Assembly (NCBI RefSeq): GCF_900091515.1
Contig: NZ_LT607410.1
Span: 5,518,001-5,582,000, forward strand
Direction: 5' to 3'
DNA: 64,000 bases
Source: Micromonospora purpureochromogenes
GTDB lineage: Bacteria > Actinomycetota > Actinomycetes > Mycobacteriales > Micromonosporaceae
The notes beneath the pieces were generated by a model that did not search any database, was not told the origin of the DNA, and saw nothing but the letters and a program-made list of their open reading frames with translations. This document shows positions 1 to 64,000 of the stretch, in pieces. The first letter of the stretch is position 1. Each line of letters opens with the position of its first letter. A program made the translations under genes and the position numbers.

Positions 1-539
1 GGTGGCAGTCCCCACCCGCTGGTGGTGCGATCGGCGAGCGCGGCGAAGTTCGGCGCGGCCACCGCGCCGATGGTGGTGGCCCAGACGATCAGCGACAGCT
101 GGCGGCCCCGGCGGGCCGGCTCGGCGAGGTCCACCGCGGCGTAGCGGGCCTGGAGGTTCGCCGCGGTGCCGCCACCGAAGAACAGCATGCCGAGGAAGAG
201 CAGCGGTACGGAGCGGGTGACCGTGGCGAGCACCACCAGCACGGCGCCGACGGCGCCGGACAGGTAGGCGACGGCCAGTCCGGGTCGCCGGCCGTGCCCG
301 TTCATGATCCGGGTGACCGGGACGGCGAGCAGCGCCCCGCCGACCACGGCGGCGCTCTGCGCCAGGCCGGCGACGGCGGTGCCGGCGACCCGGGCGGCGA
401 GCAGCGCCCCCACCGAGATGCCGATGGTGACGCCGATCCCGCCGATGATCTGGGTGGTGAACAGCAGGCGCAGGGTCCGTCGCTGGATGGGCGCGACGTC
501 CGGCCGGGTACGGGCCGGCGCGGTCAGGTCGGTGGCCAT
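1..539 (-). CDS. MFS transporter, N-terminal part (runs off the window)
   Basis: The reverse strand from the ATG at 539 encodes about 179 residues with no stop before the window edge. After a short charged N-terminus (ATDLTAPARTRPD) it shows hydrophobic helices rich in Gly and Ala. A basic loop (TRIMNGHGRRPG) lies between helices 2 and 3, where the major facilitator superfamily has its conserved motif A, though the match is loose. Further helices follow (VLVVLATVTRS, LLFLGMLFFGGGTAANLQARYAAVD). This layout fits a 12-14 helix MFS drug or metabolite exporter in the cytoplasmic membrane. The substrate cannot be told. The acyl-CoA dehydrogenase lies 74 bp downstream-side at 614 in the same orientation. 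Confidence 0.75.
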   Translation of the reverse strand, partial: MATDLTAPARTRPDVAPIQRRTLRLLFTTQIIGGIGVTIGISVGALLAARVAGTAVAGLAQSAAVVGGALLAVPVTRIMNGHGRRPGLAVAYLSGAVGAVLVVLATVTRSVPLLFLGMLFFGGGTAANLQARYAAVDLAEPARRGRQLSLIVWATTIGAVAAPNFAALADRTTSGWGLP

Positions 540-613
540 GCGGCCTCCTCGGTAAGGGGTCAGACGCGGCCCCATCCTTGCAAACCGGCCCCGCCCCGGG
601 GGACCCGGTTTCG

Positions 614-1756
614 CTACAGGCCGAGCCCGCGCCCGATGATCTCCTTCATGATCTCCGTGGTGCCGCCGTAGATGGTCTGCACCCGCCCGTCCAGCCAGGC
701 CTTCGCCACCGGGTACTCCAGCATGAACCCGTAGCCGCCGTGCAGCTGCACGCAGCGGTCGGCGACCTTGTTCTGCAGCTCGGTGGTCCACCACTTGGCC
801 TTCGCGGCGTCGGTGACCGAGAGCCGGCCGGCGTTGAACTCGGCCACGCAGTGGTTGACGAAGGTGCGCGCGATGGTGACCTCGGTGTCCAGCTCCGCCA
901 GCAGGAACCGGTTGTGCTGGAACCTGCCGATCGGCCGGCCGAACGCCTCCCGCGAGCGGGCGTAGTCGAGGGTCACCGCGAGCAGCTTCTCCGCCGCCGC
1001 CACCGCCGCGACGGCGATGCTGAGCCGCTCCCGGGGCAGGTTGGCCATCAGGTGGTAGAAGCCGTGGTTCTCGGTGCCGATCAGGTTCTCCGCCGGCACC
1101 CGGCAGTCGTCGAAGAAGAGCTCGGCGGTGTCGTTGGCCTTCAGGCCCACCTTCGCCAGCCGCCGGCCCCGGGTGAAGCCGGGGGTACCGGTCTCCACCG
1201 CGACCAGGCTGACCCCGTGCGCGCCCTGGTCCGGCGCGGTACGCACCACCACGATCACCAGGTCGGCCATCTCGCCGTTGGTGATGAACGTCTTCTGGCC
1301 GTTGAGCACCCACCCGTCGCCGTCGCGGACCGCGTTGGTGCGGATCCCCGCCAGGTCGCTGCCCGCGCCCGGCTCGCTCATCGCGATGGCGGTGACCAGG
1401 TCGCCGGAGCAGAACCCGGGCAGCCAGCGCTTGCGCTGCTCGTCGGTGGTCAGCTCGGTCAGGTACGGCGCCACCACGTCGTTGTGCAGACCGAAGCCGA
1501 GCCCCGAGCAGCCCGACGCGACGATCTCCTCGTCCAGCACCGCGTTGAACCGGAAGTCGCGCTGCCCGCCGCCGCCGTGGTCGGTGTCGACGTCCATGCC
1601 GAGCAGTCCGGCCGCACCGGCCTTGCGCCACACCTCGCGGTCGACGATGCCGTCGGCCTCCCACCGGGGGTGGTGCGGCACCGCCTCGCGGGCCAGGAAC
1701 TCCCGGCACAGGTCGCGGAACTCCTCGTGGACGGGTTCATAGAGATGCTGCTGCAT
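614..1756 (-). CDS. acyl-CoA dehydrogenase, long-chain/isovaleryl-type active site
   Basis: The 380-residue product has the full acyl-CoA dehydrogenase fold: N-terminal helical domain, middle beta domain (AMSEPGAGSDLAG at about 125-137, NGQKTFITNG at about 152) and C-terminal helical domain (QLHGGYGFMLEYP at about 338). It oxidises an acyl-CoA at the alpha-beta carbons with FAD. The usual C-terminal catalytic Glu position reads YGGT (Gly364). A Glu at 243 in PRERLSI sits where the long-chain and isovaleryl enzymes carry their base, so it is probably active with a long or branched substrate. Residues 1-380 from the ATG at 1756 are preferred; an upstream extension would overlap the neighbouring reading frame. 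A CACACT hexamer 7 nt before the ATG may be a leaderless-type promoter. Confidence 0.9.
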   Translation of the reverse strand: MQQHLYEPVHEEFRDLCREFLAREAVPHHPRWEADGIVDREVWRKAGAAGLLGMDVDTDHGGGGQRDFRFNAVLDEEIVASGCSGLGFGLHNDVVAPYLTELTTDEQRKRWLPGFCSGDLVTAIAMSEPGAGSDLAGIRTNAVRDGDGWVLNGQKTFITNGEMADLVIVVVRTAPDQGAHGVSLVAVETGTPGFTRGRRLAKVGLKANDTAELFFDDCRVPAENLIGTENHGFYHLMANLPRERLSIAVAAVAAAEKLLAVTLDYARSREAFGRPIGRFQHNRFLLAELDTEVTIARTFVNHCVAEFNAGRLSVTDAAKAKWWTTELQNKVADRCVQLHGGYGFMLEYPVAKAWLDGRVQTIYGGTTEIMKEIIGRGLGL

Positions 1757-1776
1757 GGCGGCAAGTGTGGCACCGC

Positions 1777-2183
1777 TCACCCGCCCTGCCCAGAGGGCGC
1801 CGCCCGCGCCAACCGCCGCACCCCGACCAGGGTGCGCGCGGCGAGGGCGACCAGCACGGCGGCGACCAGGACGAAGAAGACGGGTAGGCCGGGTGGTCGG
1901 CGTACCGGACGCGTACGGCCCGACGCAGCGCCCGCTCGTCGTCGGTCTGCCGTTGCCACAGGTGCGGGCCACCGCTGAACGCCGGTGTCATCGCGAGGCT
2001 GAACATGGCGGCTCCGAGCAGCTTCTCCGCCCACGGCTCGGCGGGATCGAAGAGCAGCCGGGCGGCCCAGGCGGCCGGGATGCCGGCCGCCCAGACCAGC
2101 ACGAACCGCAGCAGCGGCGGGATCCGGCGGACGGCGGACGGCGGACGGGCCAGTCCGCTCGGTTGCCACCGGAGCCGGTCCAC
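1777..2183 (-). pseudogene. frameshifted small membrane protein, paralogue of the next gene upstream
   Basis: From the GTG at 2183 one frame encodes a plausible membrane helix (RFVLVWAAGIPAAWAARLLF) and a charged segment (RQTDDERALRRAVRVRY). It then turns into low-complexity Ser/Pro/Trp at about 1880-1900. The second membrane helix and basic tail (VFFVLVAAVLVALAARTL then VGVRRLARAA) continue in another frame and end at the TGA at 1777. That tail matches the end of the neighbouring protein encoded at 2205-2741 (AVLAVAARTLFRVRRLTAAL). One missing base near 1880-1900 would explain the switch. It is a pseudogene or a sequencing error; no slippery site is obvious. An alternative GTG at 2208 overlaps the stop of the upstream gene. 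Confidence 0.6.
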
Positions 2184-2204
2184 CGGTCTCTCCGCCCTCG
2201 GCGG

Positions 2205-2741
2205 TCACCGCGTCGTCCCGGCGAGGGCGGCGGTGAGGCGGCGGACCCGGAACAGGGTACGGGCGGCGACCGCGAGCACCGCGCCGAGCACCAGTCCGAA
2301 CAGGAGCGCCGAGGCCGGCCGGCCCACGGTCAGCGCGACCCAGGCCAGGGCTCCGAACAGCAGCGTGCCGCCGACCGCGCCGACCAGCGCACCCCGGCGG
2401 GCGACCGGCAGGTGATCGAGCACGGCGGCGCGCTCCGCCTCGTCGTCCGACACCGCGCCGCGCCGGAGTGCGCTACGGGTCGTCCGCCACGCCTCGTCCC
2501 GCTCCTCCTCCGCCCGGGTGCGGCGGCCCCTCGGCATGACAGCCACCAGGAAGATGAACAGCGCCCAGATCACGCCCCAGAGGCCGGCCCGGACGAGCGC
2601 GACCGGCAGCGGGCCGTCGGGGTCGTCGTACCAGCGCGCGGGGAACCAGAGCGCGGTGGCGAAGGTCGCCGCGAGCACGTACGGGCCCGGCGCGCCGAGC
2701 CGGATCAGCGGGGTACGGCGCCGGGGGCGGTCGTCAGCCAT
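2205..2741 (-). CDS. small membrane protein, unknown function
   Basis: The 178-residue product has four likely transmembrane segments arranged as two pairs: APGPYVLAATFATALWF and LVRAGLWGVIWALFIFLVAV, then ALVGAVGGTLLFGALAWVAL and ALLFGLVLGAVLAVAA. Between the pairs lies a cytoplasmic-looking charged stretch (RRTRAEEERDEAWRTTRSAL). I do not recognise a family. Its C-terminal helix and RVRR tail are shared with the frameshifted neighbour, so the two arose by tandem duplication. The ATG at 2741 is preferred over an in-frame GTG at 2759. The stop at 2205 overlaps a GTG of the downstream frame, which suggests translational coupling before the neighbour decayed. Confidence 0.65.
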   Translation of the reverse strand: MADDRPRRRTPLIRLGAPGPYVLAATFATALWFPARWYDDPDGPLPVALVRAGLWGVIWALFIFLVAVMPRGRRTRAEEERDEAWRTTRSALRRGAVSDDEAERAAVLDHLPVARRGALVGAVGGTLLFGALAWVALTVGRPASALLFGLVLGAVLAVAARTLFRVRRLTAALAGTTR

Positions 2742-2823
2742 GCCCGGCCCGTTACCCACCCGAGCACCGCGGCACTCCGGTGTGGAGGGTTGTTCCGTTG
2801 TGGAGGTCGTTCAGCGGGGCCGG

Positions 2824-2849
2824 CGACTCCGGCGAAGCCGGGCGAGTCG
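2824..2849 (-). terminator. hairpin after the UdgX gene
   Basis: An inverted repeat (CGACTC ... GAGTCG enclosing CGGC-GAA-GCCG) lies 33 bp beyond the stop codon of the glycosylase gene read on the reverse strand. No clear T-run follows, which is normal for high-G+C actinomycetes. The role is inferred from position and pairing only. Confidence 0.45.
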
Positions 2850-2881
2850 TACAGCGGCCAGCCCGCCGGCCGGGGTCGGCG

Positions 2882-3583
2882 TCAGGTGACCAGGGCGCGG
2901 GCGGCCACGGTGAGGTCGGCGACCAGCCCCTCGTACGCCTTGTCCTGGTCGTCGGCGCGCAGCACGGCGGACGGGTGGATGGTGGCCAGCAGCTGCGCGG
3001 CCGGCGCGTCGGCCACCTTTCCGGCGTTGTCCACCGGCACCCGGGCGAAGTCCTCCGGGCGCTGGGCGGAAGCCGGCCACGGCAGCAGCTCGCCCCGCTG
3101 CCGGGTGACCCGGAAGGTCGGGCCAAGCAGCGCCTTGGCGGCGGTGGCGCCGAGGACGACCACCACCTCCGGGTGCAGCCGGGCGAACTCCGCGACCAGC
3201 CAGGGCCGGCAGGCGGTGATGTGCACCCGGTCCGGCGTCTGGTGGATGCGGCGCTTCCCGCGCAGCTCGAAGCGGAAGTGCTTCACGGCGTTTGTGAGGT
3301 AGATGTGCTGCGGATCGATTCCGGCGTCATCGACGGCCTTGCGGAGCAGCCGACCGGCCGGCCCGACGAAGGGCAGCCCCTTCTGGTCCTCCATGTCGCC
3401 GGGCTGCTCGCCGACCAGGACCACCCGGGCGCTCTCGTCACCCCGGCCGAACACGGTCTGCGAGGCGTCGCGGTAGAGCTCGCAGCCCCGGCAACCGGTG
3501 GCGGCGGCGCGCAGCTCGTCGATCGTGTCGGCCTGCGGCGGAATGAACTGCTGGGCACCGGGCGCGGCGTCGGTCTCGGCCAT
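2882..3583 (-). CDS. udgX: UdgX-type uracil-DNA glycosylase, forms a covalent uracil-DNA complex
   Basis: The 233-residue protein belongs to the family-4 uracil-DNA glycosylases: motif A GEQPGD at 58-63, and iron-sulphur cysteines C31, C34 (GCRGC) and C125 (TACRPW). The fourth ligand position reads KHF (His102) rather than Cys. The decisive mark is the loop RGKRRIHQ at 108-115. KRRIH is the signature of UdgX, first described in Mycobacterium smegmatis, where the loop His attacks the sugar and leaves the enzyme covalently bound to the abasic DNA; here that residue is His114. It should excise uracil from deaminated DNA and stay attached. The gene stands alone. TATAAA 7 nt before the ATG suggests a leaderless mRNA. 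Confidence 0.92.
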   Translation of the reverse strand: MAETDAAPGAQQFIPPQADTIDELRAAATGCRGCELYRDASQTVFGRGDESARVVLVGEQPGDMEDQKGLPFVGPAGRLLRKAVDDAGIDPQHIYLTNAVKHFRFELRGKRRIHQTPDRVHITACRPWLVAEFARLHPEVVVVLGATAAKALLGPTFRVTRQRGELLPWPASAQRPEDFARVPVDNAGKVADAPAAQLLATIHPSAVLRADDQDKAYEGLVADLTVAARALVT

Positions 3584-3590
3584 GGCGAAC

Positions 3591-3596
3591 TTTATA
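3591..3596 (-). promoter_or_regulatory. probable -10 box of udgX (leaderless)
   Basis: On the reverse strand TATAAA is followed by 7 nt and then the udgX ATG, so transcription would start at or next to the start codon. This is one of very few A/T-rich hexamers in the area. No Shine-Dalgarno sequence precedes the gene, which supports the reading. Confidence 0.45.
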
Positions 3597-3655
3597 TACC
3601 GGATTCGCCGACGACGCCGGGTCTGGCGCGGCCGCGCCAGCTCGCGCCGGCCGCG

Positions 3656-3775
3656 TCAGTATCCCCCACCGCCGTCACCACCCCCGCGCATGGCGAGCAC
3701 GATCACCACGATCAGCACGATCACCGCGATCGCGATGGCGATCCAGAGCCCCGTCCTCGATTTCGGTGCAGCCAT
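3656..3775 (-). CDS. 39-residue single-span membrane peptide
   Basis: A short reading frame starts at the ATG at 3775 behind a strong Shine-Dalgarno sequence (GGAGGTGA, about 6 nt before the ATG). It encodes MAAPKSRTGLW, one long Ile/Val/Ala helix (IAIAIAVIVLIVVIVLA) and a short MRGGGDGGGGY tail. The pattern is a basic N-terminus, one membrane span and a Gly-rich end. This is typical of actinobacterial small membrane proteins often annotated as hypothetical. It lies between the MocR-type regulator gene and udgX, all on the same strand, with a 72-bp gap to udgX. Function is unknown. The ribosome-binding site and clean hydrophobic span make it a real gene rather than chance. Confidence 0.72.
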   Translation of the reverse strand: MAAPKSRTGLWIAIAIAVIVLIVVIVLAMRGGGDGGGGY

Positions 3776-3843
3776 GACCGGTCACCTCCGGCCGCGCGCT
3801 TACCCTCCAAAATGCCGACCATGCGCGTCGAGGACCAGCCGGG

Positions 3844-5184
3844 TCACGCGGTGAACCGACCCGGCGGGGCCGGCCGGAGCGCCCGGGCGACCGCGTCGGC
3901 GACCGGCACCAGGTCGGCATCGTCGAGCGCGCTGACGGTGATCCGGATCCCGGGCTCGGCGCCGATCCGGTAGAGCGCGCCGGGCGCCACCGACCAGCCG
4001 GCGTCGCGCAGCGCGGTGACCGCACTGGTCTCGTCCGGCACCGGCAGCCAGATGTTGATGCCGCTGCGACCGCGCCCGGCCAGGCCCCGGGCGGCGAGCG
4101 CCGCCAGCAGCCCGGTGCGCCGCCGCTCGTACTCCTCGCCGGAGCGGCGGACCAGTTCCGCGGTGGCCGGATCGCGCCAGAGCGACAGCACCAGCCGTTG
4201 CAGCACGGTGGAGACCCAGCCGGCACCGACCCGGGCCCGGCCGGCGACCCGGGACACGGTGGCCTCGTCGCCGGCCAGCACCGCCAGCCGCAGGTCGGGC
4301 CCGAACGGCTTGCTCACCGACCGGACGAAGGCCCACGCCGGGGTGGCCCCGGCGAGCGGGTGCAGCGGCACCCGGGCCAACTCGGCGGCGTGGTCGTCCT
4401 CGATCAGCAGCAGGTCGGAGCGGCCGGCGAGCAGCTCGCGCAGGGCCCCGGCCCGCTCGGCGGAGACCGCGGCGCCGGTCGGGTTCTGCGCGCGGCTGGT
4501 CACCACCAGCGCTCGGGCGCCGAGGGCCACGGCGTCGCGCACGCCGGCCTCGGTGGGCCCGTCGTCGTCCACCGGTACGCCGATCGGACGCAGCCCGAGC
4601 GCGGCGACCAGGTCGAGCAGGTTGGCCCAGCTCGGGTCCTCCACCGCCACCGCGTCACCGGGCCGCAGGTGCGCGGCGAGCAGCCGCTCGATGCCGTCCA
4701 GCGCGCCCCCGGTCACGGTGATCTCCTCGGCCGGTACGCCGTCGGCGGCAAGCCGGTCCCGGGCCGCCTCGGCGAACGCGGGGAGCAGGGCGGTCGAGGC
4801 GTACCCGACGGGTGGGCCGATCTCGGCGGCGAGCGCGGCCAGGTGCGGGCCGAGCGGGGGCAGCAGCCGGGGGTCGGGGTGCCCCTGGGAGAGGTCGCGG
4901 GTGCCGGGGGCGGGCGGCGGCTGCAGCGCGGCGCGCCGGCCGGCGACCGGGGGTCGGGGGCGCACCCGGGTGCCGTGCCGGCCGGCGGTGTCGACCAGGC
5001 CCCGCTGGCGCAGCTCCTGGTAGGCCCGGGCGACGGTGGCCGGGCTGACCCCCAGCTCGGTGGCGAGCGCCCGGACGGCGGGCAGCGGACTGCCCGGGGC
5101 CAGCGCGTCGGCCCGGATGCCGGTTTCCACGCTCGCCGAAATGGCGGCCGACGTGCTCCCACTGATCTGATAACGTACTGCCAC
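3844..5184 (-). CDS. MocR-type regulator: GntR winged helix fused to a PLP aminotransferase domain
   Basis: The 446-residue protein has an N-terminal GntR helix-turn-helix (LPAVRALATELGVSPATVARAY at about 34-55, then RQRGLV). A linker follows, then a fold-type I aminotransferase domain with NPTG near 234 and the PLP-binding lysine at 292 in SVSKPFG. MocR/PdxR proteins sense pyridoxal phosphate or amino acids and usually control the divergent neighbour, here a flavin-barrel/GNAT fusion. It starts with GTG, and a near-perfect palindrome lies 10 bp upstream at 5195-5208. TACAAT within that palindrome may be its own -10, which implies autorepression. The effector is not known. Confidence 0.88.
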   Translation of the reverse strand: MAVRYQISGSTSAAISASVETGIRADALAPGSPLPAVRALATELGVSPATVARAYQELRQRGLVDTAGRHGTRVRPRPPVAGRRAALQPPPAPGTRDLSQGHPDPRLLPPLGPHLAALAAEIGPPVGYASTALLPAFAEAARDRLAADGVPAEEITVTGGALDGIERLLAAHLRPGDAVAVEDPSWANLLDLVAALGLRPIGVPVDDDGPTEAGVRDAVALGARALVVTSRAQNPTGAAVSAERAGALRELLAGRSDLLLIEDDHAAELARVPLHPLAGATPAWAFVRSVSKPFGPDLRLAVLAGDEATVSRVAGRARVGAGWVSTVLQRLVLSLWRDPATAELVRRSGEEYERRRTGLLAALAARGLAGRGRSGINIWLPVPDETSAVTALRDAGWSVAPGALYRIGAEPGIRITVSALDDADLVPVADAVARALRPAPPGRFTA

Positions 5185-5194
5185 AGTTCGGAGA

Positions 5195-5208
5195 TTGTAC
5201 TAGAACAA
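5195..5208. promoter_or_regulatory. operator-like palindrome between the MocR gene and the flavin-barrel/GNAT gene
   Basis: TTGTACTAGAACAA is a 14-bp inverted repeat with one mismatched internal pair, in a 38-bp intergenic gap and unusually A/T-rich for this genome. Reverse-strand TACAAT (5194-5199) could be the -10 of the regulator gene, with GACA 17 bp before it as a partial -35. The palindrome also overlaps the likely promoter of the divergent gene. It is the natural binding site for the adjacent MocR protein. Confidence 0.6.
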
Positions 5209-5222
5209 AGGTGGGATGTCGC

Positions 5223-6467
5223 ATGTACGCCCCGACTCCGCGCACCACGGCCAGCCGCTCCCGCGACCGGATGAGCTACGACCCCGCCGCCGTGCACGCG
5301 GTCCTCGACGAGGCGTACCACTGCGTGCTCGGGTTCACCGTCGACGGCGAGCCCCGGCTGCTGCCCACCCTGCACGTGCGCATCGGCGACACCCTCTACC
5401 TGCACGGCTCCACCGGCAGCCGGCCGCTGCTCGCCGCCCGCGGCGACGACGGGCTGCGGATCTGCGTCACCGTCACCCTGCTCGACGGCCTGGTCTACGC
5501 CCGCTCGCAGTTCCACCACAGCGCCAACTACCGGTCGGTGGTCGCGCACGGCACCGCCCACCTGGTCACCGACGACGCCGAGAAGTCACGGATGCTGACC
5601 GCCCTGGTGGAGAAGGTCGCCGCCGGTCGCAGCGCGGACAGCCGCCCGCCGAGCCGCCGGGAGCTGGCCGAGACGGCCGTGCTGGCGCTGCCGCTGCGCG
5701 AGGTGTCGCTGCGCTCCCGCACCGGTGGGGTCCGCGACGACCCCGCCGACCTCGACCTGCCGTACTGGGCCGGGGTGGTGCCGCTGCGGCTGACCGCCGG
5801 CCTGCCGGAACCGGACGCGGGCGTCACCGCGCCGGTGCCGGCGGGACTGCGGAGCGCCGGGTCGCCCTGGCGGGAGGCGGCGGCCCTGCGGGGCGAGCAC
5901 GTGCTGCTGGAGCCGCTTGACCTGGCCCACGCCGACGAACTCTTCACCACCACCGCCGAACCGGCGGTCTGGGCGCACCTCGGCCACCCGCTGTCCACCG
6001 ACGTGGCCGCCATGAGGGAGATCGTCGCGGGCGCGCTGGCCGCCGGGCACCGGGGCGAACGGGTGCCCTGGGTGCAGCGCTGCGCGCGGACGGGCGCGGT
6101 GGTCGGCACCACCTCGTACCACGACATCGACCCCGAGCGGCGGGCGGTCGCCATCGGCCACACCTGGCTCGGCCGGCCCTGGTGGCGCAGCGGGATCAAC
6201 ACCGAGGCCAAGCTGCTGCTGCTCGGCCGCGCCTTCGACGAGCTCGGCGCGGTTCGGGTGGCCTGGCACACCGACATCCGCAACACCCGATCGCAGGCGG
6301 CGATCGAGCGCCTGGGCGCCACCCGGGAGGGCGTGCTGCGGATGCACCGGCAGCGCCCGGACGGCTCCTGGCGGGACACCGTGCAGTACGCGATGACCGT
6401 CGACGAGTGGCCGAACGCACAGGCCAGGCTCCGGGAAAGACTTCGCCGTACGGCACCCGTGGCGTGA
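5223..6467 (+). CDS. fusion of a pyridoxamine-oxidase-like flavin barrel and a GNAT acetyltransferase
   Basis: The 414-residue product has two domains. Residues about 15-205 resemble the split-barrel flavin reductases of the NimA/pyridoxamine 5'-phosphate oxidase-like group (VLGFTVDGEPRLLPTLHVR, LYLHGSTGSRPL, VARS/YARSQFHHSANYRSVV). Residues about 225-405 are a Gcn5-type acetyltransferase of the RimJ/RimL kind (VVGTTSYHDIDP, AIGHTWLGRPWWRSGINTEAKLLLL, NTRSQAAIERLGA). It is divergent from the MocR regulator and probably under its control. The ATG at 5223 is preferred because AAGGTGG lies 7-8 nt upstream; a GTG at 5211 is also in frame. Substrates are unknown. The stop overlaps the start of the LysE-family gene (TGATG), so the two are co-translated. 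Confidence 0.82.
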   Translation: MYAPTPRTTASRSRDRMSYDPAAVHAVLDEAYHCVLGFTVDGEPRLLPTLHVRIGDTLYLHGSTGSRPLLAARGDDGLRICVTVTLLDGLVYARSQFHHSANYRSVVAHGTAHLVTDDAEKSRMLTALVEKVAAGRSADSRPPSRRELAETAVLALPLREVSLRSRTGGVRDDPADLDLPYWAGVVPLRLTAGLPEPDAGVTAPVPAGLRSAGSPWREAAALRGEHVLLEPLDLAHADELFTTTAEPAVWAHLGHPLSTDVAAMREIVAGALAAGHRGERVPWVQRCARTGAVVGTTSYHDIDPERRAVAIGHTWLGRPWWRSGINTEAKLLLLGRAFDELGAVRVAWHTDIRNTRSQAAIERLGATREGVLRMHRQRPDGSWRDTVQYAMTVDEWPNAQARLRERLRRTAPVA

Positions 6468-7135
6468 TGATGGCGGGCGTGCTGGGCATCACCGACATCT
6501 GGACGTACGTGCTGGGGACCGTGGCGATCATTCTGCTGCCGGGGCCGAACTCGCTCTTCGTACTCTCCACCGCCGCCAAGCGCGGTGTGGGGGCCGGCTA
6601 CCGGGCGGCGGGTGGGGTGTTCGTCGGCGACGGGGTGCTGATGTTCCTCTCCGCCGCCGGGGTGGCGTCGCTGCTCAAGGCGTACCCGCCGCTCTTCCTG
6701 GTGATCAAGTACGCGGGTGCGGCGTACCTCGGGTATGTCGGTTTGACGATGCTGCGCGGCGCCTGGCGGCGCTGGCGCGACCGCAACGACCCGGCGGCGC
6801 CGCGCCTGATCGACGCCGCGGAGCCGGCGGCGATGCGCAGCCCGTTCCGCAAGGCGTTGGTGATCAGCCTGCTCAACCCGAAGGCGATCCTCTTCTTCAT
6901 CTCGTTCTTCATCCAGTTCGTCGACCCCGGGTACGCCTGGCCGGCGCTGTCGTTCCTGCTGCTCGGGCTGATCGCCCAGGTCACCAGCGCGCTCTACCTG
7001 ACCGCGTTGATCTTCATGGGGACCTTCCTGGCCGCCCAGTTCCGGCGCCGCCGGCGGCTGGCCGCGAGCGCGACCACCGGCGTCGCGGTGCTCTTCCTCG
7101 GCTTCAGCCTCAAGCTCGCCACCGCCTCGGTCTGA
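6467..7135 (+). CDS. LysE/RhtB-family amino-acid exporter, LeuE-like
   Basis: The 222-residue membrane protein has about six helices. It carries the family signature LLPGPNSLFVL at about 23-33, followed by GGVFVGDGVLMFLS, and a second block FRKALVISLLNPKAILFFISFF in the middle. These blocks closely follow leucine exporter LeuE (YeaS) of Escherichia coli as I remember it. It likely exports a hydrophobic amino acid or related compound across the cytoplasmic membrane. The start overlaps the stop of the flavin-barrel/GNAT gene. A second in-frame ATG follows immediately at 6470. The shared promoter suggests control by the MocR protein. Confidence 0.85.
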   Translation: MMAGVLGITDIWTYVLGTVAIILLPGPNSLFVLSTAAKRGVGAGYRAAGGVFVGDGVLMFLSAAGVASLLKAYPPLFLVIKYAGAAYLGYVGLTMLRGAWRRWRDRNDPAAPRLIDAAEPAAMRSPFRKALVISLLNPKAILFFISFFIQFVDPGYAWPALSFLLLGLIAQVTSALYLTALIFMGTFLAAQFRRRRRLAASATTGVAVLFLGFSLKLATASV

Positions 7136-7158
7136 CCGCGGCGGGGCCGTCGCCCCCG

Positions 7159-7258
7159 GGTGCCGTCGCCCCCGCCGGGGTCTGGCACCGGCGCAGGGCG
7201 ATCAGGTGCCATCGCCCCCGCCTCGGTCGGGCGCCGGCGCAGGGCGATCAGGTGCCGT
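7159..7258. repeat. 46-bp tandem repeat at the 3' end of the Spo0M-like gene
   Basis: Two head-to-tail 46-bp units (7159-7204 and 7205-7250, differing at a few positions) plus an 8-bp start of a third. Each unit contains the reverse-strand end of the Spo0M-like gene (Gly-Asp-Gly-Thr-stop), so the last codons and stop are duplicated beyond the true stop at 7248. It looks like slipped-strand duplication. Confidence 0.8.
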
Positions 7259-8171
7259 CGCCGCCACCGCCGCCGATGCCGCCGCCCCCGGCGGTGCCGC
7301 CGAGGCCGTAGCCGGGCGCGACCGGTTCGTCGGGATGGCGGCTGACGTGGGCGGACTCGGTGATCTTGGCGGACCAGTCGGCATGCGAGGCAGCGGCCGC
7401 GTGCCGGTTGATCGCCGCGCGCAGCCAGCCGTCCACGACGGCCACCCAGTCCCGCTGGTCGGCACCGGTGTGCCAGATCCGGAAGCGGCTGATGCTCTGG
7501 TGGCTGATCCCGGTCAGCGACAGCCGGCGGTCCAGCCAGAGGACCACCTCCAGGCCGGCCGAGTTCGCCACGAAGATCACCTCCAGCTCGGTGATCGGAC
7601 CGGCGTAGAGCGGTCCCACCCAGTAGCCGAGTCGCTGGTGCACCGGCAGCGCCTGCTCGACGCCGGGCAGCCGGGCGTGCGACAGGCCGGCCTGCCGGAT
7701 CAGGAAGCCGAGCGTGTCCAGCGCGGCGAGGATGTGCTGCTGGGTGGGGAGGGGATGGACGAAGACCGGCACCATCGCCCCCTGGTCCAGCTCGGGGTCG
7801 ACCGACACCTCGGTCCGTAGCCCGGTGCGCATGCTCATCAGGGGCACCCCACCGAAGATCGTCACCGGGGTCTCCCAGGGCAACGGCAGGGCGAAGTCGA
7901 TCGCCCGGCGTCGCCCCGCCGGCACCACGAACCGGCCGCCGATAGGCACCTGGTGGTACTGCACCAGCCGCGGTGGACTGTACGGATCGTCCGATTCCGC
8001 GGTGGCGACCAGGCCCAGCCGTACGTGCCGGATCGGCACGTCGTCCGGCCCGGCGGCGAGCGTCACCCGCCCCGGCAGCCGCAGTCCCGGCCGGGTGCTC
8101 GGATTGGTCAGCGTGGTGCTCACCGAGAGCCCGGTCCACCCGGACTCCCGCGCCACCCCGGTCACCCGCAC
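7248..8171 (-). CDS. Spo0M-like sporulation-control protein
   Basis: The 307-residue protein resembles the SpoOM family (arrestin-like beta-sandwich; Spo0M of Bacillus). It has an opening strand set (LSVSTTLTNPSTRPG, LPGRVTLAAGPDDVPIRHVRLGLVA), FALPLPWETPVT, and a second half (VEQALPVHQRLGYWVGP, GLEVVLWLDRR). The C-terminus is Gly-rich (GYGLGGTAGGGGIGGGGG), as in many actinobacterial members. The family acts in the cytoplasm on sporulation or division through protein contacts; no enzymatic residues are expected. It is somewhat short at the N-terminus: the GTG at 8171 follows a G-rich Shine-Dalgarno-like run, and GTGs at 8165 and 8156 are alternatives. The gene is solitary. Confidence 0.75.
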   Translation of the reverse strand: MRVTGVARESGWTGLSVSTTLTNPSTRPGLRLPGRVTLAAGPDDVPIRHVRLGLVATAESDDPYSPPRLVQYHQVPIGGRFVVPAGRRRAIDFALPLPWETPVTIFGGVPLMSMRTGLRTEVSVDPELDQGAMVPVFVHPLPTQQHILAALDTLGFLIRQAGLSHARLPGVEQALPVHQRLGYWVGPLYAGPITELEVIFVANSAGLEVVLWLDRRLSLTGISHQSISRFRIWHTGADQRDWVAVVDGWLRAAINRHAAAASHADWSAKITESAHVSRHPDEPVAPGYGLGGTAGGGGIGGGGGDGT

Positions 8172-8303
8172 GCCCGCGCCCCCCCTCGCCCCTCCCGGGG
8201 CTTTCCCACCCCCCGTCCCGACACTCCCCGCCCGCGCGGCAGGCGGCCGCGCCCTCTCGGACCCCCACCGCGCACTTTCCGGGCGCCCCGGGCCCCGGTC
8301 CGC

Positions 8304-8369
8304 CGCGCACTTTCGGGGAAAGAGTGGCTATTTCCCGCCCGATGGCCACGCTTTCTCGGAAAGTGCGCG
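8304..8369. repeat. long-hairpin intergenic repeat, family A, copy 1
   Basis: Two 27-nt arms, starting CGCGCACTTTC and ending GAAAGTGCGCG, pair across a short loop with only a few mismatches. The same element occurs at 44004-44067 and 44134-44197. A lone half-arm (CGCGCACTTTCC) lies just upstream at 8269-8280. It sits downstream of a CNNM/CorC-type gene and upstream of the Spo0M-like gene. It is REP- or MITE-like and may also terminate transcription. The rest of 8172-8486 holds no gene: it is C-rich on the left and G-rich on the right. Confidence 0.8.
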
Positions 8370-8456
8370 GACCTTGGGGCGGCGGCGGGGGGGGTGGGAG
8401 GGGGACGAGGCCGGCCGCCGGGTCACGGGGAGCCGGCGGCCGGGCGAGAGGCGGTT

Positions 8457-8484
8457 GGGGTGGGTGGGGTGGGGTGGGGTGGGG
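8457..8484 (+). repeat. G-run tract with quadruplex potential
   Basis: Six consecutive runs of three or four G separated by single T residues lie directly beyond the stop codon of the CNNM/CorC-type gene. The plus strand could fold into a G-quadruplex, while the transcript of the minus-strand gene would be C-rich. It may mark the 3' end of that transcription unit. Confidence 0.6.
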
Positions 8485-8486
8485 CG

Positions 8487-9551
8487 TCAGCGGAGGCGGC
8501 GGCCGCGCGGGACCGGGTCGGTCTCGTCGTCGAACTCGCCGATGACCTCCTCCAGCAGGTCCTCGAGGGCCACGAAGCCGATCGGCCGGGTCGGGCCGCC
8601 ACCGTTGCGGACCAGCGCGAGCTGGGCCTGGTCGGCGCGCATCGCGGCCACCGCCTCGGTGACCGAGGAGGCCGCCGGCAGCGTGAACGCCCGGGTCATC
8701 AGCTCGCCGGCCGTCGCCGACCGGCCGGTGGTGACCGCCCGCACCGCCTCCCGCACATGGACCAGGCCGCAGACCTCGCCGCCCGGGTCCAGCACGGCGA
8801 GCCGGGACCGACCGCTGTTTCGGCTGACCTGCTCGATCCGGTCCGCGGTGTCGTCCCGGCGGACCGTGACGATCTCGTCGAAGGGCTCCATCACGTCCCG
8901 GACGGTGGTGCCCTGCAACTCCAGCATGCTGGTCAGCAGGTGGTGCTGCTCGGCGCCGAGCAGCCCGTGCTCGCGGGACTGCTCCAGCAGGATGCGCAGC
9001 TCGTCCGGGCCGTGCACCTGGGCGAGCTGGTCCTGCTGCTGCACCCCGACCAGCCGGAGCACCACGTTGGCCAGCGCGTTGAGCGCCGACAGCACCGGCC
9101 GGGCCACCCGGGCGAAGGCCCGGAACGGCAGCGCCAGCAGCAGCGCCGACCGCTCGGCGTCGGTGATCGCCCACGACTTCGGGGCCATCTCCCCGACAAC
9201 CAGGTGCAGGAAGGTCACCAGCCCCAGCGCGAAGACCAGCGCGACGGCGTGGCTGGCCGCGTCGGGCAGCCCCACCGTGTGCAGCAGCGGGCTGAGCAGG
9301 TGTTCGATCGCCGGCTCGGCGAGCGCGCCGAGCCCCAGGGTGCAGAGCGTGATGCCGAGCTGCGCGCCGGCCAGCATCAGCGACAGTTCGCGGACGCCGT
9401 CCAGCGCCGCCCGGGCCGCCCGACCGCCACCGGCGGCGGCCTGTTCCAGGCGGTAGCGCTTGCTCGCCAACAGCGCGAACTCGGCGGCCACGAAGAAGCC
9501 GTTGAGCGCCAGCAGCAGCACTGAGACCAGCAGGGCGGCGCCGGGGCTCAT
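8487..9551 (-). CDS. CNNM/CorC-type membrane protein with CBS domains (second of a pair)
   Basis: The 354-residue protein begins with a CNNM (DUF21) membrane domain: ALLVSVLLLALNGFFVAAEFALL, LAGAQLGITLCTLGLGALAEPA and HLVVGEMAPKSWAI. A CBS pair follows at about 215-345 (VRDVMEPFDEIVTVRRDD, LVRNGGGPTRPIGFVALEDLLEEVIGEFDDE). There is no C-terminal CorC_HlyC domain after the CBS pair, so it is a shortened member. The family takes part in magnesium or cobalt homeostasis at the cytoplasmic membrane. Its ATG overlaps the stop of the upstream homologue (ATGA), so the two are probably coupled and may form a heteromer. Confidence 0.88.
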   Translation of the reverse strand: MSPGAALLVSVLLLALNGFFVAAEFALLASKRYRLEQAAAGGGRAARAALDGVRELSLMLAGAQLGITLCTLGLGALAEPAIEHLLSPLLHTVGLPDAASHAVALVFALGLVTFLHLVVGEMAPKSWAITDAERSALLLALPFRAFARVARPVLSALNALANVVLRLVGVQQQDQLAQVHGPDELRILLEQSREHGLLGAEQHHLLTSMLELQGTTVRDVMEPFDEIVTVRRDDTADRIEQVSRNSGRSRLAVLDPGGEVCGLVHVREAVRAVTTGRSATAGELMTRAFTLPAASSVTEAVAAMRADQAQLALVRNGGGPTRPIGFVALEDLLEEVIGEFDDETDPVPRGRRLR

Positions 9552-10900
9552 GCCGCCACCTCCCCGCCGGGCGCCTCGCCGGCCATCCGCAGCCGCACCG
9601 AGTCGGCCACGTGCCGGTCCACCACGAGCACCTCGACCAGGGCGCGCTCGCGTGGCTCCTCGCCGTCGGCGGGCAGGCTGATCTCCAGCCGGTCGCCCAC
9701 CTCGGGCACCCGGCCCAGCTCCCGCATGACCAGCCCGGAGAGGGTGTCGTACTCGGGGGCCTCGGGCAGCGCGATGCCGGTGCTGTCGGCGACCTCGTCG
9801 ATCCGCCAGCGGGCCGGCACCACCCAGGAGCCGTCCGCCTGGCGGGCGGGGGCGCGCTCCGGCGGGTCGTCCTCGTCCCGGATCGGGCCGACCAGCTCCT
9901 CGGCGATGTCCTCCAGCGTGATCACGCCGGCGAAGCCGCCGTACTCGTCGACCACGCAGGCCAGCTGCCGGTGCCCGGACCGCAGCCGGTCCAGCACCGT
10001 CGGCAGCGGCAGCGTCTCGGGCACCAGCAACGGGGGTACGGCCACCGCGCTGACCGGGGTGGTGGCGCGCCGCGCCGGGGGTACGCCGAGCACGTCGGCG
10101 ATGCCGATCACGCCGACCAGGTCGTCCACGCCCTCGGCGCCGCGAACCGGGAAGCGGGAGTGGCCGGTGTCGAGCAGCTCGACCACCCGGCTGACCGGCT
10201 CGTGCGCCCGTACGGTGTGCACGTCGACCCGGGGCACCATGGCCTCCCCGGCGGTCAGCTCCCGGAAGTCGAGGCCCCGGTCGAGCAGGTCGGACATCTC
10301 GGCGTCGAGGTGCCCCTCCTCCCGGGACTCGGCGATGATCTGTTCCAGGTCCTCCGGGGTGGCGCCGCTGGGCAGCTCCTCGATCGGCTCGATGCCGATC
10401 CGGCGCAGCAGCCGCACCGCCGCCCGGTCGAAGAGCGTGATCAGCGGGCCGGCGACCTTCAGGTACATCAGGGTGGAGCGGCTCAGCGCCCGGGCCAGCG
10501 GCTCGGCGCGGGCGATGGCCAGGTTCTTCGGGGCGAGTTCACCGAGGACCATCTGCACCACGGTGGCGATGAGCAGGGCCAGCGTCACCGACAGCGGGAG
10601 GCTGACCCCGGTGGAGACACCGGCGCCGCCGAGCAGTTCGGCCAGCCCGGCACCCAGGTACGGCTCGGCGACGTAACCGACCAGCAGGGCGGTCACGGTG
10701 ATGCCGAGCTGGGCGCCGGAGAGCATGAACGAGAGCCGGCCGGTGACCTCCAGGGCCCGGGCGGCGGCCTGGTCGCCCTCCTCGGCCTGTTGCTTGAGCC
10801 GGCCGCGGTCCACCGCGACGTAGCCGAACTCCTGGGCCACGAAGTAGCCGGTGGCGGCGGTGAGAACGATGATGAGTACGAGACCGACGACGATCAACAC
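9548..10900 (-). CDS. CNNM/CorC-type membrane protein with CBS pair and CorC_HlyC domain (first of a pair)
   Basis: The 450-residue protein has a CNNM membrane domain at about 1-190 (TAATGYFVAQEFGYVAVDR, LSGAQLGITVTALLVGYVAEP, MVLGELAPKNLAIARAEPLA). A CBS pair follows at about 210-335 (AGEAMVPRVDVHTVRAHEP, ACVVDEYGGFAGVITLEDIAEELVG). A C-terminal CorC_HlyC transporter-associated domain ends it (GSWVVPARWRIDEVADSTG). It probably handles divalent cations, by analogy with CorC/CNNM proteins. I chose the GTG at 10900 because the hydrophobic span starts there; the frame is open to 10951. The leader contains two perfect hairpins at 10941-10982. The stop overlaps the start of the second CNNM gene. 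Confidence 0.88.
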   Translation of the reverse strand: MLIVVGLVLIIVLTAATGYFVAQEFGYVAVDRGRLKQQAEEGDQAAARALEVTGRLSFMLSGAQLGITVTALLVGYVAEPYLGAGLAELLGGAGVSTGVSLPLSVTLALLIATVVQMVLGELAPKNLAIARAEPLARALSRSTLMYLKVAGPLITLFDRAAVRLLRRIGIEPIEELPSGATPEDLEQIIAESREEGHLDAEMSDLLDRGLDFRELTAGEAMVPRVDVHTVRAHEPVSRVVELLDTGHSRFPVRGAEGVDDLVGVIGIADVLGVPPARRATTPVSAVAVPPLLVPETLPLPTVLDRLRSGHRQLACVVDEYGGFAGVITLEDIAEELVGPIRDEDDPPERAPARQADGSWVVPARWRIDEVADSTGIALPEAPEYDTLSGLVMRELGRVPEVGDRLEISLPADGEEPRERALVEVLVVDRHVADSVRLRMAGEAPGGEVAA

Positions 10901-10940
10901 GGGTCGCTCAGGGCTCCCGGGGACGTCGGGGCGATGGAAT

Positions 10941-10982
10941 GCCGGGCACAACCCGGCTGGCTACTGCTGCCCTCCTGGGCAG
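10941..10982 (-). promoter_or_regulatory. two-hairpin 5' leader of the CNNM operon
   Basis: Reverse-strand RNA would form CTGCCC-AGGA-GGGCAG (10967-10982) and then GCCGGG-TTGTG-CCCGGC (10941-10957), 41 nt before the GTG start. A TAGAAT hexamer further upstream (about 11000) could be the -10 box. I could not match the leader to a known magnesium or manganese riboswitch consensus, so its role is open. Confidence 0.4.
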
Positions 10983-11060
10983 AGGAGTCGATCATGCGGC
11001 AATTCTATCTGCGGTCGCTGAAAGCCCGCTGAAGGTGGGGACAAAGCCGCCGCTCATCCC

Positions 11061-11402
11061 CTATTTCCGGTGCTCGGCAAGTTCATCCCGGTCCAGCAGG
11101 GTCCGGTCCACCCGCCCCGACCGGTACGCGGCCCGCCCGATCATCTGCGCGGCCACCGGCGCGGTGGCCAGTTGGAAGACGGCGACCAGCGCGATCATGC
11201 CGAGATCGGCGGGGCTGCGCAGCCGCAGCGCCAGCCCGAGCAGCAGGAGCAACGCCCCGAGCACCTGCGGCTTGGTGGCGGCGTGCATCCGGTCCAGCAC
11301 GTCCGGGAAGCGCAGCACCCCGATCCCGGCGGCGAGGCTGAGCAGCGCCCCCGCCACCAGGGCGACCGCTCCCAGCCAGTCGGCGACCGTCCCCGCGCTC
11401 AC
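11061..11402 (-). CDS. mrpG: multisubunit Na+(K+)/H+ antiporter subunit G
   Basis: The 113-residue protein has three hydrophobic helices and the MrpG/PhaG signature RFPDVLDRMHAATKPQ followed by LGALLLLLGLALRL. MrpG is a small membrane subunit required to assemble the Mrp antiporter. It is the last gene of the six-gene mrp operon, 52 bp after mrpF. The C-terminus is a short charged tail (RDELAEHRK). The family's usual length is 110-130 residues, so it is complete. Confidence 0.93.
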   Translation of the reverse strand: MSAGTVADWLGAVALVAGALLSLAAGIGVLRFPDVLDRMHAATKPQVLGALLLLLGLALRLRSPADLGMIALVAVFQLATAPVAAQMIGRAAYRSGRVDRTLLDRDELAEHRK

Positions 11403-11454
11403 CGGGCCACCCTTTCGTTCGCGACTGCGGGCAGCCGGGCCGGGGGCCGGCGCG

Positions 11455-11718
11455 TCACGTCTCCTCCCGGACGGCGAAGCGGACCAGGGCCACCGAGCCG
11501 ACGAAGCCGAGCAGCGAGAGCACCACCAGCACCGGCAGCGTGGTGGCGTGCCGGTTGACCGCGGCCTCCGCCCCGACCGCGCCGAGCATGACCGCGAGCA
11601 GCAGGTCGGCGGCGATCACCCGGTCCAGCAGTGACGGGCCCCGGTAGATCCGGGCCAGCGCCAGCAGCGCGGTGACCGAGAGCAGCACGGTCAGGACGAC
11701 GGTGAGGACGACGGTCAT
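11455..11718 (-). CDS. mrpF: multisubunit Na+(K+)/H+ antiporter subunit F
   Basis: The 87-residue protein has three helices and the MrpF core RIYRGPSLLDRVIAADLL. The conserved acidic residue of DRVIAADLL is present. It is a membrane subunit of the Mrp complex with a proposed link to the ion path. The ATG at 11718 overlaps the mrpE stop (ATGA), showing translational coupling. It is the fifth gene of the operon. Confidence 0.93.
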   Translation of the reverse strand: MTVVLTVVLTVLLSVTALLALARIYRGPSLLDRVIAADLLLAVMLGAVGAEAAVNRHATTLPVLVVLSLLGFVGSVALVRFAVREET

Positions 11719-12302
11719 GTGGACCTCCGGTCGACGGGATCGGTGGCGAGCAGGCGCACCTCGGCGTCGGAACCGACCGCCCGGACGACGCGTTCCTCGA
11801 CGGTGAGGACCCGGGCCCGGCTGTCGGACAGGTCCTCCGGACGCCGGACGTCCAGGACGTGCACGTAGAGGATGGCCGCTTCCCGGTCGACCTCGAGGAT
11901 CAGGGTGCCGGGGACCAGCGAGAGCAGCTCGGCGGTGAGCGCCAGGTTGAGGTCGGTGCCCACCCGCAGGCGTACGCCGATGATCGCTCCGCGCGGCCGG
12001 TAGCCGGGGCGGACGGCGATCGCGGCGACGCGCACGCTGGCGTCGACCAACTCGGCGACGAACGTCGCCAGCAGCACCAGCAGTGCCCGGGGCCGCAGCC
12101 GGCCGCCGAAGGAGACCGGCGGCAGCGGGAAGAACAGCAGCACCGCGACGCCGACCAGCGCCCCGCCGAGCAGGTTGCCCCAGGAGATCTCACCCCAGAG
12201 CAGGTTCCAGACCGCGATCAGCCAGCCCAGGGCGATCGCCTGGTCGCGGCGGCGACCGGCGCGCCTCGTGGGCGGCGATCCGCCGGCGTCCGGGGTGGTC
12301 AT
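11715..12302 (-). CDS. mrpE: multisubunit Na+(K+)/H+ antiporter subunit E
   Basis: The 195-residue protein has an N-terminal membrane part (ALGWLIAVWNLLWGE, GNLLGGALVGVAVLLFFPL). A conserved C-terminal soluble domain typical of MrpE follows (LNLALTAELLSLVPGTLILEVDRE, LYVHVLDV). The subunit is structural in the Mrp antiporter. The start at 12302 overlaps the mrpD stop. A charged N-terminal extension of about 20 residues (TRRAGRRRDQ) precedes the first helix. The C-terminal 30 residues are poorly conserved and acidic or basic in patches. Confidence 0.92.
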   Translation of the reverse strand: MTTPDAGGSPPTRRAGRRRDQAIALGWLIAVWNLLWGEISWGNLLGGALVGVAVLLFFPLPPVSFGGRLRPRALLVLLATFVAELVDASVRVAAIAVRPGYRPRGAIIGVRLRVGTDLNLALTAELLSLVPGTLILEVDREAAILYVHVLDVRRPEDLSDSRARVLTVEERVVRAVGSDAEVRLLATDPVDRRST

Positions 12303-13804
12303 GGGGCACCGCCGGGCAGCACGGCCCGCACGTACGGGGTGCGCAGCCGCAGGTCGGCCGCGGCGTCGGCGGTGACGCGGAACAGCGGACCGGCGGCGAG
12401 CGTGAACGTCAGGCCCAGCACCACCAGGGCGGCGGTGGCGCCCACCATCAGCTGCGGCAGCCGGACCACCGGTTCGTCGGTGGCCAGCCGGGGCGCCCGC
12501 CAGAACGCGATGTTCCACACCCGGGAGGCGGTGTAGAGGGTGAGCAGGCTGGTCGCCGTGCCGGCGGCGACCAGCACCCAGGGCAGCGGCCCGCCGACCG
12601 CCACGCCGGCCTGGAGCAGGCCGACCTTGCCGAGGAAGCCGGAGAACGGCGGAACGCCGGCGAGGTTCATCGCCGGGACGAAGAAGAGCACCGCCAGCAG
12701 CGGGGCGATCCGGGCCAGGCCGCCGAGCCGCCGCAGGTCGGTGCTGCCGGCACGCTCCTCGACCAGCCCGGCGACGAGGAAGAGCGTGGTCTGGATGGTG
12801 ATGTGGTGCACCACGTAGAAGATCGCGCCGGAGAGCGCGGCGGCGGTGCTCAGCGCCACCCCGTAGATCATGTAGCCGATGTGGCTGACCAGCGTGAACG
12901 AGAAGAGCCGCTTCATGTCCGACTGCGCCACCGCGCCGAGCACGCCGACCACCATGGTCAGCCCGGCCACCACCATGAGCAGGCCGGAGACCTGCCCGCC
13001 GGGGAAGAGCAGCGTCTCGGTCCGGATGATCGCGTAGACGCCGACCTTGGTGAGCAGGCCGGCGAAGACCGCGGTCACCGGGGCCGGCGCGGTCGGGTAG
13101 CTGTCCGGCAGCCAGGCGGAGACCGGGAAGACCGCCGCCTTGATCCCGAAGGCGAGCAGCAGCATCAGCTGCAACCCCAGCCGTACGCCGTCCGGCAGCG
13201 CGTCGAGGCGGGTGGCGAGCTGGGCCAGGTTGAGGGTGCCGGTGGCGGCGTACACCAGGCCGACCGCGATCAGGAAGATCATCGAGGCGAGGATGCCGAC
13301 CACGACGTACGTCGAGCCGGTCCGGATCCGGGCCTCGGTGCCGCCCAGCGTGATCAGCACGAAGCTGGCCGCCAGCAGCATCTCGAAGCCGACGAAGAGG
13401 TTGAACAGGTCCCCGGCGAGGAAGGCGTTGGTGATGCCGGCGGTCAGCACCAGGTAGGTCGGGTGGTAGATGCTCACCGGCGCGGATTCGCTGGTCTCGC
13501 TGCGGCCCTGGCCGATGGAGTAGATCAGCACGCAGAGGGTGACCGCCGAGGAGACCACCAGCATCAGCGCGGCCAACTGGTCGGCGACCAGCACGATCCC
13601 CACCGGCGCCGGCCACCCGCCGACCTGCGTCACCACCGGCCCGTGCCGGTACGCCTGCACCAGCAGCGCCACCGCGACGACCAGGTTGCCGGTGAGCGCG
13701 ACCACGCTGACCGTGCGCTGCACCCGGGGCAGGTTGGCCAGGATCAGGGTCAGCGCGGCGCCGAGCAGCGGCACCACCACCGGCAGCGGCACGAGCCGGT
13801 TCAC
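12299..13804 (-). CDS. mrpD: multisubunit Na+(K+)/H+ antiporter subunit D
   Basis: The 501-residue polytopic protein is related to the NuoL/M/N subunits of complex I. It has the typical core helices with NLFVGFEMLLAASFVL, KAAVFPVSAWLPDSYPTAPAPVTAVFAGLLTK (split across residues 215-250, with the conserved Lys) and DMKRLFSFTLVSHIGYM. MrpD carries one of the proposed proton channels. The start overlaps the mrpC stop and the stop overlaps the mrpE start, as through the whole operon. Confidence 0.94.
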   Translation of the reverse strand: MNRLVPLPVVVPLLGAALTLILANLPRVQRTVSVVALTGNLVVAVALLVQAYRHGPVVTQVGGWPAPVGIVLVADQLAALMLVVSSAVTLCVLIYSIGQGRSETSESAPVSIYHPTYLVLTAGITNAFLAGDLFNLFVGFEMLLAASFVLITLGGTEARIRTGSTYVVVGILASMIFLIAVGLVYAATGTLNLAQLATRLDALPDGVRLGLQLMLLLAFGIKAAVFPVSAWLPDSYPTAPAPVTAVFAGLLTKVGVYAIIRTETLLFPGGQVSGLLMVVAGLTMVVGVLGAVAQSDMKRLFSFTLVSHIGYMIYGVALSTAAALSGAIFYVVHHITIQTTLFLVAGLVEERAGSTDLRRLGGLARIAPLLAVLFFVPAMNLAGVPPFSGFLGKVGLLQAGVAVGGPLPWVLVAAGTATSLLTLYTASRVWNIAFWRAPRLATDEPVVRLPQLMVGATAALVVLGLTFTLAAGPLFRVTADAAADLRLRTPYVRAVLPGGAP

Positions 13805-14283
13805 TGCCGCCGACCCCGTCCGCGCAACCGGCGTCGGGCCGGCTCCGGGTCCACCTGCTCCGGGTCGTCGTCCGGCCCCTCCCCGCCGAGGTCGGTGTCG
13901 AGCACCTCGTTGCGCTCGGCGAGCTGCACGATCTGGCGGTCCTCCAGGTCGTCCTGCACCTCGTCGTCGCCGCCGAGATACCAGCTCCGGTAGGCGACCG
14001 CCGCGAGGAACGCGGTCAGCCCGAAGGTGATCACGATGGCGGTGAGCACCATGGCCTGGACCAGCGGGTCGCTGAACTCCGCCGCCTCGGCGGTGCCGAC
14101 CACCGGCGCCGCGCCGGACCGGCCGCCGAGCAGGATGAGCAGGTTCACCCCGTTGCCGAGCAGGATGACGCCGAGCAGGATCCGGGTCAGGCTGCGCTCC
14201 AGCAGCAGGGTCACCCCGGTGGCCGCGAGCACGCCGACGGCGAGCACCAGCACCAGGGTCGGCCCCGCGCCGCCCTCCCTCAC
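13801..14283 (-). CDS. mrpC: multisubunit Na+(K+)/H+ antiporter subunit C
   Basis: The 160-residue protein is a NuoK homologue with three helices: LVLVLAVGVLAATGVTLLL, then SLTRILLGVILLGNGVNLLILLGG, then DPLVQAMVLTAIVITFGLTAF. A hydrophilic acidic tail of about 50 residues follows, longer than in Bacillus MrpC but common in actinobacteria. The GTG at 14283 overlaps the stop of mrpA (GTGA). It forms part of the Mrp complex in the cytoplasmic membrane. Confidence 0.92.
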   Translation of the reverse strand: MREGGAGPTLVLVLAVGVLAATGVTLLLERSLTRILLGVILLGNGVNLLILLGGRSGAAPVVGTAEAAEFSDPLVQAMVLTAIVITFGLTAFLAAVAYRSWYLGGDDEVQDDLEDRQIVQLAERNEVLDTDLGGEGPDDDPEQVDPEPARRRLRGRGRRQ

Positions 14284-17117
14284 CCCGACTCTCCCTCCCG
14301 CTCGACGACGAGCCCCCGCTCGGACCTGCCGGCCGCCTCGATGTGCCGGTCCACCTCGGCGCCGAGGCTGCGCAGGATGTCCAGCACCAGCCCGACCACG
14401 ACCAGGTAGACGCCGACGTCGAAGAAGAGCGAGGTGACCAGGTACGGCTCGCCCAGCCAGGGCAGCGGCAGGTTCACCTTGGCGCTCTCCAGCACGTCGC
14501 CGGTGGTCAGCAGGGACACCACGCCGCCACCGACGGAGATCGCCAGCCCGGCGCCGAGCACCGTGCCCGCGCCGACCGGGGCGCCCTCGGCCAGCTCGTA
14601 CCGGCCGCCGGCGAGGTAGCGCAGGGTCAGCGCGAGGCTCGCCACCAGGCCGCCGGCGAAGCCGCCGCCGGGGGCGTTGTGACCGGAGAAGAGCAGGAAG
14701 AGCGAGAAGAGCACCATGGTGTGGAAGATCAGCCGGGTGACCACCTCGAAGACGATCGAGCGGCGCCGCTCCTGCAGCGTCGGGCCACCGCTGAGCCAGA
14801 CCGGCCCGGTGTCCCGCCGGGGCGCCCGCGACGGTTCGCCCCGCCGCGGTCGAGGGCCGGTGCGGGACCGCTCGAAGATCAGGCTGGCCACCCCGGTCGC
14901 GGCCACCACCAGCACCGCTAGCTCGCCCATGGTGTCCCAGGCCCGGATGTCCACGAGGGTCACGTTGACCACGTTGCGGCCGTACCCCTCGGCCACCGCG
15001 AGGTCGGGGAAGGCCAGCGAGATCGGCGCGGCGGTCCGGGAGCCGGCGGCGACCAGGGCGAGGCCGGCGAGGACCACTCCGACGCCGACGCCGACCAGCC
15101 GCCGTGCCCACCGGCTGCGGCGCAGCGGCCGGGCGGAGAAGCGCTCCGGCAACCGGCGCAGCACCAGCACGAAGACGGCGATGGTCGCGGTCTCCACCAG
15201 GAACTGGGTCAGCGCCAGGTCGGGCGCGCCGTAGAGCACGAAGAGCATCGCGGTGCCGTAGCCGGTCACCCCGACCAGCAGCATCGCGGTCAGCCGCCGG
15301 CGGGCGCGGACCGCCAGCAGCGCCGCGACCGCGACGACGAGGGTGACCACCAGCTGCAACGGGCTGTCCCAGAGGGCGATCCGCTCGCGCCAGGGGCGGG
15401 CGGACAGCAGCGTCGCGCCGGGCACCAGCACCAGGGCGAGCAGCACCGCGCCCAGGTACTGCGGCAGGGAACCGCGCTGGGTGGCGCCGGTGACCTCGAT
15501 GGCGAACCGGTCGAAGCGGTGAATGATCCACTCGTACCCCTGGTTGCCGCCGACCGGCGAGCGCAGCCGGACCAGCGCGGGCGCGAGCGGGCCGCGCACG
15601 GCGTGCAGCAGGTAGCCGCCGGCCAGCGCCACCGCCGACAGGCCGAGCGCGGGGGTCAGGCCGTGCCAGAGCGCCAGGTGCTCGTGCGGTGCGCCGAACA
15701 GCTCCGCGTACGGGCGCAGCGGCCCCTCCAGCCCGGCCACGGCGGGGCCGGCGACGAGCCCGCCCACGGCGAGCAGGGCCGGCGGCAGCAGCATCGGTAC
15801 GGGCACCGGGTCGGGCTCGGTCAGCTCGACGTCCGGCCGGGTGGCGAAGGCGCCCCAGAGGAACCGGATGCTGTACGCGACGGTGAGAATGGTGCCGACG
15901 GCCAGCCCGGCGAGGACGACCGGCCGCTCGGCGAGCGCGGCGAAGACCGCCTCCTTGCCGACGAAGCCGAGCAGCGGCGGCACCCCGGCCATGGAGGCGG
16001 CGGCGAGCGCGGCCACCACGGCGAGCACCGGCGCCCGTCGTCCCAGGCCGGACAGCTCCCGCAGGTCACGGGTGCCGACCTCGTGGTCGATGATGCCGAC
16101 GACGAGGAAGAGCGCCGCCTTGAACAGGGCGTGCGCCAGCAGCATCACCACCCCGGCGAGTGCGGCGTCCGGGCTGCCGGCGCCGAGCACCACCGCCAGC
16201 AGCCCGAGCTGGCTGACCGTGCCGTACGCCAGCAGCAGCTTCAGGTCGCACTGCCGCAGCGCCGCCCAGCCGCCGGCGATCATCGTGACCAGGCCGAGGG
16301 TGAGCACCACCGGTCGCCACGGCCCGACGTCGGCCAGCACCGGGGCGAGCATTCCGATCAGGTAGATCCCCGCCTTGACCATGGCCGCCGCGTGCAGGTA
16401 CGCGCTGACCGGCGTGGGCGCGGCCATCGCCACCGGCAGCCAGGCGTTGAACGGCACGATCGCCGACTTGGCGAGCGCGCCGGTCAGGATCAGCAGTACC
16501 GCGACGACCAGCCCGGCTCCGCCGGGTAACGGCGCGCCGGCGATCTCCGACCAGCGGTAGCTGCCCGCGTGCTCGCCGAGGATCAGGAAGCCGACCAGCA
16601 TGGCCAGGCCGCCCAGGGTGGTGACGGTCAGCGCCTGGGCCGCCGCCCAGCGGCTGGCCCGCCGCTCGGTGCTGTGGCCGATCAGCAGGTAGGAGAAGAC
16701 CGTGGTCAGCTCCCAGAAGACGTACAGCAGCAGCAGGTCGTCGGCGAGGACCAGGCCGAGCATCGCGCCGGCGAAGGCGACCAGTACCGCGACGAACCGG
16801 ACCAGGCCGGCGGAGTCGGGGGCGAAGTACCGGCCGCAGTAGACCAGCACCAGCGCGCCGACGCCGCTGACCAGCAGGGTCATCAGCCAGGACAGCGCCG
16901 TCAGCCGCAGCGCCACGTCGATGTCGAGCTGGTCGATCCAGCGGTACGTCTCGACGACCGCGCCGCCGTCGCGGACCGTCGGGGTACGGGTCAGCGCCCA
17001 GCCGAACGCGGCGGCCGGCGCCAGCGCGAGCGGGTAGCAGGCGCGCGGACCCCACCGGCGGACCAGCAGCGGCGCGGCGAGGGCCGCCGCCAGGTGGAGG
17101 AGCAGCAGTACGAGCAC
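14280..17117 (-). CDS. mrpA: fused subunits A and B of the multisubunit Na+(K+)/H+ antiporter
   Basis: The 945-residue protein starts with a NuoL-like proton-channel module (residues about 1-500; ELTTVFSYLLIGHS, AIVPFNAWLPVAMAAPTPVSA, DLKLLLAYGTVSQLGLL). A C-terminal MrpA extension follows with a DUF4040-type segment (LTQFLVETATIAVFVLVLRRLPE). It ends in an MrpB domain (FHTMVLFSLFLLFSGHNAPGGGFAGGLVA). It exchanges cytoplasmic Na+ or K+ for protons and supports pH and salt tolerance. The GTG at 17117 has GGGGAGGA just upstream. The frame is open to 17264, but that part lacks conserved sequence. First gene of the operon. Confidence 0.93.
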   Translation of the reverse strand: MLVLLLLHLAAALAAPLLVRRWGPRACYPLALAPAAAFGWALTRTPTVRDGGAVVETYRWIDQLDIDVALRLTALSWLMTLLVSGVGALVLVYCGRYFAPDSAGLVRFVAVLVAFAGAMLGLVLADDLLLLYVFWELTTVFSYLLIGHSTERRASRWAAAQALTVTTLGGLAMLVGFLILGEHAGSYRWSEIAGAPLPGGAGLVVAVLLILTGALAKSAIVPFNAWLPVAMAAPTPVSAYLHAAAMVKAGIYLIGMLAPVLADVGPWRPVVLTLGLVTMIAGGWAALRQCDLKLLLAYGTVSQLGLLAVVLGAGSPDAALAGVVMLLAHALFKAALFLVVGIIDHEVGTRDLRELSGLGRRAPVLAVVAALAAASMAGVPPLLGFVGKEAVFAALAERPVVLAGLAVGTILTVAYSIRFLWGAFATRPDVELTEPDPVPVPMLLPPALLAVGGLVAGPAVAGLEGPLRPYAELFGAPHEHLALWHGLTPALGLSAVALAGGYLLHAVRGPLAPALVRLRSPVGGNQGYEWIIHRFDRFAIEVTGATQRGSLPQYLGAVLLALVLVPGATLLSARPWRERIALWDSPLQLVVTLVVAVAALLAVRARRRLTAMLLVGVTGYGTAMLFVLYGAPDLALTQFLVETATIAVFVLVLRRLPERFSARPLRRSRWARRLVGVGVGVVLAGLALVAAGSRTAAPISLAFPDLAVAEGYGRNVVNVTLVDIRAWDTMGELAVLVVAATGVASLIFERSRTGPRPRRGEPSRAPRRDTGPVWLSGGPTLQERRRSIVFEVVTRLIFHTMVLFSLFLLFSGHNAPGGGFAGGLVASLALTLRYLAGGRYELAEGAPVGAGTVLGAGLAISVGGGVVSLLTTGDVLESAKVNLPLPWLGEPYLVTSLFFDVGVYLVVVGLVLDILRSLGAEVDRHIEAAGRSERGLVVEREGESG

Positions 17118-17262
17118 GCGTCCTCCCCGGTCGAGCTGGCGGCGCGCGCCGGGAGGGATGTCCCGGTCTGCACCGATCAGACGCCAGATCGCCGATCGCT
17201 GGGGGGTTTTGGGGAAATCGCCCGCCGTGGCGGCGCTCCGGGGCGAGGGGTGGCAGTTGCCC

Positions 17263-17278
17263 ACAGACTCCTGTGGAA
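17263..17278 (-). other. hairpin in the mrp leader region
   Basis: CCACAG-ACTC-CTGTGG is a perfect 6-bp stem about 145 bp before the mrpA start, within the 207-bp gap after the upstream gene. Its place between a stop and an operon start makes it either the end of the upstream transcript or part of the mrp leader. Nothing else in the gap is recognisable apart from a 16-bp palindrome at 17296-17311. Confidence 0.35.
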
Positions 17279-17295
17279 CTGATGTCGTGAACGAC

Positions 17296-17311
17296 TCAGC
17301 CGCGCGGCTGA
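17296..17311 (-). terminator. palindromic terminator candidate after the 128-residue gene
   Basis: TCAGCCGCGCGGCTGA is a perfect 16-bp palindrome 13 bp beyond the stop codon of the unknown gene at 17325-17711. It would form a strong stem with a tight loop, or serve as a dimer-binding site. No T-run follows. Confidence 0.35.
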
Positions 17312-17324
17312 CCCGCCCGGGCCG

Positions 17325-17711
17325 TCAGCGCAGCGCGACGTCGCCGGCCGGCACGGCGGCCTCCCGGGACGGCCGGTCCCGCCGGGTCTCCACCAGCAGG
17401 TCGGGGCGGCCGAGCTGGACGACGACCTTGTTGACCACGCGCTGGGCGGCGGCGAGCGAACGGACCGAGAGCAGGTTGCCCCGGCTCTCCCGGCGCAGCA
17501 CGAAGTAGTGCACGGCGGCCCGCACCTGACCCCGGTCGGCGGCGCTGGCCTGGGCGGTGGAAACCACCAGCTCGCGCAGGGAACGGGCGAGTCGCTCGGC
17601 GAGCTCCAGCTCGGGGCCGCGCAGGCTGCCCCGGACGGCGGCGAGGTGACTGTCGACCTTCCGGATGAGCACGTCGGTGGCGGGCGCGAAGCCGGGCTCC
17701 TCGACGGTCAT
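17325..17711 (-). CDS. unknown 128-residue protein with a strongly marked promoter region
   Basis: I do not recognise the family. The protein is soluble and mostly helical in appearance. It has a Leu/Arg/Glu-rich middle (LELAERLARSLRELVVSTAQA) and a conserved-looking segment AAVHYFVLRRESRGNLLSVRSLAAAQRVVNK. There are no cysteines, no signal peptide and no membrane span. The ATG at 17711 has GGAGGGG at good spacing. The region directly upstream (17733-17805) is A/T-rich with inverted repeats, so the gene is probably tightly regulated. It sits alone between the mrp operon and the divergent lhr gene. Confidence 0.7.
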   Translation of the reverse strand: MTVEEPGFAPATDVLIRKVDSHLAAVRGSLRGPELELAERLARSLRELVVSTAQASAADRGQVRAAVHYFVLRRESRGNLLSVRSLAAAQRVVNKVVVQLGRPDLLVETRRDRPSREAAVPAGDVALR

Positions 17712-17732
17712 CCGATCCCCTCCACCCGACGC

Positions 17733-17805
17733 TGCGTTGCGAGTGAAGTTACTTTATGTTGCGCGTTACAAGCAAGCAGTTAGTTAAGACGTAACACGCA
17801 AGGCG
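17733..17805. promoter_or_regulatory. A/T-rich operator region with inverted repeats
   Basis: TTGCGCGTTAC (17759-17769) and GTAACACGCAA (17791-17801) form an inverted repeat with one mismatch, 21 bp apart. A third related half-site, CGTTGCGAGTGAAGTTAC, lies at 17735-17752. The stretch includes several TTA/TAA tracts, rare here. It lies between the divergent 128-residue gene and lhr, so a dimeric repressor or activator could control either. The binding protein is unknown. Confidence 0.5.
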
Positions 17806-17891
17806 CTCATCCGACCCGTAAGCAGTCGCAGCCGGACAGACCGCGTCCGCTGCTCGGCCGGATGTCACACCGACCAGGCAGGATGGAAGGC

Positions 17892-22514
<4,623 letters not shown>

Positions 22515-22569
22515 CCCGGGGCTGTTCCTCCCGGCCACCGCTGTTCCTCCCCTGCCATCGCGGTGCGAC

Positions 22570-22760
22570 GGGCGGGGCGCCGCCAGCGCTGTTCCTCCCT
22601 GCCAGCCACCGCGGTGCGACGGGCGCGGCCGCACCACCGCTGGCATGCCCGCCCGGGGCGGCGCGACGGGCGCGGCCGCACCACCGCTGGCATGCCCGCC
22701 CGGGGCGGCGCGACAGGCGCGACCGCACCGCCGCGGCACGCCCGCCCGCGCCGGCGGCCG
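22570..22760. repeat. 47-bp tandem repeat array downstream of lhr
   Basis: Two nearly identical 47-bp units begin at 22621 and 22668. A diverged third begins at 22715, and a related longer unit precedes them at 22570. The pattern GCTGTTCCTCC also recurs three times between 22520 and 22600. Every frame through it is low-complexity (Arg, Pro, Ala, Gly), so I do not call a gene. Unit ends carry GCATGCCCGCCCGGGGCG. Confidence 0.75.
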
Positions 22761-22832
22761 ACACAGCTGGGCGACACCGGCACCGCGGCACCCCTCGGCC
22801 GCTCCGGGGCCGGCGGCGGTCGGCACGGCAAC

Positions 22833-22874
22833 CGTGATACCCCACAGGCATATCGATACCTCTGAGGTATCACG
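22833..22874. promoter_or_regulatory. nested palindromes built on GTGATACC / GAGGTATC
   Basis: GATACCTC-T-GAGGTATC (22855-22871) is a perfect 8-bp inverted repeat. An outer pair CGTGATACC (22833-22841) and GGTATCACG (22866-22874) gives a third half-site. The stretch is the only A/T-rich part of the 640-bp gap and resembles PadR- or GntR-type operators. No gene starts close by on either strand. Confidence 0.45.
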
Positions 22875-22941
22875 CTCACGGGGAGGTCCGCCGCCAGCGC
22901 GCGCTCGATCGGTGGCCGGTGACCGGTAACCGGGGGCGGCC

Positions 22942-23100
22942 CGACGGCCAAGAGCAGGTCCGCTGCCGGCGCAGTCTCGAACCGCTCACCGGCGTCCGGA
23001 TCGGACCGACCGCCAGGAGCAGGCCCGCCGCCGCAGCCTCGGAACCACTCACCGGCGTCCAACGCGGACCGATCGCCAGAAGCAGGGCGCGGATCTCGCC
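22942..23100. repeat. 63-65-bp tandem repeats in the lhr-lipoprotein gap
   Basis: Imperfect units start at 22942, 23007 and 23070 (partial). Each opens with a CGAyCGCCArrAGCAGG-like block and the two full ones contain CTCACCGGCGTCC. On the reverse strand one frame reads a repeated Leu-Leu-Leu-Ala-Val-Gly-Pro ... Pro-Val-Ser-Gly-Ser pattern, but it has no convincing start or ribosome-binding site. I treat it as non-coding or the remains of a gene. With the 47-bp array it fills 22515-23156. Confidence 0.65.
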
Positions 23101-23156
23101 GGCACCGGGCGTCCGGCACCGGGCATCCGGCACCGGGACGGCACCCGGCGCGGCGG

Positions 23157-23702
23157 TCAGCCCAGCTTGGCGAGGACGTCGTTGTACCGCTTGCGCTCCG
23201 CCGCCCCGGTCTTCGTGCCCAGATAGCTGAGCACGACAGCACCCTCGCGGAAGGCGTCGGCACCCCAGACGTCCATCTGGTTGGTCGCGTTCGCCTCGGT
23301 GGGGAAGACGTACACCTTGACGGCGTCGGTGGTCAGCAGCTCGGCGCAGCCGATGCCGGCGCCGTCCGGTCCACAGTCGACCGTCTGGTTGCGCAGGTTG
23401 GTCACCTTCAGGCCGGCCGCCTTGAAGGCGTCGACGACCTTCCGGGCGCCCGGGGTGCCGGCGGCCTTCGTCGGCATCCGGAACGCCGGGGTGGACGGGC
23501 TCTCCGACGGGGTACGGGGCGCCTTGCCGTTCGTCGGGGCGGCCGGGTCCTCGGGCGACGGCGCCTCGCTGGTGGCGATGGCCTTCGGTGAACCGTTGGC
23601 CCAGGAGGGGTCACCGGGCTCGGGGTCGCTGCCACAGGCGGCGAGCGCGAGGGCGAGCAGGATCGTCACGGCGGCCGGGAGGACACGAGCGCGTTTCGTC
23701 AC
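23157..23702 (-). CDS. secreted lipoprotein, unknown function
   Basis: The 181-residue protein starts with a lipoprotein signal peptide (TKRARVLPAAVTILLALALAACGSDPEPG) with the lipobox LAAC at about 22-25, so it is lipid-anchored on the outer face of the membrane. A Pro/Ser/Thr-rich linker of about 55 residues follows. A small C-terminal domain spans about 85-181 with a likely disulphide pair (VDCGPDGAGIGC) and DVWGADAFREGAVVLSYLG. No enzymatic motif is visible. The GTG at 23702 starts exactly at the positively charged n-region. The gene is divergent from the SAM hydrolase gene, sharing a 100-bp promoter region. Confidence 0.82.
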   Translation of the reverse strand: MTKRARVLPAAVTILLALALAACGSDPEPGDPSWANGSPKAIATSEAPSPEDPAAPTNGKAPRTPSESPSTPAFRMPTKAAGTPGARKVVDAFKAAGLKVTNLRNQTVDCGPDGAGIGCAELLTTDAVKVYVFPTEANATNQMDVWGADAFREGAVVLSYLGTKTGAAERKRYNDVLAKLG

Positions 23703-23789
23703 CCCGGCAGTCTGCCGAACGCGGTGACCGGATGGCACCGGCCGGTCGGCCGACCGAGGTTCTCCGGTCAGCGCCGCCCCCGCACCGGC

Positions 23790-23795
23790 TAGCCT
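23790..23795 (+). promoter_or_regulatory. probable -10 box of the SAM hydrolase gene (leaderless)
   Basis: TAGCCT lies 7 nt before the ATG at 23803 and there is no Shine-Dalgarno sequence, so the mRNA probably starts at the start codon. Confidence 0.5.
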
Positions 23796-23802
23796 GCTGA
23801 CC

Positions 23803-24591
23803 ATGGCCCCGACCGCCTGGATCTCGCTGACCACCGACTACGGCCTCGCCGACGGGTTCGTGGCCGCCTGCCACGGGGTGATCGCCCGGATCGCCCCGGC
23901 GGTGCGGGTCGTCGACGTGACCCACCTGGTGCCGGCGGCCGACGTACGGCGCGGGTCGGCGGTGCTGGCGCAGACGGTGCCGTCCCTGCCGTACGCGGTG
24001 CACGTCGCCGTGGTCGATCCGGGTGTCGGCACGGCCCGGCGCGGGATCGCGCTGGTCACCCCGGGCGGGCTGCTGGTCGGGCCGGACAACGGCCTGCTGC
24101 TGGCCGCCGCCGAGGCCCTGGGCGGGCTCACCGCGGCCGTCGAGCTGACCAATCCGGAGTGGCTGGCCCCGGAGGTGTCCCGCACCTTCCACGGTCGGGA
24201 CGTCTTCGCCCCGGTCGCGGCCCGGCTCGCCCTCGGCGCCCCGCCCGCCGACGCGGGGCCGCCGGTGGACCCGGCCACCCTGGTCCGCCTGCCCGAACCG
24301 GTGCTGCGGCGGGACGCCGACGGGTTCACCGCCGAGGTGTTGACCGTCGACCACTTCGGCAACGTCCAGCTCGCCGCCGGGGCCGACCTGCTGGCCACGG
24401 TACCCCCCACCGCGCGGGTGGCCGGGCGGGCCGCGGTACGCGGGCGGACGTTCGCCGACGCGCCGGCCGGGGCGCTGGTGCTCTTCGTGGACTCCGCCGG
24501 CCTGCTGGCGGTGGCGGTGAACGGCGGCCGGGCGGCGGACCTGCTCGGGGTGGCGCCGGGCGACGTGGTCACGGTGTGCGGGCAGCGCTGA
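23803..24591 (+). CDS. SAM hydrolase (adenosine-forming), DUF62 / chlorinase-fluorinase superfamily
   Basis: The 262-residue protein has the N-terminal domain of the fluorinase/chlorinase/SAM-hydrolase fold: ISLTTDYGLADGFVAACHGVIARIAP, VVDVTHLVPAADVRRG, VHVAVVDPGVGTARRGIAL and VGPDNGLL. The signature RTFHGRDVFAPVAA follows at about 125-138, then the C-terminal beta-barrel (VLTVDHFGNVQL). The Asp-Arg-His set that activates water in SAM hydroxide adenosyltransferases is present (D in TTDYG, R and H in RTFHGRD). It splits S-adenosylmethionine to adenosine and methionine. There is no sign of halide specificity. The biological role of the reaction is still unclear in the family. Confidence 0.85.
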   Translation: MAPTAWISLTTDYGLADGFVAACHGVIARIAPAVRVVDVTHLVPAADVRRGSAVLAQTVPSLPYAVHVAVVDPGVGTARRGIALVTPGGLLVGPDNGLLLAAAEALGGLTAAVELTNPEWLAPEVSRTFHGRDVFAPVAARLALGAPPADAGPPVDPATLVRLPEPVLRRDADGFTAEVLTVDHFGNVQLAAGADLLATVPPTARVAGRAAVRGRTFADAPAGALVLFVDSAGLLAVAVNGGRAADLLGVAPGDVVTVCGQR

Positions 24592-24618
24592 CCCTGCCGC
24601 CACGCGTTCCGGTGTGGA

Positions 24619-24873
24619 ATGCTGCTCGGCGTGGGTGAGCTCTGGGTACCGGTCGTCTGTCCCTGTTGTGCCGCGCGGACCGGCGGGGGCACCTGTCCGA
24701 TCTGCTTCTGGACCGACGACGGTCAGGCCGACGCGGACGCCGACGTGGTGCGCGGCGGCCCGAACGGCGACCTCAGCCTCAGCCACGCCCGGCTGAACTT
24801 CGCCGTCTACGGCGCCAGTCACCCCCGCTACCAGGACATGGTCCGCGCCCCCCGCCCGGACGAGCGGCCCTGA
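24619..24873 (+). CDS. CPCC-type cysteine-rich small protein
   Basis: The 84-residue protein has the CPCC signature: C14, C16 and C17 (VCPCC), then C26 and C29 (CPICFWTDD), followed by DLSLSHARLNFAVYGA. This resembles the Cys_rich_CPCC family, a likely zinc ribbon found alone or near toxin/immunity loci. The ligand set looks like a single metal site. It follows the SAM hydrolase by 27 bp on the same strand and may be co-transcribed. An in-frame GTG at 24631 is an alternative start. Function is unknown. The 3' end runs into a short tandem repeat. Confidence 0.75.
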   Translation: MLLGVGELWVPVVCPCCAARTGGGTCPICFWTDDGQADADADVVRGGPNGDLSLSHARLNFAVYGASHPRYQDMVRAPRPDERP

Positions 24874-24972
24874 CGGGACGGCACTGATCGCACGGCTCTG
24901 GCGAACGGCCTGACCGCGCGGCGCTGACGGAACGGCGCTGACCGCGCGGCTCTGACCGCGCGGCTCTGACCC
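24870..24972. repeat. short tandem repeats after the CPCC gene
   Basis: Variants of CTGACCGCGCGGCT recur with a period of about 14 bp, best conserved at 24936-24970. They start exactly at the stop codon of the CPCC gene. Each unit keeps the CTGA that contains the stop. No reading frame of interest is present up to 25036. Confidence 0.65.
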
Positions 24973-25036
24973 GCACCGGGCCGCGTGGAACGTGCGGACC
25001 GGCGGGACGTGCCCGCCCCGCCGGTCCCGAGCCGGG

Positions 25037-26299
25037 TCAGCAGAGCGACACGGTCCCGCCGTAGACGGCGGAGATGTACGCGTGGCTGACGTACTGGCCG
25101 CCGGCCAGCCGGTTCCACCGGTTGGTGGTGCGGTACGGCCCGGTCACCGTCTGCCCGACGACGTAGCACTGGATCGGCACGTTGGCGTACCTGGCGGCCA
25201 GCCCGCGCACGCCGTACCCGGTGCCGGGGCCGGTACGGACGTTGAGCGGCCCGTCGCCGACCACGCCCCGGGGTCCGGCCCCGGTCCACAGGTACGCCAC
25301 GTCGACCCAGGCGTTGTCGGTCAGCCGCAGCCCGTCGGCGAACGTGCCGTCGGCCAGGTCGATGCCGGCCGCGTTGCGCACGGTCCGCCCGAACTGGTCC
25401 CGCCCGCCGTGGTAGCCGGACTGGTACGCCGCCTGCGCCTCCGGCCGCCCCTGCGGCAGGTCCTTCCAGTTCTCCCGGACCGCGCTGGGGTTCCAGTGGT
25501 CGTCCCGGGTGTTCCACGGTCCGACGTCCCAGACCGGGGCGTACTCGCAGCGGCTGCCGCTGGTGGTGCAGACCCGCACCGTGTAGTCGCCGGTGTTCAG
25601 CGGGGAGAGCCCGCGCCGGCTGGGCAGCGCCACGAAGTGGTCCCGGGCCTGGATGATCCGCCCGTTGGCGGTCTGCCCGCCGACCGACCCCTGCCGGGTG
25701 GCGAAGACCCGGTAGGCGAGGCCGGCGGTGGCGGCCGAGACGGTGGCGACGGTGTCGGCGGTGAGCTCGACGGTGCGTACCGAAGCGGTGGCGCGCGGGT
25801 CGCGGGCGGTGAGCAGCACCCGGGTCTGGACCCGGGTGACCGGCCGGTCGAAGACGGCGCCGACGCCGGCGGCCTCCCGCCACTCGGTCCAGCCGGCGGC
25901 CCGCCAGCCCCGCACCTGGGCCTGCACTCCGCCGCCCCCCGCCACCTCGACGGTGACCTGCGCGCGTACCCGGGTGGCCGGGCGGGCCAGGGTGCGCGGC
26001 GCGGCCAGCAGGGCGCCCTCGGCGACCGGCCCGCCGACGGCGGCGGGGCGGGTGCGGGCGGCCGGCCGGGTGTCGGCGAGCCGGAGCCGGCCGGCGCTCC
26101 AGCGGACGTTGACGTCGTCGCCACCGGCGACGGCGAGGTCCGCGGACCAGCGCTCGACACCCGGCGCGGCGGCGGTGGTGGCGGCGGGAACGTCCGCTGG
26201 AGCGGCGAGCGCGGCGGCGGGGACGAGACTCGCGGCGGCGGTGGCGGTCAGCGCGCCCGCGAGCAGGGCGGACAGGGTACGAAATGGGGGACAGCCCAC
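25037..26299 (-). CDS. secreted protein with a C-terminal SH3-like domain
   Basis: The 420-residue protein starts with a Sec signal peptide (FRTLSALLAGALTATAAASLVPAAALAAPAD). Residues about 40-200 are rich in beta-strand-like repeats (RSW/RVRAQVTVEVAGG, RVQTRVLLTARDPRA) and may be a carbohydrate-binding or wall-associated region. A conserved middle contains VWDVGPWNTRDDHWNP and RENWKDLPQGRPEAQAAYQ, known to me from actinobacterial secreted proteins of unknown role. The end (GPLNVRTGPGTGYGVRGLAAR ... VVGQTVTGPYRTTNRW) is a bacterial SH3 domain, which often binds peptidoglycan. AGGAG precedes the GTG at 26299 at good spacing. It is divergent from nei2. Confidence 0.8.
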   Translation of the reverse strand: MGCPPFRTLSALLAGALTATAAASLVPAAALAAPADVPAATTAAAPGVERWSADLAVAGGDDVNVRWSAGRLRLADTRPAARTRPAAVGGPVAEGALLAAPRTLARPATRVRAQVTVEVAGGGGVQAQVRGWRAAGWTEWREAAGVGAVFDRPVTRVQTRVLLTARDPRATASVRTVELTADTVATVSAATAGLAYRVFATRQGSVGGQTANGRIIQARDHFVALPSRRGLSPLNTGDYTVRVCTTSGSRCEYAPVWDVGPWNTRDDHWNPSAVRENWKDLPQGRPEAQAAYQSGYHGGRDQFGRTVRNAAGIDLADGTFADGLRLTDNAWVDVAYLWTGAGPRGVVGDGPLNVRTGPGTGYGVRGLAARYANVPIQCYVVGQTVTGPYRTTNRWNRLAGGQYVSHAYISAVYGGTVSLC

Positions 26300-26407
26300 G
26301 GCATTCTCCTCAGAACCCCCTGATAGTGCGTTGTCAAGACAAGAAGGGGAAGCACCGTACAAATAGCGACACATGCGAATTCAGCTCGGGCGAGGGAGGA
26401 TGGTGGG

Positions 26408-27223
26408 GTGCCCGAAGGCGACACCGTCTGGAACACCGCCCGCGTCCTGCACCGGGCGCTGGCCGGCGCTGCCCTGACCGGCAGCGACTTCCGGGTGCCG
26501 CAACTGGCCACCACCGACCTCACCGGATGGACGGTGCGCGAGTCCGCCAGCCGGGGCAAGCACCTGCTGCTGCGCCTGGTCGCGCCCGAGGGGCGGTCGG
26601 ACGTCCGACACTGGACGCTGCACTCGCACCTGCGGATGGACGGCGCCTGGCGGGCGTACGCGCCGGGGGAACGCTGGGGGGCACGGCCCGCGCACCTGAT
26701 CCGGGTGGTGCTGCGCGCCCCGAGCGCGGTGGCCGTCGGCTACCACCTGCACGAGCTGGCCCTGCTGCCGACGGCCGAGGAGGAGTCCCTGGTGGGGCAC
26801 CTCGGCCCCGACCTGCTCGGCCCGGACTGGGACGCGGCCGAGGCGGTCCGCCGGCTCGCCGCCCAGCCGGAGGCCACCATCGGCGAGGCGCTGCTCGACC
26901 AGCGCAACCTCGCCGGGGTCGGCAACCTCTACAAGTGCGAGGTGCTCTTCCTGCGCGGCGTCTCGCCGTGGACCCCGGTCAAGGCGGTGCCCGACCTGGC
27001 CGGCACGGTGGCGCTGGCCCAGCGGCTGCTCGCGGCCAACCGGGGCCGCTGGACGCAGAGCACCACCGGCTCGCTGCACCGGGGCGGGACCAGCTACGTC
27101 TACGGCCGGCGCGCGCAGCCCTGCCGGCGCTGCGGCACCGCGATCCGCAAGGAGGAGCTGGGCGAACGGGTCACCTACTGGTGCCCGAGGTGCCAGCCGG
27201 CACCTGACCCGACACAGCCCTGA
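26408..27223 (+). CDS. nei2: DNA glycosylase/AP lyase Nei2 (Fpg/Nei family)
   Basis: The 271-residue protein keeps the catalytic N-terminus PEGDT, where Pro2 becomes the nucleophile after Met removal and Glu3 assists. It has the helix-two-turn-helix (GEALLDQRNLAGVGNLYKCEVL) and a C-terminal zinc finger (CRRCGTAIRKEELG ... WCPRC). This fits actinobacterial endonuclease VIII-like Nei2, which removes oxidised pyrimidines and cuts the abasic site by beta/delta elimination. AGGGAGGA lies before the GTG at 26408. The last codons and the stop lie inside a tandem repeat that continues downstream. Confidence 0.9.
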   Translation: MPEGDTVWNTARVLHRALAGAALTGSDFRVPQLATTDLTGWTVRESASRGKHLLLRLVAPEGRSDVRHWTLHSHLRMDGAWRAYAPGERWGARPAHLIRVVLRAPSAVAVGYHLHELALLPTAEEESLVGHLGPDLLGPDWDAAEAVRRLAAQPEATIGEALLDQRNLAGVGNLYKCEVLFLRGVSPWTPVKAVPDLAGTVALAQRLLAANRGRWTQSTTGSLHRGGTSYVYGRRAQPCRRCGTAIRKEELGERVTYWCPRCQPAPDPTQP

Positions 27224-27270
27224 CCCGACCCGGCCCTGCCCTGACCCGACCCGGCCCTGACCCGACACGC
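27204..27270. repeat. 16-20-bp tandem repeat across the nei2 stop codon
   Basis: Four copies of CCTGACCCGACmCrGCC run from the last codons of nei2 through its TGA and about 45 bp beyond. The unit carries the stop triplet, so any length change would leave a stop in place. Confidence 0.7.
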
Positions 27271-27432
27271 CGGTCCGACGGGACACGTACCGGATTGGGA
27301 CGATTGGGTAGTTCCTAACCGGGCGCTGAGGTCGCATGCTGCGGTTGAGTGCTCACCGCTCGTCACTGCCGGGCGCGACCACCCGCCACGTCGAGGTGGC
27401 GGCCGTCGTGCCCCCAGGCCCCGGGGAGAGCC

Positions 27433-30400
27433 ATGGCCCTGTTCCGCAGACTGCGCTCCAGCTGGCCGGTCCGCGCGGTCCGCACCGACCGCGCCGGTGG
27501 ACCGACGGTGCCGGTGGCGCGTACCGGCGAGCCGGCCGGACCGACGCCGGCCAGCCTGGACCCGGCCGCCGTCCCACGCTGCTTCGGGCCGGTACCCAAT
27601 TTCGCGCACAGCCCACTGCCGGCGCTCGACGGGCACGGCCGGGTGGTGCCGGGCACCGGCATCCGCAAGTTCGTCGACGCGCTGCCGCTGCCCGGCCCGC
27701 TCGGGCGCAACGGGCTGGGCGCGCACCTGCCCGTGGCCGTGCCGGACACCATCAGCTACCCGGGCTGCGACTACTACGAGATCGGGCTCTGCGAGTACAC
27801 CCAGCGGCTGCACCGCGACCTGCCCACCACCCGGCTGCGCGGCTACCGGCAGCTCAACCTCGGCACCGACCCCGACGGGCACAACACGGTCGCCCCGCCG
27901 GAACGGCCGTACCACCTGGGGCCGATGATCGTCGCGCGGCGGGGGCGGCCGGTGCGGGTCAAGTTCATCAACCAGCTGCCCACCGGGCGGGCCGGCGAGC
28001 TCTTCCTCCCGGTCGACACCACCCTGGACGGTGCCGGCATCGGGCCGCTGGACGGGCCGGCGCCGTACCCGCAGAACCGGGCCGTGCCGCACCTGGCCGG
28101 CGCACAGACCGGCTGGACCAGCGCCGGGAACCCGTGGCAGTGGGTGACGCCGGCGGGCGAGATCACGCCGTACCCGAACGGGCCAGGGCTGAGCCACGTG
28201 CCGGACATGCCGCCCCCCGGCCTGGGCGCCACCACGCTCTACTTCCCGAACGAGCAGAGCGGGCGGCTGATGTGGCTGCACGACAACGCCCTCGGGCTGT
28301 CCCGGCTGACCGTCTACTCCGGGCAACTGGCCCCCTACCTGCTCACCGACCCGGCCGAGGAGCGGCTGGCGGCCGACGGGGTGCTCCCCGCCGAGCAGTT
28401 CCCGCTGGTGATCCAGGACAAGACCTTCGTCCCCGACGACGCCCAGCTCGCCGCCGAGGACCCGACCTGGGACCGGGACCGGTGGGGCACCCGGGGCAAC
28501 CTCTGGCACCCGCACGTCTACCAGCCCCGGCAGAACCCGTACGTCGCCTCCGGGCGCAACCCGACCGGGCGGTGGGACTACGGCCCCTGGGTGCCCGGTT
28601 CGGGCGGCGACGACCCGCTCTGGGTCGGCCCGGTGGACAACCCGCACCACGATCCCGTCGCCGCCCCGGAGGAGCCGCCCCGCGCGCCGGGCCTGCCGCA
28701 CCCGAGCGCGGTGCCCGAGGCGTACGGGGACACCGCGCTGGTCAACGGGGTCGCGTACCCGTACCTGAAGGTGCAGCCGAAGGCGTACCGGTTCCGGATC
28801 CTCAACGCCTGCGCCGACCGCAGCCTCAACCTGGCGCTCTACCGGGCCCGCTCGGACGCCGCGATGTGGCACCCGGACGGCGCGCTGGCCGACGCCGGGG
28901 CCGGCGAGGTGCCGATGGTGGAGGCGATGCGCGCCTCGGGCCGGCCCCTCGACTGGCCCACCGACGGGCGCGACGGTGGCGTGCCCGACCCCCGGGCGGC
29001 CGGGCCCCGCATGATCCGGGTCGGCAACGAGTGCGGCCTGCTCCCCGCGCCGGTGGTGGTGCCGAACCGGCCGGTCGGCTACCGCTACGACCGGCGCGAC
29101 CCGACCGTGCTCAACGTGGACACCCACGCGCTGCTGCTCGCCCCCGGCGAACGGGCCGACGTGGTGGTGGACTTCTCCACCGTCCCGCCCGGCGGCACGC
29201 TGATCCTCTACAACGACGCCCCGGCCCCGCTACCGCCCTTCGACCCCCGCTACGACCAGCACACCGAAGCGCCGGACCGCAGCGCCGAGGGCGGCGTCGT
29301 CGGCACCCGCCCCGGGTACGGCCCGAACACCCGCACCCTGCTCCAGTTCCGGGTGGCCGGCACCCCGGCCGAGCCGTACGACCTGGGCCGGCTGGTCGAG
29401 CGGCTGCCTGGGGCGTACGCGGCCAGCCAGCGACCGCCGATCGTGCCGCAGCCCGAGTACGATGCGGCCTTCGGCACCCGTACCGCCGTCCGGACCCTGG
29501 TGCCGGTGCACGCCACCACGGTCAGCTTCACCCCGGCCGGCGCCACCGCCCCGGTGACCCTGCCGATCCAGGTGAAAACGGTCGGGCAGGTCTTCGAGCC
29601 GGGGCACGGCCGGCAGGCCGGACGGCTCGGCGTCGCCCACCCGCACGCGGGGCCGCTCGGCCCGGCGTCCCTGCCGCTGGCCCCGGCCGACCCGGCGACC
29701 GAGGTGCTGGTCACCGCCGAGCCGGACGGGCCGCCGGGCGCGGCGGCCGACGGCACCCAGGTGTGGCGGATCAGCGGCACCGGCCGGCAGACGCACGTGG
29801 TGCGGTTCAGCGGCTGCGACGTGCAGCTGGTCAACCGGGTGGGCTGGGACGGGACCGTCCGACCCCCGGACGGTGGGGAGCTGGGCTGGAAGGAGACCAT
29901 CCGGGTGAACCCCGCCGAGGACGTGTTGGTGGCGCTGCGCCCGGTGGTGCCCCCGTTGCCGTTCAAGATCGGCGACAGTCTCCGGCTGCTGGACCCGACC
30001 CGGCCGGCCGGCGCCCGGGTCGGCTCCACCCCGGTCAGCCCGCTCGACGGGCGCCCGGCGACGGTGGTCAACCAGCTGGTCAACCTGGGCTGGGAGTACC
30101 GCTGGTCCAGCGGCGCCGCCGGCCACCGCGACCTGGGGATGAGCCGGCCGCTGGTGCTGCGGGTCTCCCCCCGGGGGCCGAGCGGGCTCACCGCGACGCC
30201 GCTGCCCGGCTCGGCGACGGCGCTGCCGGCGATCGCCCTGGCCTGGACCGGCAACGGCAGCCGCCCGCCGGCCAGCAGCCACCTGCTCCAGCGGGCCACC
30301 GACCCGGCGTTCACCGAGGGGCTGACCACGATCACCGTGGCGGCCACCGCCACCCGGTACACCGACGCGACGGTGACCCCCGGCGTCACCTACCACTACC

Positions 30401-31041
30401 GGATCCGGGCGGAGAACGCGGTGAGCTGCTCGGCCTGGTCCAACAGCGTCCCCGCGTCGGTACGGCTCAGCGCACCGACCGGGGTCGCCGCCGCCGTCCC
30501 GCCGGCCGCGCCGCTGCGGATCGCGTTGCGCTGGACGAACCGCTCCTTCGCCACCGGGATCGACGTGCAGCGGGCCACCAACCCCACCTTCACCAGCGGG
30601 CCGGCCACCACCGCCGTCGGCGTGGCTGACAACCACCTCGACCCGGCCGTCGCCCCGGACACCACGTACTACTACCGGGTGCGCACCACGTACCTCGGCG
30701 CGGCGTCGCCGTGGTCGACGGTGGCCACGGTGACCACCCCGCCCGCTCCGACGGTGCCGACCGGGGTGACCGCCACCCCGAGCGCCCCCGCGCCGGACAC
30801 GGCCACGGTGGTGCTGAACTGGGCGGCGGGTACGCCGAACGGGCCGGGCGCGGGCGTCACCGTGCAGCGGGCGCTCGACCCGTCGTTCACCCGGGAGGTG
30901 GCCACCTTCACCGTCACCGGCCGGGGCTTCACCAACACCGGGCTGGCCCGGGGCGTGACGTACCACTACCGGATCCGCTCGTTCAACGTGGTGGGCAGCT
31001 CGCCGTTCACCGGGCCGATCCCGGTCACCACGCCGGACTGA
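27433..31041 (+). CDS. multicopper-oxidase-like protein without copper ligands, with fibronectin type III domains
   Basis: The 1202-residue protein follows large bacterial multicopper oxidases over residues about 40-915: FLPVDTTLDGAGIGP, TPAGEITPYP, NRVGWDG, GWKETIR. Yet the four copper motifs are altered. HxHG reads HLAG (220-223), HxH reads HDN (283-285), HPxHxH reads HVVRFS (788-793), and HCHxxxHxxxxM reads SSGAAGHRDLGM (892-903), so the type 1 Cys is Ser893. Three fibronectin type III modules follow (about 918-1010, 1012-1100, 1107-1202; repeated TYHYRIR/TYYYRVR). There is no signal peptide. GGGGAG precedes the ATG. I infer a non-catalytic binding or scaffold protein. Frame and codon use are intact, so it is not decaying. 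Confidence 0.88.
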   Translation: MALFRRLRSSWPVRAVRTDRAGGPTVPVARTGEPAGPTPASLDPAAVPRCFGPVPNFAHSPLPALDGHGRVVPGTGIRKFVDALPLPGPLGRNGLGAHLPVAVPDTISYPGCDYYEIGLCEYTQRLHRDLPTTRLRGYRQLNLGTDPDGHNTVAPPERPYHLGPMIVARRGRPVRVKFINQLPTGRAGELFLPVDTTLDGAGIGPLDGPAPYPQNRAVPHLAGAQTGWTSAGNPWQWVTPAGEITPYPNGPGLSHVPDMPPPGLGATTLYFPNEQSGRLMWLHDNALGLSRLTVYSGQLAPYLLTDPAEERLAADGVLPAEQFPLVIQDKTFVPDDAQLAAEDPTWDRDRWGTRGNLWHPHVYQPRQNPYVASGRNPTGRWDYGPWVPGSGGDDPLWVGPVDNPHHDPVAAPEEPPRAPGLPHPSAVPEAYGDTALVNGVAYPYLKVQPKAYRFRILNACADRSLNLALYRARSDAAMWHPDGALADAGAGEVPMVEAMRASGRPLDWPTDGRDGGVPDPRAAGPRMIRVGNECGLLPAPVVVPNRPVGYRYDRRDPTVLNVDTHALLLAPGERADVVVDFSTVPPGGTLILYNDAPAPLPPFDPRYDQHTEAPDRSAEGGVVGTRPGYGPNTRTLLQFRVAGTPAEPYDLGRLVERLPGAYAASQRPPIVPQPEYDAAFGTRTAVRTLVPVHATTVSFTPAGATAPVTLPIQVKTVGQVFEPGHGRQAGRLGVAHPHAGPLGPASLPLAPADPATEVLVTAEPDGPPGAAADGTQVWRISGTGRQTHVVRFSGCDVQLVNRVGWDGTVRPPDGGELGWKETIRVNPAEDVLVALRPVVPPLPFKIGDSLRLLDPTRPAGARVGSTPVSPLDGRPATVVNQLVNLGWEYRWSSGAAGHRDLGMSRPLVLRVSPRGPSGLTATPLPGSATALPAIALAWTGNGSRPPASSHLLQRATDPAFTEGLTTITVAATATRYTDATVTPGVTYHYRIRAENAVSCSAWSNSVPASVRLSAPTGVAAAVPPAAPLRIALRWTNRSFATGIDVQRATNPTFTSGPATTAVGVADNHLDPAVAPDTTYYYRVRTTYLGAASPWSTVATVTTPPAPTVPTGVTATPSAPAPDTATVVLNWAAGTPNGPGAGVTVQRALDPSFTREVATFTVTGRGFTNTGLARGVTYHYRIRSFNVVGSSPFTGPIPVTTPD

Positions 31042-31042
31042 A

Positions 31043-31060
31043 CGCCCGGTGTGCCGGGCG
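31043..31060. terminator. bidirectional terminator between the multicopper-oxidase homologue and pspM
   Basis: CGCCCGG-TGTG-CCGGGCG is a perfect 7-bp stem that fills the 25-bp gap between two convergent genes, one bp past the upstream stop. Confidence 0.6.
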
Positions 31061-31066
31061 GGCCGG

Positions 31067-31852
31067 TCAGCGGGTGGGGGCGCGCAGCGGCTCGCCGACG
31101 GCGCGCAGCTCGGCCAGCGCCGACGCCACGCCGTGCAGCAGGTCGGTCGCCTCGGTCAGCCGGGAGGCGGCCGGGTGCTCGGTGCTGGGGCGGGCGTCCT
31201 CCGCGACGTAGCCGGCCGCCGCCGCCACCAGCCCCTCGTACGCGGCCACCCCGCTGTCGAGCTGGCCGATCAGCGTCCGGTGCGCCTCGGCGAGGCGGGG
31301 CCGGGCCTCGGCCGGGGCCAGCTTGAGGGCGCGTTCCACGCTGGCCGCCCGGCCGGCCAGGTCACGCAGCGAGCGGTCGGCCGCGGCGGCCTCCAGCACC
31401 GCCGGCTCGGCCGGCCCGGTCAGCCGGGGCGCCATCCCGGCGAGGGTGAGCGCCGCCCGGTCCAGCCGGGCCCACGCCTGCGCGGCGGTGGTGCCGCGCA
31501 GCGCCAACCGGGACCGGACCCGGCGCACCTCGGCCAGCACCCCCGGGCCGACCGGAAGGCGTTCCACGGCGGCGACCAGCCGGGCCCGCGAGCGGGCGGC
31601 GGCCTCGGCCGGGTCGAGGGCGGGCGGCGCCGGCCGGGCGGCGAGCGCCCGCAGGTCGACCCAGCGCCAGGCGGCCAGCGCCACCGCGCTGCCCGCGGCG
31701 CCGGCCCAGGCCGCGTCGGGCAGCCCGAGCCCCGCGTACGGGGTCAGCACCGCCGCCGCGCCGCCGAGCCCACCGGCCAGGACGCTCCACCGTCGGGCGG
31801 AACGCCGCAACCGGCGCAGCCGACGGAAGTGTCGTGCTCGCTCGTCCGCCAC
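31067..31852 (-). CDS. pspM: PspM-like membrane protein of the envelope-stress operon
   Basis: The 261-residue protein has a very basic N-terminus (RHFRRLRRLRRSARRW), two membrane spans (WSVLAGGLGGAAAVLTPYAG and AAWAGAAGSAVALAAWRWVDL), and a long helical cytoplasmic part with repeated Leu/Arg/Ala. Position and layout match PspM (Rv2743c) of Mycobacterium, which anchors PspA to the membrane. The gene follows pspA by 23 bp on the same strand. Sequence conservation in this family is low, so the call rests on order and topology. A weak coiled coil is likely in the C-terminal half. Confidence 0.72.
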   Translation of the reverse strand: MADERARHFRRLRRLRRSARRWSVLAGGLGGAAAVLTPYAGLGLPDAAWAGAAGSAVALAAWRWVDLRALAARPAPPALDPAEAAARSRARLVAAVERLPVGPGVLAEVRRVRSRLALRGTTAAQAWARLDRAALTLAGMAPRLTGPAEPAVLEAAAADRSLRDLAGRAASVERALKLAPAEARPRLAEAHRTLIGQLDSGVAAYEGLVAAAAGYVAEDARPSTEHPAASRLTEATDLLHGVASALAELRAVGEPLRAPTR

Positions 31853-31875
31853 CCGTACCTCCTCGTGCCGTCCGC

Positions 31876-32748
31876 TCAGCCGGCGGCGGTGGTGTCCCCT
31901 GTGCCGCGGTCGCGGGTCATGTTCGCCCGGATCTCGTCCAGCCGGGCGGCGGCGGCCGGGTCGGCCGCCGGGGCGGCCGGCTGGGTCTGCTGCTGCACGG
32001 CCGGTCGTTCCTGCTTGCCGAGCTGGTCACCGGCCATGCTGGCGCGGATCTGCTCCAGCCGGGACGAACCGGCGCTGTCCAGCGTCGACTTCTGGATCTC
32101 CAGCATCCGCCCCTCGACGGAGTTGCCGGCCAGCTCGGCGCGGCCCATCGCGTTGGCGTAGCGGCGCTCGATACGGTCGCGCACCTCGTCCAGCGAGGGG
32201 GTGTTGCCGGGGGCGGTGACCGCGGACATCGACTCCAGCGAGCGGGCCACGCTCTCCTGCATCTTGGCCTGCTCCAGCTGGCTGAGCAGCTTGGTGCGCT
32301 CGGCGAGCTTCTGCTGGAGGATCATCGAGTTGTTCTCGACCGCGCGGCGGGCCTGGGCGGCGGCGCCGAGCGCCTGGTCGTGCAGGGTCTTCAGGTCCTC
32401 GGTGGCCTGCTCGGCGGAGACCAGCTGGGTGGCCAGCACCTGGGCGGACTGCTCGTAGCGGCCGGCCTCGGTCTCGTCGCCCCGGGCGCGGGCCTGGTCG
32501 GCGAGGACCAGCGCCTGCCGGGCGTTGGCCTGCAGCCGTTCGACCTCGGACATCTGCCGGGAGAGCTTCATCTCCAGCTGGCGCTGGTTGCCGATCACCG
32601 CGGCCGCCTGCTGGACCAGCGCCTGGTGCTGGCGCTGCGCCTCCTCGATGGCCTGCTGGATCTGCACCTTCGGATCGGCGTGCTCGTCGATCTTGGCACC
32701 GAAGAGCGCCATCAGGTAGTGCCAGCCCTTGACGAACGGGTTCGCCAT
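31876..32748 (-). CDS. pspA: PspA/IM30-family membrane-stress protein
   Basis: The 290-residue protein is the long coiled coil typical of PspA/Vipp1: [31 protein letters not shown] (first amphipathic part, residues 1-31), [22 protein letters not shown] and [22 protein letters not shown]. It forms ESCRT-III-like assemblies on the cytoplasmic membrane and preserves it under envelope stress. A Pro/Ala-rich tail (residues about 220-290) with a repeated EIRANM/QIRASM motif is present, as in other actinobacteria. The gene lies between clgR and pspM. Confidence 0.92.
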
Positions 32749-32941
32749 CTCCGCGGTATCCCCTCAGTAGCGTCGCTGCGCCTCGACCGGAGCCGAACCG
32801 GCCGACCGGCCACGCGGTGTGCTCCCATCGTCGCAGCCGGACGCCAGTCGGGCATCCGCACCTCGGGAGTGCGCCGTACGGCCTGCGATCAACCCTACGC
32901 GGCGGGGGCGAACCCGGCCATGCGTCGCGGCGGGCGGGAGG

Positions 32942-33388
32942 TCAGGCGGCGCAGACCACGTCCCGCTCGGCGGGACGGACCCGGGTGCTGCGCAGGGTGG
33001 CCTTCAGCGGCGAGTCCTGGCGGACCGAGACGGCCACCTTGCCGTCCGAGGTGACCTGGCGGACGCCCCGGTTGGTGGCCTTGCGCACGGCCACCTGGGC
33101 CGGCGTCGGCTCGGCGGGCTCGTCCTGCATCGGCACCAGCACGCCCGGCAGCTGCTCGGCGAGGGCCACCGTGTCGCTGACCTCGCGCAGCAGCTCGGAG
33201 AGCCGGGCGCCGAGGGCGTCGCAGATCGCGGCCAGCAGCTCGCTGGAGGGCTCCTTCTGGCCGCGTTCGATCTCGGACAGGTAGCCGAGGCTGACGTTGG
33301 CGGCGGTCGAGACCTCACGCAGGGTGCGTTGCTGACCCTGCCGGCGCGCCCGCAGAGCGTCGCCGATCACGCGGCGTAGCAGGACCAT
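32942..33388 (-). CDS. clgR: ClgR-type transcription activator of Clp protease and psp genes
   Basis: The 148-residue protein has an N-terminal Xre-type helix-turn-helix ([35 protein letters not shown], residues about 20-55), the core of ClgR. ClgR activates clp protease genes and, in mycobacteria, pspA. The C-terminus ends in VVCAA. Terminal Ala-Ala resembles the degron that subjects ClgR to Clp proteolysis in Streptomyces and Corynebacterium. The ATG at 33388 has GGGGGAGG at good spacing; the frame is open to 33442. pspA follows after 193 bp. Confidence 0.88.
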
Positions 33389-33549
33389 CGCACCTCCCCC
33401 TGACGGGAATCCCTCTCGCCCGGGCATCCGCCCACGCCGCACGCGGTCACCCGCGCCGTCGCCGGCGTCGCGCGCCGGAGCCTTCCCGCAACCGTACCCG
33501 TTGCCCGCCCCGCCGACATCCCACCCCGCCCGTCAAATCCGATCACCGG

Positions 33550-34113
33550 TCACCGCCGGCCGGCCGCCGCGGCGGTGGCCTCGTCGTCCACGCCCGCTTC
33601 GGCCGGTTCCTCGGCGGCCTGGATCCGCTCGACCAGCAGCCGCAGCGCCTCGATCACCGCGGCCGAGCGGATGTGGTCCCGGCCGCCGTCGAGGTCCAGT
33701 TGGCGGACGACCGTGCCGGCCGGCCCGGCCACCGCGACGTAGACCAGCCCGACCGGCTTGCCGTCCTGCGGCTCCGGCCCGGCCACGCCGGTGGTGGCCA
33801 GCCCCCAGTCGGCCCCACAGCGCCGCCGCCCGCCCTCGGCGAGCGCCCGCGCCACGTCCGGATCGACCGGCCCGCGCTCCGCCAGCAGCTCCGCCGGTAC
33901 GCCGGCCAGCTCCGACTTCAGCTCGGTGGCGTACGTGACCAGGCCGCCCCGGTAGACCCCGCTGACCCCGGCGATCTCCACGATCGAGGCGGAGAGCAGC
34001 CCACCGGTCAGGGACTCGACGGTGGCCAGCGTCTCGTGCCGCTCGTGCAGGCTGTGCACCACGGCCGCCGCCGGACTGCCGGCGGGCCGCTCGTTGTTCG
34101 CATCCGTCCCCAT
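33550..34113 (-). CDS. cinA: CinA-family nicotinamide-nucleotide amidase (short form)
   Basis: The 187-residue protein is the stand-alone C-terminal domain of CinA: ETLATVESLTGGLLSASIVEIAGVS, YRGGLVTYATELKSELAGV, and GADWGLATTGVAGPEPQDGKPVGLVYVAV. It deamidates nicotinamide mononucleotide to nicotinate mononucleotide, recycling NAD breakdown products. The ATG at 34113 is preferred; one at 34122 is in frame. It lies between pgsA and clgR, the usual actinobacterial order. Confidence 0.9.
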   Translation of the reverse strand: MGTDANNERPAGSPAAAVVHSLHERHETLATVESLTGGLLSASIVEIAGVSGVYRGGLVTYATELKSELAGVPAELLAERGPVDPDVARALAEGGRRRCGADWGLATTGVAGPEPQDGKPVGLVYVAVAGPAGTVVRQLDLDGGRDHIRSAAVIEALRLLVERIQAAEEPAEAGVDDEATAAAAGRR

Positions 34114-34237
34114 GTCCCGCATCCCTTCCCCGCCTGCCGACGCCTACTCATCCCCCGCCCGGCGGCGCTGGTCACGGCGCTGTTGCGCCGACCCGCCGGA
34201 CCCCGCCCCGGCGACCGCGAGGTCGGCCGGGGTGCGG

Positions 34238-34906
34238 TCAGCGGGCGGGACGGCGCAAGCGCAGCGCCTGGGCGACGTAGTCGAAGCCGGTGACCACGGT
34301 CACCACCACGGCGGCGGCCATGATCCACGGGCCGACGGCGGCGAGGTCGGCCGGCATCGGCCAGAGGTACCAGGTGATCGCGAGGATCTGGAGCGCCGTC
34401 TTGATCTTGCCGCCCCGGCTGGCCGCGATCACCCCGCGCCGGATCACCCAGAAGCGCAGCGCGGTGACGCCCCACTCCCGCACCAGGATCACCGCCGTCA
34501 CCCACCAGGGCAGCCGGTCGTACCAGGAGAGCAGCACCAGGGCGGCGCCGGTGAGCGCCTTGTCGGCGATCGGGTCGGCGACCTTGCCGACCGAGGTGAC
34601 GAGCTTGAACCGACGGGCGATCCAACCGTCGACCAGGTCGGTCGCCGAGGCCACCGCGAAGATCAGACAGGCGGCCATCTGCCAGCCGGCGTGGGTCGTC
34701 CCCGAGACGATCACCGACCCCGCGAAGACCGGCACCAGCACCAGCCGCAGGGCGGTCAGCGCGTTGGCCGCGTTGAGCACCGGCACCCGGGCGACCACCG
34801 GCGCCGACTCCGTCGCCCCGGTCACGGCCGCACCCCGCTCGGGCCGCCGGGGCGTACCAGGCACCGCACCACGTGGCTCCCCCGCTTCCTCCGGACCCGC
34901 CGTCAC
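34238..34906 (-). CDS. pgsA: CDP-diacylglycerol-glycerol-3-phosphate 3-phosphatidyltransferase
   Basis: The 222-residue membrane enzyme carries the CDP-alcohol phosphotransferase motif DGWIARRF...G...D...D ([11 protein letters not shown] at about 90, [10 protein letters not shown] at about 107). It has about six helices, e.g. [19 protein letters not shown]. It makes phosphatidylglycerophosphate for phosphatidylglycerol and cardiolipin. The GTG at 34906 overlaps the rimO stop (GTGA). A later GTG at 34825 would remove a 27-residue low-complexity N-terminus. In other actinobacteria pgsA also stands between rimO and cinA. Confidence 0.9.
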
Positions 34907-36402
34907 CGTTCCGCGCCGGGCGCCGCCGAGATCATCTCATCCGGCACGGCGATCAGGTCCACACCCTCGGTCGCGGTGACCGTCGCCCGGACCAGGTCGC
35001 CGGGGCGCAACGCGGCCAGGTCGACCCCGCCGCCGACCGGCGCGACCAGCGTGGTCGAGCCGTCGACCTCGGGGGCCTGGTGGGCCGCCCGCCCCTCGAC
35101 CACGCCGTCTTCGACCGAGTCGACGAGCACCTCGACGGTCGAGGAGAGCCGCTCCTCGGCCCGCTGCGAGCAGAGCTCGTCCGCGAGCGCGCTGAGCTTG
35201 TCGTAGCGGCGCTTGACGGTGGCGGCGGCGACCTTGCCGGGCAGGCCGGCGGCCTCGGTGCCGTCCTCGTCGCTGTAGTCGAACATGCCGATCGCGTCGA
35301 GGCGCGCCTCGGTCAGGAACCGGACCAGCTCGTCGACGTCGGCGCGGGTCTCCCCGGGGAAGCCGACGATGAAGTTGCTCCGCGCGCCGGCCTCCGGCGC
35401 CAGGGCCCGGGCCCCCGCCAGCAGCTCCAGGAACCGGTCGGTGGAGCCGAAACGGCGCATCCGGCGCAGCACCGACTCGCTCGAGTGCTGGAAGGACAGG
35501 TCGAAGTAGGGCGCCACGCCGGGCGTGGTGGCGATCGCCTCGACCAGGCCGGGCCGGGTCTCGGCGGGCTGCAGGTAGCTCGCCCGCACCCGGACGATGC
35601 CGTCGATGGCGGCCAGCTGCGGCAGCAACTTCTCCAGTGCCCGGGGGTCGCCCAGGTCCTTGCCGTACGAGGTGGAGTTCTCGCTGACCAGCACCAGCTC
35701 ACGGACGCCGGTCTTGGCCAGCCACTCCGCCTCGGCCAGCAGCTCGTCCGGCGTACGCGAGACGAAGGCGCCACGGAAGGCGGGGATCGCGCAGAACGCG
35801 CAGCGCCGGTCGCAGCCGCTGGCCAGCTTCAGCGAGGCGACCGGGCCGGTGTCGAGCCGGCGGCGCAGCACCTGGCGCAGGTGGGCCGGGGTGTGCTCGT
35901 CGGTCTCGGTGACGCCCCGGGCGGGGGTGCCGTGCCCGGGCAGCGAGACCCCGCTGTCCCGGCGGGAGACCGGGGTGAGCGGCAGCAGCTCGCGCCGGTC
36001 GCGCGGGGTGTGCGCGGCGACCGCCTCGCCGGCGACGACCGCGTTCAGCCGGGCGGAGATCTCCGGGTAGTCGTCGAAGCTGAGCACCGCCTGCGCCTCG
36101 GGGAGGCTGTCGGCCAGCTCACGCCCGTACCGCTCGGCCATGCAGCCGGCCGCGACCACCTTGGCGCCGGTGTCGGCGGCGGCGAGCAGGGTCTGGATGG
36201 AGTCCTGCTTGGCCTTCTCCACGAAGCCGCAGGTGTTGACGACCACCACGTCGGCGCCCTCGCCGTCGGTGGTGACCTGCCAGCCGTCGGCGTGCAGCCG
36301 GGCGGCCAGCTCCTCCGAGTCGACCTCGTTGCGGGCACAGCCCAGGGTCAGCAGGGCGACACGGCGGCCGTCGGCGGCGGAGGGGGAGGAGGTGGCAGAC
36401 AC
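34903..36402 (-). CDS. rimO: ribosomal protein S12 methylthiotransferase RimO
   Basis: The 499-residue radical-SAM enzyme has an N-terminal UPF0004 domain with cluster cysteines ([21 protein letters not shown]), a radical-SAM CxxxCxxC motif ([13 protein letters not shown] at about 200) and a TRAM domain at the end. It adds a methylthio group to an Asp of ribosomal protein S12. I prefer the GTG at 36402 because TACCCT lies 6 nt before it, fitting a leaderless start; an ATG at 36405 is next to it. The stop overlaps pgsA. Confidence 0.93.
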
Positions 36403-36481
36403 CATCCGAGGGTACCGGGCGGTGGGGCGGGGGCCGGCAACGGCGGGCCGCCGGCATCGGGGGGCTCACACCCGCGACCGG

Positions 36482-37405
36482 TCAGACCGCCGCCGCGCCC
36501 ACCCGCACCAGCCGGTCGAGGAGGAAGACCTCCGTGCCGGCCAGGCCGGTGGAGCAGAAGACGGAGACCTGGTCCGCGCCGGTCCGGCCGGGGACCGCGC
36601 CGGCCAGCACCGCGCCCAGGTCGCGGAGCCGGCCCGCGTACGGCTCGACGGCGGCGAGCATCGGCGGGGAGTAGGCGCCCGCCTGGGCCGGCGAGTCGGT
36701 GACCAGCAGGTCCGCGCGGTCCAGCAGGTCGGGGCCGAACTCGTGCCGGTCGGCCTGCTTGAAGCCGACGGCGTTGACATGGGTGCCCGGGGCGAGGTCG
36801 GCGGCGTCGAGCACCGGCGTGGTGCTGGTGGTGGCGAGCACCACCACGTCCCGGTTCCGTACCGCCGCCCGGGGCGAGTCCACCGCGCGGGCCGGCACCC
36901 CCAGCTCGGCGCGGACCCGGGCCGCGAACGCCTCCCGGCGGGCGGCCGAGCGGCTGTGCACCGTCACCTCGCGCAGCGGGCGTACCGCCGCGGCGGCCCA
37001 GACCTGCGTCCAGGCCTGCCGGCCGGAGCCGATCACCCCGAGGGTGGCCGCGTCCGGCCGCGCCAGCGCGTCCACCGCGACCCCGCCCAACCCCCCGGTA
37101 CGCCGGGAGCCCAACTCCTCGCCGACCGCCACCGCCCGCACCGCCCCGGTGCGCCCGTCGTGCAGCACCACCAGTTGCTCTGACTCCGGCAACCCGAAGG
37201 TGTCGTACGACCGGAAGCCGTACCACTCGCCGGTGAGGTGGCCGGCGGTGAGCACCATCCGCCCGCCGGCCAGCGGGGCGGCCGCCCGGGGCGGGGCGAC
37301 GAGCCGGCCGGCGTGGGCGGCCAGCAGCGCGTCCCGCATCGCCGCGACGGTCGCCGAAGCGTCCAGGGCGGCGGCGACCTCCCGGTCGGTGAAGATCAGC
37401 GTCAT
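36482..37405 (-). CDS. ornithine cyclodeaminase / mu-crystallin family oxidoreductase
   Basis: The 307-residue protein shows the family layout: an N-terminal dimerisation part, a Rossmann domain with GVIGSGRQAWTQV at about 130, and NAVGFKQADRHEFGPDLL at about 215. PRAAVRNRDVVVLATTSTTPVL precedes the last block. Family members include ornithine cyclodeaminase, alanine dehydrogenase and pyrroline-2-carboxylate reductase, and the substrate cannot be read from sequence. The ATG at 37405 has CAGGATGG at good spacing; an ATG at 37414 is in frame. It is divergent from the guanidinium exporter unit. Confidence 0.85.
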   Translation of the reverse strand: MTLIFTDREVAAALDASATVAAMRDALLAAHAGRLVAPPRAAAPLAGGRMVLTAGHLTGEWYGFRSYDTFGLPESEQLVVLHDGRTGAVRAVAVGEELGSRRTGGLGGVAVDALARPDAATLGVIGSGRQAWTQVWAAAAVRPLREVTVHSRSAARREAFAARVRAELGVPARAVDSPRAAVRNRDVVVLATTSTTPVLDAADLAPGTHVNAVGFKQADRHEFGPDLLDRADLLVTDSPAQAGAYSPPMLAAVEPYAGRLRDLGAVLAGAVPGRTGADQVSVFCSTGLAGTEVFLLDRLVRVGAAAV

Positions 37406-37514
37406 GCTTGCCATCCTGCAACCTGAAGTCAGGTTCAGCTCAACCGGTGGTGTCCGAGATCACCACCCGCCCGGACGGGGCGGTGTTAGCGTCGGCGGTG
37501 GCGGCTCCGGCCGT

Positions 37515-37556
37515 CCCGGACGAGTGGTGGCGTACCCGGTCAGGCCAAGACGCCCC
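37515..37556 (+). ncRNA. guanidine-III riboswitch (ykkC-III)
   Basis: The stretch reads CCGGACGAG, then GGCGTACCCGGTCAGG and CAAGACGCC. This is a near match, in order and spacing, to the ykkC-III consensus that folds as a small pseudoknot binding guanidinium. It lies 65 nt before the start of a guanidinium exporter gene, the expected target. GGACGAGT (37518-37525) can also pair with ACTCGTCC (37572-37579), a likely alternative structure for gene control. A perfect hairpin GGGTCC-GGACCC follows at 37590-37601 near the ribosome-binding site. Confidence 0.9.
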
Positions 37557-37620
37557 GCGACAGGCAGACCGACTCGTCCCGGCCCCGAGGGTCCGGACCC
37601 GCTTCGCGAGGTGATGACCC

Positions 37621-37935
37621 GTGGCCTGGATCGTGCTGGTGCTCTCCGGCCTGCTGGAGACCGCGTGGGCGGTGTCGCTCGACCGCAGCGCTGGCTTCAG
37701 CCGCCCCCTCCCCTCCGTCGTCTTCCTGGTCACCCTGGTGCTCAGCATGCTGGGGCTGGCGTACGCGCTGCGCGAGATCCCGGTCGGCACCGGCTACGCG
37801 GTCTGGGTCGGCATCGGCGCGGTCGGCACCGCCGGGTACGGGATGGTGGCCCTCGGCGAGTCGGCCAGCCTCGCCCGGATCGCCTGCCTGCTGCTGGTGG
37901 TCGCCGGCGTGGTGGGGCTCAAGCTCTTCCACTGA
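37621..37935 (+). CDS. gdx: guanidinium exporter of the small multidrug resistance family
   Basis: The 104-residue protein has four helices and the SMR hallmark Glu13 in SGLLETAWAVSL, the proton and substrate site of EmrE-type transporters. AYALREIPVGTGYAVWVGIGAVG matches the SugE/Gdx subgroup. It exchanges guanidinium for protons as a dual-topology dimer in the cytoplasmic membrane. The GTG at 37621 has GAGGTGA at good spacing. The guanidine-III riboswitch directly upstream confirms the substrate. Confidence 0.93.
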   Translation: MAWIVLVLSGLLETAWAVSLDRSAGFSRPLPSVVFLVTLVLSMLGLAYALREIPVGTGYAVWVGIGAVGTAGYGMVALGESASLARIACLLLVVAGVVGLKLFH

Positions 37936-38047
37936 GCCCCCGACGGGGCGCGCCGGGACGAGCGGTATCGGCCCTGATGAGTAGTCCGAGGCCGGAGTGG
38001 GTAGACAGCGGCCGGACACCCTAGAGGCTCTCACCACGGAGGACGTC

Positions 38048-38293
38048 ATGGCCGACATGCACGCGACCGCCCGCCCGCGCAGCAACGCCGCCCGGATCTG
38101 CACGATCCTGGCCTTCGTCTTCGCCGTCGTCGCCATCTTCGTGGCGCCGGTGATCTTCGGTATCGCCGGCCTGGTGCTCGGCATCGTCGGCGCGGTGCTC
38201 GGCGACAAGCCGCTCGGCTGGTACGCCGCCGCCGCCAGCGTCGTGGGCGCCGTCATCGGTGTCGCCCTGGTCGCCGCGATCATCAACAACTGA
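38048..38293 (+). CDS. small two-span membrane protein (DUF4190-like)
   Basis: The 81-residue protein has a short polar N-terminus (DMHATARPRSNAA), then ICTILAFVFAVVAIFVAPVIFGIAGLVLG and a second hydrophobic stretch (YAAAASVVGAVIGVALVAAII). The Gly-rich FGIAGLVLGIVGAVLGDKPLGW motif resembles DUF4190 proteins. GGAGG lies 6-7 nt before the ATG. A strong terminator follows at 38314. Function is unknown. It stands between gdx and the convergent ftsK. Confidence 0.8.
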   Translation: MADMHATARPRSNAARICTILAFVFAVVAIFVAPVIFGIAGLVLGIVGAVLGDKPLGWYAAAASVVGAVIGVALVAAIINN

Positions 38294-38313
38294 CCACCGC
38301 AGACTCTCCACCC

Positions 38314-38341
38314 GAGGCCCGCCGGCGTTCCGGCGGGCCTC
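38314..38341 (+). terminator. strong hairpin terminator after the DUF4190-like gene
   Basis: A perfect 12-bp stem (GAGGCCCGCCGG / CCGGCGGGCCTC, loop CGTT) lies 20 bp after the stop codon. ftsK ends 100 bp further on in the opposite direction. Confidence 0.8.
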
Positions 38342-38440
38342 GTCGTGTCCCGACCGCCGTTGCGCACGCCTGGCGGTTCTGCCGGCTGCGGGGACGCCGC
38401 CGCGTCGGCACGCGGGGCGCCGGCCACCGGGCCGGTACCG

Positions 38441-40897
38441 TCAGTCCTCGGCGCCGCGCAGGCCGACCAGGACCTCTTCCAGCTCGTCCGGCTTGACCAG
38501 CACGTCGCGGGCCTTGGAACCCTCGGACGGGCCGACCACGCCCCGGGTCTCCATCAGGTCCATCAGCCGGCCCGCCTTGGCGAAGCCGACCCGCAGCTTG
38601 CGCTGGAGCATCGAGGTCGAGCCGAACTGCGAGGTGACCACCAGCTCGACCGCCTGCACCAGCAGGTCCAGGTCGTCGCCGATGTCCTCGTCGATCTTCT
38701 TCCTGCTGTCCTGCGCGGGGGCCAGCACGTCCGGGCGGAACTCGGGCTCGCGCTGGTCCTTGCAGAACTTCACCACGTCGGCGATCTCACGCTCGGTCAC
38801 CCAGGCGCCCTGGATCCGCACCGGCTTCGAGGCGCCCATCGGCAGGAAGAGCCCGTCGCCCCGGCCGAGCAGCTTCTCCGCGCCCGGCTGGTCGAGGATG
38901 ACCCGCGAGTCGGCCAGCGAGGAGGTGGCGAACGCCAGCCGGGACGGCACGTTCGCCTTGATCAGACCGGTGACCACGTCGACCGAGGGGCGCTGGGTGG
39001 CCAGCACCAGGTGGATGCCGGCCGCGCGGGCCAGCTGGGTGATCCGGACTACCGAGTCCTCCACGTCGCGCGGGGCGACCATCATCAGGTCGGCCAACTC
39101 GTCGACGATCACCAGCAGGTACGGGTACGGGCGCATCTCCCGCTCGCTGCCCGGCGGGGCCTTGATCTCGCCGTTGCGCACCTTGCGGTTGAAGTCGTCG
39201 ATGTGCCGGACCCCGTTGGCGGCGAGGTCGTCGTAGCGCATGTCCATCTCGCGGACGACCCAGTCCAGGGAGTCGGCCGCCTTCTTCGCGTTGGTCACGA
39301 TCGGCGTGACCAGGTGCGGGATGCCCCCGTACCCGGTCATCTCGACCCGCTTCGGGTCGATCAGCAGCAGCCGCACCTCGTCCGGGGTGGCCCGGGTGAG
39401 GATCGACACCAGCAGCGAGTTCAGGCAGGACGACTTGCCCGCGCCGGTCGCGCCGGCGATCAGGATGTGCGGCATCTTGGCCAGGTTGGCCACCACGTAG
39501 CCGCCCTCGATGTCCTTGCCGAGCGCCACCACCATCGGGTGGTGGTCGCTGGTGGCGGCCCGCGAGCGCAGCACGTCGCCGAGGGCGACGTTCTCCGGGT
39601 CGGTGTTCGGGATCTCCACGCCGACCGCGCTCTTGCCCGGGATCGGGCTGAGGATCCGCACGTCCGGCGACTTCACCGCGTACGCGATGTTGCGGGAGAG
39701 CTGGGTGATCCGCTCGACCTTGACCCCGTGCCCGAGCTCCACCTCGTAGCGGGTGACCGTCGGGCCCCGGGTGAAGCCGGTGACGGCGGCGTCCACGTCG
39801 AACTGCTCGAAGACGCCGGTCAGCGCCGCGATCACCTCGTCGTTGGCCTTGCTGCGGGTCTTCGGCGCGGCGCCGCCGCTGAGCATGTTCGCCGGCGGCA
39901 GCGTGTAGTCGCCGGCCAGGCCGGTGAGCGCGAGCTGCTCGGCGCGGGTGGGCGCGGGCGAGTGCTCCGGCGGCTCGACCGGCTTGCGGCTGGCGGGCAC
40001 CTTCGCCGGCGGCTTGCGCGGCAGCACCAGGGTGTCCTGGAGGTTGACCCCGTCGGAGTCGTCGAGGTCGTCCGGGTCCAGCGGCGGCGGCGCGGTCCGC
40101 TTCGTCGGCCGGCGGCGGGCCGGCTTCGCGGCCGGGTCTCCCTCCGCCTCCGGGTCGGCCGGCGGCGCGACCAGCGTGCCGGCGAGCAGGCCGAGCCGCT
40201 CGGGGATCTTGTTGATCGGGGTCGCGGTAACCACCAGCAGACCGAAGACGAGCAGCAGGATGAGCAGCGGCACCGCCACCCAGGCGGTGACCCCCGCCTC
40301 CAGCAGGTCGCCGACCCCGGCGCCGATCAGCCCGCCGGCGTAGTCGCGCTGCACCGGGTCGACCGGGTTCTGTCCGATGTGCAGCATCGCCGCGGTGGCC
40401 ACCAGCATCGAACCCCAGCCCACCAGGCCACGGCCCCGGTGTTCCGGGTCGGCGGGCGTGCGCATCAGCCGCCAGGCGCCGATCATCAGCAGCACCGGCA
40501 CCACGATGGCGATCGCGCCGAGGAAGAGCCGGACGGTGTCGGCCAGCCGGGCGCCGAGCGGGCCCGCGCCGGAGAACCAGATCCCCACCCCGCTCAGGAT
40601 GGCCAGGCCGAACAGCAGCAGCCCGGCGCCGTCGCGGCGGTGCTCCGGGTCGAGGTCGCGGGCGGAGGCGGCCTGCCGGCCGGCGGCACGGACCGCCCAG
40701 CCCACGCCGTGCGCCAGCCCCATCCACAGTGCACCGACCGCGCGTCCGAGATAGACCGCCGGGCCGGGCCGGGCCGCCGTTCGCCGCCGGGCGGTCGCCC
40801 GGGTGGTCTTCTTCGCCGGTTGGCGGGCACGGCTGTTCGTGGTACCGCGCGGCGACGCGCCGCGTCGCCGGCTCGCCTGAGAGGTACGGCCCGCCAT
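38441..40897 (-). CDS. ftsK: DNA translocase FtsK/SpoIIIE
   Basis: The 818-residue protein has four N-terminal membrane helices (GLLLFGLAILSGVGIWF, LFLGAIAIVVPVLLMIGAW, ...), a Pro/Arg-rich linker, and the motor domain. Walker A is AGATGAGKSSCLN, Walker B is LLVIVDELADLM, and the ATQRPSVDVVTG segment follows. A C-terminal gamma winged helix ends it (TSMLQRKLRVGFAKAGRLMDLME). It pumps DNA through the septum and coordinates terminus resolution; in sporulating actinomycetes it clears prespore chromosomes. The frame is open far upstream, but the conserved basic N-terminus starts at the ATG at 40897. TACGGT 6 nt before it indicates a leaderless mRNA. Confidence 0.94.
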   Translation of the reverse strand: MAGRTSQASRRRGASPRGTTNSRARQPAKKTTRATARRRTAARPGPAVYLGRAVGALWMGLAHGVGWAVRAAGRQAASARDLDPEHRRDGAGLLLFGLAILSGVGIWFSGAGPLGARLADTVRLFLGAIAIVVPVLLMIGAWRLMRTPADPEHRGRGLVGWGSMLVATAAMLHIGQNPVDPVQRDYAGGLIGAGVGDLLEAGVTAWVAVPLLILLLVFGLLVVTATPINKIPERLGLLAGTLVAPPADPEAEGDPAAKPARRRPTKRTAPPPLDPDDLDDSDGVNLQDTLVLPRKPPAKVPASRKPVEPPEHSPAPTRAEQLALTGLAGDYTLPPANMLSGGAAPKTRSKANDEVIAALTGVFEQFDVDAAVTGFTRGPTVTRYEVELGHGVKVERITQLSRNIAYAVKSPDVRILSPIPGKSAVGVEIPNTDPENVALGDVLRSRAATSDHHPMVVALGKDIEGGYVVANLAKMPHILIAGATGAGKSSCLNSLLVSILTRATPDEVRLLLIDPKRVEMTGYGGIPHLVTPIVTNAKKAADSLDWVVREMDMRYDDLAANGVRHIDDFNRKVRNGEIKAPPGSEREMRPYPYLLVIVDELADLMMVAPRDVEDSVVRITQLARAAGIHLVLATQRPSVDVVTGLIKANVPSRLAFATSSLADSRVILDQPGAEKLLGRGDGLFLPMGASKPVRIQGAWVTEREIADVVKFCKDQREPEFRPDVLAPAQDSRKKIDEDIGDDLDLLVQAVELVVTSQFGSTSMLQRKLRVGFAKAGRLMDLMETRGVVGPSEGSKARDVLVKPDELEEVLVGLRGAED

Positions 40898-40903
40898 ACA
40901 GTC

Positions 40904-40909
40904 ACCGTA
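40904..40909 (-). promoter_or_regulatory. probable -10 box of ftsK (leaderless)
   Basis: Reverse-strand TACGGT, six nucleotides before the ftsK ATG, in a gap without a ribosome-binding site. The same TAnnnT-to-start spacing recurs at many genes in this window. Confidence 0.45.
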
Positions 40910-41011
40910 ACGGCGTGACCCGGGAGATCGCCGCTTTTCCGGGTCGTGTCCGCGCGTCGCAGCACGGACCACGCCCCCAGACGTGTTATTTGCCTCAGGA
41001 AGGGATGCCCG

Positions 41012-41491
41012 ATGGCGTCGCCTGCTTTCGAGGACGGTCCGGACGACCCCCTGGCCGGGCACCCGCAGGCCCTGCGGCCGCTGACCGGCGAACTGATCGC
41101 CGCGGTGCTCGGCAACCGCGGGTACGCGTTCTCCGCCGACGCCGACGGCGACCTGGTCGGCCGCTGGGACGACAACCTCATCTGGTTCCTGCGCCCCGGC
41201 GAGGCCGGCGAGCTGCTCCAGGTCCGCACCATGGCCGCCCCGGCCTTCGGCATCGAGTACGTCCCGACGCTCTACGCCTTCTGCAACTCCTGGAACCACG
41301 ACCGGCTCTGGCCCAAGGCGTTCGTGCACGTCGACGACGAGGGGGTGGCCCGGGTCTGCGGCGAGGTGATCACCGACCTGGAACGGGGGGTGACCCCGCA
41401 CCAGCTCGACCAGCTCCTCGACTGCGGCATCTCCACCGGCTGCCAACTGGCCGCCGCCGTCGCCCAGCTTCCCGGCGGGACGACCCGGTGA
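41012..41491 (+). CDS. YbjN-domain protein
   Basis: The 159-residue protein matches YbjN / type-III-secretion-chaperone-like sensory proteins: LVGRWDDNLIWFLRPG, TLYAFCNSWNHDRLWPKAFVHV and GEVITDLERGVTPHQLDQLLDCGI. The domain is a small alpha-beta fold with no enzymatic residues. In other bacteria it affects stress response or binds partner proteins. AGGAAGGGA precedes the ATG at 41012. Its stop overlaps the start of the next gene, whose C-terminus is a second copy of the same domain. Confidence 0.85.
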   Translation: MASPAFEDGPDDPLAGHPQALRPLTGELIAAVLGNRGYAFSADADGDLVGRWDDNLIWFLRPGEAGELLQVRTMAAPAFGIEYVPTLYAFCNSWNHDRLWPKAFVHVDDEGVARVCGEVITDLERGVTPHQLDQLLDCGISTGCQLAAAVAQLPGGTTR

Positions 41492-43092
41492 CCGGCCGGG
41501 GCGAGCCCGTCGGGCGGGGGCTGACCGGCCGCGTCCCGGAGCTGGTCGCGGCGCTGGCCGACGCCCGGGACATGCCCGACGGCGAGGCCCGCTTCGCCGA
41601 GCTGGACCGGATCGCCGCCCGGGCCGACGCGCTGGGCGACGCGCACTCCGGGCTGGACGCCCGGTTCGCGCTGGTCGAGGCGTACCTGCTGCACGGGGAG
41701 CGGTGGCGGCTGGCCGAGCCGGTGCGGCGCTGCCTGGCCGCCGTCGACCGGTCTCCCGGCCTGCTGACCGAACGCCTCGGCGACGCCGAGCTGCTGCGCC
41801 GGCACCAGCGCTACGCGGTCGAGGCGGCGGTCGGCACCCCGCGGGTCGGCCTGGACCAGGCCCGCGCCCTCCTCGACGACCTGGCGCGGCGGGCCGGTGA
41901 GCGGAGCGGGCTCGTCGCCCAGCTGCGCTGCCGGCTCGCCGACCACCTCGGCGACGAGCCCACCGCCCGCCGCCGGTACGACGACTGGGCCGCCGCCGAG
42001 CCCGACCCGACCGCCGGTTGTCCCGGCTGCCTGCCGGCCCGCCGCGCGGAGCTGCTCGCCGGGTGGGGCGACGACGAGGCGGCGCTGGCCACGTTGCGTC
42101 CCGTCCTCGACGGCGCGGTGGACTGCACCGACTCGCCCGAGCGGGCGCTGGCCGTGGCGCTGCTGCCGTGGCTGCGCACCGGCGGGGCGGAGCGGGCCGG
42201 GCAGGCGCACCTGCGGGCGTACCGGCGGCACCGGCGGGAGCGGGGGGCCTTCCCGTACCTCGCCGCGCACCTGCGCTTCTGCGCACTGGCCGGGCACCCC
42301 GGCCGGGGGCTGGACATCCTCGCCGAGCAACTGCCCCGGCTGGACCACCCGTACGACGACCTGTCCGCCATGGAGTTCGCCGCCGCCGGGGCGCTGGTCT
42401 GCGCCCTCGCCGCCGAGGCAGGGCTGGTCGGGCGGCGGGTGCACCGCCCGGCGCACGGCGGCCGGCCGGCGGCCGAGGTGGACGTGGAGACCCTCGGTAC
42501 CGACCTGCTGACCCTGGCCACCGGGCTGGCCGGCAGCTTCGACGCGCGCAACGGCACCGGGCACCAGTCCGGCCGGATCGCCTCCTGGCTGGCGGACCGG
42601 CCGCTGGCCACGCCGGTGCCGCTGCCCGACGAGGAGACCGGCGACGACCCGGCTACCGACGCGCCCTTCACCCCGGCGGCCGACGAGCTGGCCCCGCTGA
42701 GCCTGTCGATGATCATCTCGGTGCTCGACCGCCGGGGTGACGTCTACGCCGTGGACGCCGGCGGGGTGGTGGTCGGGCGCTGGCACGAGGCGGTGATCCA
42801 GTTCCGGCAGGTCGGGCGGCGCGGCGAGATCCTGCACGCCCGGGTGGTGGCGGCGCGGCGACTGCCGGCGTCCCGCCTCACCGAAGCGTACGAGTTCTGC
42901 AACGCCTGGAACCACGACCGGCTGCTGCCGAAGGCGTACGTGCACGACCTGGGCGAGGGCGAGCTGGTGCTGGCCGGCGACGTGACCACCGACCTGGAGC
43001 ACGGGGTGGCCCCGGCGCAGCTCGGCGTCCTGGTCGACGCGGCGGTCGCCACCGGCGTCGCGTACGCGGACGCGGTCGCCGCGCTGCCCTGA
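41488..43092 (+). CDS. helical-repeat protein fused to a YbjN domain
   Basis: The 534-residue protein has about 380 residues of Ala/Leu/Arg-rich helical pairs that look like TPR-type repeats (AYLLHGERWRLAEPVRRCL, GLDQARALLDDLARRAGERSGL, DDEAALATLRPVLDGAVD). A CxxC pair (GCPGCLPARR) occurs at about 180. The C-terminal 140 residues are a YbjN domain (AYEFCNAWNHDRLLPKAYVH) paralogous to the preceding protein. The GTG overlaps the upstream stop (GTGA), so the two are made together and may interact. Function is unknown; the repeats suggest protein binding. Confidence 0.75.
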   Translation: MTGRGEPVGRGLTGRVPELVAALADARDMPDGEARFAELDRIAARADALGDAHSGLDARFALVEAYLLHGERWRLAEPVRRCLAAVDRSPGLLTERLGDAELLRRHQRYAVEAAVGTPRVGLDQARALLDDLARRAGERSGLVAQLRCRLADHLGDEPTARRRYDDWAAAEPDPTAGCPGCLPARRAELLAGWGDDEAALATLRPVLDGAVDCTDSPERALAVALLPWLRTGGAERAGQAHLRAYRRHRRERGAFPYLAAHLRFCALAGHPGRGLDILAEQLPRLDHPYDDLSAMEFAAAGALVCALAAEAGLVGRRVHRPAHGGRPAAEVDVETLGTDLLTLATGLAGSFDARNGTGHQSGRIASWLADRPLATPVPLPDEETGDDPATDAPFTPAADELAPLSLSMIISVLDRRGDVYAVDAGGVVVGRWHEAVIQFRQVGRRGEILHARVVAARRLPASRLTEAYEFCNAWNHDRLLPKAYVHDLGEGELVLAGDVTTDLEHGVAPAQLGVLVDAAVATGVAYADAVAALP

Positions 43093-43154
43093 CCGGCGCG
43101 GGTGAGGTCCGAAAGCCGCCGGACGCCGACGCGCCGCGCTGGTGGACTTGCCGC

Positions 43155-43982
43155 ATGACGACACCACAGCAGCGGGCCGCCCGCCTGCGCGCCCTGCACC
43201 GGCCCGGTACACCGCTCGTCCTGCCCAACGCGTGGGACGTGGCCAGCGCCCGCCTGGTCGAGGAGTGCGGGGCCGCGGCGGTGGCGACCACCAGCGCCGG
43301 CATCGCCTGGGCCCTGGGTGTCGCCGACGGCGGGGCGCTGGACCGCAGCCGGGCGCTCGCGCCACTGGCCCGGATCGCCGCGGCGGTGACGGTGCCGGTC
43401 ACCGCCGACATCGAGGACGGGTACGCCGCCGATCCGGCCGGCGTCGCCCGGACCGTCACCGAGGTGCTGGCCGCCGGCGCGGTGGGGATCAACATCGAGG
43501 ACGCCGACCCGGCCAACCCGACCCGGCTGCGCCCCACGACGGAGCAGTGCGCCCGGATCGCCGCCGCCCGCCAGGCCGCCGAGGCCGCCGGGGTGGCGCT
43601 CTTCGTGAACGCCCGGATCGACACCTACCTGCGGGCGGTCGGCGACCCGGCGCAGCGACTCGCCGAGACCCTGCGCCGGGCCGAGGCGTTCCTGACGGCC
43701 GGGGCGGACGGCGTCTTCGTGCCGGGGGTGGTCGACGTGGAGAGCATCGCCGCGCTGGTGTCCGGGGTGGACGGACCGGTGAACGTGCTCGCCGGCCCGG
43801 GCGCAACCACCGTGGCCACCCTGGCCGAGCTGGGCGTGGCCCGGGTCAGCCTCGGCTCGTCGCTGGCCGAGGCCGCGTACGGCCTGGTCCGGCGCGCCGC
43901 CACCGAGGCGCTCACCGGCGGCACCTACACCGCCCTCACCCCCGCCACCTCCTACGGCGAACTGAACGCCCTGCTCCGCTGA
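43155..43982 (+). CDS. isocitrate lyase/phosphoenolpyruvate mutase family enzyme
   Basis: The 275-residue protein has the ICL/PEPM barrel: LPNAWDVASARLVEECGAAAVATTSAGIA, VTADIEDGYAADP (metal-binding Asp/Glu), GINIEDAD, and FVNARIDTYLRAVG. The catalytic loop Cys of true isocitrate or methylisocitrate lyases (KxCGH) is not visible, so it belongs to the PEP mutase/oxaloacetate-hydrolase-like branch, often annotated without a known substrate. It probably cleaves a C-C or C-P bond next to a carboxylate. The gene is separate from the YbjN pair by 62 bp on the same strand. Confidence 0.82.
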   Translation: MTTPQQRAARLRALHRPGTPLVLPNAWDVASARLVEECGAAAVATTSAGIAWALGVADGGALDRSRALAPLARIAAAVTVPVTADIEDGYAADPAGVARTVTEVLAAGAVGINIEDADPANPTRLRPTTEQCARIAAARQAAEAAGVALFVNARIDTYLRAVGDPAQRLAETLRRAEAFLTAGADGVFVPGVVDVESIAALVSGVDGPVNVLAGPGATTVATLAELGVARVSLGSSLAEAAYGLVRRAATEALTGGTYTALTPATSYGELNALLR

Positions 43983-44003
43983 GCCCCCCACCCCCCCACC
44001 CAG

Positions 44004-44067
44004 CGCGCACTTTCCGAGAAAGCGTGGCCATTCCGCGCGCCACAGCCACTCTTTCTCGGAAAAAGCG
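44004..44067. repeat. long-hairpin intergenic repeat, family A, copy 2
   Basis: Same element as at 8304-8369: left arm CGCGCACTTTCCGAGAAAGC, loop TTCCGCGCGCC, right arm ending TTTCTCGG. The right arm is imperfect (ends AAAAAGCG). It lies 22 bp after an ICL-family stop codon in a convergent gap. Confidence 0.85.
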
Positions 44068-44133
44068 GCCATCTCGAAGCACGGCGACACGGGCGGAGCC
44101 ACCCGCCCGACGCACCGTCCGGCCCCACCCCGG

Positions 44134-44197
44134 CGCGCACTTTCCGAGAAGGCGTGGCTATTCCGCGCGCCATAGCCACGCTTTCTCGGAAAGTGCG
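44134..44197. repeat. long-hairpin intergenic repeat, family A, copy 3
   Basis: The best-preserved copy: the two 26-nt arms differ at one position and flank TCCGCGCGCC. It is separated from copy 2 by 66 bp. Together the two copies fill most of 43983-44270, a convergent gap with no gene. Confidence 0.88.
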
Positions 44198-44270
44198 GCC
44201 ATGGGGGCGGGACGCGGGGCGGCCCCCGACCACCGGGCGGTGGGGGTCGGGGGCCGCGGTCGGGGGTGGG

Positions 44271-45869
44271 TCAGGTCGCTGAGAAGGCGAGGGTGTACTG
44301 GCCGGAGCCGCTCAGCGCGGTGACCCGGTAGCGGTAGGCGCCGGGCGAGCCCTCGGCCTCCAGCCGCGCGACGCCGTCGGCGGTGGCGGTGCGGGCGACG
44401 GTCCGGAAGCTGGTGCCGGTCCAGCGCTGGAGTTCCAGCACCAGCTGGGCGCCGTCGGGGGCGTCCAGGCAGGCGCTCTGCGCGCCGCCGTCGGCGACGA
44501 ACCAGCGGCCGTCGGGCTGCGCCTGGGAACGGCCGGCGGCGATGGCGCCGGAGCGGCTGACGTCACCGGTGCAGACCGGGGAGCCGCCGGCCGGCGGGGC
44601 GGTAGGGGCGGCGGTCGCCGGCGGGGCGGCGGGGGCGGCGGTCGCCGGCGGGGCGGTGGCCTCGCCGCCGGCGGGCGGCTCGGCGGGGGCCGACCGGCTG
44701 TCCGCGGTGACCAGGGTCAGGTTGTTGCGCTGGAGGATCTCGTTGACCGGCTGGAAGAACGTGATGCCGCCGGCGGTGCAGTCGCCGGACCCGCCGGACG
44801 TGACACCCTGCGCCTGGTCGCCGGAGAGCCACGCCCCGCCCGAGTCGCCGGGCTCGGCGCAGACGTCGGTCCGGGTGAGCCCGGTGACCGTGCCCTCCGG
44901 GTAGTTCACGGTGGCGTTCTTGGCCTGGACCACCCCGCAGCGGGTGCCGGTGGTGGAGCCGGAGCGGCAGATCGAGGCGCCGACCGGGGCCTCGGTGGAG
45001 CCGTTGACCGGCACCGTGCCGCCGTTGAAGTCGTTCACCACGCCCTGCGGCGTCCACTGGTTGTTGACCTGGACGAACGCCCAGTCGTCGCCCGGGAAAG
45101 AGGAGGCGGCGAAGGTGCCCTGGGCGACCCGGTTCGCGCCGGTGGTGCGGTCGCCCGGCCGGCCGCAGTGCCCGGCGGTGACGAAGCCGCCGGCCACGGA
45201 GAAGCCGACCGAGCAGCGGCCGGCGTTGTTGATGAAGTACGCGTCACCGCCCCGCACGTCGAACAGCGGCCGGGGCGACTCGGTGGAGGCGGTCACCCGT
45301 ACCGCCCCGGCCGGCGCCCCGGTCGCCGCCGCGAACCGGCGTCCGGCCTCCTCCGCGCCCGGCTTGGCGAGCACCACCACGGAGTTGGTGGCGACGTCGA
45401 CGTACCAGCCGGCGATGTCCGGGGTGGCCCGGCCACCGGCCGAGTCGAGCCGGCCCTTGACCGCGTCCAGCTCCCGCACGCCGCGGTCGACCTCCTTCGG
45501 CACCGCGCCGGCGGCGCGGACCCGGGCCGCCTGCGCCGGGTCGGCGACCGCCACGGTCAGCGTGGCGCCGTCCGCGCTGAGCCAGCTGCCGCCGTACGCC
45601 CGGCCCAGCTCGGCGCGCAGCCGGCCGAGGGTGCCGGTGGCCCGCCGCTCGGCCGCCAACCGCCGTACCGCCTGCTCCCGGCTGAGCGAGAGGTCGCGGC
45701 TCATCGCGTCCAGCACCTCGGGGGCCACCCCGCCGGTGGCGCTCGCCCCGGCCGGTCCACCGGCTCGCGGGGCGGCGTTCTCACCGGCGAACGACGGCAG
45801 GGTCACCGCCGCCGTCAATCCCGCCGCCGCCACCACGACACCGATGGCTGTCATCCGTCTGCGGTCCAT
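44271..45869 (-). CDS. secreted S1 serine protease, streptogrisin/alpha-lytic type, with extra C-terminal domain
   Basis: The 532-residue preproenzyme has a signal peptide (MTAIGVVVAAAGLTAAVTLPSFA), an alpha-lytic-type propeptide (about 45-200) and a catalytic domain starting near FDVRGGDAYF. The triad is His234 (TAGHC), Asp262 (DDWAF) and Ser343 (GDSGGAW). Disulphides C219-C235 and C337-C364 are plausible. A Pro/Ala-rich linker of two near-identical units follows (about 403-431). A C-terminal beta-rich domain (about 432-532) resembles substrate-binding pre-peptidase C-terminal domains. GGAGGAG precedes the ATG. It is exported, self-processed and degrades protein outside the cell. Confidence 0.92.
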   Translation of the reverse strand: MDRRRMTAIGVVVAAAGLTAAVTLPSFAGENAAPRAGGPAGASATGGVAPEVLDAMSRDLSLSREQAVRRLAAERRATGTLGRLRAELGRAYGGSWLSADGATLTVAVADPAQAARVRAAGAVPKEVDRGVRELDAVKGRLDSAGGRATPDIAGWYVDVATNSVVVLAKPGAEEAGRRFAAATGAPAGAVRVTASTESPRPLFDVRGGDAYFINNAGRCSVGFSVAGGFVTAGHCGRPGDRTTGANRVAQGTFAASSFPGDDWAFVQVNNQWTPQGVVNDFNGGTVPVNGSTEAPVGASICRSGSTTGTRCGVVQAKNATVNYPEGTVTGLTRTDVCAEPGDSGGAWLSGDQAQGVTSGGSGDCTAGGITFFQPVNEILQRNNLTLVTADSRSAPAEPPAGGEATAPPATAAPAAPPATAAPTAPPAGGSPVCTGDVSRSGAIAAGRSQAQPDGRWFVADGGAQSACLDAPDGAQLVLELQRWTGTSFRTVARTATADGVARLEAEGSPGAYRYRVTALSGSGQYTLAFSAT

Positions 45870-46012
45870 CCGCCAAGCTCCTCCCGGCCGGCGCGGGGTA
45901 CGCCTGCCGGAACGGAGTACGGAGACGACGGCCGATCGGTTGACTCGGAACCGGACCTTTCAGCGCAGCGTGTCCGGGCGGTCACTCGCCGGGGCGTACC
46001 CGGACACGACGA

Positions 46013-46042
46013 CGCCGGCCCACCGCGGACGGTGGACCGGCG
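46013..46042 (-). terminator. terminator after rnj
   Basis: CGCCGG-C-CCACCG-CGGA-CGGTGG-A-CCGGCG forms a 13-bp stem with one mismatch, 16 bp beyond the rnj stop. A second stem, GTGTCCGGG (45970-45978) with CCCGGACAC (45999-46007), lies further on. Confidence 0.65.
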
Positions 46043-46057
46043 TGCGGAGCCGGTGGG

Positions 46058-47746
46058 TCAGACCTCGACGACCGTCGGGACGATCATCGGACGGCGCCGG
46101 TACTTGTCGTTGACCCAGCGCCCGACGGTGCGCCGGACGATCTGCTGGAGCTGGTGCGGGTCGGTGATGCCGTCCGCCGCGGCCCGGTTGAGCGCCTCGG
46201 TGACCAGCGGGACGACCGGGTTGAACGCCTCCGGGTCCTCGGAGAAGCCCTTCGCCGAGAGGGTGGGGCCGCCGACCACCTTGCCGGTGACCGAGTCGAC
46301 CACCACGGTGGTGGCGATGAAGCCGCCGTCGCCGAGGATCCGCCGCTCGGTGAGCAGCGACTCGCTGACATCGCCGACGGCGAGCCCGTCGACGTAGACG
46401 TAGCGGCTCTTCACGTGCCCGACCAGGCTGGCCCGGCCCTCGACCAGGTCGACCACGTCGCCGTCCTCGCAGAGCACCACCCGGTCGGCGGCAACGCCGG
46501 ACTCGACGCCGAGGCGGGCGTGCGCCCGCAGGTGCCGCCACTCGCCGTGCACCGGCATCAGGTTGCTCGGGCGGACCATGTTGAGCAGGTAGAGCAGCTC
46601 ACCGGCGGGGGCGTGGCCGGAGACGTGCACCTTGGCCACGTCCTTGTGCACGACCACCGCGCCGGCGCGGGCCAGCCGGTTGATCACCCGGTAGACGGAG
46701 GTCTCGTTGCCCGGCACCAGCGAGCTGGCCAGCACCACCGTGTCGCCGGGGGCGATGGTGATGTGCCGGTGGTCGCCGCTGGCCATCCGGCCGAGGGCGC
46801 TCATCGGCTCGCCCTGGGAGCCGGTGGACATCAGCAGGATCTGCTCGGGCGGCAGCGTGGTGGCCTCCTCCAGCCCGACCACCAGGCCGGGCGGGATGTT
46901 GAGCAGGCCGAGGTCGCGGGCGATGCCCATGTTGCGCACCATCGACCGGCCGATCAGCGCCACCTTGCGGCCGTGCTCGATCGCCGAGTCGAAGACCTGC
47001 TGCACCCGGTGCACGTGCGAGGCGAACGAGGCGACGATGATCCGCCCCCGCGCCTTGGCGAAGATCGAGTCGAGCACCGGCCCGATCTCCCGCTCGGGGG
47101 TGACGAAGCCGGGGATCTCCGCGTTGGTGGAGTCCGACAGCAGCAGGTCGACGCCCTCCGCGCCGAGCCGGGCGAAGCCGGCCAGGTCGGTGATCCGGCC
47201 GTCCAGCGGGAGCTGGTCCATCTTGAAGTCGCCGGTGTGCAGCACCAGCCCGGCCGGGGTGCGGATGGCCACCGCGAGCGCGTCCGGGATCGAGTGGTTG
47301 ACCGCGAAGAACTCGCACTCGAACGGGCCCAGCCGCTCCCGGCCGCCCTCCCGCACGGTCAGCGTGTACGGCTGGATCCGCCGCTCGGCCAGCTTCGCCT
47401 CGACCAGGGCCAGGGTGAACTGGGAGCCGACCAGCGGGATGTCCGGCTTGTGGGCGAGCAGGTACGGCACCGCGCCGATGTGGTCCTCGTGACCGTGGGT
47501 GAGGACGATCGCCTGGACGTCGTCCAGCCGGTCCAGGATCGGGCCGAAGTCCGGCAGGATCAGGTCGACGCCCGGCTGCTCGACGTCGGGGAAGAGCACC
47601 CCGCAGTCGACGACGAGCAGCTTGCCGTCGTACTCGAAGACGGTCATGTTCCGACCGATGGCGCCGAGCCCGCCGAGCGGGATGATCCGCAGGCCGCCCT
47701 CCGGCAGCGGCGGGGGCAGCTCACCCTCGATGTGCGCCTCGGTCAC
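46058..47746 (-). CDS. rnj: ribonuclease J
   Basis: The 562-residue enzyme has a metallo-beta-lactamase fold with HGHEDHIGAVPYL (zinc ligands), HTGDFKMDQ and LLSDSTNAE. A beta-CASP domain follows (ASFASHVHRVQQV, MSTGSQGEPMSALGRMA, HVSGHAPAGELLYL), then a C-terminal domain (DKYRRRPMIVPTVVEV). It has 5'-exonuclease and endonuclease activity in RNA decay and rRNA processing. GAGGTGG precedes the GTG at 47746. dapA lies 52 bp upstream on the same strand, the usual actinobacterial pair. Confidence 0.95.
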   Translation of the reverse strand: MTEAHIEGELPPPLPEGGLRIIPLGGLGAIGRNMTVFEYDGKLLVVDCGVLFPDVEQPGVDLILPDFGPILDRLDDVQAIVLTHGHEDHIGAVPYLLAHKPDIPLVGSQFTLALVEAKLAERRIQPYTLTVREGGRERLGPFECEFFAVNHSIPDALAVAIRTPAGLVLHTGDFKMDQLPLDGRITDLAGFARLGAEGVDLLLSDSTNAEIPGFVTPEREIGPVLDSIFAKARGRIIVASFASHVHRVQQVFDSAIEHGRKVALIGRSMVRNMGIARDLGLLNIPPGLVVGLEEATTLPPEQILLMSTGSQGEPMSALGRMASGDHRHITIAPGDTVVLASSLVPGNETSVYRVINRLARAGAVVVHKDVAKVHVSGHAPAGELLYLLNMVRPSNLMPVHGEWRHLRAHARLGVESGVAADRVVLCEDGDVVDLVEGRASLVGHVKSRYVYVDGLAVGDVSESLLTERRILGDGGFIATTVVVDSVTGKVVGGPTLSAKGFSEDPEAFNPVVPLVTEALNRAAADGITDPHQLQQIVRRTVGRWVNDKYRRRPMIVPTVVEV

Positions 47747-47798
47747 GCGTCCACCTCATTCTGCGACGCCGTTACCCGGCGTCCGTCGTGTCGTTCGA

Positions 47799-48725
47799 TC
47801 ATTTGGGCAGTTCCAGGCCCACCGCGGCGCAGTCGGCGCGCAGCTGGGCGAGTTCGTCGGCGGTGGCGTCCGCCAGCGGCGGCCGCACCGGACCGGCCGG
47901 CAGGCCCTTGGCCGCCAGGCCGGCCTTCACCAGGATCACGCCCTGGGTACGGAAGATCCCGGTGAGCAGCGGCAGCAGCCGCCGGTGCAGGGCGAGCGCG
48001 CTCGCCGTGTCCCCCGCGTCGAACGCCTCGATCATCTGCTTGGCGGGCACGCCGATGAAGTGCGTGGACGTGCCGACCAGGCCGACCCCGCCGACGGCCA
48101 GCGTCGGCAGGGTGAGCGCGTCCTCCCCGCTGTAGAAGGCGAGGTCGCTGCGGCTGAGCACCCAGCTGGTGGCGGTCAGGTCGCCCTTGGCGTCCTTGAC
48201 CGCGACGATCCGGCCGTGCTCGGCGAGGCGCACCAGCGTGTCGGTGGCGATGGCCACCCCGGCCCGGTGCGGGATGTCGTAGAGCATGATCGGCAGCCCG
48301 GTGGCGTCGGCGACGGCGGTGAAGTGGCGCAGCAGCCCGCTCTGCGGCGGCTTGTTGTAGTACGGGGTCACCACCAGCAGGCCGTGCGCGCCCGCCTTCT
48401 CGGCCGACGCGGCCAGCTCGATGGTGTGCCGGGTGTCGTTGGTGCCCACCCCGGCGACGATTTTGGCCCGGTCGCCGACCGCCTCCACCACCGCCCGGAT
48501 CAGGGTCTCCTTCTCCGCGTCGGTGGTGGTCGGCGACTCACCCGTGGTGCCGTTGAGCACCAACGCGTCGTTGCCCTGCTCGTCGACGAGGTGGGCGGCG
48601 AGCCGTACGGCACCGTCCAGGTCCAGCGATCCGTCGTCGGTGAACGGGGTCACCATGGCCGTGAGCAGTCGCCCGAACGGACGGGACGCGCCCCGATCGG
48701 GGGCGGCAGGGTGGTCGTGCGTCAT
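47799..48725 (-). CDS. dapA: 4-hydroxy-tetrahydrodipicolinate synthase
   Basis: The 308-residue aldolase-fold enzyme keeps the pyruvate-loop GTTGESPTT, Tyr of VVTPYYNKP, the Schiff-base Lys in IVAVKDAKGD and YSGEDALTLP. It condenses pyruvate and aspartate semialdehyde, the first committed step of lysine and diaminopimelate synthesis. I chose the ATG at 48725; TAGGTT lies 6 nt before it, so the mRNA is probably leaderless. A GTG at 48731 would fall inside that spacer. Confidence 0.94.
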   Translation of the reverse strand: MTHDHPAAPDRGASRPFGRLLTAMVTPFTDDGSLDLDGAVRLAAHLVDEQGNDALVLNGTTGESPTTTDAEKETLIRAVVEAVGDRAKIVAGVGTNDTRHTIELAASAEKAGAHGLLVVTPYYNKPPQSGLLRHFTAVADATGLPIMLYDIPHRAGVAIATDTLVRLAEHGRIVAVKDAKGDLTATSWVLSRSDLAFYSGEDALTLPTLAVGGVGLVGTSTHFIGVPAKQMIEAFDAGDTASALALHRRLLPLLTGIFRTQGVILVKAGLAAKGLPAGPVRPPLADATADELAQLRADCAAVGLELPK

Positions 48726-48731
48726 GTTCAC

Positions 48732-48737
48732 AACCTA
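48732..48737 (-). promoter_or_regulatory. probable -10 box of dapA (leaderless)
   Basis: Reverse-strand TAGGTT, six nucleotides before the dapA ATG, in the 53-bp gap after thyX. It implies dapA has its own promoter besides any read-through. Confidence 0.5.
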
Positions 48738-48778
48738 GCGGACGACCACCGGAGCACCGGTGGGGAAGGGCTCAGGAC

Positions 48779-49525
48779 TCACTCGGCGTGCGGGCTGGTC
48801 GCCACCTCGGTGCCGTCGGGCAGGGTGGAGATGACGAAGTCGGCGAAGACGTTCGGGGCGACCTGCTGGAGCTGGCGCAGGCACTCCACGGCCAGCTCGC
48901 GGATCTCCACGTCGGCGTGCTCGGTGGCGCGCATGGCGACGAAGTGCCGCCAGGCCCGGTAGTTGCCGGTGACCACGATCCGGGTCTCGGTGGCGTTGGG
49001 CAGCACCGCCCGGGCCGCCTGCCGGGCCTGCTTGCGCCGCAGCGTCGGGTTCGGCTCGTCGACGAAGCGCTGCTCCAGCCCCTCCAGCAGCTCGGTGTAC
49101 GCCCGGACGCTCGCCTCGGCGGCCTCGACGAACTTCTTGTGCAGCTCCGGGTCCTCGGCGATCGCCCGGGGCTCGACCATCGCCGCGTCCCGCTCCGGGA
49201 CGTAGCGCTGGGACAGCTGGGAGTACGAGAAGTGCCGGTGCCGGATCAGCTCGTGGGTGAAGGAGCGGGAGACCCCGGTGAAGTAGAAGCTCACCGAGCC
49301 GTGCTCCAGCACGCTCAGGTGGCCCACCTCGAGGATGTGCGCCAGGTAGCCGGCGTTGGTGGCGGTCGCCGGGTTCGGCTTCTTCCAGCTCTGGTAGCAG
49401 GCCCGGCCGGCGAACTCCGCCAGGGCCTGACCGCCGTCGGCGTCGGTCGACCACGGCACGTCGTCCGGGGCCTGGAACTGGGTCCATGCGATCAGCTTGA
49501 CCTGGGGCTGCACCATCTCCGGCAT
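48779..49525 (-). CDS. thyX: flavin-dependent thymidylate synthase
   Basis: The 248-residue protein has the ThyX motif [17 protein letters not shown] (RHRxxSxxxxR) and [22 protein letters not shown] near the C-terminus. It methylates dUMP using FAD, NADPH and methylene-tetrahydrofolate. TACAGT 7 nt before the ATG at 49525 supports a leaderless start there; the ATG at 49516 is three codons inside. The upstream frame to 49642 is not conserved. The gene heads thyX-dapA-rnj. Confidence 0.94.
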
Positions 49526-49532
49526 TCCTGGG

Positions 49533-49538
49533 ACTGTA
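49533..49538 (-). promoter_or_regulatory. probable -10 box of thyX (leaderless)
   Basis: Reverse-strand TACAGT with a 7-nt spacer to the ATG at 49525. There is no ribosome-binding site at a workable distance from that ATG. Confidence 0.5.
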
Positions 49539-49595
49539 GTTGCCCCGCACCGGTGCGCGAAAGTTGACCTCCCGCCTTCGACACCGGCCGTGAGC

Positions 49596-49652
49596 TGCGA
49601 ATCTTGGACAGTTTCCGGTCCGGGGGAACGACAAGTGTCCAAGATCTCGCAG
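49596..49652. repeat. long hairpin with GATCTTGGACA-type arms
   Basis: CTGCGAATCTTGGACA (49596-49611) and TGTCCAAGATCTCGCAG (49636-49652) pair except for one extra base, around a 24-nt loop with further G/C pairing. It lies between thyX and the DUF2752 gene, 30 bp past the latter's stop. The motif reminds me of dispersed intergenic repeats in actinomycetes. Confidence 0.65.
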
Positions 49653-49681
49653 ACCGCACCGTGCGGCGGGGTGCGGGAAGG

Positions 49682-50371
49682 TCAGACGTAGAGCGCGGTG
49701 AACGGGGCCCAGGGCAGGTTTCTCGCCACCGAGAAGGCCAGCCAGACGGCGAGGAACCCGGCGATCACCGGCGAGCTGATCCGCAGCTCGGGCAGGCGCC
49801 AGCCGAAGGCCTGCTTCCCGGCCCACGCCACGAAGAGGTACGCCAGGAAGGGCAGCGCGAACACGAAGAGGAACTGGTGCCGGGCGGCGGCGGGCAGGTC
49901 GCCGTGCAGCACGTACCAGAGGGCGCGGGTGCCGCCGCAGCCCGGGCAGTCCAGGCCGGTGGTCAGCTTGAGCAGGCAGCTCGGGGCGGCGTCCGGGTCG
50001 CTGCGGGTGGGGTCGCTGACCAGCGCGTACGCCATCCCGATGCCGACGCAGCCGAGCGCGGCCAGCGGCGCGGCCCAGCGCGGCGAGCGCGCGTGCACCC
50101 GGAGCACGAACCGGGTGAGCCGGTCCGGCTCGACCTGCTGGTAGGCGCCGGGCGGCCAGGCGGCGGACGGGCCGTCGTGCGCCCAGGCGCCCTCGGCGTG
50201 CCCGTGCGGGTCGCCCGCGCCGTGCGCGACACCCGCACCCCGAGGGGCTTCGGCGGGTGGGGCGGCGTCGGCGTGCGGGGCGGCCACCGCGCCGGGCGGT
50301 GCTGCCTGCGGCGCGCTGGTGTCGGACACCTGCTGACCCGGCTGACCCGCCGACCCGTCCACGCTCGTCAC
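49682..50371 (-). CDS. DUF2752 membrane protein
   Basis: The 229-residue protein has a Pro/Ala/Gly/His-rich N-terminal 90 residues without structure. A membrane part follows with the DUF2752 core LLKLTTGLDCPGCGGTRALWYVLHGDLPAAARHQFLFVFALP and two more helices. CPGCGGTRA is the family signature. The family is widespread in actinobacteria and its function is unknown. I prefer the GTG at 50371, five nucleotides after the stop of the upstream glycosylase gene; a GTG at 50386 is in frame and would overlap it. Confidence 0.8.
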   Translation of the reverse strand: MTSVDGSAGQPGQQVSDTSAPQAAPPGAVAAPHADAAPPAEAPRGAGVAHGAGDPHGHAEGAWAHDGPSAAWPPGAYQQVEPDRLTRFVLRVHARSPRWAAPLAALGCVGIGMAYALVSDPTRSDPDAAPSCLLKLTTGLDCPGCGGTRALWYVLHGDLPAAARHQFLFVFALPFLAYLFVAWAGKQAFGWRLPELRISSPVIAGFLAVWLAFSVARNLPWAPFTALYV

Positions 50372-50375
50372 GCGC

Positions 50376-51605
50376 TCACGGTACACCGGCCACGCCCTTC
50401 AACGCGGCGGCCAGCGGATCGGCGAGATCCCCGGCGACCGGCGGGGCCACCGCGTCCAGACCGAGCCAGCCGGCGAGTCGGTACAGCTCGGCCGCGAGCG
50501 CGACGGCGGTCTCTCCCGGGTCGGCGCCCGGCTCGATCCAGGCGGCCGGCACCAGCAGCACCCCCGCCTGCCGGTCGGCCTTGAGGTCCACTCGCGCGGT
50601 GAACCGCTCCCCCTGCAGGAACGGCAGCACGTAGTAGCCGTACACCCGCTGCGGCGCGGGTACGTAGATCTCGATCCGGTAGCTGAAGTCGAAGAGCCGC
50701 TCGGTGCGGGCCCGCTCCCAGACCAGCGGGTCGAAGGGGCTGACCAGGGTGTTGCCGCGCACCCACCGGGGCAGCCGGGCGGTCGCGTGCAGCCAGGCCG
50801 GCTGCCGCCAGCCCTGTACCGTCACCGGCCGCAGCTCACCGGCCTCGACCAGCTCGGCGATCGCCTGCCGGGCACCGGCCAGCGGGAGCCGGAAGTAGTC
50901 GCGCAGCTCCGGCTCGGCGGCCACCCCGAGCGACCGCGCGGCCACCGACACCAACGTGCGGTACGCCTCGGGGTCGGTGGGGGTGGGCGCGGCCAGGGAA
51001 GCCGCCGGCAGCACCCGCTCGGGCAGGTCGTAGCGGCGGGCGAAGGAGGTCGTCCGGTCGGCGGCGCTCACCTCGCCGGCCCAGAAGAGGAACTCCAGGG
51101 CCCGCTTCACCGCCGACCAGTTCCACCCCCAGTTGCCGGTCTCCCGGGGCGCGTCGTGCTCGATCTCGGCGGCGGTCAGCGGCCCCCGGGCGGCCACCTC
51201 GTCGCGCACCCAGGCGACGAGTTCGGGCTGCTCCTGCGCGATGCGCCGCATGCCGCCCCAGGCGTCGGAGTGGGCCTTGGCCATCCGCCAGCGCAGCGCC
51301 GCGTGCAGCCCCACCGGCACCAGCGACGCCTCGTGGCCCCAGTATTCGAAGAGTTCGCGGGGGCGGCGGTAGGCGGCGGTGTCGAGCAGGGCCGTCGGGT
51401 AGGGCCCGAGCCGGCTGTAGAGCGGCAGGTAGTGCGCCCGCTGCAGCACGTTGACCGAGTCCATCTGGATCAATGCGACCCGGTCCAGCACCCGGCGCAG
51501 GTGTCGCCGGGTGGGCACGCCGGTGGGCGCCGGGTCGGCGAAGCCCTGGGCGGCCAGCGCCACCCGCCGGGCCTGGGCGAGGGAGAGTGATTCCGGTACG
51601 GCCAT
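50376..51605 (-). CDS. YcaQ/AlkX-like DNA glycosylase (winged-helix HTH_42 family)
   Basis: The 409-residue protein matches the HTH_42 / AlkZ-like family. It has the catalytic-type motif IQMDSVNVL with Gln47-Met48-Asp49, as in YcaQ; AlkZ itself has Q-x-Q. Tandem winged helices follow (GLTAAEIEHDAP..., PELRDYFRLPLAGARQAIAELVEAGEL). The C-terminus has GNTLVSPFDPLVWERARTERLFDFSYRIEIYVPAPQRVYGYYVLPFL. YcaQ unhooks interstrand crosslinks by base excision. Actinomycetes use such enzymes for self-protection or general repair. The gene precedes the DUF2752 gene with a tiny gap. Confidence 0.85.
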   Translation of the reverse strand: MAVPESLSLAQARRVALAAQGFADPAPTGVPTRRHLRRVLDRVALIQMDSVNVLQRAHYLPLYSRLGPYPTALLDTAAYRRPRELFEYWGHEASLVPVGLHAALRWRMAKAHSDAWGGMRRIAQEQPELVAWVRDEVAARGPLTAAEIEHDAPRETGNWGWNWSAVKRALEFLFWAGEVSAADRTTSFARRYDLPERVLPAASLAAPTPTDPEAYRTLVSVAARSLGVAAEPELRDYFRLPLAGARQAIAELVEAGELRPVTVQGWRQPAWLHATARLPRWVRGNTLVSPFDPLVWERARTERLFDFSYRIEIYVPAPQRVYGYYVLPFLQGERFTARVDLKADRQAGVLLVPAAWIEPGADPGETAVALAAELYRLAGWLGLDAVAPPVAGDLADPLAAALKGVAGVP

Positions 51606-51671
51606 CGTCGGGCACCCTAAACCAGCGGTACGACGCCGGAGCGGACGCTGGACCGGACGCCCGGCGAGGCA

Positions 51672-51677
51672 TAGAAC
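51672..51677 (+). promoter_or_regulatory. possible -10 box of the GNAT gene at 51684
   Basis: TAGAAC is six nucleotides before the ATG. The last base deviates from the usual T, so support is weaker than at the other leaderless candidates. Confidence 0.35.
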
Positions 51678-51683
51678 GGACAC

Positions 51684-52235
51684 ATGCTCACCATCCGCCC
51701 CGAAGAGCCCGAGGACGCCGAGGCGATCGCCCGGGTGCACATCCACGGCTGGCAGGCCGGCTACGCCGGGATCATGCCCGACGAGGTGCTGCGCCGGCTC
51801 AACCCGGTGGCCTGGGCGCAACGGCGTCGGGACCTCGGCACCGCCGACCCGGAGCACCCGTTCACCACGCTGCTCGCCGAGGTCGACGGGGTGCCCGCCG
51901 GGTTCGTCACCTTCGGGCCGTACCGCAACAACCAGGACCGGGACAACCTGGACCCGGCGTACGGCGAGGTGCTGGCGACGTACGTGGAGCCGGCGCACTG
52001 GGGCGACGGCACCGCGCGGGCGCTGCTGGCCGCGGCCCGCGACGGCCTGGCGAGCAGGGGCTGGCGGGAGTACCGGCTCTGGGTGCTGGCCGAGAACACC
52101 CGGGCCCGGCGCTTCTACGAGCGGGCCGGGCTGTCAGCGGACGGCGAGCGGTCCACCTACCCGGTGCCGCTCGCCGGTGGGCTTCCCCCGGTCCGGCTCG
52201 ACGAGCTGCGGTACGCCGGTCGGCTCGACGGCTGA
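51684..52235 (+). CDS. GNAT-family N-acetyltransferase
   Basis: The 183-residue protein starts with LTIRPEEPEDAEAIARVHIHGWQAGYAGI, typical of a frequent actinobacterial GNAT group. The acetyl-CoA region is VEPAHWGDGTARALLAAARDGLASRG (about 106-131), followed by VLAENTRARRFYERAGL. The pyrophosphate loop reads HWGDGTARAL instead of the usual Q/RxxGxG/A. The substrate is unknown. Its last 102 bp overlap, in antisense, the end of the convergent glycosyltransferase gene. Confidence 0.85.
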   Translation: MLTIRPEEPEDAEAIARVHIHGWQAGYAGIMPDEVLRRLNPVAWAQRRRDLGTADPEHPFTTLLAEVDGVPAGFVTFGPYRNNQDRDNLDPAYGEVLATYVEPAHWGDGTARALLAAARDGLASRGWREYRLWVLAENTRARRFYERAGLSADGERSTYPVPLAGGLPPVRLDELRYAGRLDG

Positions 52236-53450
52236 CCCGGCGGGCTCCGGACGCCCGGCGGCCGGACCGGCGGCGGCCGGGACGGCCCAGCGCCGGATCG
52301 GCAGCAGCACCAGCAGCGCCAGGCTGATCCAGACGTAGGTGTTGCTGCCCAGGAAGCCGTCCAGGCCGGTGAAGTCCTTCTCCCAGGCCCAGACGATCCG
52401 GCTGATCAGCAGCCCGTACGCGATGATCGCGAAGGCCAGCAGGGCGCGCCGCCGCGGACCGTGCGCGGGCGCGGCCACCGCGTTGTCGACCAGCAGGATC
52501 AGCGCCGGGATCAGCCAGACCAGGTGGTGCACCCAGGTGACCGGGCTGACCAGGCACATCAGCGCGCCGGTCAGCGCCAGCCCGGTGGCCTCGTCGCCGA
52601 CGGCCACCGCCGCCCGGGACCGCCAGGCCCAGATTCCCAGGGTGGCCAGGACCAGCAGCAGCCAGGCCAGGGTGCTCGGGTGGTCGGGGTCCAGCCGGGC
52701 CACCACCCCGCGCAACGACTGGTTGGAGACGAACGCCAACTCCCCCACCCGGCTGGTGTTCCACAGCGACGCGGTCCAGAACTCCCGGGAGGCGTCGGGG
52801 AAGAGCGCGGCGGCGAGCAGGGTCGCCACCACCGCGGCGACCATCGAGGTGAACGCGGCCCGCCAGCGCCGGGTGATCAGCAGGTAGACGATGAAGACGC
52901 CCGGGGTCAGCTTGATCGCGGTGGCCAGCCCGATGCCCACGCCCGCCCACCGGCTGCGGGCCGGCAGCAGCCGCAGCAGGTCCAGGCCGACCAGGAAGAG
53001 CAGCAGCATGTTGACCTGGCCGAAGTTGATCGTCTCGCGCATCGGCTCGTACGCGACGGCCAGGCAGAGCGCGACGGCCAGGGTGAACCAGCGGGACCAG
53101 CCGGCCCGGCGGGAGACCGGGTCGAGCAGCCACCAGATGAACACCGCGCTGACCACCACGCTGGCGGCCACGCTGACGGTGATCGCCGCCGGCCACGGCA
53201 GGTACGCCATCGGCAGCATCACCAGGGCGGCGAACGGCGGGTAGGTGAAGCCGTACTGGGTGCCGGGCTTGAGGTAGTCGTAGATCTCGCCGTGGTCGTG
53301 CGCCCAGAAGGTCAGCGCGCCGTAGTAGACCTTGAGGTCGAAGAAGCCGTGCCGGACGGCCGCCACGGAGAGGAAGGCCGTCACCACGACGGCGAGCGCG
53401 ACCACCCCGACGACCTGCGCGGCCGTCCGCCTGGCACCCTGCGCCACCAT
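52134..53450 (-). CDS. GT87-type polyprenol-phosphate-dependent mannosyltransferase
   Basis: The 438-residue membrane protein has about ten helices and the GT-C pattern FFDLKVYYGALTFWAHDHGEIYDY with FTYPPFAALVMLPMAYLP in the first third. INFGQVNMLLLFLVGLDLLRL and SNQSLRGVVARL follow, with WVHHLVWLIPAL near the end. This matches DUF2029/GT87, the family of mycobacterial PimE and alpha-mannosyltransferases. It probably adds mannose to a lipoglycan or protein outside the membrane. I chose the ATG at 53450 behind GGGAGTG; upstream ATGs at 53483 and 53489 overlap the divergent gene. The last 34 residues overlap the convergent GNAT gene. Confidence 0.85.
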   Translation of the reverse strand: MVAQGARRTAAQVVGVVALAVVVTAFLSVAAVRHGFFDLKVYYGALTFWAHDHGEIYDYLKPGTQYGFTYPPFAALVMLPMAYLPWPAAITVSVAASVVVSAVFIWWLLDPVSRRAGWSRWFTLAVALCLAVAYEPMRETINFGQVNMLLLFLVGLDLLRLLPARSRWAGVGIGLATAIKLTPGVFIVYLLITRRWRAAFTSMVAAVVATLLAAALFPDASREFWTASLWNTSRVGELAFVSNQSLRGVVARLDPDHPSTLAWLLLVLATLGIWAWRSRAAVAVGDEATGLALTGALMCLVSPVTWVHHLVWLIPALILLVDNAVAAPAHGPRRRALLAFAIIAYGLLISRIVWAWEKDFTGLDGFLGSNTYVWISLALLVLLPIRRWAVPAAAGPAAGRPEPAGSAVEPTGVPQLVEPDRGKPTGERHRVGGPLAVR

Positions 53451-53468
53451 CGTCACTCCCGCCCTGCG

Positions 53469-53474
53469 TAGGCT
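53469..53474 (+). promoter_or_regulatory. probable -10 box of the GNAT gene at 53482 (leaderless)
   Basis: TAGGCT is seven nucleotides before the ATG at 53482 in the 31-bp divergent gap. Confidence 0.5.
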
Positions 53475-53481
53475 TTCGCCC

Positions 53482-54063
53482 ATGGCCATGGGGTACGTCC
53501 GCCCGGCGCGTCCCGAGGACGCCGGCGAGATCGCACGCATCCAGCTCGCGACCTGGCGGGTCGCCTATCGCCGGATCCTGCCCCGGCACGTGCTCGACAA
53601 CCTCGACGAGGCATGGCTCGCCCGGCGGTGGAGCGCGGCGGTGCAGGAGCCGCCCTCCGGCGCACACCGGGTGCTGGTCGCCGTCGAACAGGCCGAGCAA
53701 TCCTATCTGGTGGGGTTCGCCGCCTCCGGTCCGGCGGACGCCGAGGCGCTCGCCCCCGGTGAGCCGGCCGACGCGCTGGCCGAGGGCGTGGCGGCGGTGA
53801 CCGACCTGCTGGTCGAGCCCCGCTGGGGCCGGCGCGGGCACGGCAGCCGGCTGCTCGCGGCCACCGTGGACCTGTGGCGTACCGACGGCTTCGACCGGGC
53901 GGTGGCCTGGGCGTTCGAGGGCGACGAGGCGACCCGGAAGTTCCTCACCTCCACCGGCTGGGAGCCGGACGGCGCGGCGCGGGCGCTGGACGTCGACGAC
54001 ATGCTGGTACCCCAGCTCCGGCTGCACGTCGCGGTCCCGACCGAGCCGGTTCCCACCGACTGA
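53482..54063 (+). CDS. GNAT-family N-acetyltransferase
   Basis: The 193-residue protein has the GNAT core VRPARPEDAGEIARIQLATWRVAYRRILP at the start. The acetyl-CoA loop is VEPRWGRRGHGSRLLAATVDLWR (about 118-140), with RxxGxG intact, then TRKFLTSTGWEPDG. It likely acetylates a small molecule or protein amine; the substrate is unknown. The N-terminus ARPEDAGEIAR resembles the GNAT at 51684, but the two are not close copies. TAGGCT 7 nt before the ATG suggests a leaderless mRNA. The sigma factor gene follows after 59 bp. Confidence 0.85.
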   Translation: MAMGYVRPARPEDAGEIARIQLATWRVAYRRILPRHVLDNLDEAWLARRWSAAVQEPPSGAHRVLVAVEQAEQSYLVGFAASGPADAEALAPGEPADALAEGVAAVTDLLVEPRWGRRGHGSRLLAATVDLWRTDGFDRAVAWAFEGDEATRKFLTSTGWEPDGAARALDVDDMLVPQLRLHVAVPTEPVPTD

Positions 54064-54110
54064 GCGGCGGCCGGCGCGCGCCGTCGGTCACCGGTGTCGG
54101 GGGCCTCGCC

Positions 54111-54116
54111 TACGGT
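54111..54116 (+). promoter_or_regulatory. probable -10 box of the sigma factor gene (leaderless)
   Basis: TACGGT with a 6-nt spacer to the ATG at 54123; no ribosome-binding site is visible. Confidence 0.5.
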
Positions 54117-54122
54117 GGCCGT

Positions 54123-55133
54123 ATGACCGCAGCGACGGCGAGACCCGACGCGGGCTCGAACCCGGCCGACCCGGTGCCCGGCGGGCGCCCGACGGCCGAC
54201 CCCGGCGGCCTGGAGGGGTTCCGCGTCGAGCTGACCGGCTACGCCTACCGGATGCTCGGCTCGGTCTTCGACGCCGAGGACGCGGTGCAGGAGACGATGC
54301 TGCGGGCCTGGCGCGGCCTCGACCGCTACGACGGGCGGTCCAGCCTGCGCACCTGGCTCTACCGGATCGCCACCAACGTCTGCCTGGACCTGCTGCGGGG
54401 CCAGGGCCGGCGGGCCCTGCCGATGGATCTCGGGGTGCCGTCCGCGCCGGTGGCGGCGTCGCTCGGCACGCCCGGCTCGGGCCGGGAGTGGCTGGACCCG
54501 GCGCCGGACGCCGTCGTGCTGCCGGCGGACCCGGCCGAGCTGGCGGTGACCCGCGAGTCGGTCCGGCTGGCCTTCGTCGCCGCGTTGCAGCACCTGCCGC
54601 CGCGGCAGCGCGCAGTGCTGATCCTGCGGGACGTGCTGCGCTGGCGGGCCGGCGAGGTCGCCGAGCTGCTCGACACCACCGTCGCCGCGGTGACCAGCGC
54701 GGTGCAGCGGGCCCGGGCCACGATGGCCGACCGGGCGGCGACCGCGCCGGCCCCCGCGCTCAACCGGGAGCACCGGGAGCTGCTCGACCGCTACGTCCAG
54801 GTCTTCGAGCGGTACGACATCGACGCCCTGGTGGCGCTGCTGCGCGAGGACGCGGTGCAGACCATGCCGCCGTATCCGCTGTGGCTGCGGGGGCCGACCG
54901 ACATCGGCCGGTGGCTGAGCGGGCCGGGCGCCGGTTGCCGGGGTTCCCGGCTGCTGCCGGTGGCCGCCAACGGCGGGCCGGCCCTCGCGCAGTTCCGGCC
55001 CGACCCGGCCGGCGGCCACCGCGCGTTCTCGATCCAGCTGGTGGAGTCCTCCGGCGGTCGGATCACCCGGCTCACCCATTTCCTCCAGCCGCAGCTCTTC
55101 CCGCTGTTCGGCCTGCCCGACCGGCTGCCCTGA
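54123..55133 (+). CDS. ECF sigma factor with C-terminal SnoaL-like domain (SigX5/SigG type)
   Basis: The 336-residue protein has sigma region 2 (YAYRMLGSVFDAEDAVQETMLRAWRGL at about 40-66, RSSLRTWLYRIATNVCLDLLR) and region 4 (LQHLPPRQRAVLILRDVLRWRAGEVAELLDTTVAAVTSAVQRARAT at about 158-202). About 120 more residues follow with VFERYDIDALVALLREDAVQTMPPYPLWLRGP, an NTF2/SnoaL-like domain that replaces an anti-sigma factor in such groups. It fits the SigX5/SigG family. It may respond to a ligand through that domain. The VOC gene 157 bp downstream is a candidate target. Confidence 0.9.
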   Translation: MTAATARPDAGSNPADPVPGGRPTADPGGLEGFRVELTGYAYRMLGSVFDAEDAVQETMLRAWRGLDRYDGRSSLRTWLYRIATNVCLDLLRGQGRRALPMDLGVPSAPVAASLGTPGSGREWLDPAPDAVVLPADPAELAVTRESVRLAFVAALQHLPPRQRAVLILRDVLRWRAGEVAELLDTTVAAVTSAVQRARATMADRAATAPAPALNREHRELLDRYVQVFERYDIDALVALLREDAVQTMPPYPLWLRGPTDIGRWLSGPGAGCRGSRLLPVAANGGPALAQFRPDPAGGHRAFSIQLVESSGGRITRLTHFLQPQLFPLFGLPDRLP

Positions 55134-55290
55134 GCGGTACGCCGCCGACGGGGCCGGTGTCCGGACCGATGAATTCCGGCCGGCGCCGGAGTCCATCCCA
55201 GGACAGCGCCCCGTCGGCGGAGGACCATGACCGGGACGGCAGCCACCCGGCGACGATCGTGCCGCCGGCCACGCAGGAACGGAGACCAGC

Positions 55291-55671
55291 ATGTTCACGG
55301 ACACCTTGGCGTTCAGTTCCTTCTCGGTGGACGACATCGGCCGCGCCCAGCAGTTCTACGCCGACACCCTCGGCCTGCGGGTGTCGCGCGACGACGAGAT
55401 GGGCGGCCTGCTGACCCTGCACATCGCCGGGGACCGGCCGGTGCTCGTGTACCCGAAGGCGGACCACGAGCCGGCCCGGCACACCGTGCTGAACTTCCCG
55501 GTGCCGGACGTCGACCGGGCCGTGGACGAGCTGACCGCGCGGGGCGTGCGGTTCGTCCGCTACGAGGGGCTGGGGCAGGACGAGAAGGGCGTGATGCGCG
55601 GCAACGGGCCGACGATCGCCTGGTTCACCGACCCGGCCGGCAACATCCTGTCGGTGCTCGCGCAGGGCTGA
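55291..55671 (+). CDS. VOC (glyoxalase/bleomycin-resistance) family protein
   Basis: The 126-residue protein contains two beta-alpha-beta-beta-beta modules: [22 protein letters not shown] and [21 protein letters not shown]. The ends [11 protein letters not shown] and [18 protein letters not shown] provide the later strands. Metal ligands of true glyoxalase I are incomplete (His in LHIAGD, Glu absent at the end), so it may be a binding protein or a dioxygenase-like member. A ribosome-binding site (CGGAGA) precedes the ATG. It follows the sigma factor gene on the same strand. Confidence 0.8.
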
Positions 55672-55719
55672 CCCCGGTGGGCCTGCGCGTCGTCGGCGCC
55701 TCGTGGCCGACGGGGTCAG
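55668..55719. terminator. bidirectional stem containing both stop codons of two convergent genes
   Basis: CTGACCCC (55668-55675) pairs with GGGGTCAG (55712-55719). The first arm contains the TGA of the VOC gene, and the second, read on the reverse strand, contains the TGA of the GNAT gene. The loop holds a second stem candidate (GTCGGC ... GCCGAC). Confidence 0.5.
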
Positions 55720-56186
55720 GAGGCGAGCTCGGCGACGAGTTCGTCGTCCTCCACGGCACCGGTCGGGGCGAAGCCGAGGGAGGTGTAGAGGCGGGCCGCC
55801 GGGGCGTTGTCGGGGTGGTACGAGAGGCGGACCACGCTGCCGCCGTCCTGTGCGGCGAGCCAGTCGGCCAGGGTACGGACGGTGGCCCGACCGACGCCCC
55901 GGTCCTGTTCGTCGGCGGCGATCACCATGCCGCCGATCCAGCGGGAGCCGTCCTCGTCGACGCCCCACATGGCGTGTCCGACCACCGTTTCGTCGGCGTA
56001 GACGGCCAGCGAGGTCCACCCGTCGGAGCGCATGGTCAGCACCAGGTAACGGGCGGCCAGGGCGGGTACCCAGGCGCGCTGGTCGTCGCGGGGCGCCACG
56101 TCGGCGACGTCCCGCCAGTTGTCGTCGTCGACCGGCCGCAGCGTGATGTGGCGTCCGGCCGAGTCGCGCAGCCCAGAATCGATCAT
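55716..56186 (-). CDS. GNAT-family N-acetyltransferase
   Basis: The 156-residue protein has the layout HITLRPVDDDNWRDVADV, then GHAMWGVDEDGSRWIGGMVIAADEQDRGVGRATVRTLADWLAA with the QxxGxG/A loop intact (QDRGVGRA), and NAPAARLYTSLGFAPTG. It resembles diamine or aminoglycoside-type acetyltransferases (SpeG/BltD-like) in outline, but the substrate cannot be told. TAGGCT 7 nt before the ATG supports a leaderless start. It is convergent with the VOC gene. Confidence 0.83.
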   Translation of the reverse strand: MIDSGLRDSAGRHITLRPVDDDNWRDVADVAPRDDQRAWVPALAARYLVLTMRSDGWTSLAVYADETVVGHAMWGVDEDGSRWIGGMVIAADEQDRGVGRATVRTLADWLAAQDGGSVVRLSYHPDNAPAARLYTSLGFAPTGAVEDDELVAELAS

Positions 56187-56193
56187 GACGGTG

Positions 56194-56199
56194 AGCCTA
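56194..56199 (-). promoter_or_regulatory. probable -10 box of the GNAT gene at 55716-56186 (leaderless)
   Basis: Reverse-strand TAGGCT, seven nucleotides before the ATG at 56186. Confidence 0.5.
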
Positions 56200-56244
56200 G
56201 GTCCGGGCCGACCGGGTGACGAGCTGTTTCACCCGGCCGGTCGT

Positions 56245-56283
56245 GCTCACCCGGCCCGGCGCCCAGGGCACGGCCGGGTGAGC
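56245..56283 (-). terminator. terminator after the AraC-DinB gene
   Basis: GCTCACCCGGCC (56245-56256) and GGCCGGGTGAGC (56272-56283) form a perfect 12-bp stem with a 15-nt loop, 16 bp past the stop codon. Confidence 0.7.
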
Positions 56284-56298
56284 CGTCGACCGTCCGGC

Positions 56299-57222
56299 TC
56301 AGTTCGCCCGGGCGTCCAGGTACGGCCGCGGGTCACCGGCCCCGAGGTCGGTGATGCCGGCGGTGCGCAGGGCCCCGATGGCGAGGGTGCGGCGCACCGC
56401 GGCGAAGGTGATCACGTGTCCGATGGCGCCGCCCAGGGTGTGCGTGGTCGGCGGCGAGCAGGTGGTGTCGACGAAGGTGTCGGCCAGCGTGCCGTCGGCG
56501 AGCGTCCGGGCGACGAAGGCCCGCCAGTCCCGCCCGGCCGCCTCGTGCCGCGCGGACAGCCCGGCGATCGACCGGTCGCTCTCGTCGGGCCAGTCGCCCC
56601 CGCGCAACGCCGACAGCCAGTGCTCCTCCTGGGTCACCATGGCGTTGATCAGGGAACGGAGGGTCGGTCGGTCGTCGATGGTCTCCACCGAGACGGTGAC
56701 GGGCCGGTCGAGCACCTCGTCGTCGAGGGTGGCGGCCCGCTCGATGACGGCGGACAGGGTGGCGACGTGGTGGTCGACGAGATGTTGCAACACGTCCATG
56801 GCGGTCTCCTCGTGGGTGCCCGGCAGCCGCAGGCCACCGGGGGGCTGGAAGTGCACGCCGCTGGGGCAGGGCAGTTCCAGCTCGCGGAAGGTGAGTGGCC
56901 GGCGCCGCCGGATGAGTGTCGGCGACGCGCCGTAGGAGCGCAGGAAGGCGCGGCTGAACGCCTCGTGCGAGCCGTACCCGGCCTCGACGGCGACGTCGAG
57001 GACGGTCCGGTCGGTGGTGGTGAGCCGGTGCGCCGCGCGCTCCAGCAGCAGCCGGCGGCGCAGCGCGCCGGGTGGTTCCCCGGTGGCCGCCGCGACCAGC
57101 CGGTCGAAGTGGAACCGGGACAGGTGCGCCCGGGCCGCCAGCGCGGCCGGGCTGACGGCGGGATCCTCCACGCCCACCTGCACCCAGTGCAGGATGCGGG
57201 CCAGTTCGTCCGTCGTCGTCAT
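56299..57222 (-). CDS. AraC-type regulator fused to a DinB-like domain
   Basis: The 307-residue protein has an AraC helix-turn-helix pair at about 5-105: VSPAALAARAHLSRFHFDRLVAAATGEPPGALRRR and LDVAVEAGYGSHEAFSRAFLRSYGASPTLIRRRR. A DinB/YfiT-like four-helix domain follows at about 145-305 (VLQHLVDHHVATLSAVIERA, AMVTQEEHWLSALRG, IGHVITFAAVRRTLAIGALR). His153, His209 and His275-type positions could hold a metal. The family may sense or modify a thiol or other small molecule and control its own gene. I chose the ATG at 57222; CAGGCT lies 6 nt before it. Confidence 0.85.
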   Translation of the reverse strand: MTTTDELARILHWVQVGVEDPAVSPAALAARAHLSRFHFDRLVAAATGEPPGALRRRLLLERAAHRLTTTDRTVLDVAVEAGYGSHEAFSRAFLRSYGASPTLIRRRRPLTFRELELPCPSGVHFQPPGGLRLPGTHEETAMDVLQHLVDHHVATLSAVIERAATLDDEVLDRPVTVSVETIDDRPTLRSLINAMVTQEEHWLSALRGGDWPDESDRSIAGLSARHEAAGRDWRAFVARTLADGTLADTFVDTTCSPPTTHTLGGAIGHVITFAAVRRTLAIGALRTAGITDLGAGDPRPYLDARAN

Positions 57223-57287
57223 GCGAACAGCCTGCACCCGAGGGTGGCCGGCGCGCTTGACCGCCGTTGCGCACCTGCCGGCGCCAC

Positions 57288-57312
57288 GGCCGGCCCGCGG
57301 CACGGGCCGGCC
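57288..57312 (-). terminator. terminator after dapB
   Basis: GGCCGGCCCG-CGGCA-CGGGCCGGCC is a perfect 10-bp stem 10 bp beyond the dapB stop, in the gap before the AraC-DinB gene on the same strand. Confidence 0.7.
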
Positions 57313-57322
57313 GGGCGGACGC

Positions 57323-58126
<804 letters not shown>

Positions 58127-58177
58127 TCACCCGCCGGGACCACCCACGTCCCACGGGACGCCGGTGATCCACTCCAA

Positions 58178-58227
58178 ATGCGGCATGTCGCACCTTCCGG
58201 CGGCGCGGACACCGCGACACGCCGCAT
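58178..58227. repeat. long hairpin with ATGCGGC-TGTCGC arms
   Basis: ATGCGGCATGTCGC (58178-58191) and GCGACACGCCGCAT (58214-58227) pair with one mismatch around a 22-nt loop. It lies in the gap between the M16 peptidase stop and the dapB promoter and may end the upstream transcript. Confidence 0.65.
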
Positions 58228-58264
58228 CCCACGACCGTCCCGTCCGGGCGGGCGGGTCGGGCGG

Positions 58265-59677
58265 TCAGGCGGAGAAGTCGTGCTCGCCGAACGGGCCGAC
58301 CACGGCCAGGGACATCGGCCGGCTCAGCAGCTCGGCGGCGAGGGCGTTCACGTCCGCCAGGGTGACCGCGTCGACCCGGGCGAGCAGCTCGTCCACCGGC
58401 ATCAGGTCGCCGTAGAGCAGCTCCCCCTTGGCCAGCCGGCTCATCCGCGAGCCGGTGTCCTCCAGGCCCAGCACGAACGATCCCTTGCTCATGCCCTTGC
58501 CCCGGGCCAGCTCGGCCTCGCTGATCCCCTCGGCGGCCACCCGGGCCAGCTCGGCGCGGGTCAGCTCCAGCACCTCGTCCACCTTGCCCGGCGCGCAGCC
58601 GGCGTAGACGGCGAAGAGGCCGCTGTCGGCGTACTGGCTGGCGTACGAGTAGACCGAGTAGGCCAGGCCCCGCTGCTCGCGGATCTCCTGGAACAGCCGG
58701 CTGGACATCCCGCCGCCGAGGACGTTGTTGAGCACGCCGAGGGCGAAGCGCCGCTCGTCGAGGCGGTCGATGCCGGGGCAGCCGAGGATGACGTGCGCCT
58801 GCTCGGACTCCTTCGGCTCCACCAGGGTGGCGGCCGGCCTGGTGCGTACCGCCGGAGTGGCCGGCCGGTGCGGAGCCGGGGTCGTCGGGTCGGTGTCCAG
58901 CGGGGTGCCGCGCAGCGCCTGGCGGACCAGCTTGACCACGGTGGCGTGGTCCAGGTTGCCGGCGGCGGCGATGACGATCTGCGGCGCGGTGTACCGGCGC
59001 CGGTAGAAGCTGTGGATCTGCCGCCGGGTCATCGGGGTGACCGTCTCCTCGGTGCCGGAGATCAGCCGGCCCAGGGGATGGTCGCCGTAGACGGCGCGGG
59101 CGAAGAGGTCGTGCACCTCGTCGCCGGGCTCGTCGTCGTGCATGGCGATCTCTTCGAGGATGACGCCGCGCTCGGTCTCCACGTCGGCCGCCTCGATCAC
59201 CGAGTCGGCCACCAGGTCGCACATGACGTCGATCGCCAGCGGCAGGTCCTCGTCCAGCACGCGGGCGTAGTAGCAGGTGTATTCCTTGGTGGTGAAGGCG
59301 TTGGTCTCACCGCCCACCGCCTCGATCTCCGAGGAGATCTCCAGCGCGCCGCGCTTGTGGGTGCCCTTGAAGAGCAGGTGCTCCAGGAAGTGCGCCGCGC
59401 CGGCCTGCGGGCCGGTCTCGTCCCGCGAGCCGACCGCCACCCAGATGCCGAACGAGACGCTGCGCATCGCCGGGATCGCCTCGGTGAGCACGCGCAACCC
59501 GCTGGGCAGCACGGTACGGCGTACCGTGCCGCCCAGCGGGTCGTCACTCAGCGTGCGGGTGACCGCCCGGCCCGACCCGGCACGACCGGATTGCGTCCCG
59601 GTGGCGTGCCGGACGGCTCCGGACGGCCCCACCCCCCGTCGACCCGCAGGAAAAGACGAACGCTGGGCCCGACTCAC
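58265..59677 (-). CDS. M16-family zinc metallopeptidase
   Basis: The 470-residue protein has the inverted zinc motif HFLEH (in AAHFLEHLLFKGT at about 95) and the downstream Glu (ETERGVILEEIAMHDDEP). The second-domain motifs are NNVLGGGMSSRLFQEIREQRGLAYSVYSY. It resembles the actinobacterial and mitochondrial-processing-peptidase-like proteins next to pnp. It probably degrades small peptides in the cytoplasm. The GTG at 59677 is behind GAGAGCAGG; a GTG at 59563 starts closer to conserved sequence. It is 51 bp from pnp, so co-transcribed. Confidence 0.9.
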   Translation of the reverse strand: MSRAQRSSFPAGRRGVGPSGAVRHATGTQSGRAGSGRAVTRTLSDDPLGGTVRRTVLPSGLRVLTEAIPAMRSVSFGIWVAVGSRDETGPQAGAAHFLEHLLFKGTHKRGALEISSEIEAVGGETNAFTTKEYTCYYARVLDEDLPLAIDVMCDLVADSVIEAADVETERGVILEEIAMHDDEPGDEVHDLFARAVYGDHPLGRLISGTEETVTPMTRRQIHSFYRRRYTAPQIVIAAAGNLDHATVVKLVRQALRGTPLDTDPTTPAPHRPATPAVRTRPAATLVEPKESEQAHVILGCPGIDRLDERRFALGVLNNVLGGGMSSRLFQEIREQRGLAYSVYSYASQYADSGLFAVYAGCAPGKVDEVLELTRAELARVAAEGISEAELARGKGMSKGSFVLGLEDTGSRMSRLAKGELLYGDLMPVDELLARVDAVTLADVNALAAELLSRPMSLAVVGPFGEHDFSA

Positions 59678-59728
59678 GGAAACCTGCTCTCAGTTGACGA
59701 GGGGTGGGTGGTGCTGTGGCGCGGTGGG

Positions 59729-62128
59729 TCAGCTGTGCCGGGTCCGGCGACGCGGGCGCTCGCCGCCCTCGCCGCCCTCGCCGCCACCCTCGCCGCCGCC
59801 CTGGGGCCGGTCGCCGCGCTCCGGGGCACGACCGCCCCGGTCGCCGCCCCGGTCACCACGGTCGCGCGGGGCACGGTCACCGCCGCGGTCGCCACCCCGG
59901 CCGGCCGGACGCTCGCCACCGGCGGCCTCGCCGGCGGCCGGCGCCTCGGCGCCCTCCGGGCGGACCTTGTCCAGGTAGATCTTGCCGCGGGCGTCGATGT
60001 CCGCGATCTCGACCTCGACCCGGTCGCCGACGTTGAGGAAGTCCTCGACCTTCTCGACCCGCTTGCCGTCGCCCACCTTGGAGATGTGCAGCAGGCCGTC
60101 GCGGCCCGGCAGCAGCGAGACGAACGCGCCGAACGCGGCCGTCTTGACCACCGTGCCGAGGAACCGCTCCCCCACCTTCGGCAGGGTCGGGTTGGCGATG
60201 CCGTTGATCCGGTCCACCGCGGCCTGGGCCGACGGGCCGTTGGTCGCGCCGACGTAGATCGTGCCGTCGTCCTCGATGGAGATCTCGGCGCCGGTCTCGT
60301 CCTGGATGGCGTTGATGGTCTGGCCCTTCGGGCCGATCACCATGCCGATCTTGTCGACCGGGATCTTGACGGTGGTGACCCGCGGCGCGTAGTCCGACAT
60401 CTCGGCCGGAGCCTCGATCGCCGCCTGCATCACGTCGAGGATGGTCTGCCGGGCCTCGTGCGCCTGCTGGAGCGCGGCGGCCAGCACGTCCGACGGGATG
60501 CCGTCGAGCTTGGTGTCGAGCTGCAGCGCGGTGACGAAGTCCCGGGTGCCGGCGACCTTGAAGTCCATGTCACCGAACGCGTCCTCGGCACCGAGGATGT
60601 CGGTCAGCGTCACGTACTGGGTCTTGCCCTCGACCTCGTCGGAGATGAGGCCCATGGCGATGCCGGCGACCGGCGCCTTCAGCGGCACACCGGCCGACAG
60701 CAGGCCCAGCGTCGAGGCGCAGACCGAACCCATCGAGGTGGAGCCGTTGGAGCCGAGCGCCTCGGAGACCTGCCGGATGGCGTACGGGAACTCCTCGCGC
60801 GCCGGCAGCACCGGGATCAGCGCCCGCTCGGCGAGCGCGCCGTGGCCGATCTCGCGCCGCTTCGGCGAACCGACCCGGCCGGTCTCACCGGTCGAGTACG
60901 GCGGGAAGTTGTAGTTGTGCATGTAGCGCTTGGACTTCTCCGGGGAGAGGGTGTCCAGCGACTGCTCCATGCGCAGCATGTTCAGCGTGGTGACACCCAG
61001 GATCTGGGTCTCGCCCCGCTCGAACAGCGCCGAGCCGTGCACCCGGGGCAGCACGCCGACCTCGGCGGTCAGCGGACGGATGTCGCGCGGGCCGCGGCCG
61101 TCGATGCGGATCTGCTCGCGCAGCACCCGGTTGCGGACCTCGGACTTGGTCAGCGACCGGAAGGCGGCGCTGAGCTCCTTCTCCCGGCCCTCGAAGCGAC
61201 CGCCGAGCTCCTCGGCGACCCGGGCCTTGACCCGGTCCAGGGCCTCCTCGCGGGCGGCCTTGCCGGCGATGGTGAGCGCCTCGGCCACGTCGGCGCGGGC
61301 CACCTCGGCCACCGCCGCGTACACGTCGTCCTGGTAGTCCAGGAAGACCGGGAACTCGGCGACCGGCTTGGCGGCCACCTCGGCCAGCTCGCTCTGCGCC
61401 CGGCACAGCTCGCGGATGGCCGGCTTGGCGGCCTCCAGGCCGCTGGCCACGACCTCCTCGGTCGGGGCCGGGGCACCGCCGGCGACCAGCGCCACGGTGT
61501 GCTCGGTGGCCTCGGCCTCGACCATCATGATCGCGACGTCGCCGTCCGGCAGGGCGCGACCGGCCACCACCATGTCGAAGGTGGCCCGGGCCAGCTCCTC
61601 GATGGTCGGGAAGGCGACCCACTGGCCGTCGACGTGCGCCATCCGGGTGGCCCCGATCGGGCCGGAGAACGGCAGGCCGGAGAGCTTGGTCGACATCGAG
61701 GCGGCGTTGATCGCCACGACGTCGTACGGGTGCTGCGGGTCGAGCGCGAGGACGGTCTCGACGACCTGGACCTCGTTGCGCAGGCCCTTGACGAACGACG
61801 GGCGCAGCGGCCGGTCGATCAGTCGGCAGGTGAGGATCGCGTCCTCGCTGGGGCGGCCCTCGCGGCGGAAGAACGAGCCGGGGATCCGGCCCGCGGCGTA
61901 CATCCGCTCCTCGACGTCGACGGTCAGCGGGAAGAAGTCGAACTGCTCCTTCGGCTGCTTGCCGGCGGTGGTGGCGGAGAGGACCACGGTCTCGCCCAGC
62001 TGGGCGACGACCGAACCGGCGGCCTGACGGGCCAGCCGGCCGGTGGAGAAGGTGATCTCACGGGTGCCGAAGGACCCGTTGTCGATCACAGCGGTACGGG
62101 ATTCGGTGCCGAGGTTGGTCTCGGTCAT
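59729..62128 (-). CDS. pnp: polyribonucleotide nucleotidyltransferase (PNPase)
   Basis: The 799-residue enzyme has two RNase PH domains ([42 protein letters not shown]), a KH domain ([24 protein letters not shown]) and an S1 domain ([28 protein letters not shown]). A tail of about 70 residues is rich in Arg-Gly-Asp repeats ([16 protein letters not shown]). It degrades RNA 3'-5' with phosphate and in actinomycetes also makes poly(A)-like tails. AAGGAG precedes the ATG at 62128. The tail resembles RNA-binding RG-rich ends. Confidence 0.95.
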
Positions 62129-62315
62129 GGTGCTGTCGTGCTCCTTCGCGTCGGGGGCCCACGACACGGGAGCTGCTCAGACGGCCGGTCTTCGATCGAA
62201 GCGCCCGGGTGACCGGCGTGATGCCGGGGTGCCCGGAGGCCACTACCGGAGACCGGTACGCTGACCGGCTCCCTCTCGGGTGGTCGCGCGGCCCTGTTCT
62301 TCAGTGGTACCGGAA

Positions 62316-62344
62316 CGGGGGAGCGGCCGCAGGCCACTCCCCCG
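62316..62344 (-). terminator. terminator between rpsO and pnp
   Basis: CGGGGGAGYGGCC-TGC-GGCCGCTCCCCCG forms a 13-bp stem with one G-T pair, directly after the rpsO stop. The same position holds the rpsO terminator in other bacteria, with read-through giving rpsO-pnp mRNA. Confidence 0.75.
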
Positions 62345-62349
62345 TCACG

Positions 62350-62619
62350 TCACCGGCGCAGACCGAGTCGCTCGATGAGCGACCGGTAGCGGTTGATGTC
62401 CTTCTTCTGGACGTAGTTGAGCAGCCGACGGCGCCGGCCGACCAGCAGCAGCAGCCCGCGGCGGCTGTGGTGGTCGTGCTTGTGCACCTTCAGGTGCTCG
62501 GTCAGCTCGGCGATCCGCTTGGTGAGGACCGCGACCTGCACCTCCGGCGAACCGGTGTCGCCCTCGGCGGTCGCGTACTCCGCACGGATCGTGGCCTTGG
62601 CTTCCTGGTCGAGCGCCAT
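62350..62619 (-). CDS. rpsO: 30S ribosomal protein S15
   Basis: The 89-residue protein is standard S15: [49 protein letters not shown] and [16 protein letters not shown]. It binds the 16S central domain early in 30S assembly. GGGAG precedes the ATG. The long structured leader suggests autoregulation. Confidence 0.97.
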
Positions 62620-62661
62620 GTTCTCCCTGTTTCGGTGGGTTGATCACTGGTGTCCGTCGAA

Positions 62662-62745
62662 CCGGTCAGGAGACCGGAACGGACCGGTACCTCGCACCCG
62701 CGGCGTCGTGCAGGCACGCGAGGCCCCACGTCGGTCAGCCGACGT
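62662..62745 (-). promoter_or_regulatory. structured rpsO leader, possible S15 autoregulation
   Basis: On the reverse strand the leader forms ACGTCGG-CTGA-CCGACGT (62728-62745), a larger stem CCTCGC/GCGAGG (62690-62723), and CCGGTC-TCCT-GACCGG (62662-62677). S15 is known to repress its own mRNA in several bacterial groups through such leaders. Match to a described actinobacterial class is not shown. Confidence 0.4.
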
Positions 62746-62812
62746 CCCCGCCAGACTACCAGTCCGGCCCGGTCCCATCCGGTCAAGGTCGGCAAAGCCG
62801 CCCACGGCGCGC

Positions 62813-63742
62813 TCAGCCGACCGCCCGGCGGGTCCGCTCGACGTCCTCGGCGATCTGCGCCACGAGGGGCTCGATGGCGTCGTACCGGCGCTGCTCCCGC
62901 AGGTGCGCGACGAAGTCCAGGGCCAGCCGCTCGCCGTACAGGTCGCCGGAGAAGTCCAGCGCGTACGCCTCCACCCGCCGCTCCCGGCCGGAGAAGGTCG
63001 GGTTGGTACCGATCGACACCGCCGCCGCCAGGGGCTCCCGCTGGCCCCGACGCACCAGCCGGGCGGCGTACACCCCGTCGGCGGGGACCGCCGCGTACCG
63101 GTGGCGGAGCAGGTTGGCGGTGGGGTAACCCAGCTCACGTCCGCGCTGGTCGCCCCGGACCACCACCCCCTCCAGCCGGTGCGGGCGGCCCAGCGCGGCG
63201 GCCGCGGCGGCCACGTCGCCCGCGTCGACGCAGGAGCGGATGTACGTCGAGGAGAAGACGGTGCCCGCCTCGGCCACCAGCGGCGCGCCCTCCACGCCGA
63301 AGCCGAAGGTGCGGCCGAGCCGGGTCAGCAGCGCCACGTCGCCGGCCGCCCGGTGCCCGAACCGGAAGTTGTCCCCCACCACCACCAGCGCGGCGTGCAG
63401 GTGCTCGACCAGGACGTCGTGCACGAACGCCTCCGCCGGCAGCCGGGAGAACTCCGGGGTGAAGGGCACCACGCAGAGCACGTCGACGCCGAGGTCCTCG
63501 ATCAGTTCCGCCTTGCGGGCCGGCTCGGTGAGCACGGCGGGGTGCGAGCCGGGGCGGACCACCTCCGCCGGGTGCGGGTCGAAGGTGACCACCACCGACT
63601 TCACGCCCAGCTCCCGGGCCCGGGCCACGGCGTGTCCGATGGTCGCCTGGTGCCCCTTGTGCACGCCGTCGAAGACGCCGATGGTGACGACCGAACGTCC
63701 CCAGCCACCGGGCGCCGCGTCGTACCCCCGCCACCGCTGCAT
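62813..63742 (-). CDS. ribF: bifunctional riboflavin kinase/FAD synthetase
   Basis: The 309-residue enzyme has an N-terminal FMN adenylyltransferase domain (VTIGVFDGVHKGHQATIG, VVTFDPHP, VVVGDNFRFGHRAAGD, FSSTYIRSC). The C-terminal riboflavin kinase domain reads HRLEGVVVRGDQRGRELGYPTANL, DGVYAA, IGTNPTF and VEAYALDF. It makes FMN and FAD from riboflavin, which fits the flavoenzymes nearby. GGGGAGGA precedes the ATG at 63742. rpsO follows 193 bp downstream with its own leader. Confidence 0.95.
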   Translation of the reverse strand: MQRWRGYDAAPGGWGRSVVTIGVFDGVHKGHQATIGHAVARARELGVKSVVVTFDPHPAEVVRPGSHPAVLTEPARKAELIEDLGVDVLCVVPFTPEFSRLPAEAFVHDVLVEHLHAALVVVGDNFRFGHRAAGDVALLTRLGRTFGFGVEGAPLVAEAGTVFSSTYIRSCVDAGDVAAAAAALGRPHRLEGVVVRGDQRGRELGYPTANLLRHRYAAVPADGVYAARLVRRGQREPLAAAVSIGTNPTFSGRERRVEAYALDFSGDLYGERLALDFVAHLREQRRYDAIEPLVAQIAEDVERTRRAVG

Positions 63743-63817
63743 GCCGTTCCTCCCCTGCTTCCCCGGCCTCGCCGGGCACCCGCGCCGGCCGCGCGACCGG
63801 CGCACCCGCCACCGCCG

Positions 63818-64000
63818 TCAGGCCGGGGCGAGCACGATCTCCGCGCGGGCCCGGCCGTCCCGCTCGCTGACGATAGCGATCAGGCCGCCGTCGGGACCGA
63901 AGACCGCGTACGGCCCGGCGATGCCGGCCGCGTCGAGCGGCCCGCCGTGGGAGAGCACCTTCGCCTCGTCCGCGCTGGCCTCCCGACGCGGGAAGAACCG
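63818..64000 (-). CDS. truB: tRNA pseudouridine-55 synthase TruB, C-terminal end (runs off the window)
   Basis: The last 60 residues are visible: RFFPRREASADEAKVLSHGG, PYAVFGPDGGLIAIVSERD and GRARAEIVLAPA before the stop. This matches the actinobacterial TruB C-terminus, and truB usually precedes ribF. The catalytic part lies outside the window. The gap to ribF is 75 bp. Confidence 0.85.
   Translation of the reverse strand, partial: RFFPRREASADEAKVLSHGGPLDAAGIAGPYAVFGPDGGLIAIVSERDGRARAEIVLAPA

Follow-up and report, generated by a model that had tools for sequence, protein, structure and literature searches.

In catalytic multicopper oxidases (MCOs), ten His, one Cys and one axial residue hold the type 1, type 2 and type 3 coppers. 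Plant SKU5 is an MCO relative in which most of these ligands are absent, as they are in the protein described here. To our knowledge, SKU5 and insect MCORP are eukaryotic proteins of different MCO branches and carry no fibronectin type III (fn3) tail, and we know of no fn3 modules in CotA laccase of the Bacillus spore coat or in E. coli SufI/FtsP. MCORP likewise lacks most ligands; according to PMC4203857, it has no oxidase activity and yet is essential. SufI/FtsP (PDB 2uxt, 2uxv) has an MCO fold without most copper ligands: it retains 2/12, its structure is copper-free, and a scaffold role was proposed (PMC2661564). So far, such copper-less relatives of copper oxidases have been known one by one.

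The gene of interest lies in a 64,000-nucleotide stretch of Micromonospora purpureochromogenes DNA (the window; Table 1). With a probability of roughly 0.75, we attribute to it a pseudo-oxidase that derives from large fn3-tailed MCOs, can no longer build the type 1 site or the type 3 pair, is probably cytoplasmic, and has kept its fold for binding or scaffolding. A preliminary description of this DNA had recognised a long intact frame, homology to multicopper oxidases and three fn3 modules, and the present analysis agrees on all three. The frame is uninterrupted over 1202 aa, from the ATG at 27433 to a stop that ends at 31041 (ORF listing), and its translation start is conserved across relatives as judged by eye. 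No Pfam MCO model exceeds its cut-off (best 14.7 bits vs 21). Searching the PDB with the query by phmmer returned CotA laccase (E 2.6e-36), and the AF2 model together with structural matches predicts a retained MCO fold with the three cupredoxin domains of laccases. Pfam fn3 passes in two stretches; fn3 matches from the PDB span residues 913–993 and 1014–1201, a coverage that corresponds to three modules. The query is not FtsP by the family cut-off (NCBIfam NF008135, 34 bits vs 581), and neither does it reach that of the PhsA o-aminophenol oxidase model (NF045554, 62 bits vs 950). We infer that the ligand losses in its lineage and in SufI/FtsP were independent events. The same architecture is found in full-ligand large fn3-tailed MCOs (the P0120 group and the Micromonosporaceae P0115 group), sampled members of which are 50–59% identical to query residues 48–934.

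Table 1. Features of the locus (positions in the window). Neighbour counts refer to 80 compared loci, many of which stop at a contig end.
Feature	Position	Strand	Basis
445-aa protein	25037-26374	-	beside the gene at 47/80 loci; no Pfam match at E 0.001
Fpg/Nei-type DNA glycosylase, upstream neighbour ("nei2", our label)	26408..27223	+	Pfam; 77/80 loci
Conserved upstream block GACGATTGGGTAGTTCC	27299..27315	+	comparison of 75 upstream regions
Conserved upstream block GTCGCATGCTGCGG	27331..27344	+	CATGCTGC in 71/75 upstream regions
Ribosome binding site GGGGAGAG	27423..27430	+	upstream-region alignment
Putative pseudo-multicopper-oxidase gene, 1202 aa	27433..31041	+	ORF, homologues, open frames in relatives
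Conserved basic N-terminus MALFRRLR	27433..27456	+	by eye
Three-cupredoxin MCO region, residues 108-910 (limits set by us)	27754..30162	+	AF2 model, structural matches, CotA phmmer
Motif 1 HLAG (canonical HxHG)	28090..28101	+	CotA phmmer, family alignment
Ala231 at CotA Asp116	28123..28125	+	Ala in 94/94 clade members, Asp in 106/106 ligand-bearing relatives
Motif 2 HDN (canonical HxH)	28279..28287	+	CotA phmmer, family alignment
Motif 3 HVVRFS (canonical HxxHxH)	29794..29811	+	family alignment, P0115-CotA
Motif 4 SSGAAGHRDLGM (canonical HCHxxxHxxxxM)	30106..30141	+	family alignment, P0115-CotA
Arg899 at CotA Glu498	30127..30129	+	Arg in 94/94 clade members, Glu in 106/106 ligand-bearing relatives
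Three fibronectin type III modules	30175..31038	+	Pfam fn3, PDB fn3 matches
Rv2743c family, downstream neighbour	31067..31852	-	Pfam; 72/80 loci
PspA/IM30, downstream	31876..32748	-	Pfam; 65/80 loci

The register of motifs 1 and 2 was taken from the direct phmmer alignment of the query with CotA. For motifs 3 and 4, ligand-complete P0115 was aligned to CotA by phmmer, which matched all four motifs including HPIHLH and HCHxxxHEDYDM, and the positions were carried over by the family alignment. Unlike CotA, which has all ligands as well as Asp116 and Glu498, the query does not have the full set of a catalytic MCO: 5/12 ligands are kept (CotA H105=H220, H153=H283, H419=H788, H497=H898 and M502=M903) and 7/12 are lost (H107=A222, H155=N285, H422=R791, H424=S793, H491=S892, C492=S893 and H493=G894). 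These are the replacements over four motifs, including the type 1 Cys, and the five surviving residues that the preliminary description had listed. Copper motifs displaced to another part of the protein were sought over the whole query and none was seen; HxH triplets occur only at 359–361 and 736–738, and HCH is absent. The two acids of oxygen reduction are likewise missing (Table 1), with mixed residues at both positions in 20 intermediate relatives. CotA is described as severely impaired when Glu498 is replaced by Thr or Leu, and Fet3p and CueO as drastically less active when the residue equivalent to Asp116 is Ala or Asn (PMC2944330). Judged from its sequence, the protein appears to be without oxidase chemistry.

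The homologue search gave 1339 homologues among 7988 scored candidates, 120 of them among the matches listed. The 94 proteins of the pseudo-oxidase clade, as found among the matches listed, were not thinned and are not independent, as the query and nearly identical copies from metagenomes are among them; P0095, though beside the clade, was grouped with the 20 intermediates by choice. Ligand counts cover sequences with an aligned fourth motif, and hence not P0088, P0133 and P0152. Among these listed matches, clade members retain 2–7 of the 12 ligands. No member keeps C492 or H424, and H155 and H493 each persist in a single member, whereas H105 is found in 84/94, H153 in 88/94 and M502 in 85/94. 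No canonical ligand is invariant across the 94 listed members; the type 1 core is incomplete in every one of them, and so is the ligand set of each type 3 copper, the His being assigned to the two type 3 coppers in the customary way. All twelve ligands are present in 105/106 ligand-bearing relatives, P0202 lacking only the axial Met. The expectation that orthologues share the substitutions of the query thus stands for the losses (C492 and H424 in 94/94, H155 and H493 in 93/94) and not for the residues that took their place: H155 is replaced by Asn in 93/94 listed members, other replacements depend on the species, and most ligand columns drift. Within the clade MCO region, column variability lies at percentile 92 for H107, 80 for both H419 and H422, 95 for H424, 96 for H491, 94 for H493, 88 for H497, 66 for C492, 60 for H105, 57 for M502, 51 for H153 and 36 for H155.

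The five ligands left in the query, and the 37/94 listed members with both type 2 His, count against the pseudo-oxidase reading. The latter, together with the frequent retention of H105, H153 and M502, would fit continued binding of one copper, or of a different metal, by leftover His (H105, H153, sometimes H422) for sequestration or delivery. As no canonical ligand persists in all 94 and H422 is Arg in the query, we consider this unlikely; MCORP, too, keeps two type 2 His, and recombinant TcMCORP showed no oxidase activity (PMC4203857). A metal or ligand site could alternatively have been built anew from His gained in the clade (e.g. 359, 405, 406, 423, 610 and 736), since His makes up 7/64 newly conserved clade residues (Fisher p 2e-4 vs other conserved columns). 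However, gains of Arg (15), Gly (9) and Pro (8) are more frequent, a single gained His is among the 55 fixed differences to 11 ligand-complete Micromonosporaceae proteins, and same-genome and same-family controls favour GC-biased drift as the simpler account (see below), which makes such a site highly unlikely.

The distribution of the gene was surveyed in 101 sampled Micromonospora genomes with P0115 as query (E <= 1e-100). Matches without a reported internal stop were obtained in 100/101, the missing one being a 610-contig assembly; they were assigned to the pseudo type by their identity to P0115 (mostly 53–58%). A second copy, 79–81% identical to P0115 and with complete ligand motifs on reading, is present in 4/101. 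This paralogue has its own separate locus, common to the four genomes: rlmB-cysS-IclR-MCO in 4/4 fetched stretches, with fumC within 3/4 (names assigned by eye). At the paralogue locus of another genus of the family (G001, L143:8379-9302), an intact 307-aa ORF comprises three fn3 modules only, the oxidase part being missing; its best match is P0172 (52% over 300 aa). The coexistence of both copies in four genomes might suggest that the pseudo-oxidase serves as a non-catalytic subunit supporting the ligand-complete oxidase. This is very improbable, as in 97/101 genus genomes the close ligand-complete type gave no additional match, and the window's own genome contains one copy of the gene only. 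The neighbours, a DNA glycosylase and a convergent Rv2743c-PspA pair, give no direct clue to function.

Upstream of the gene, GGGAGAG within the ribosome site is present in 68/75 regions, and the blocks at 27299–27344 are strongly conserved and match no promoter type that we recognised. Genome-wide (6.67 Mb, single contig), the first block has its own site as the sole match with fewer than three mismatches. The pattern GACGAWTGGGTANTTCC gave one match with fewer than three mismatches (its own gene) and 20 others with three, i.e. 21 in all vs 22 for a reversed-pattern control. As these counts are about equal, the block indicates no co-regulated genes, and a regulon with a common promoter was rejected. 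No hydrophobic signal peptide is visible by eye at the N-terminus of the query, and the protein is on this basis probably cytoplasmic, unlike SufI, a periplasmic Tat substrate (PMC2661564). Several full-ligand fn3-tailed MCOs from outside the family differ in having hydrophobic N-termini (by eye). An amphipathic N-terminal membrane helix was rejected as well: the hydrophobic moment of the first 12 residues was unremarkable in 10/10 proteins, 34–96% of shuffles being as high, with the deposited start of at least one of the ten (P0089) probably too far upstream.

Purifying selection had been named as support for a retained fold, and it is strong, with dN/dS well below 1. Pairwise GY94 estimates, from in-house unvalidated code, gave an MCO-region omega of 0.065–0.109 for the query vs six relatives (likelihood ratios against omega 1 of 276 or more) and of 0.020–0.087 in 12 close pairs; the codon set, like the 74-sequence set below, leaves out L047, L050, L058, L067, L069, L070 and L075 (cut, extended or shifted). 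In the four two-copy genomes (six pairs each), omega was 0.043–0.071 for the ligand-complete and 0.064–0.111 for the pseudo copy, values that are rough because dS is mostly >1; the pseudo copy was higher in 6/6 pairs. The same genomes (L135-L142) show GC1/GC2 of ~74/60 in the pseudo vs ~61/51 in the ligand-complete copy at similar GC3 (92–97%). Higher omega and drifted composition together point to somewhat relaxed constraint. Drifting ligand columns and shifted GC1/GC2 composition would also be expected of a decaying gene caught ahead of its loss, but an omega far below 1, the near-universal open matches in the genus, and the conserved ribosome site and upstream blocks render this scarcely credible.

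The compositional shift extends to the protein, with GARP at 42 vs 32% and FYMINK at 11 vs 23% in the 94 clade members vs the 11 ligand-complete Micromonosporaceae proteins. Met residues in the MCO region number 3–9 in the pseudo clade, 5–13 in the intermediates, 16–25 in these 11 proteins and 16–33 in 95 others, and Trp content is nearly unchanged in the clade despite the depletion of Met and aromatic residues. Loss of Met, Phe and Tyr as a dropped antioxidant chain was considered and set aside, GC-biased drift being taken as the cause. With GC3 alike in both copies and GC1/GC2 higher in the pseudo copy, drift with a GC bias at positions under relaxed constraint explains these changes more simply than a new site or a dropped chain; alternatively, the ligand-complete copy, low in GC1/GC2, could have arrived later.

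According to the pseudo-oxidase reading, a large fn3-tailed MCO has lost the type 1 site, the type 3 pair and the oxygen-reduction acids, and the retained predicted fold would offer a rigid platform for binding or scaffolding. Domains 1–2, the most conserved part of the clade MCO region, are the candidate partner surface, and the fn3 array may provide additional contact modules, in analogy to the role proposed for SufI/FtsP. Such a role is suggested by the retained fold, the constraint on domains 1–2, the fn3 modules and the SufI and MCORP precedents. A spore-associated role like that of CotA is possible by analogy.

Of the 12 ligands, orthologues at this single locus retain 11, 10, 9, 8 or fewer, to a minimum of 2. 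L080 (Plantactinospora alkalitolerans) lacks only H493 (11/12); the downstream neighbours are present, and the contig is too short upstream to show the glycosylase. Three ligands are missing in each of L072-L074. L096 and L097, with the motifs of P0100 and P0104 and adjoined by glycosylase, Rv2743c and PspA, keep H155 and H493 and have lost H491, C492 and M502. As the lost sets of L080 and L096 do not overlap, the common ancestor at the locus had all twelve ligands and at least two separate losses of catalysis followed, provided that ligands are never regained. A ligand-complete orthologue was found in 0/74 sequences (the window and 73 loci; best L080). In a family survey, an orthologue next to Rv2743c, PspA or both was located in 9/61 sampled genomes (five genus codes), and each of these nine misses at least one ligand, although ligand-complete ones may exist elsewhere. 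In a quick tree of 87 rows (motif columns excluded, SH-aLRT support only, rooted by us on outside-family sequences), 34 sampled pseudo members form one clade (SH-aLRT 99) and the 20 intermediates are not a single group (2 changes), some inner branches being weak (81, 94).

Tentatively, and at somewhat less than even odds, these data can be read as a non-catalytic function that came first at the Micromonosporaceae locus: with a structural or binding role already under selection, separate lineages would have shed the oxidase chemistry independently via different residues, and the ligand-complete paralogue would have turned rare (4/101). If so, ligand loss can be followed in nature step by step, from 11 down to 2, in orthologues of one gene. 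This one-locus series, from genomes a few of which also contain a ligand-complete paralogue, allows tests of the order in which ligands were lost and of the purpose of the retained fold. The gene family was not found named in a literature search at the level of titles and abstract openings, and the ligand losses suggest that the source labels "multicopper oxidase" or "laccase" on some of these genes are misleading. Among the Plantactinospora-type proteins, P0113, P0119 and L080 have a complete type 1 set (H419, C492, H497 and M502) and both type 2 His, and lack H493, P0113 and P0119 also lacking H155; by their sequences, they may hold a type 1 copper and yet be incapable of oxygen reduction.
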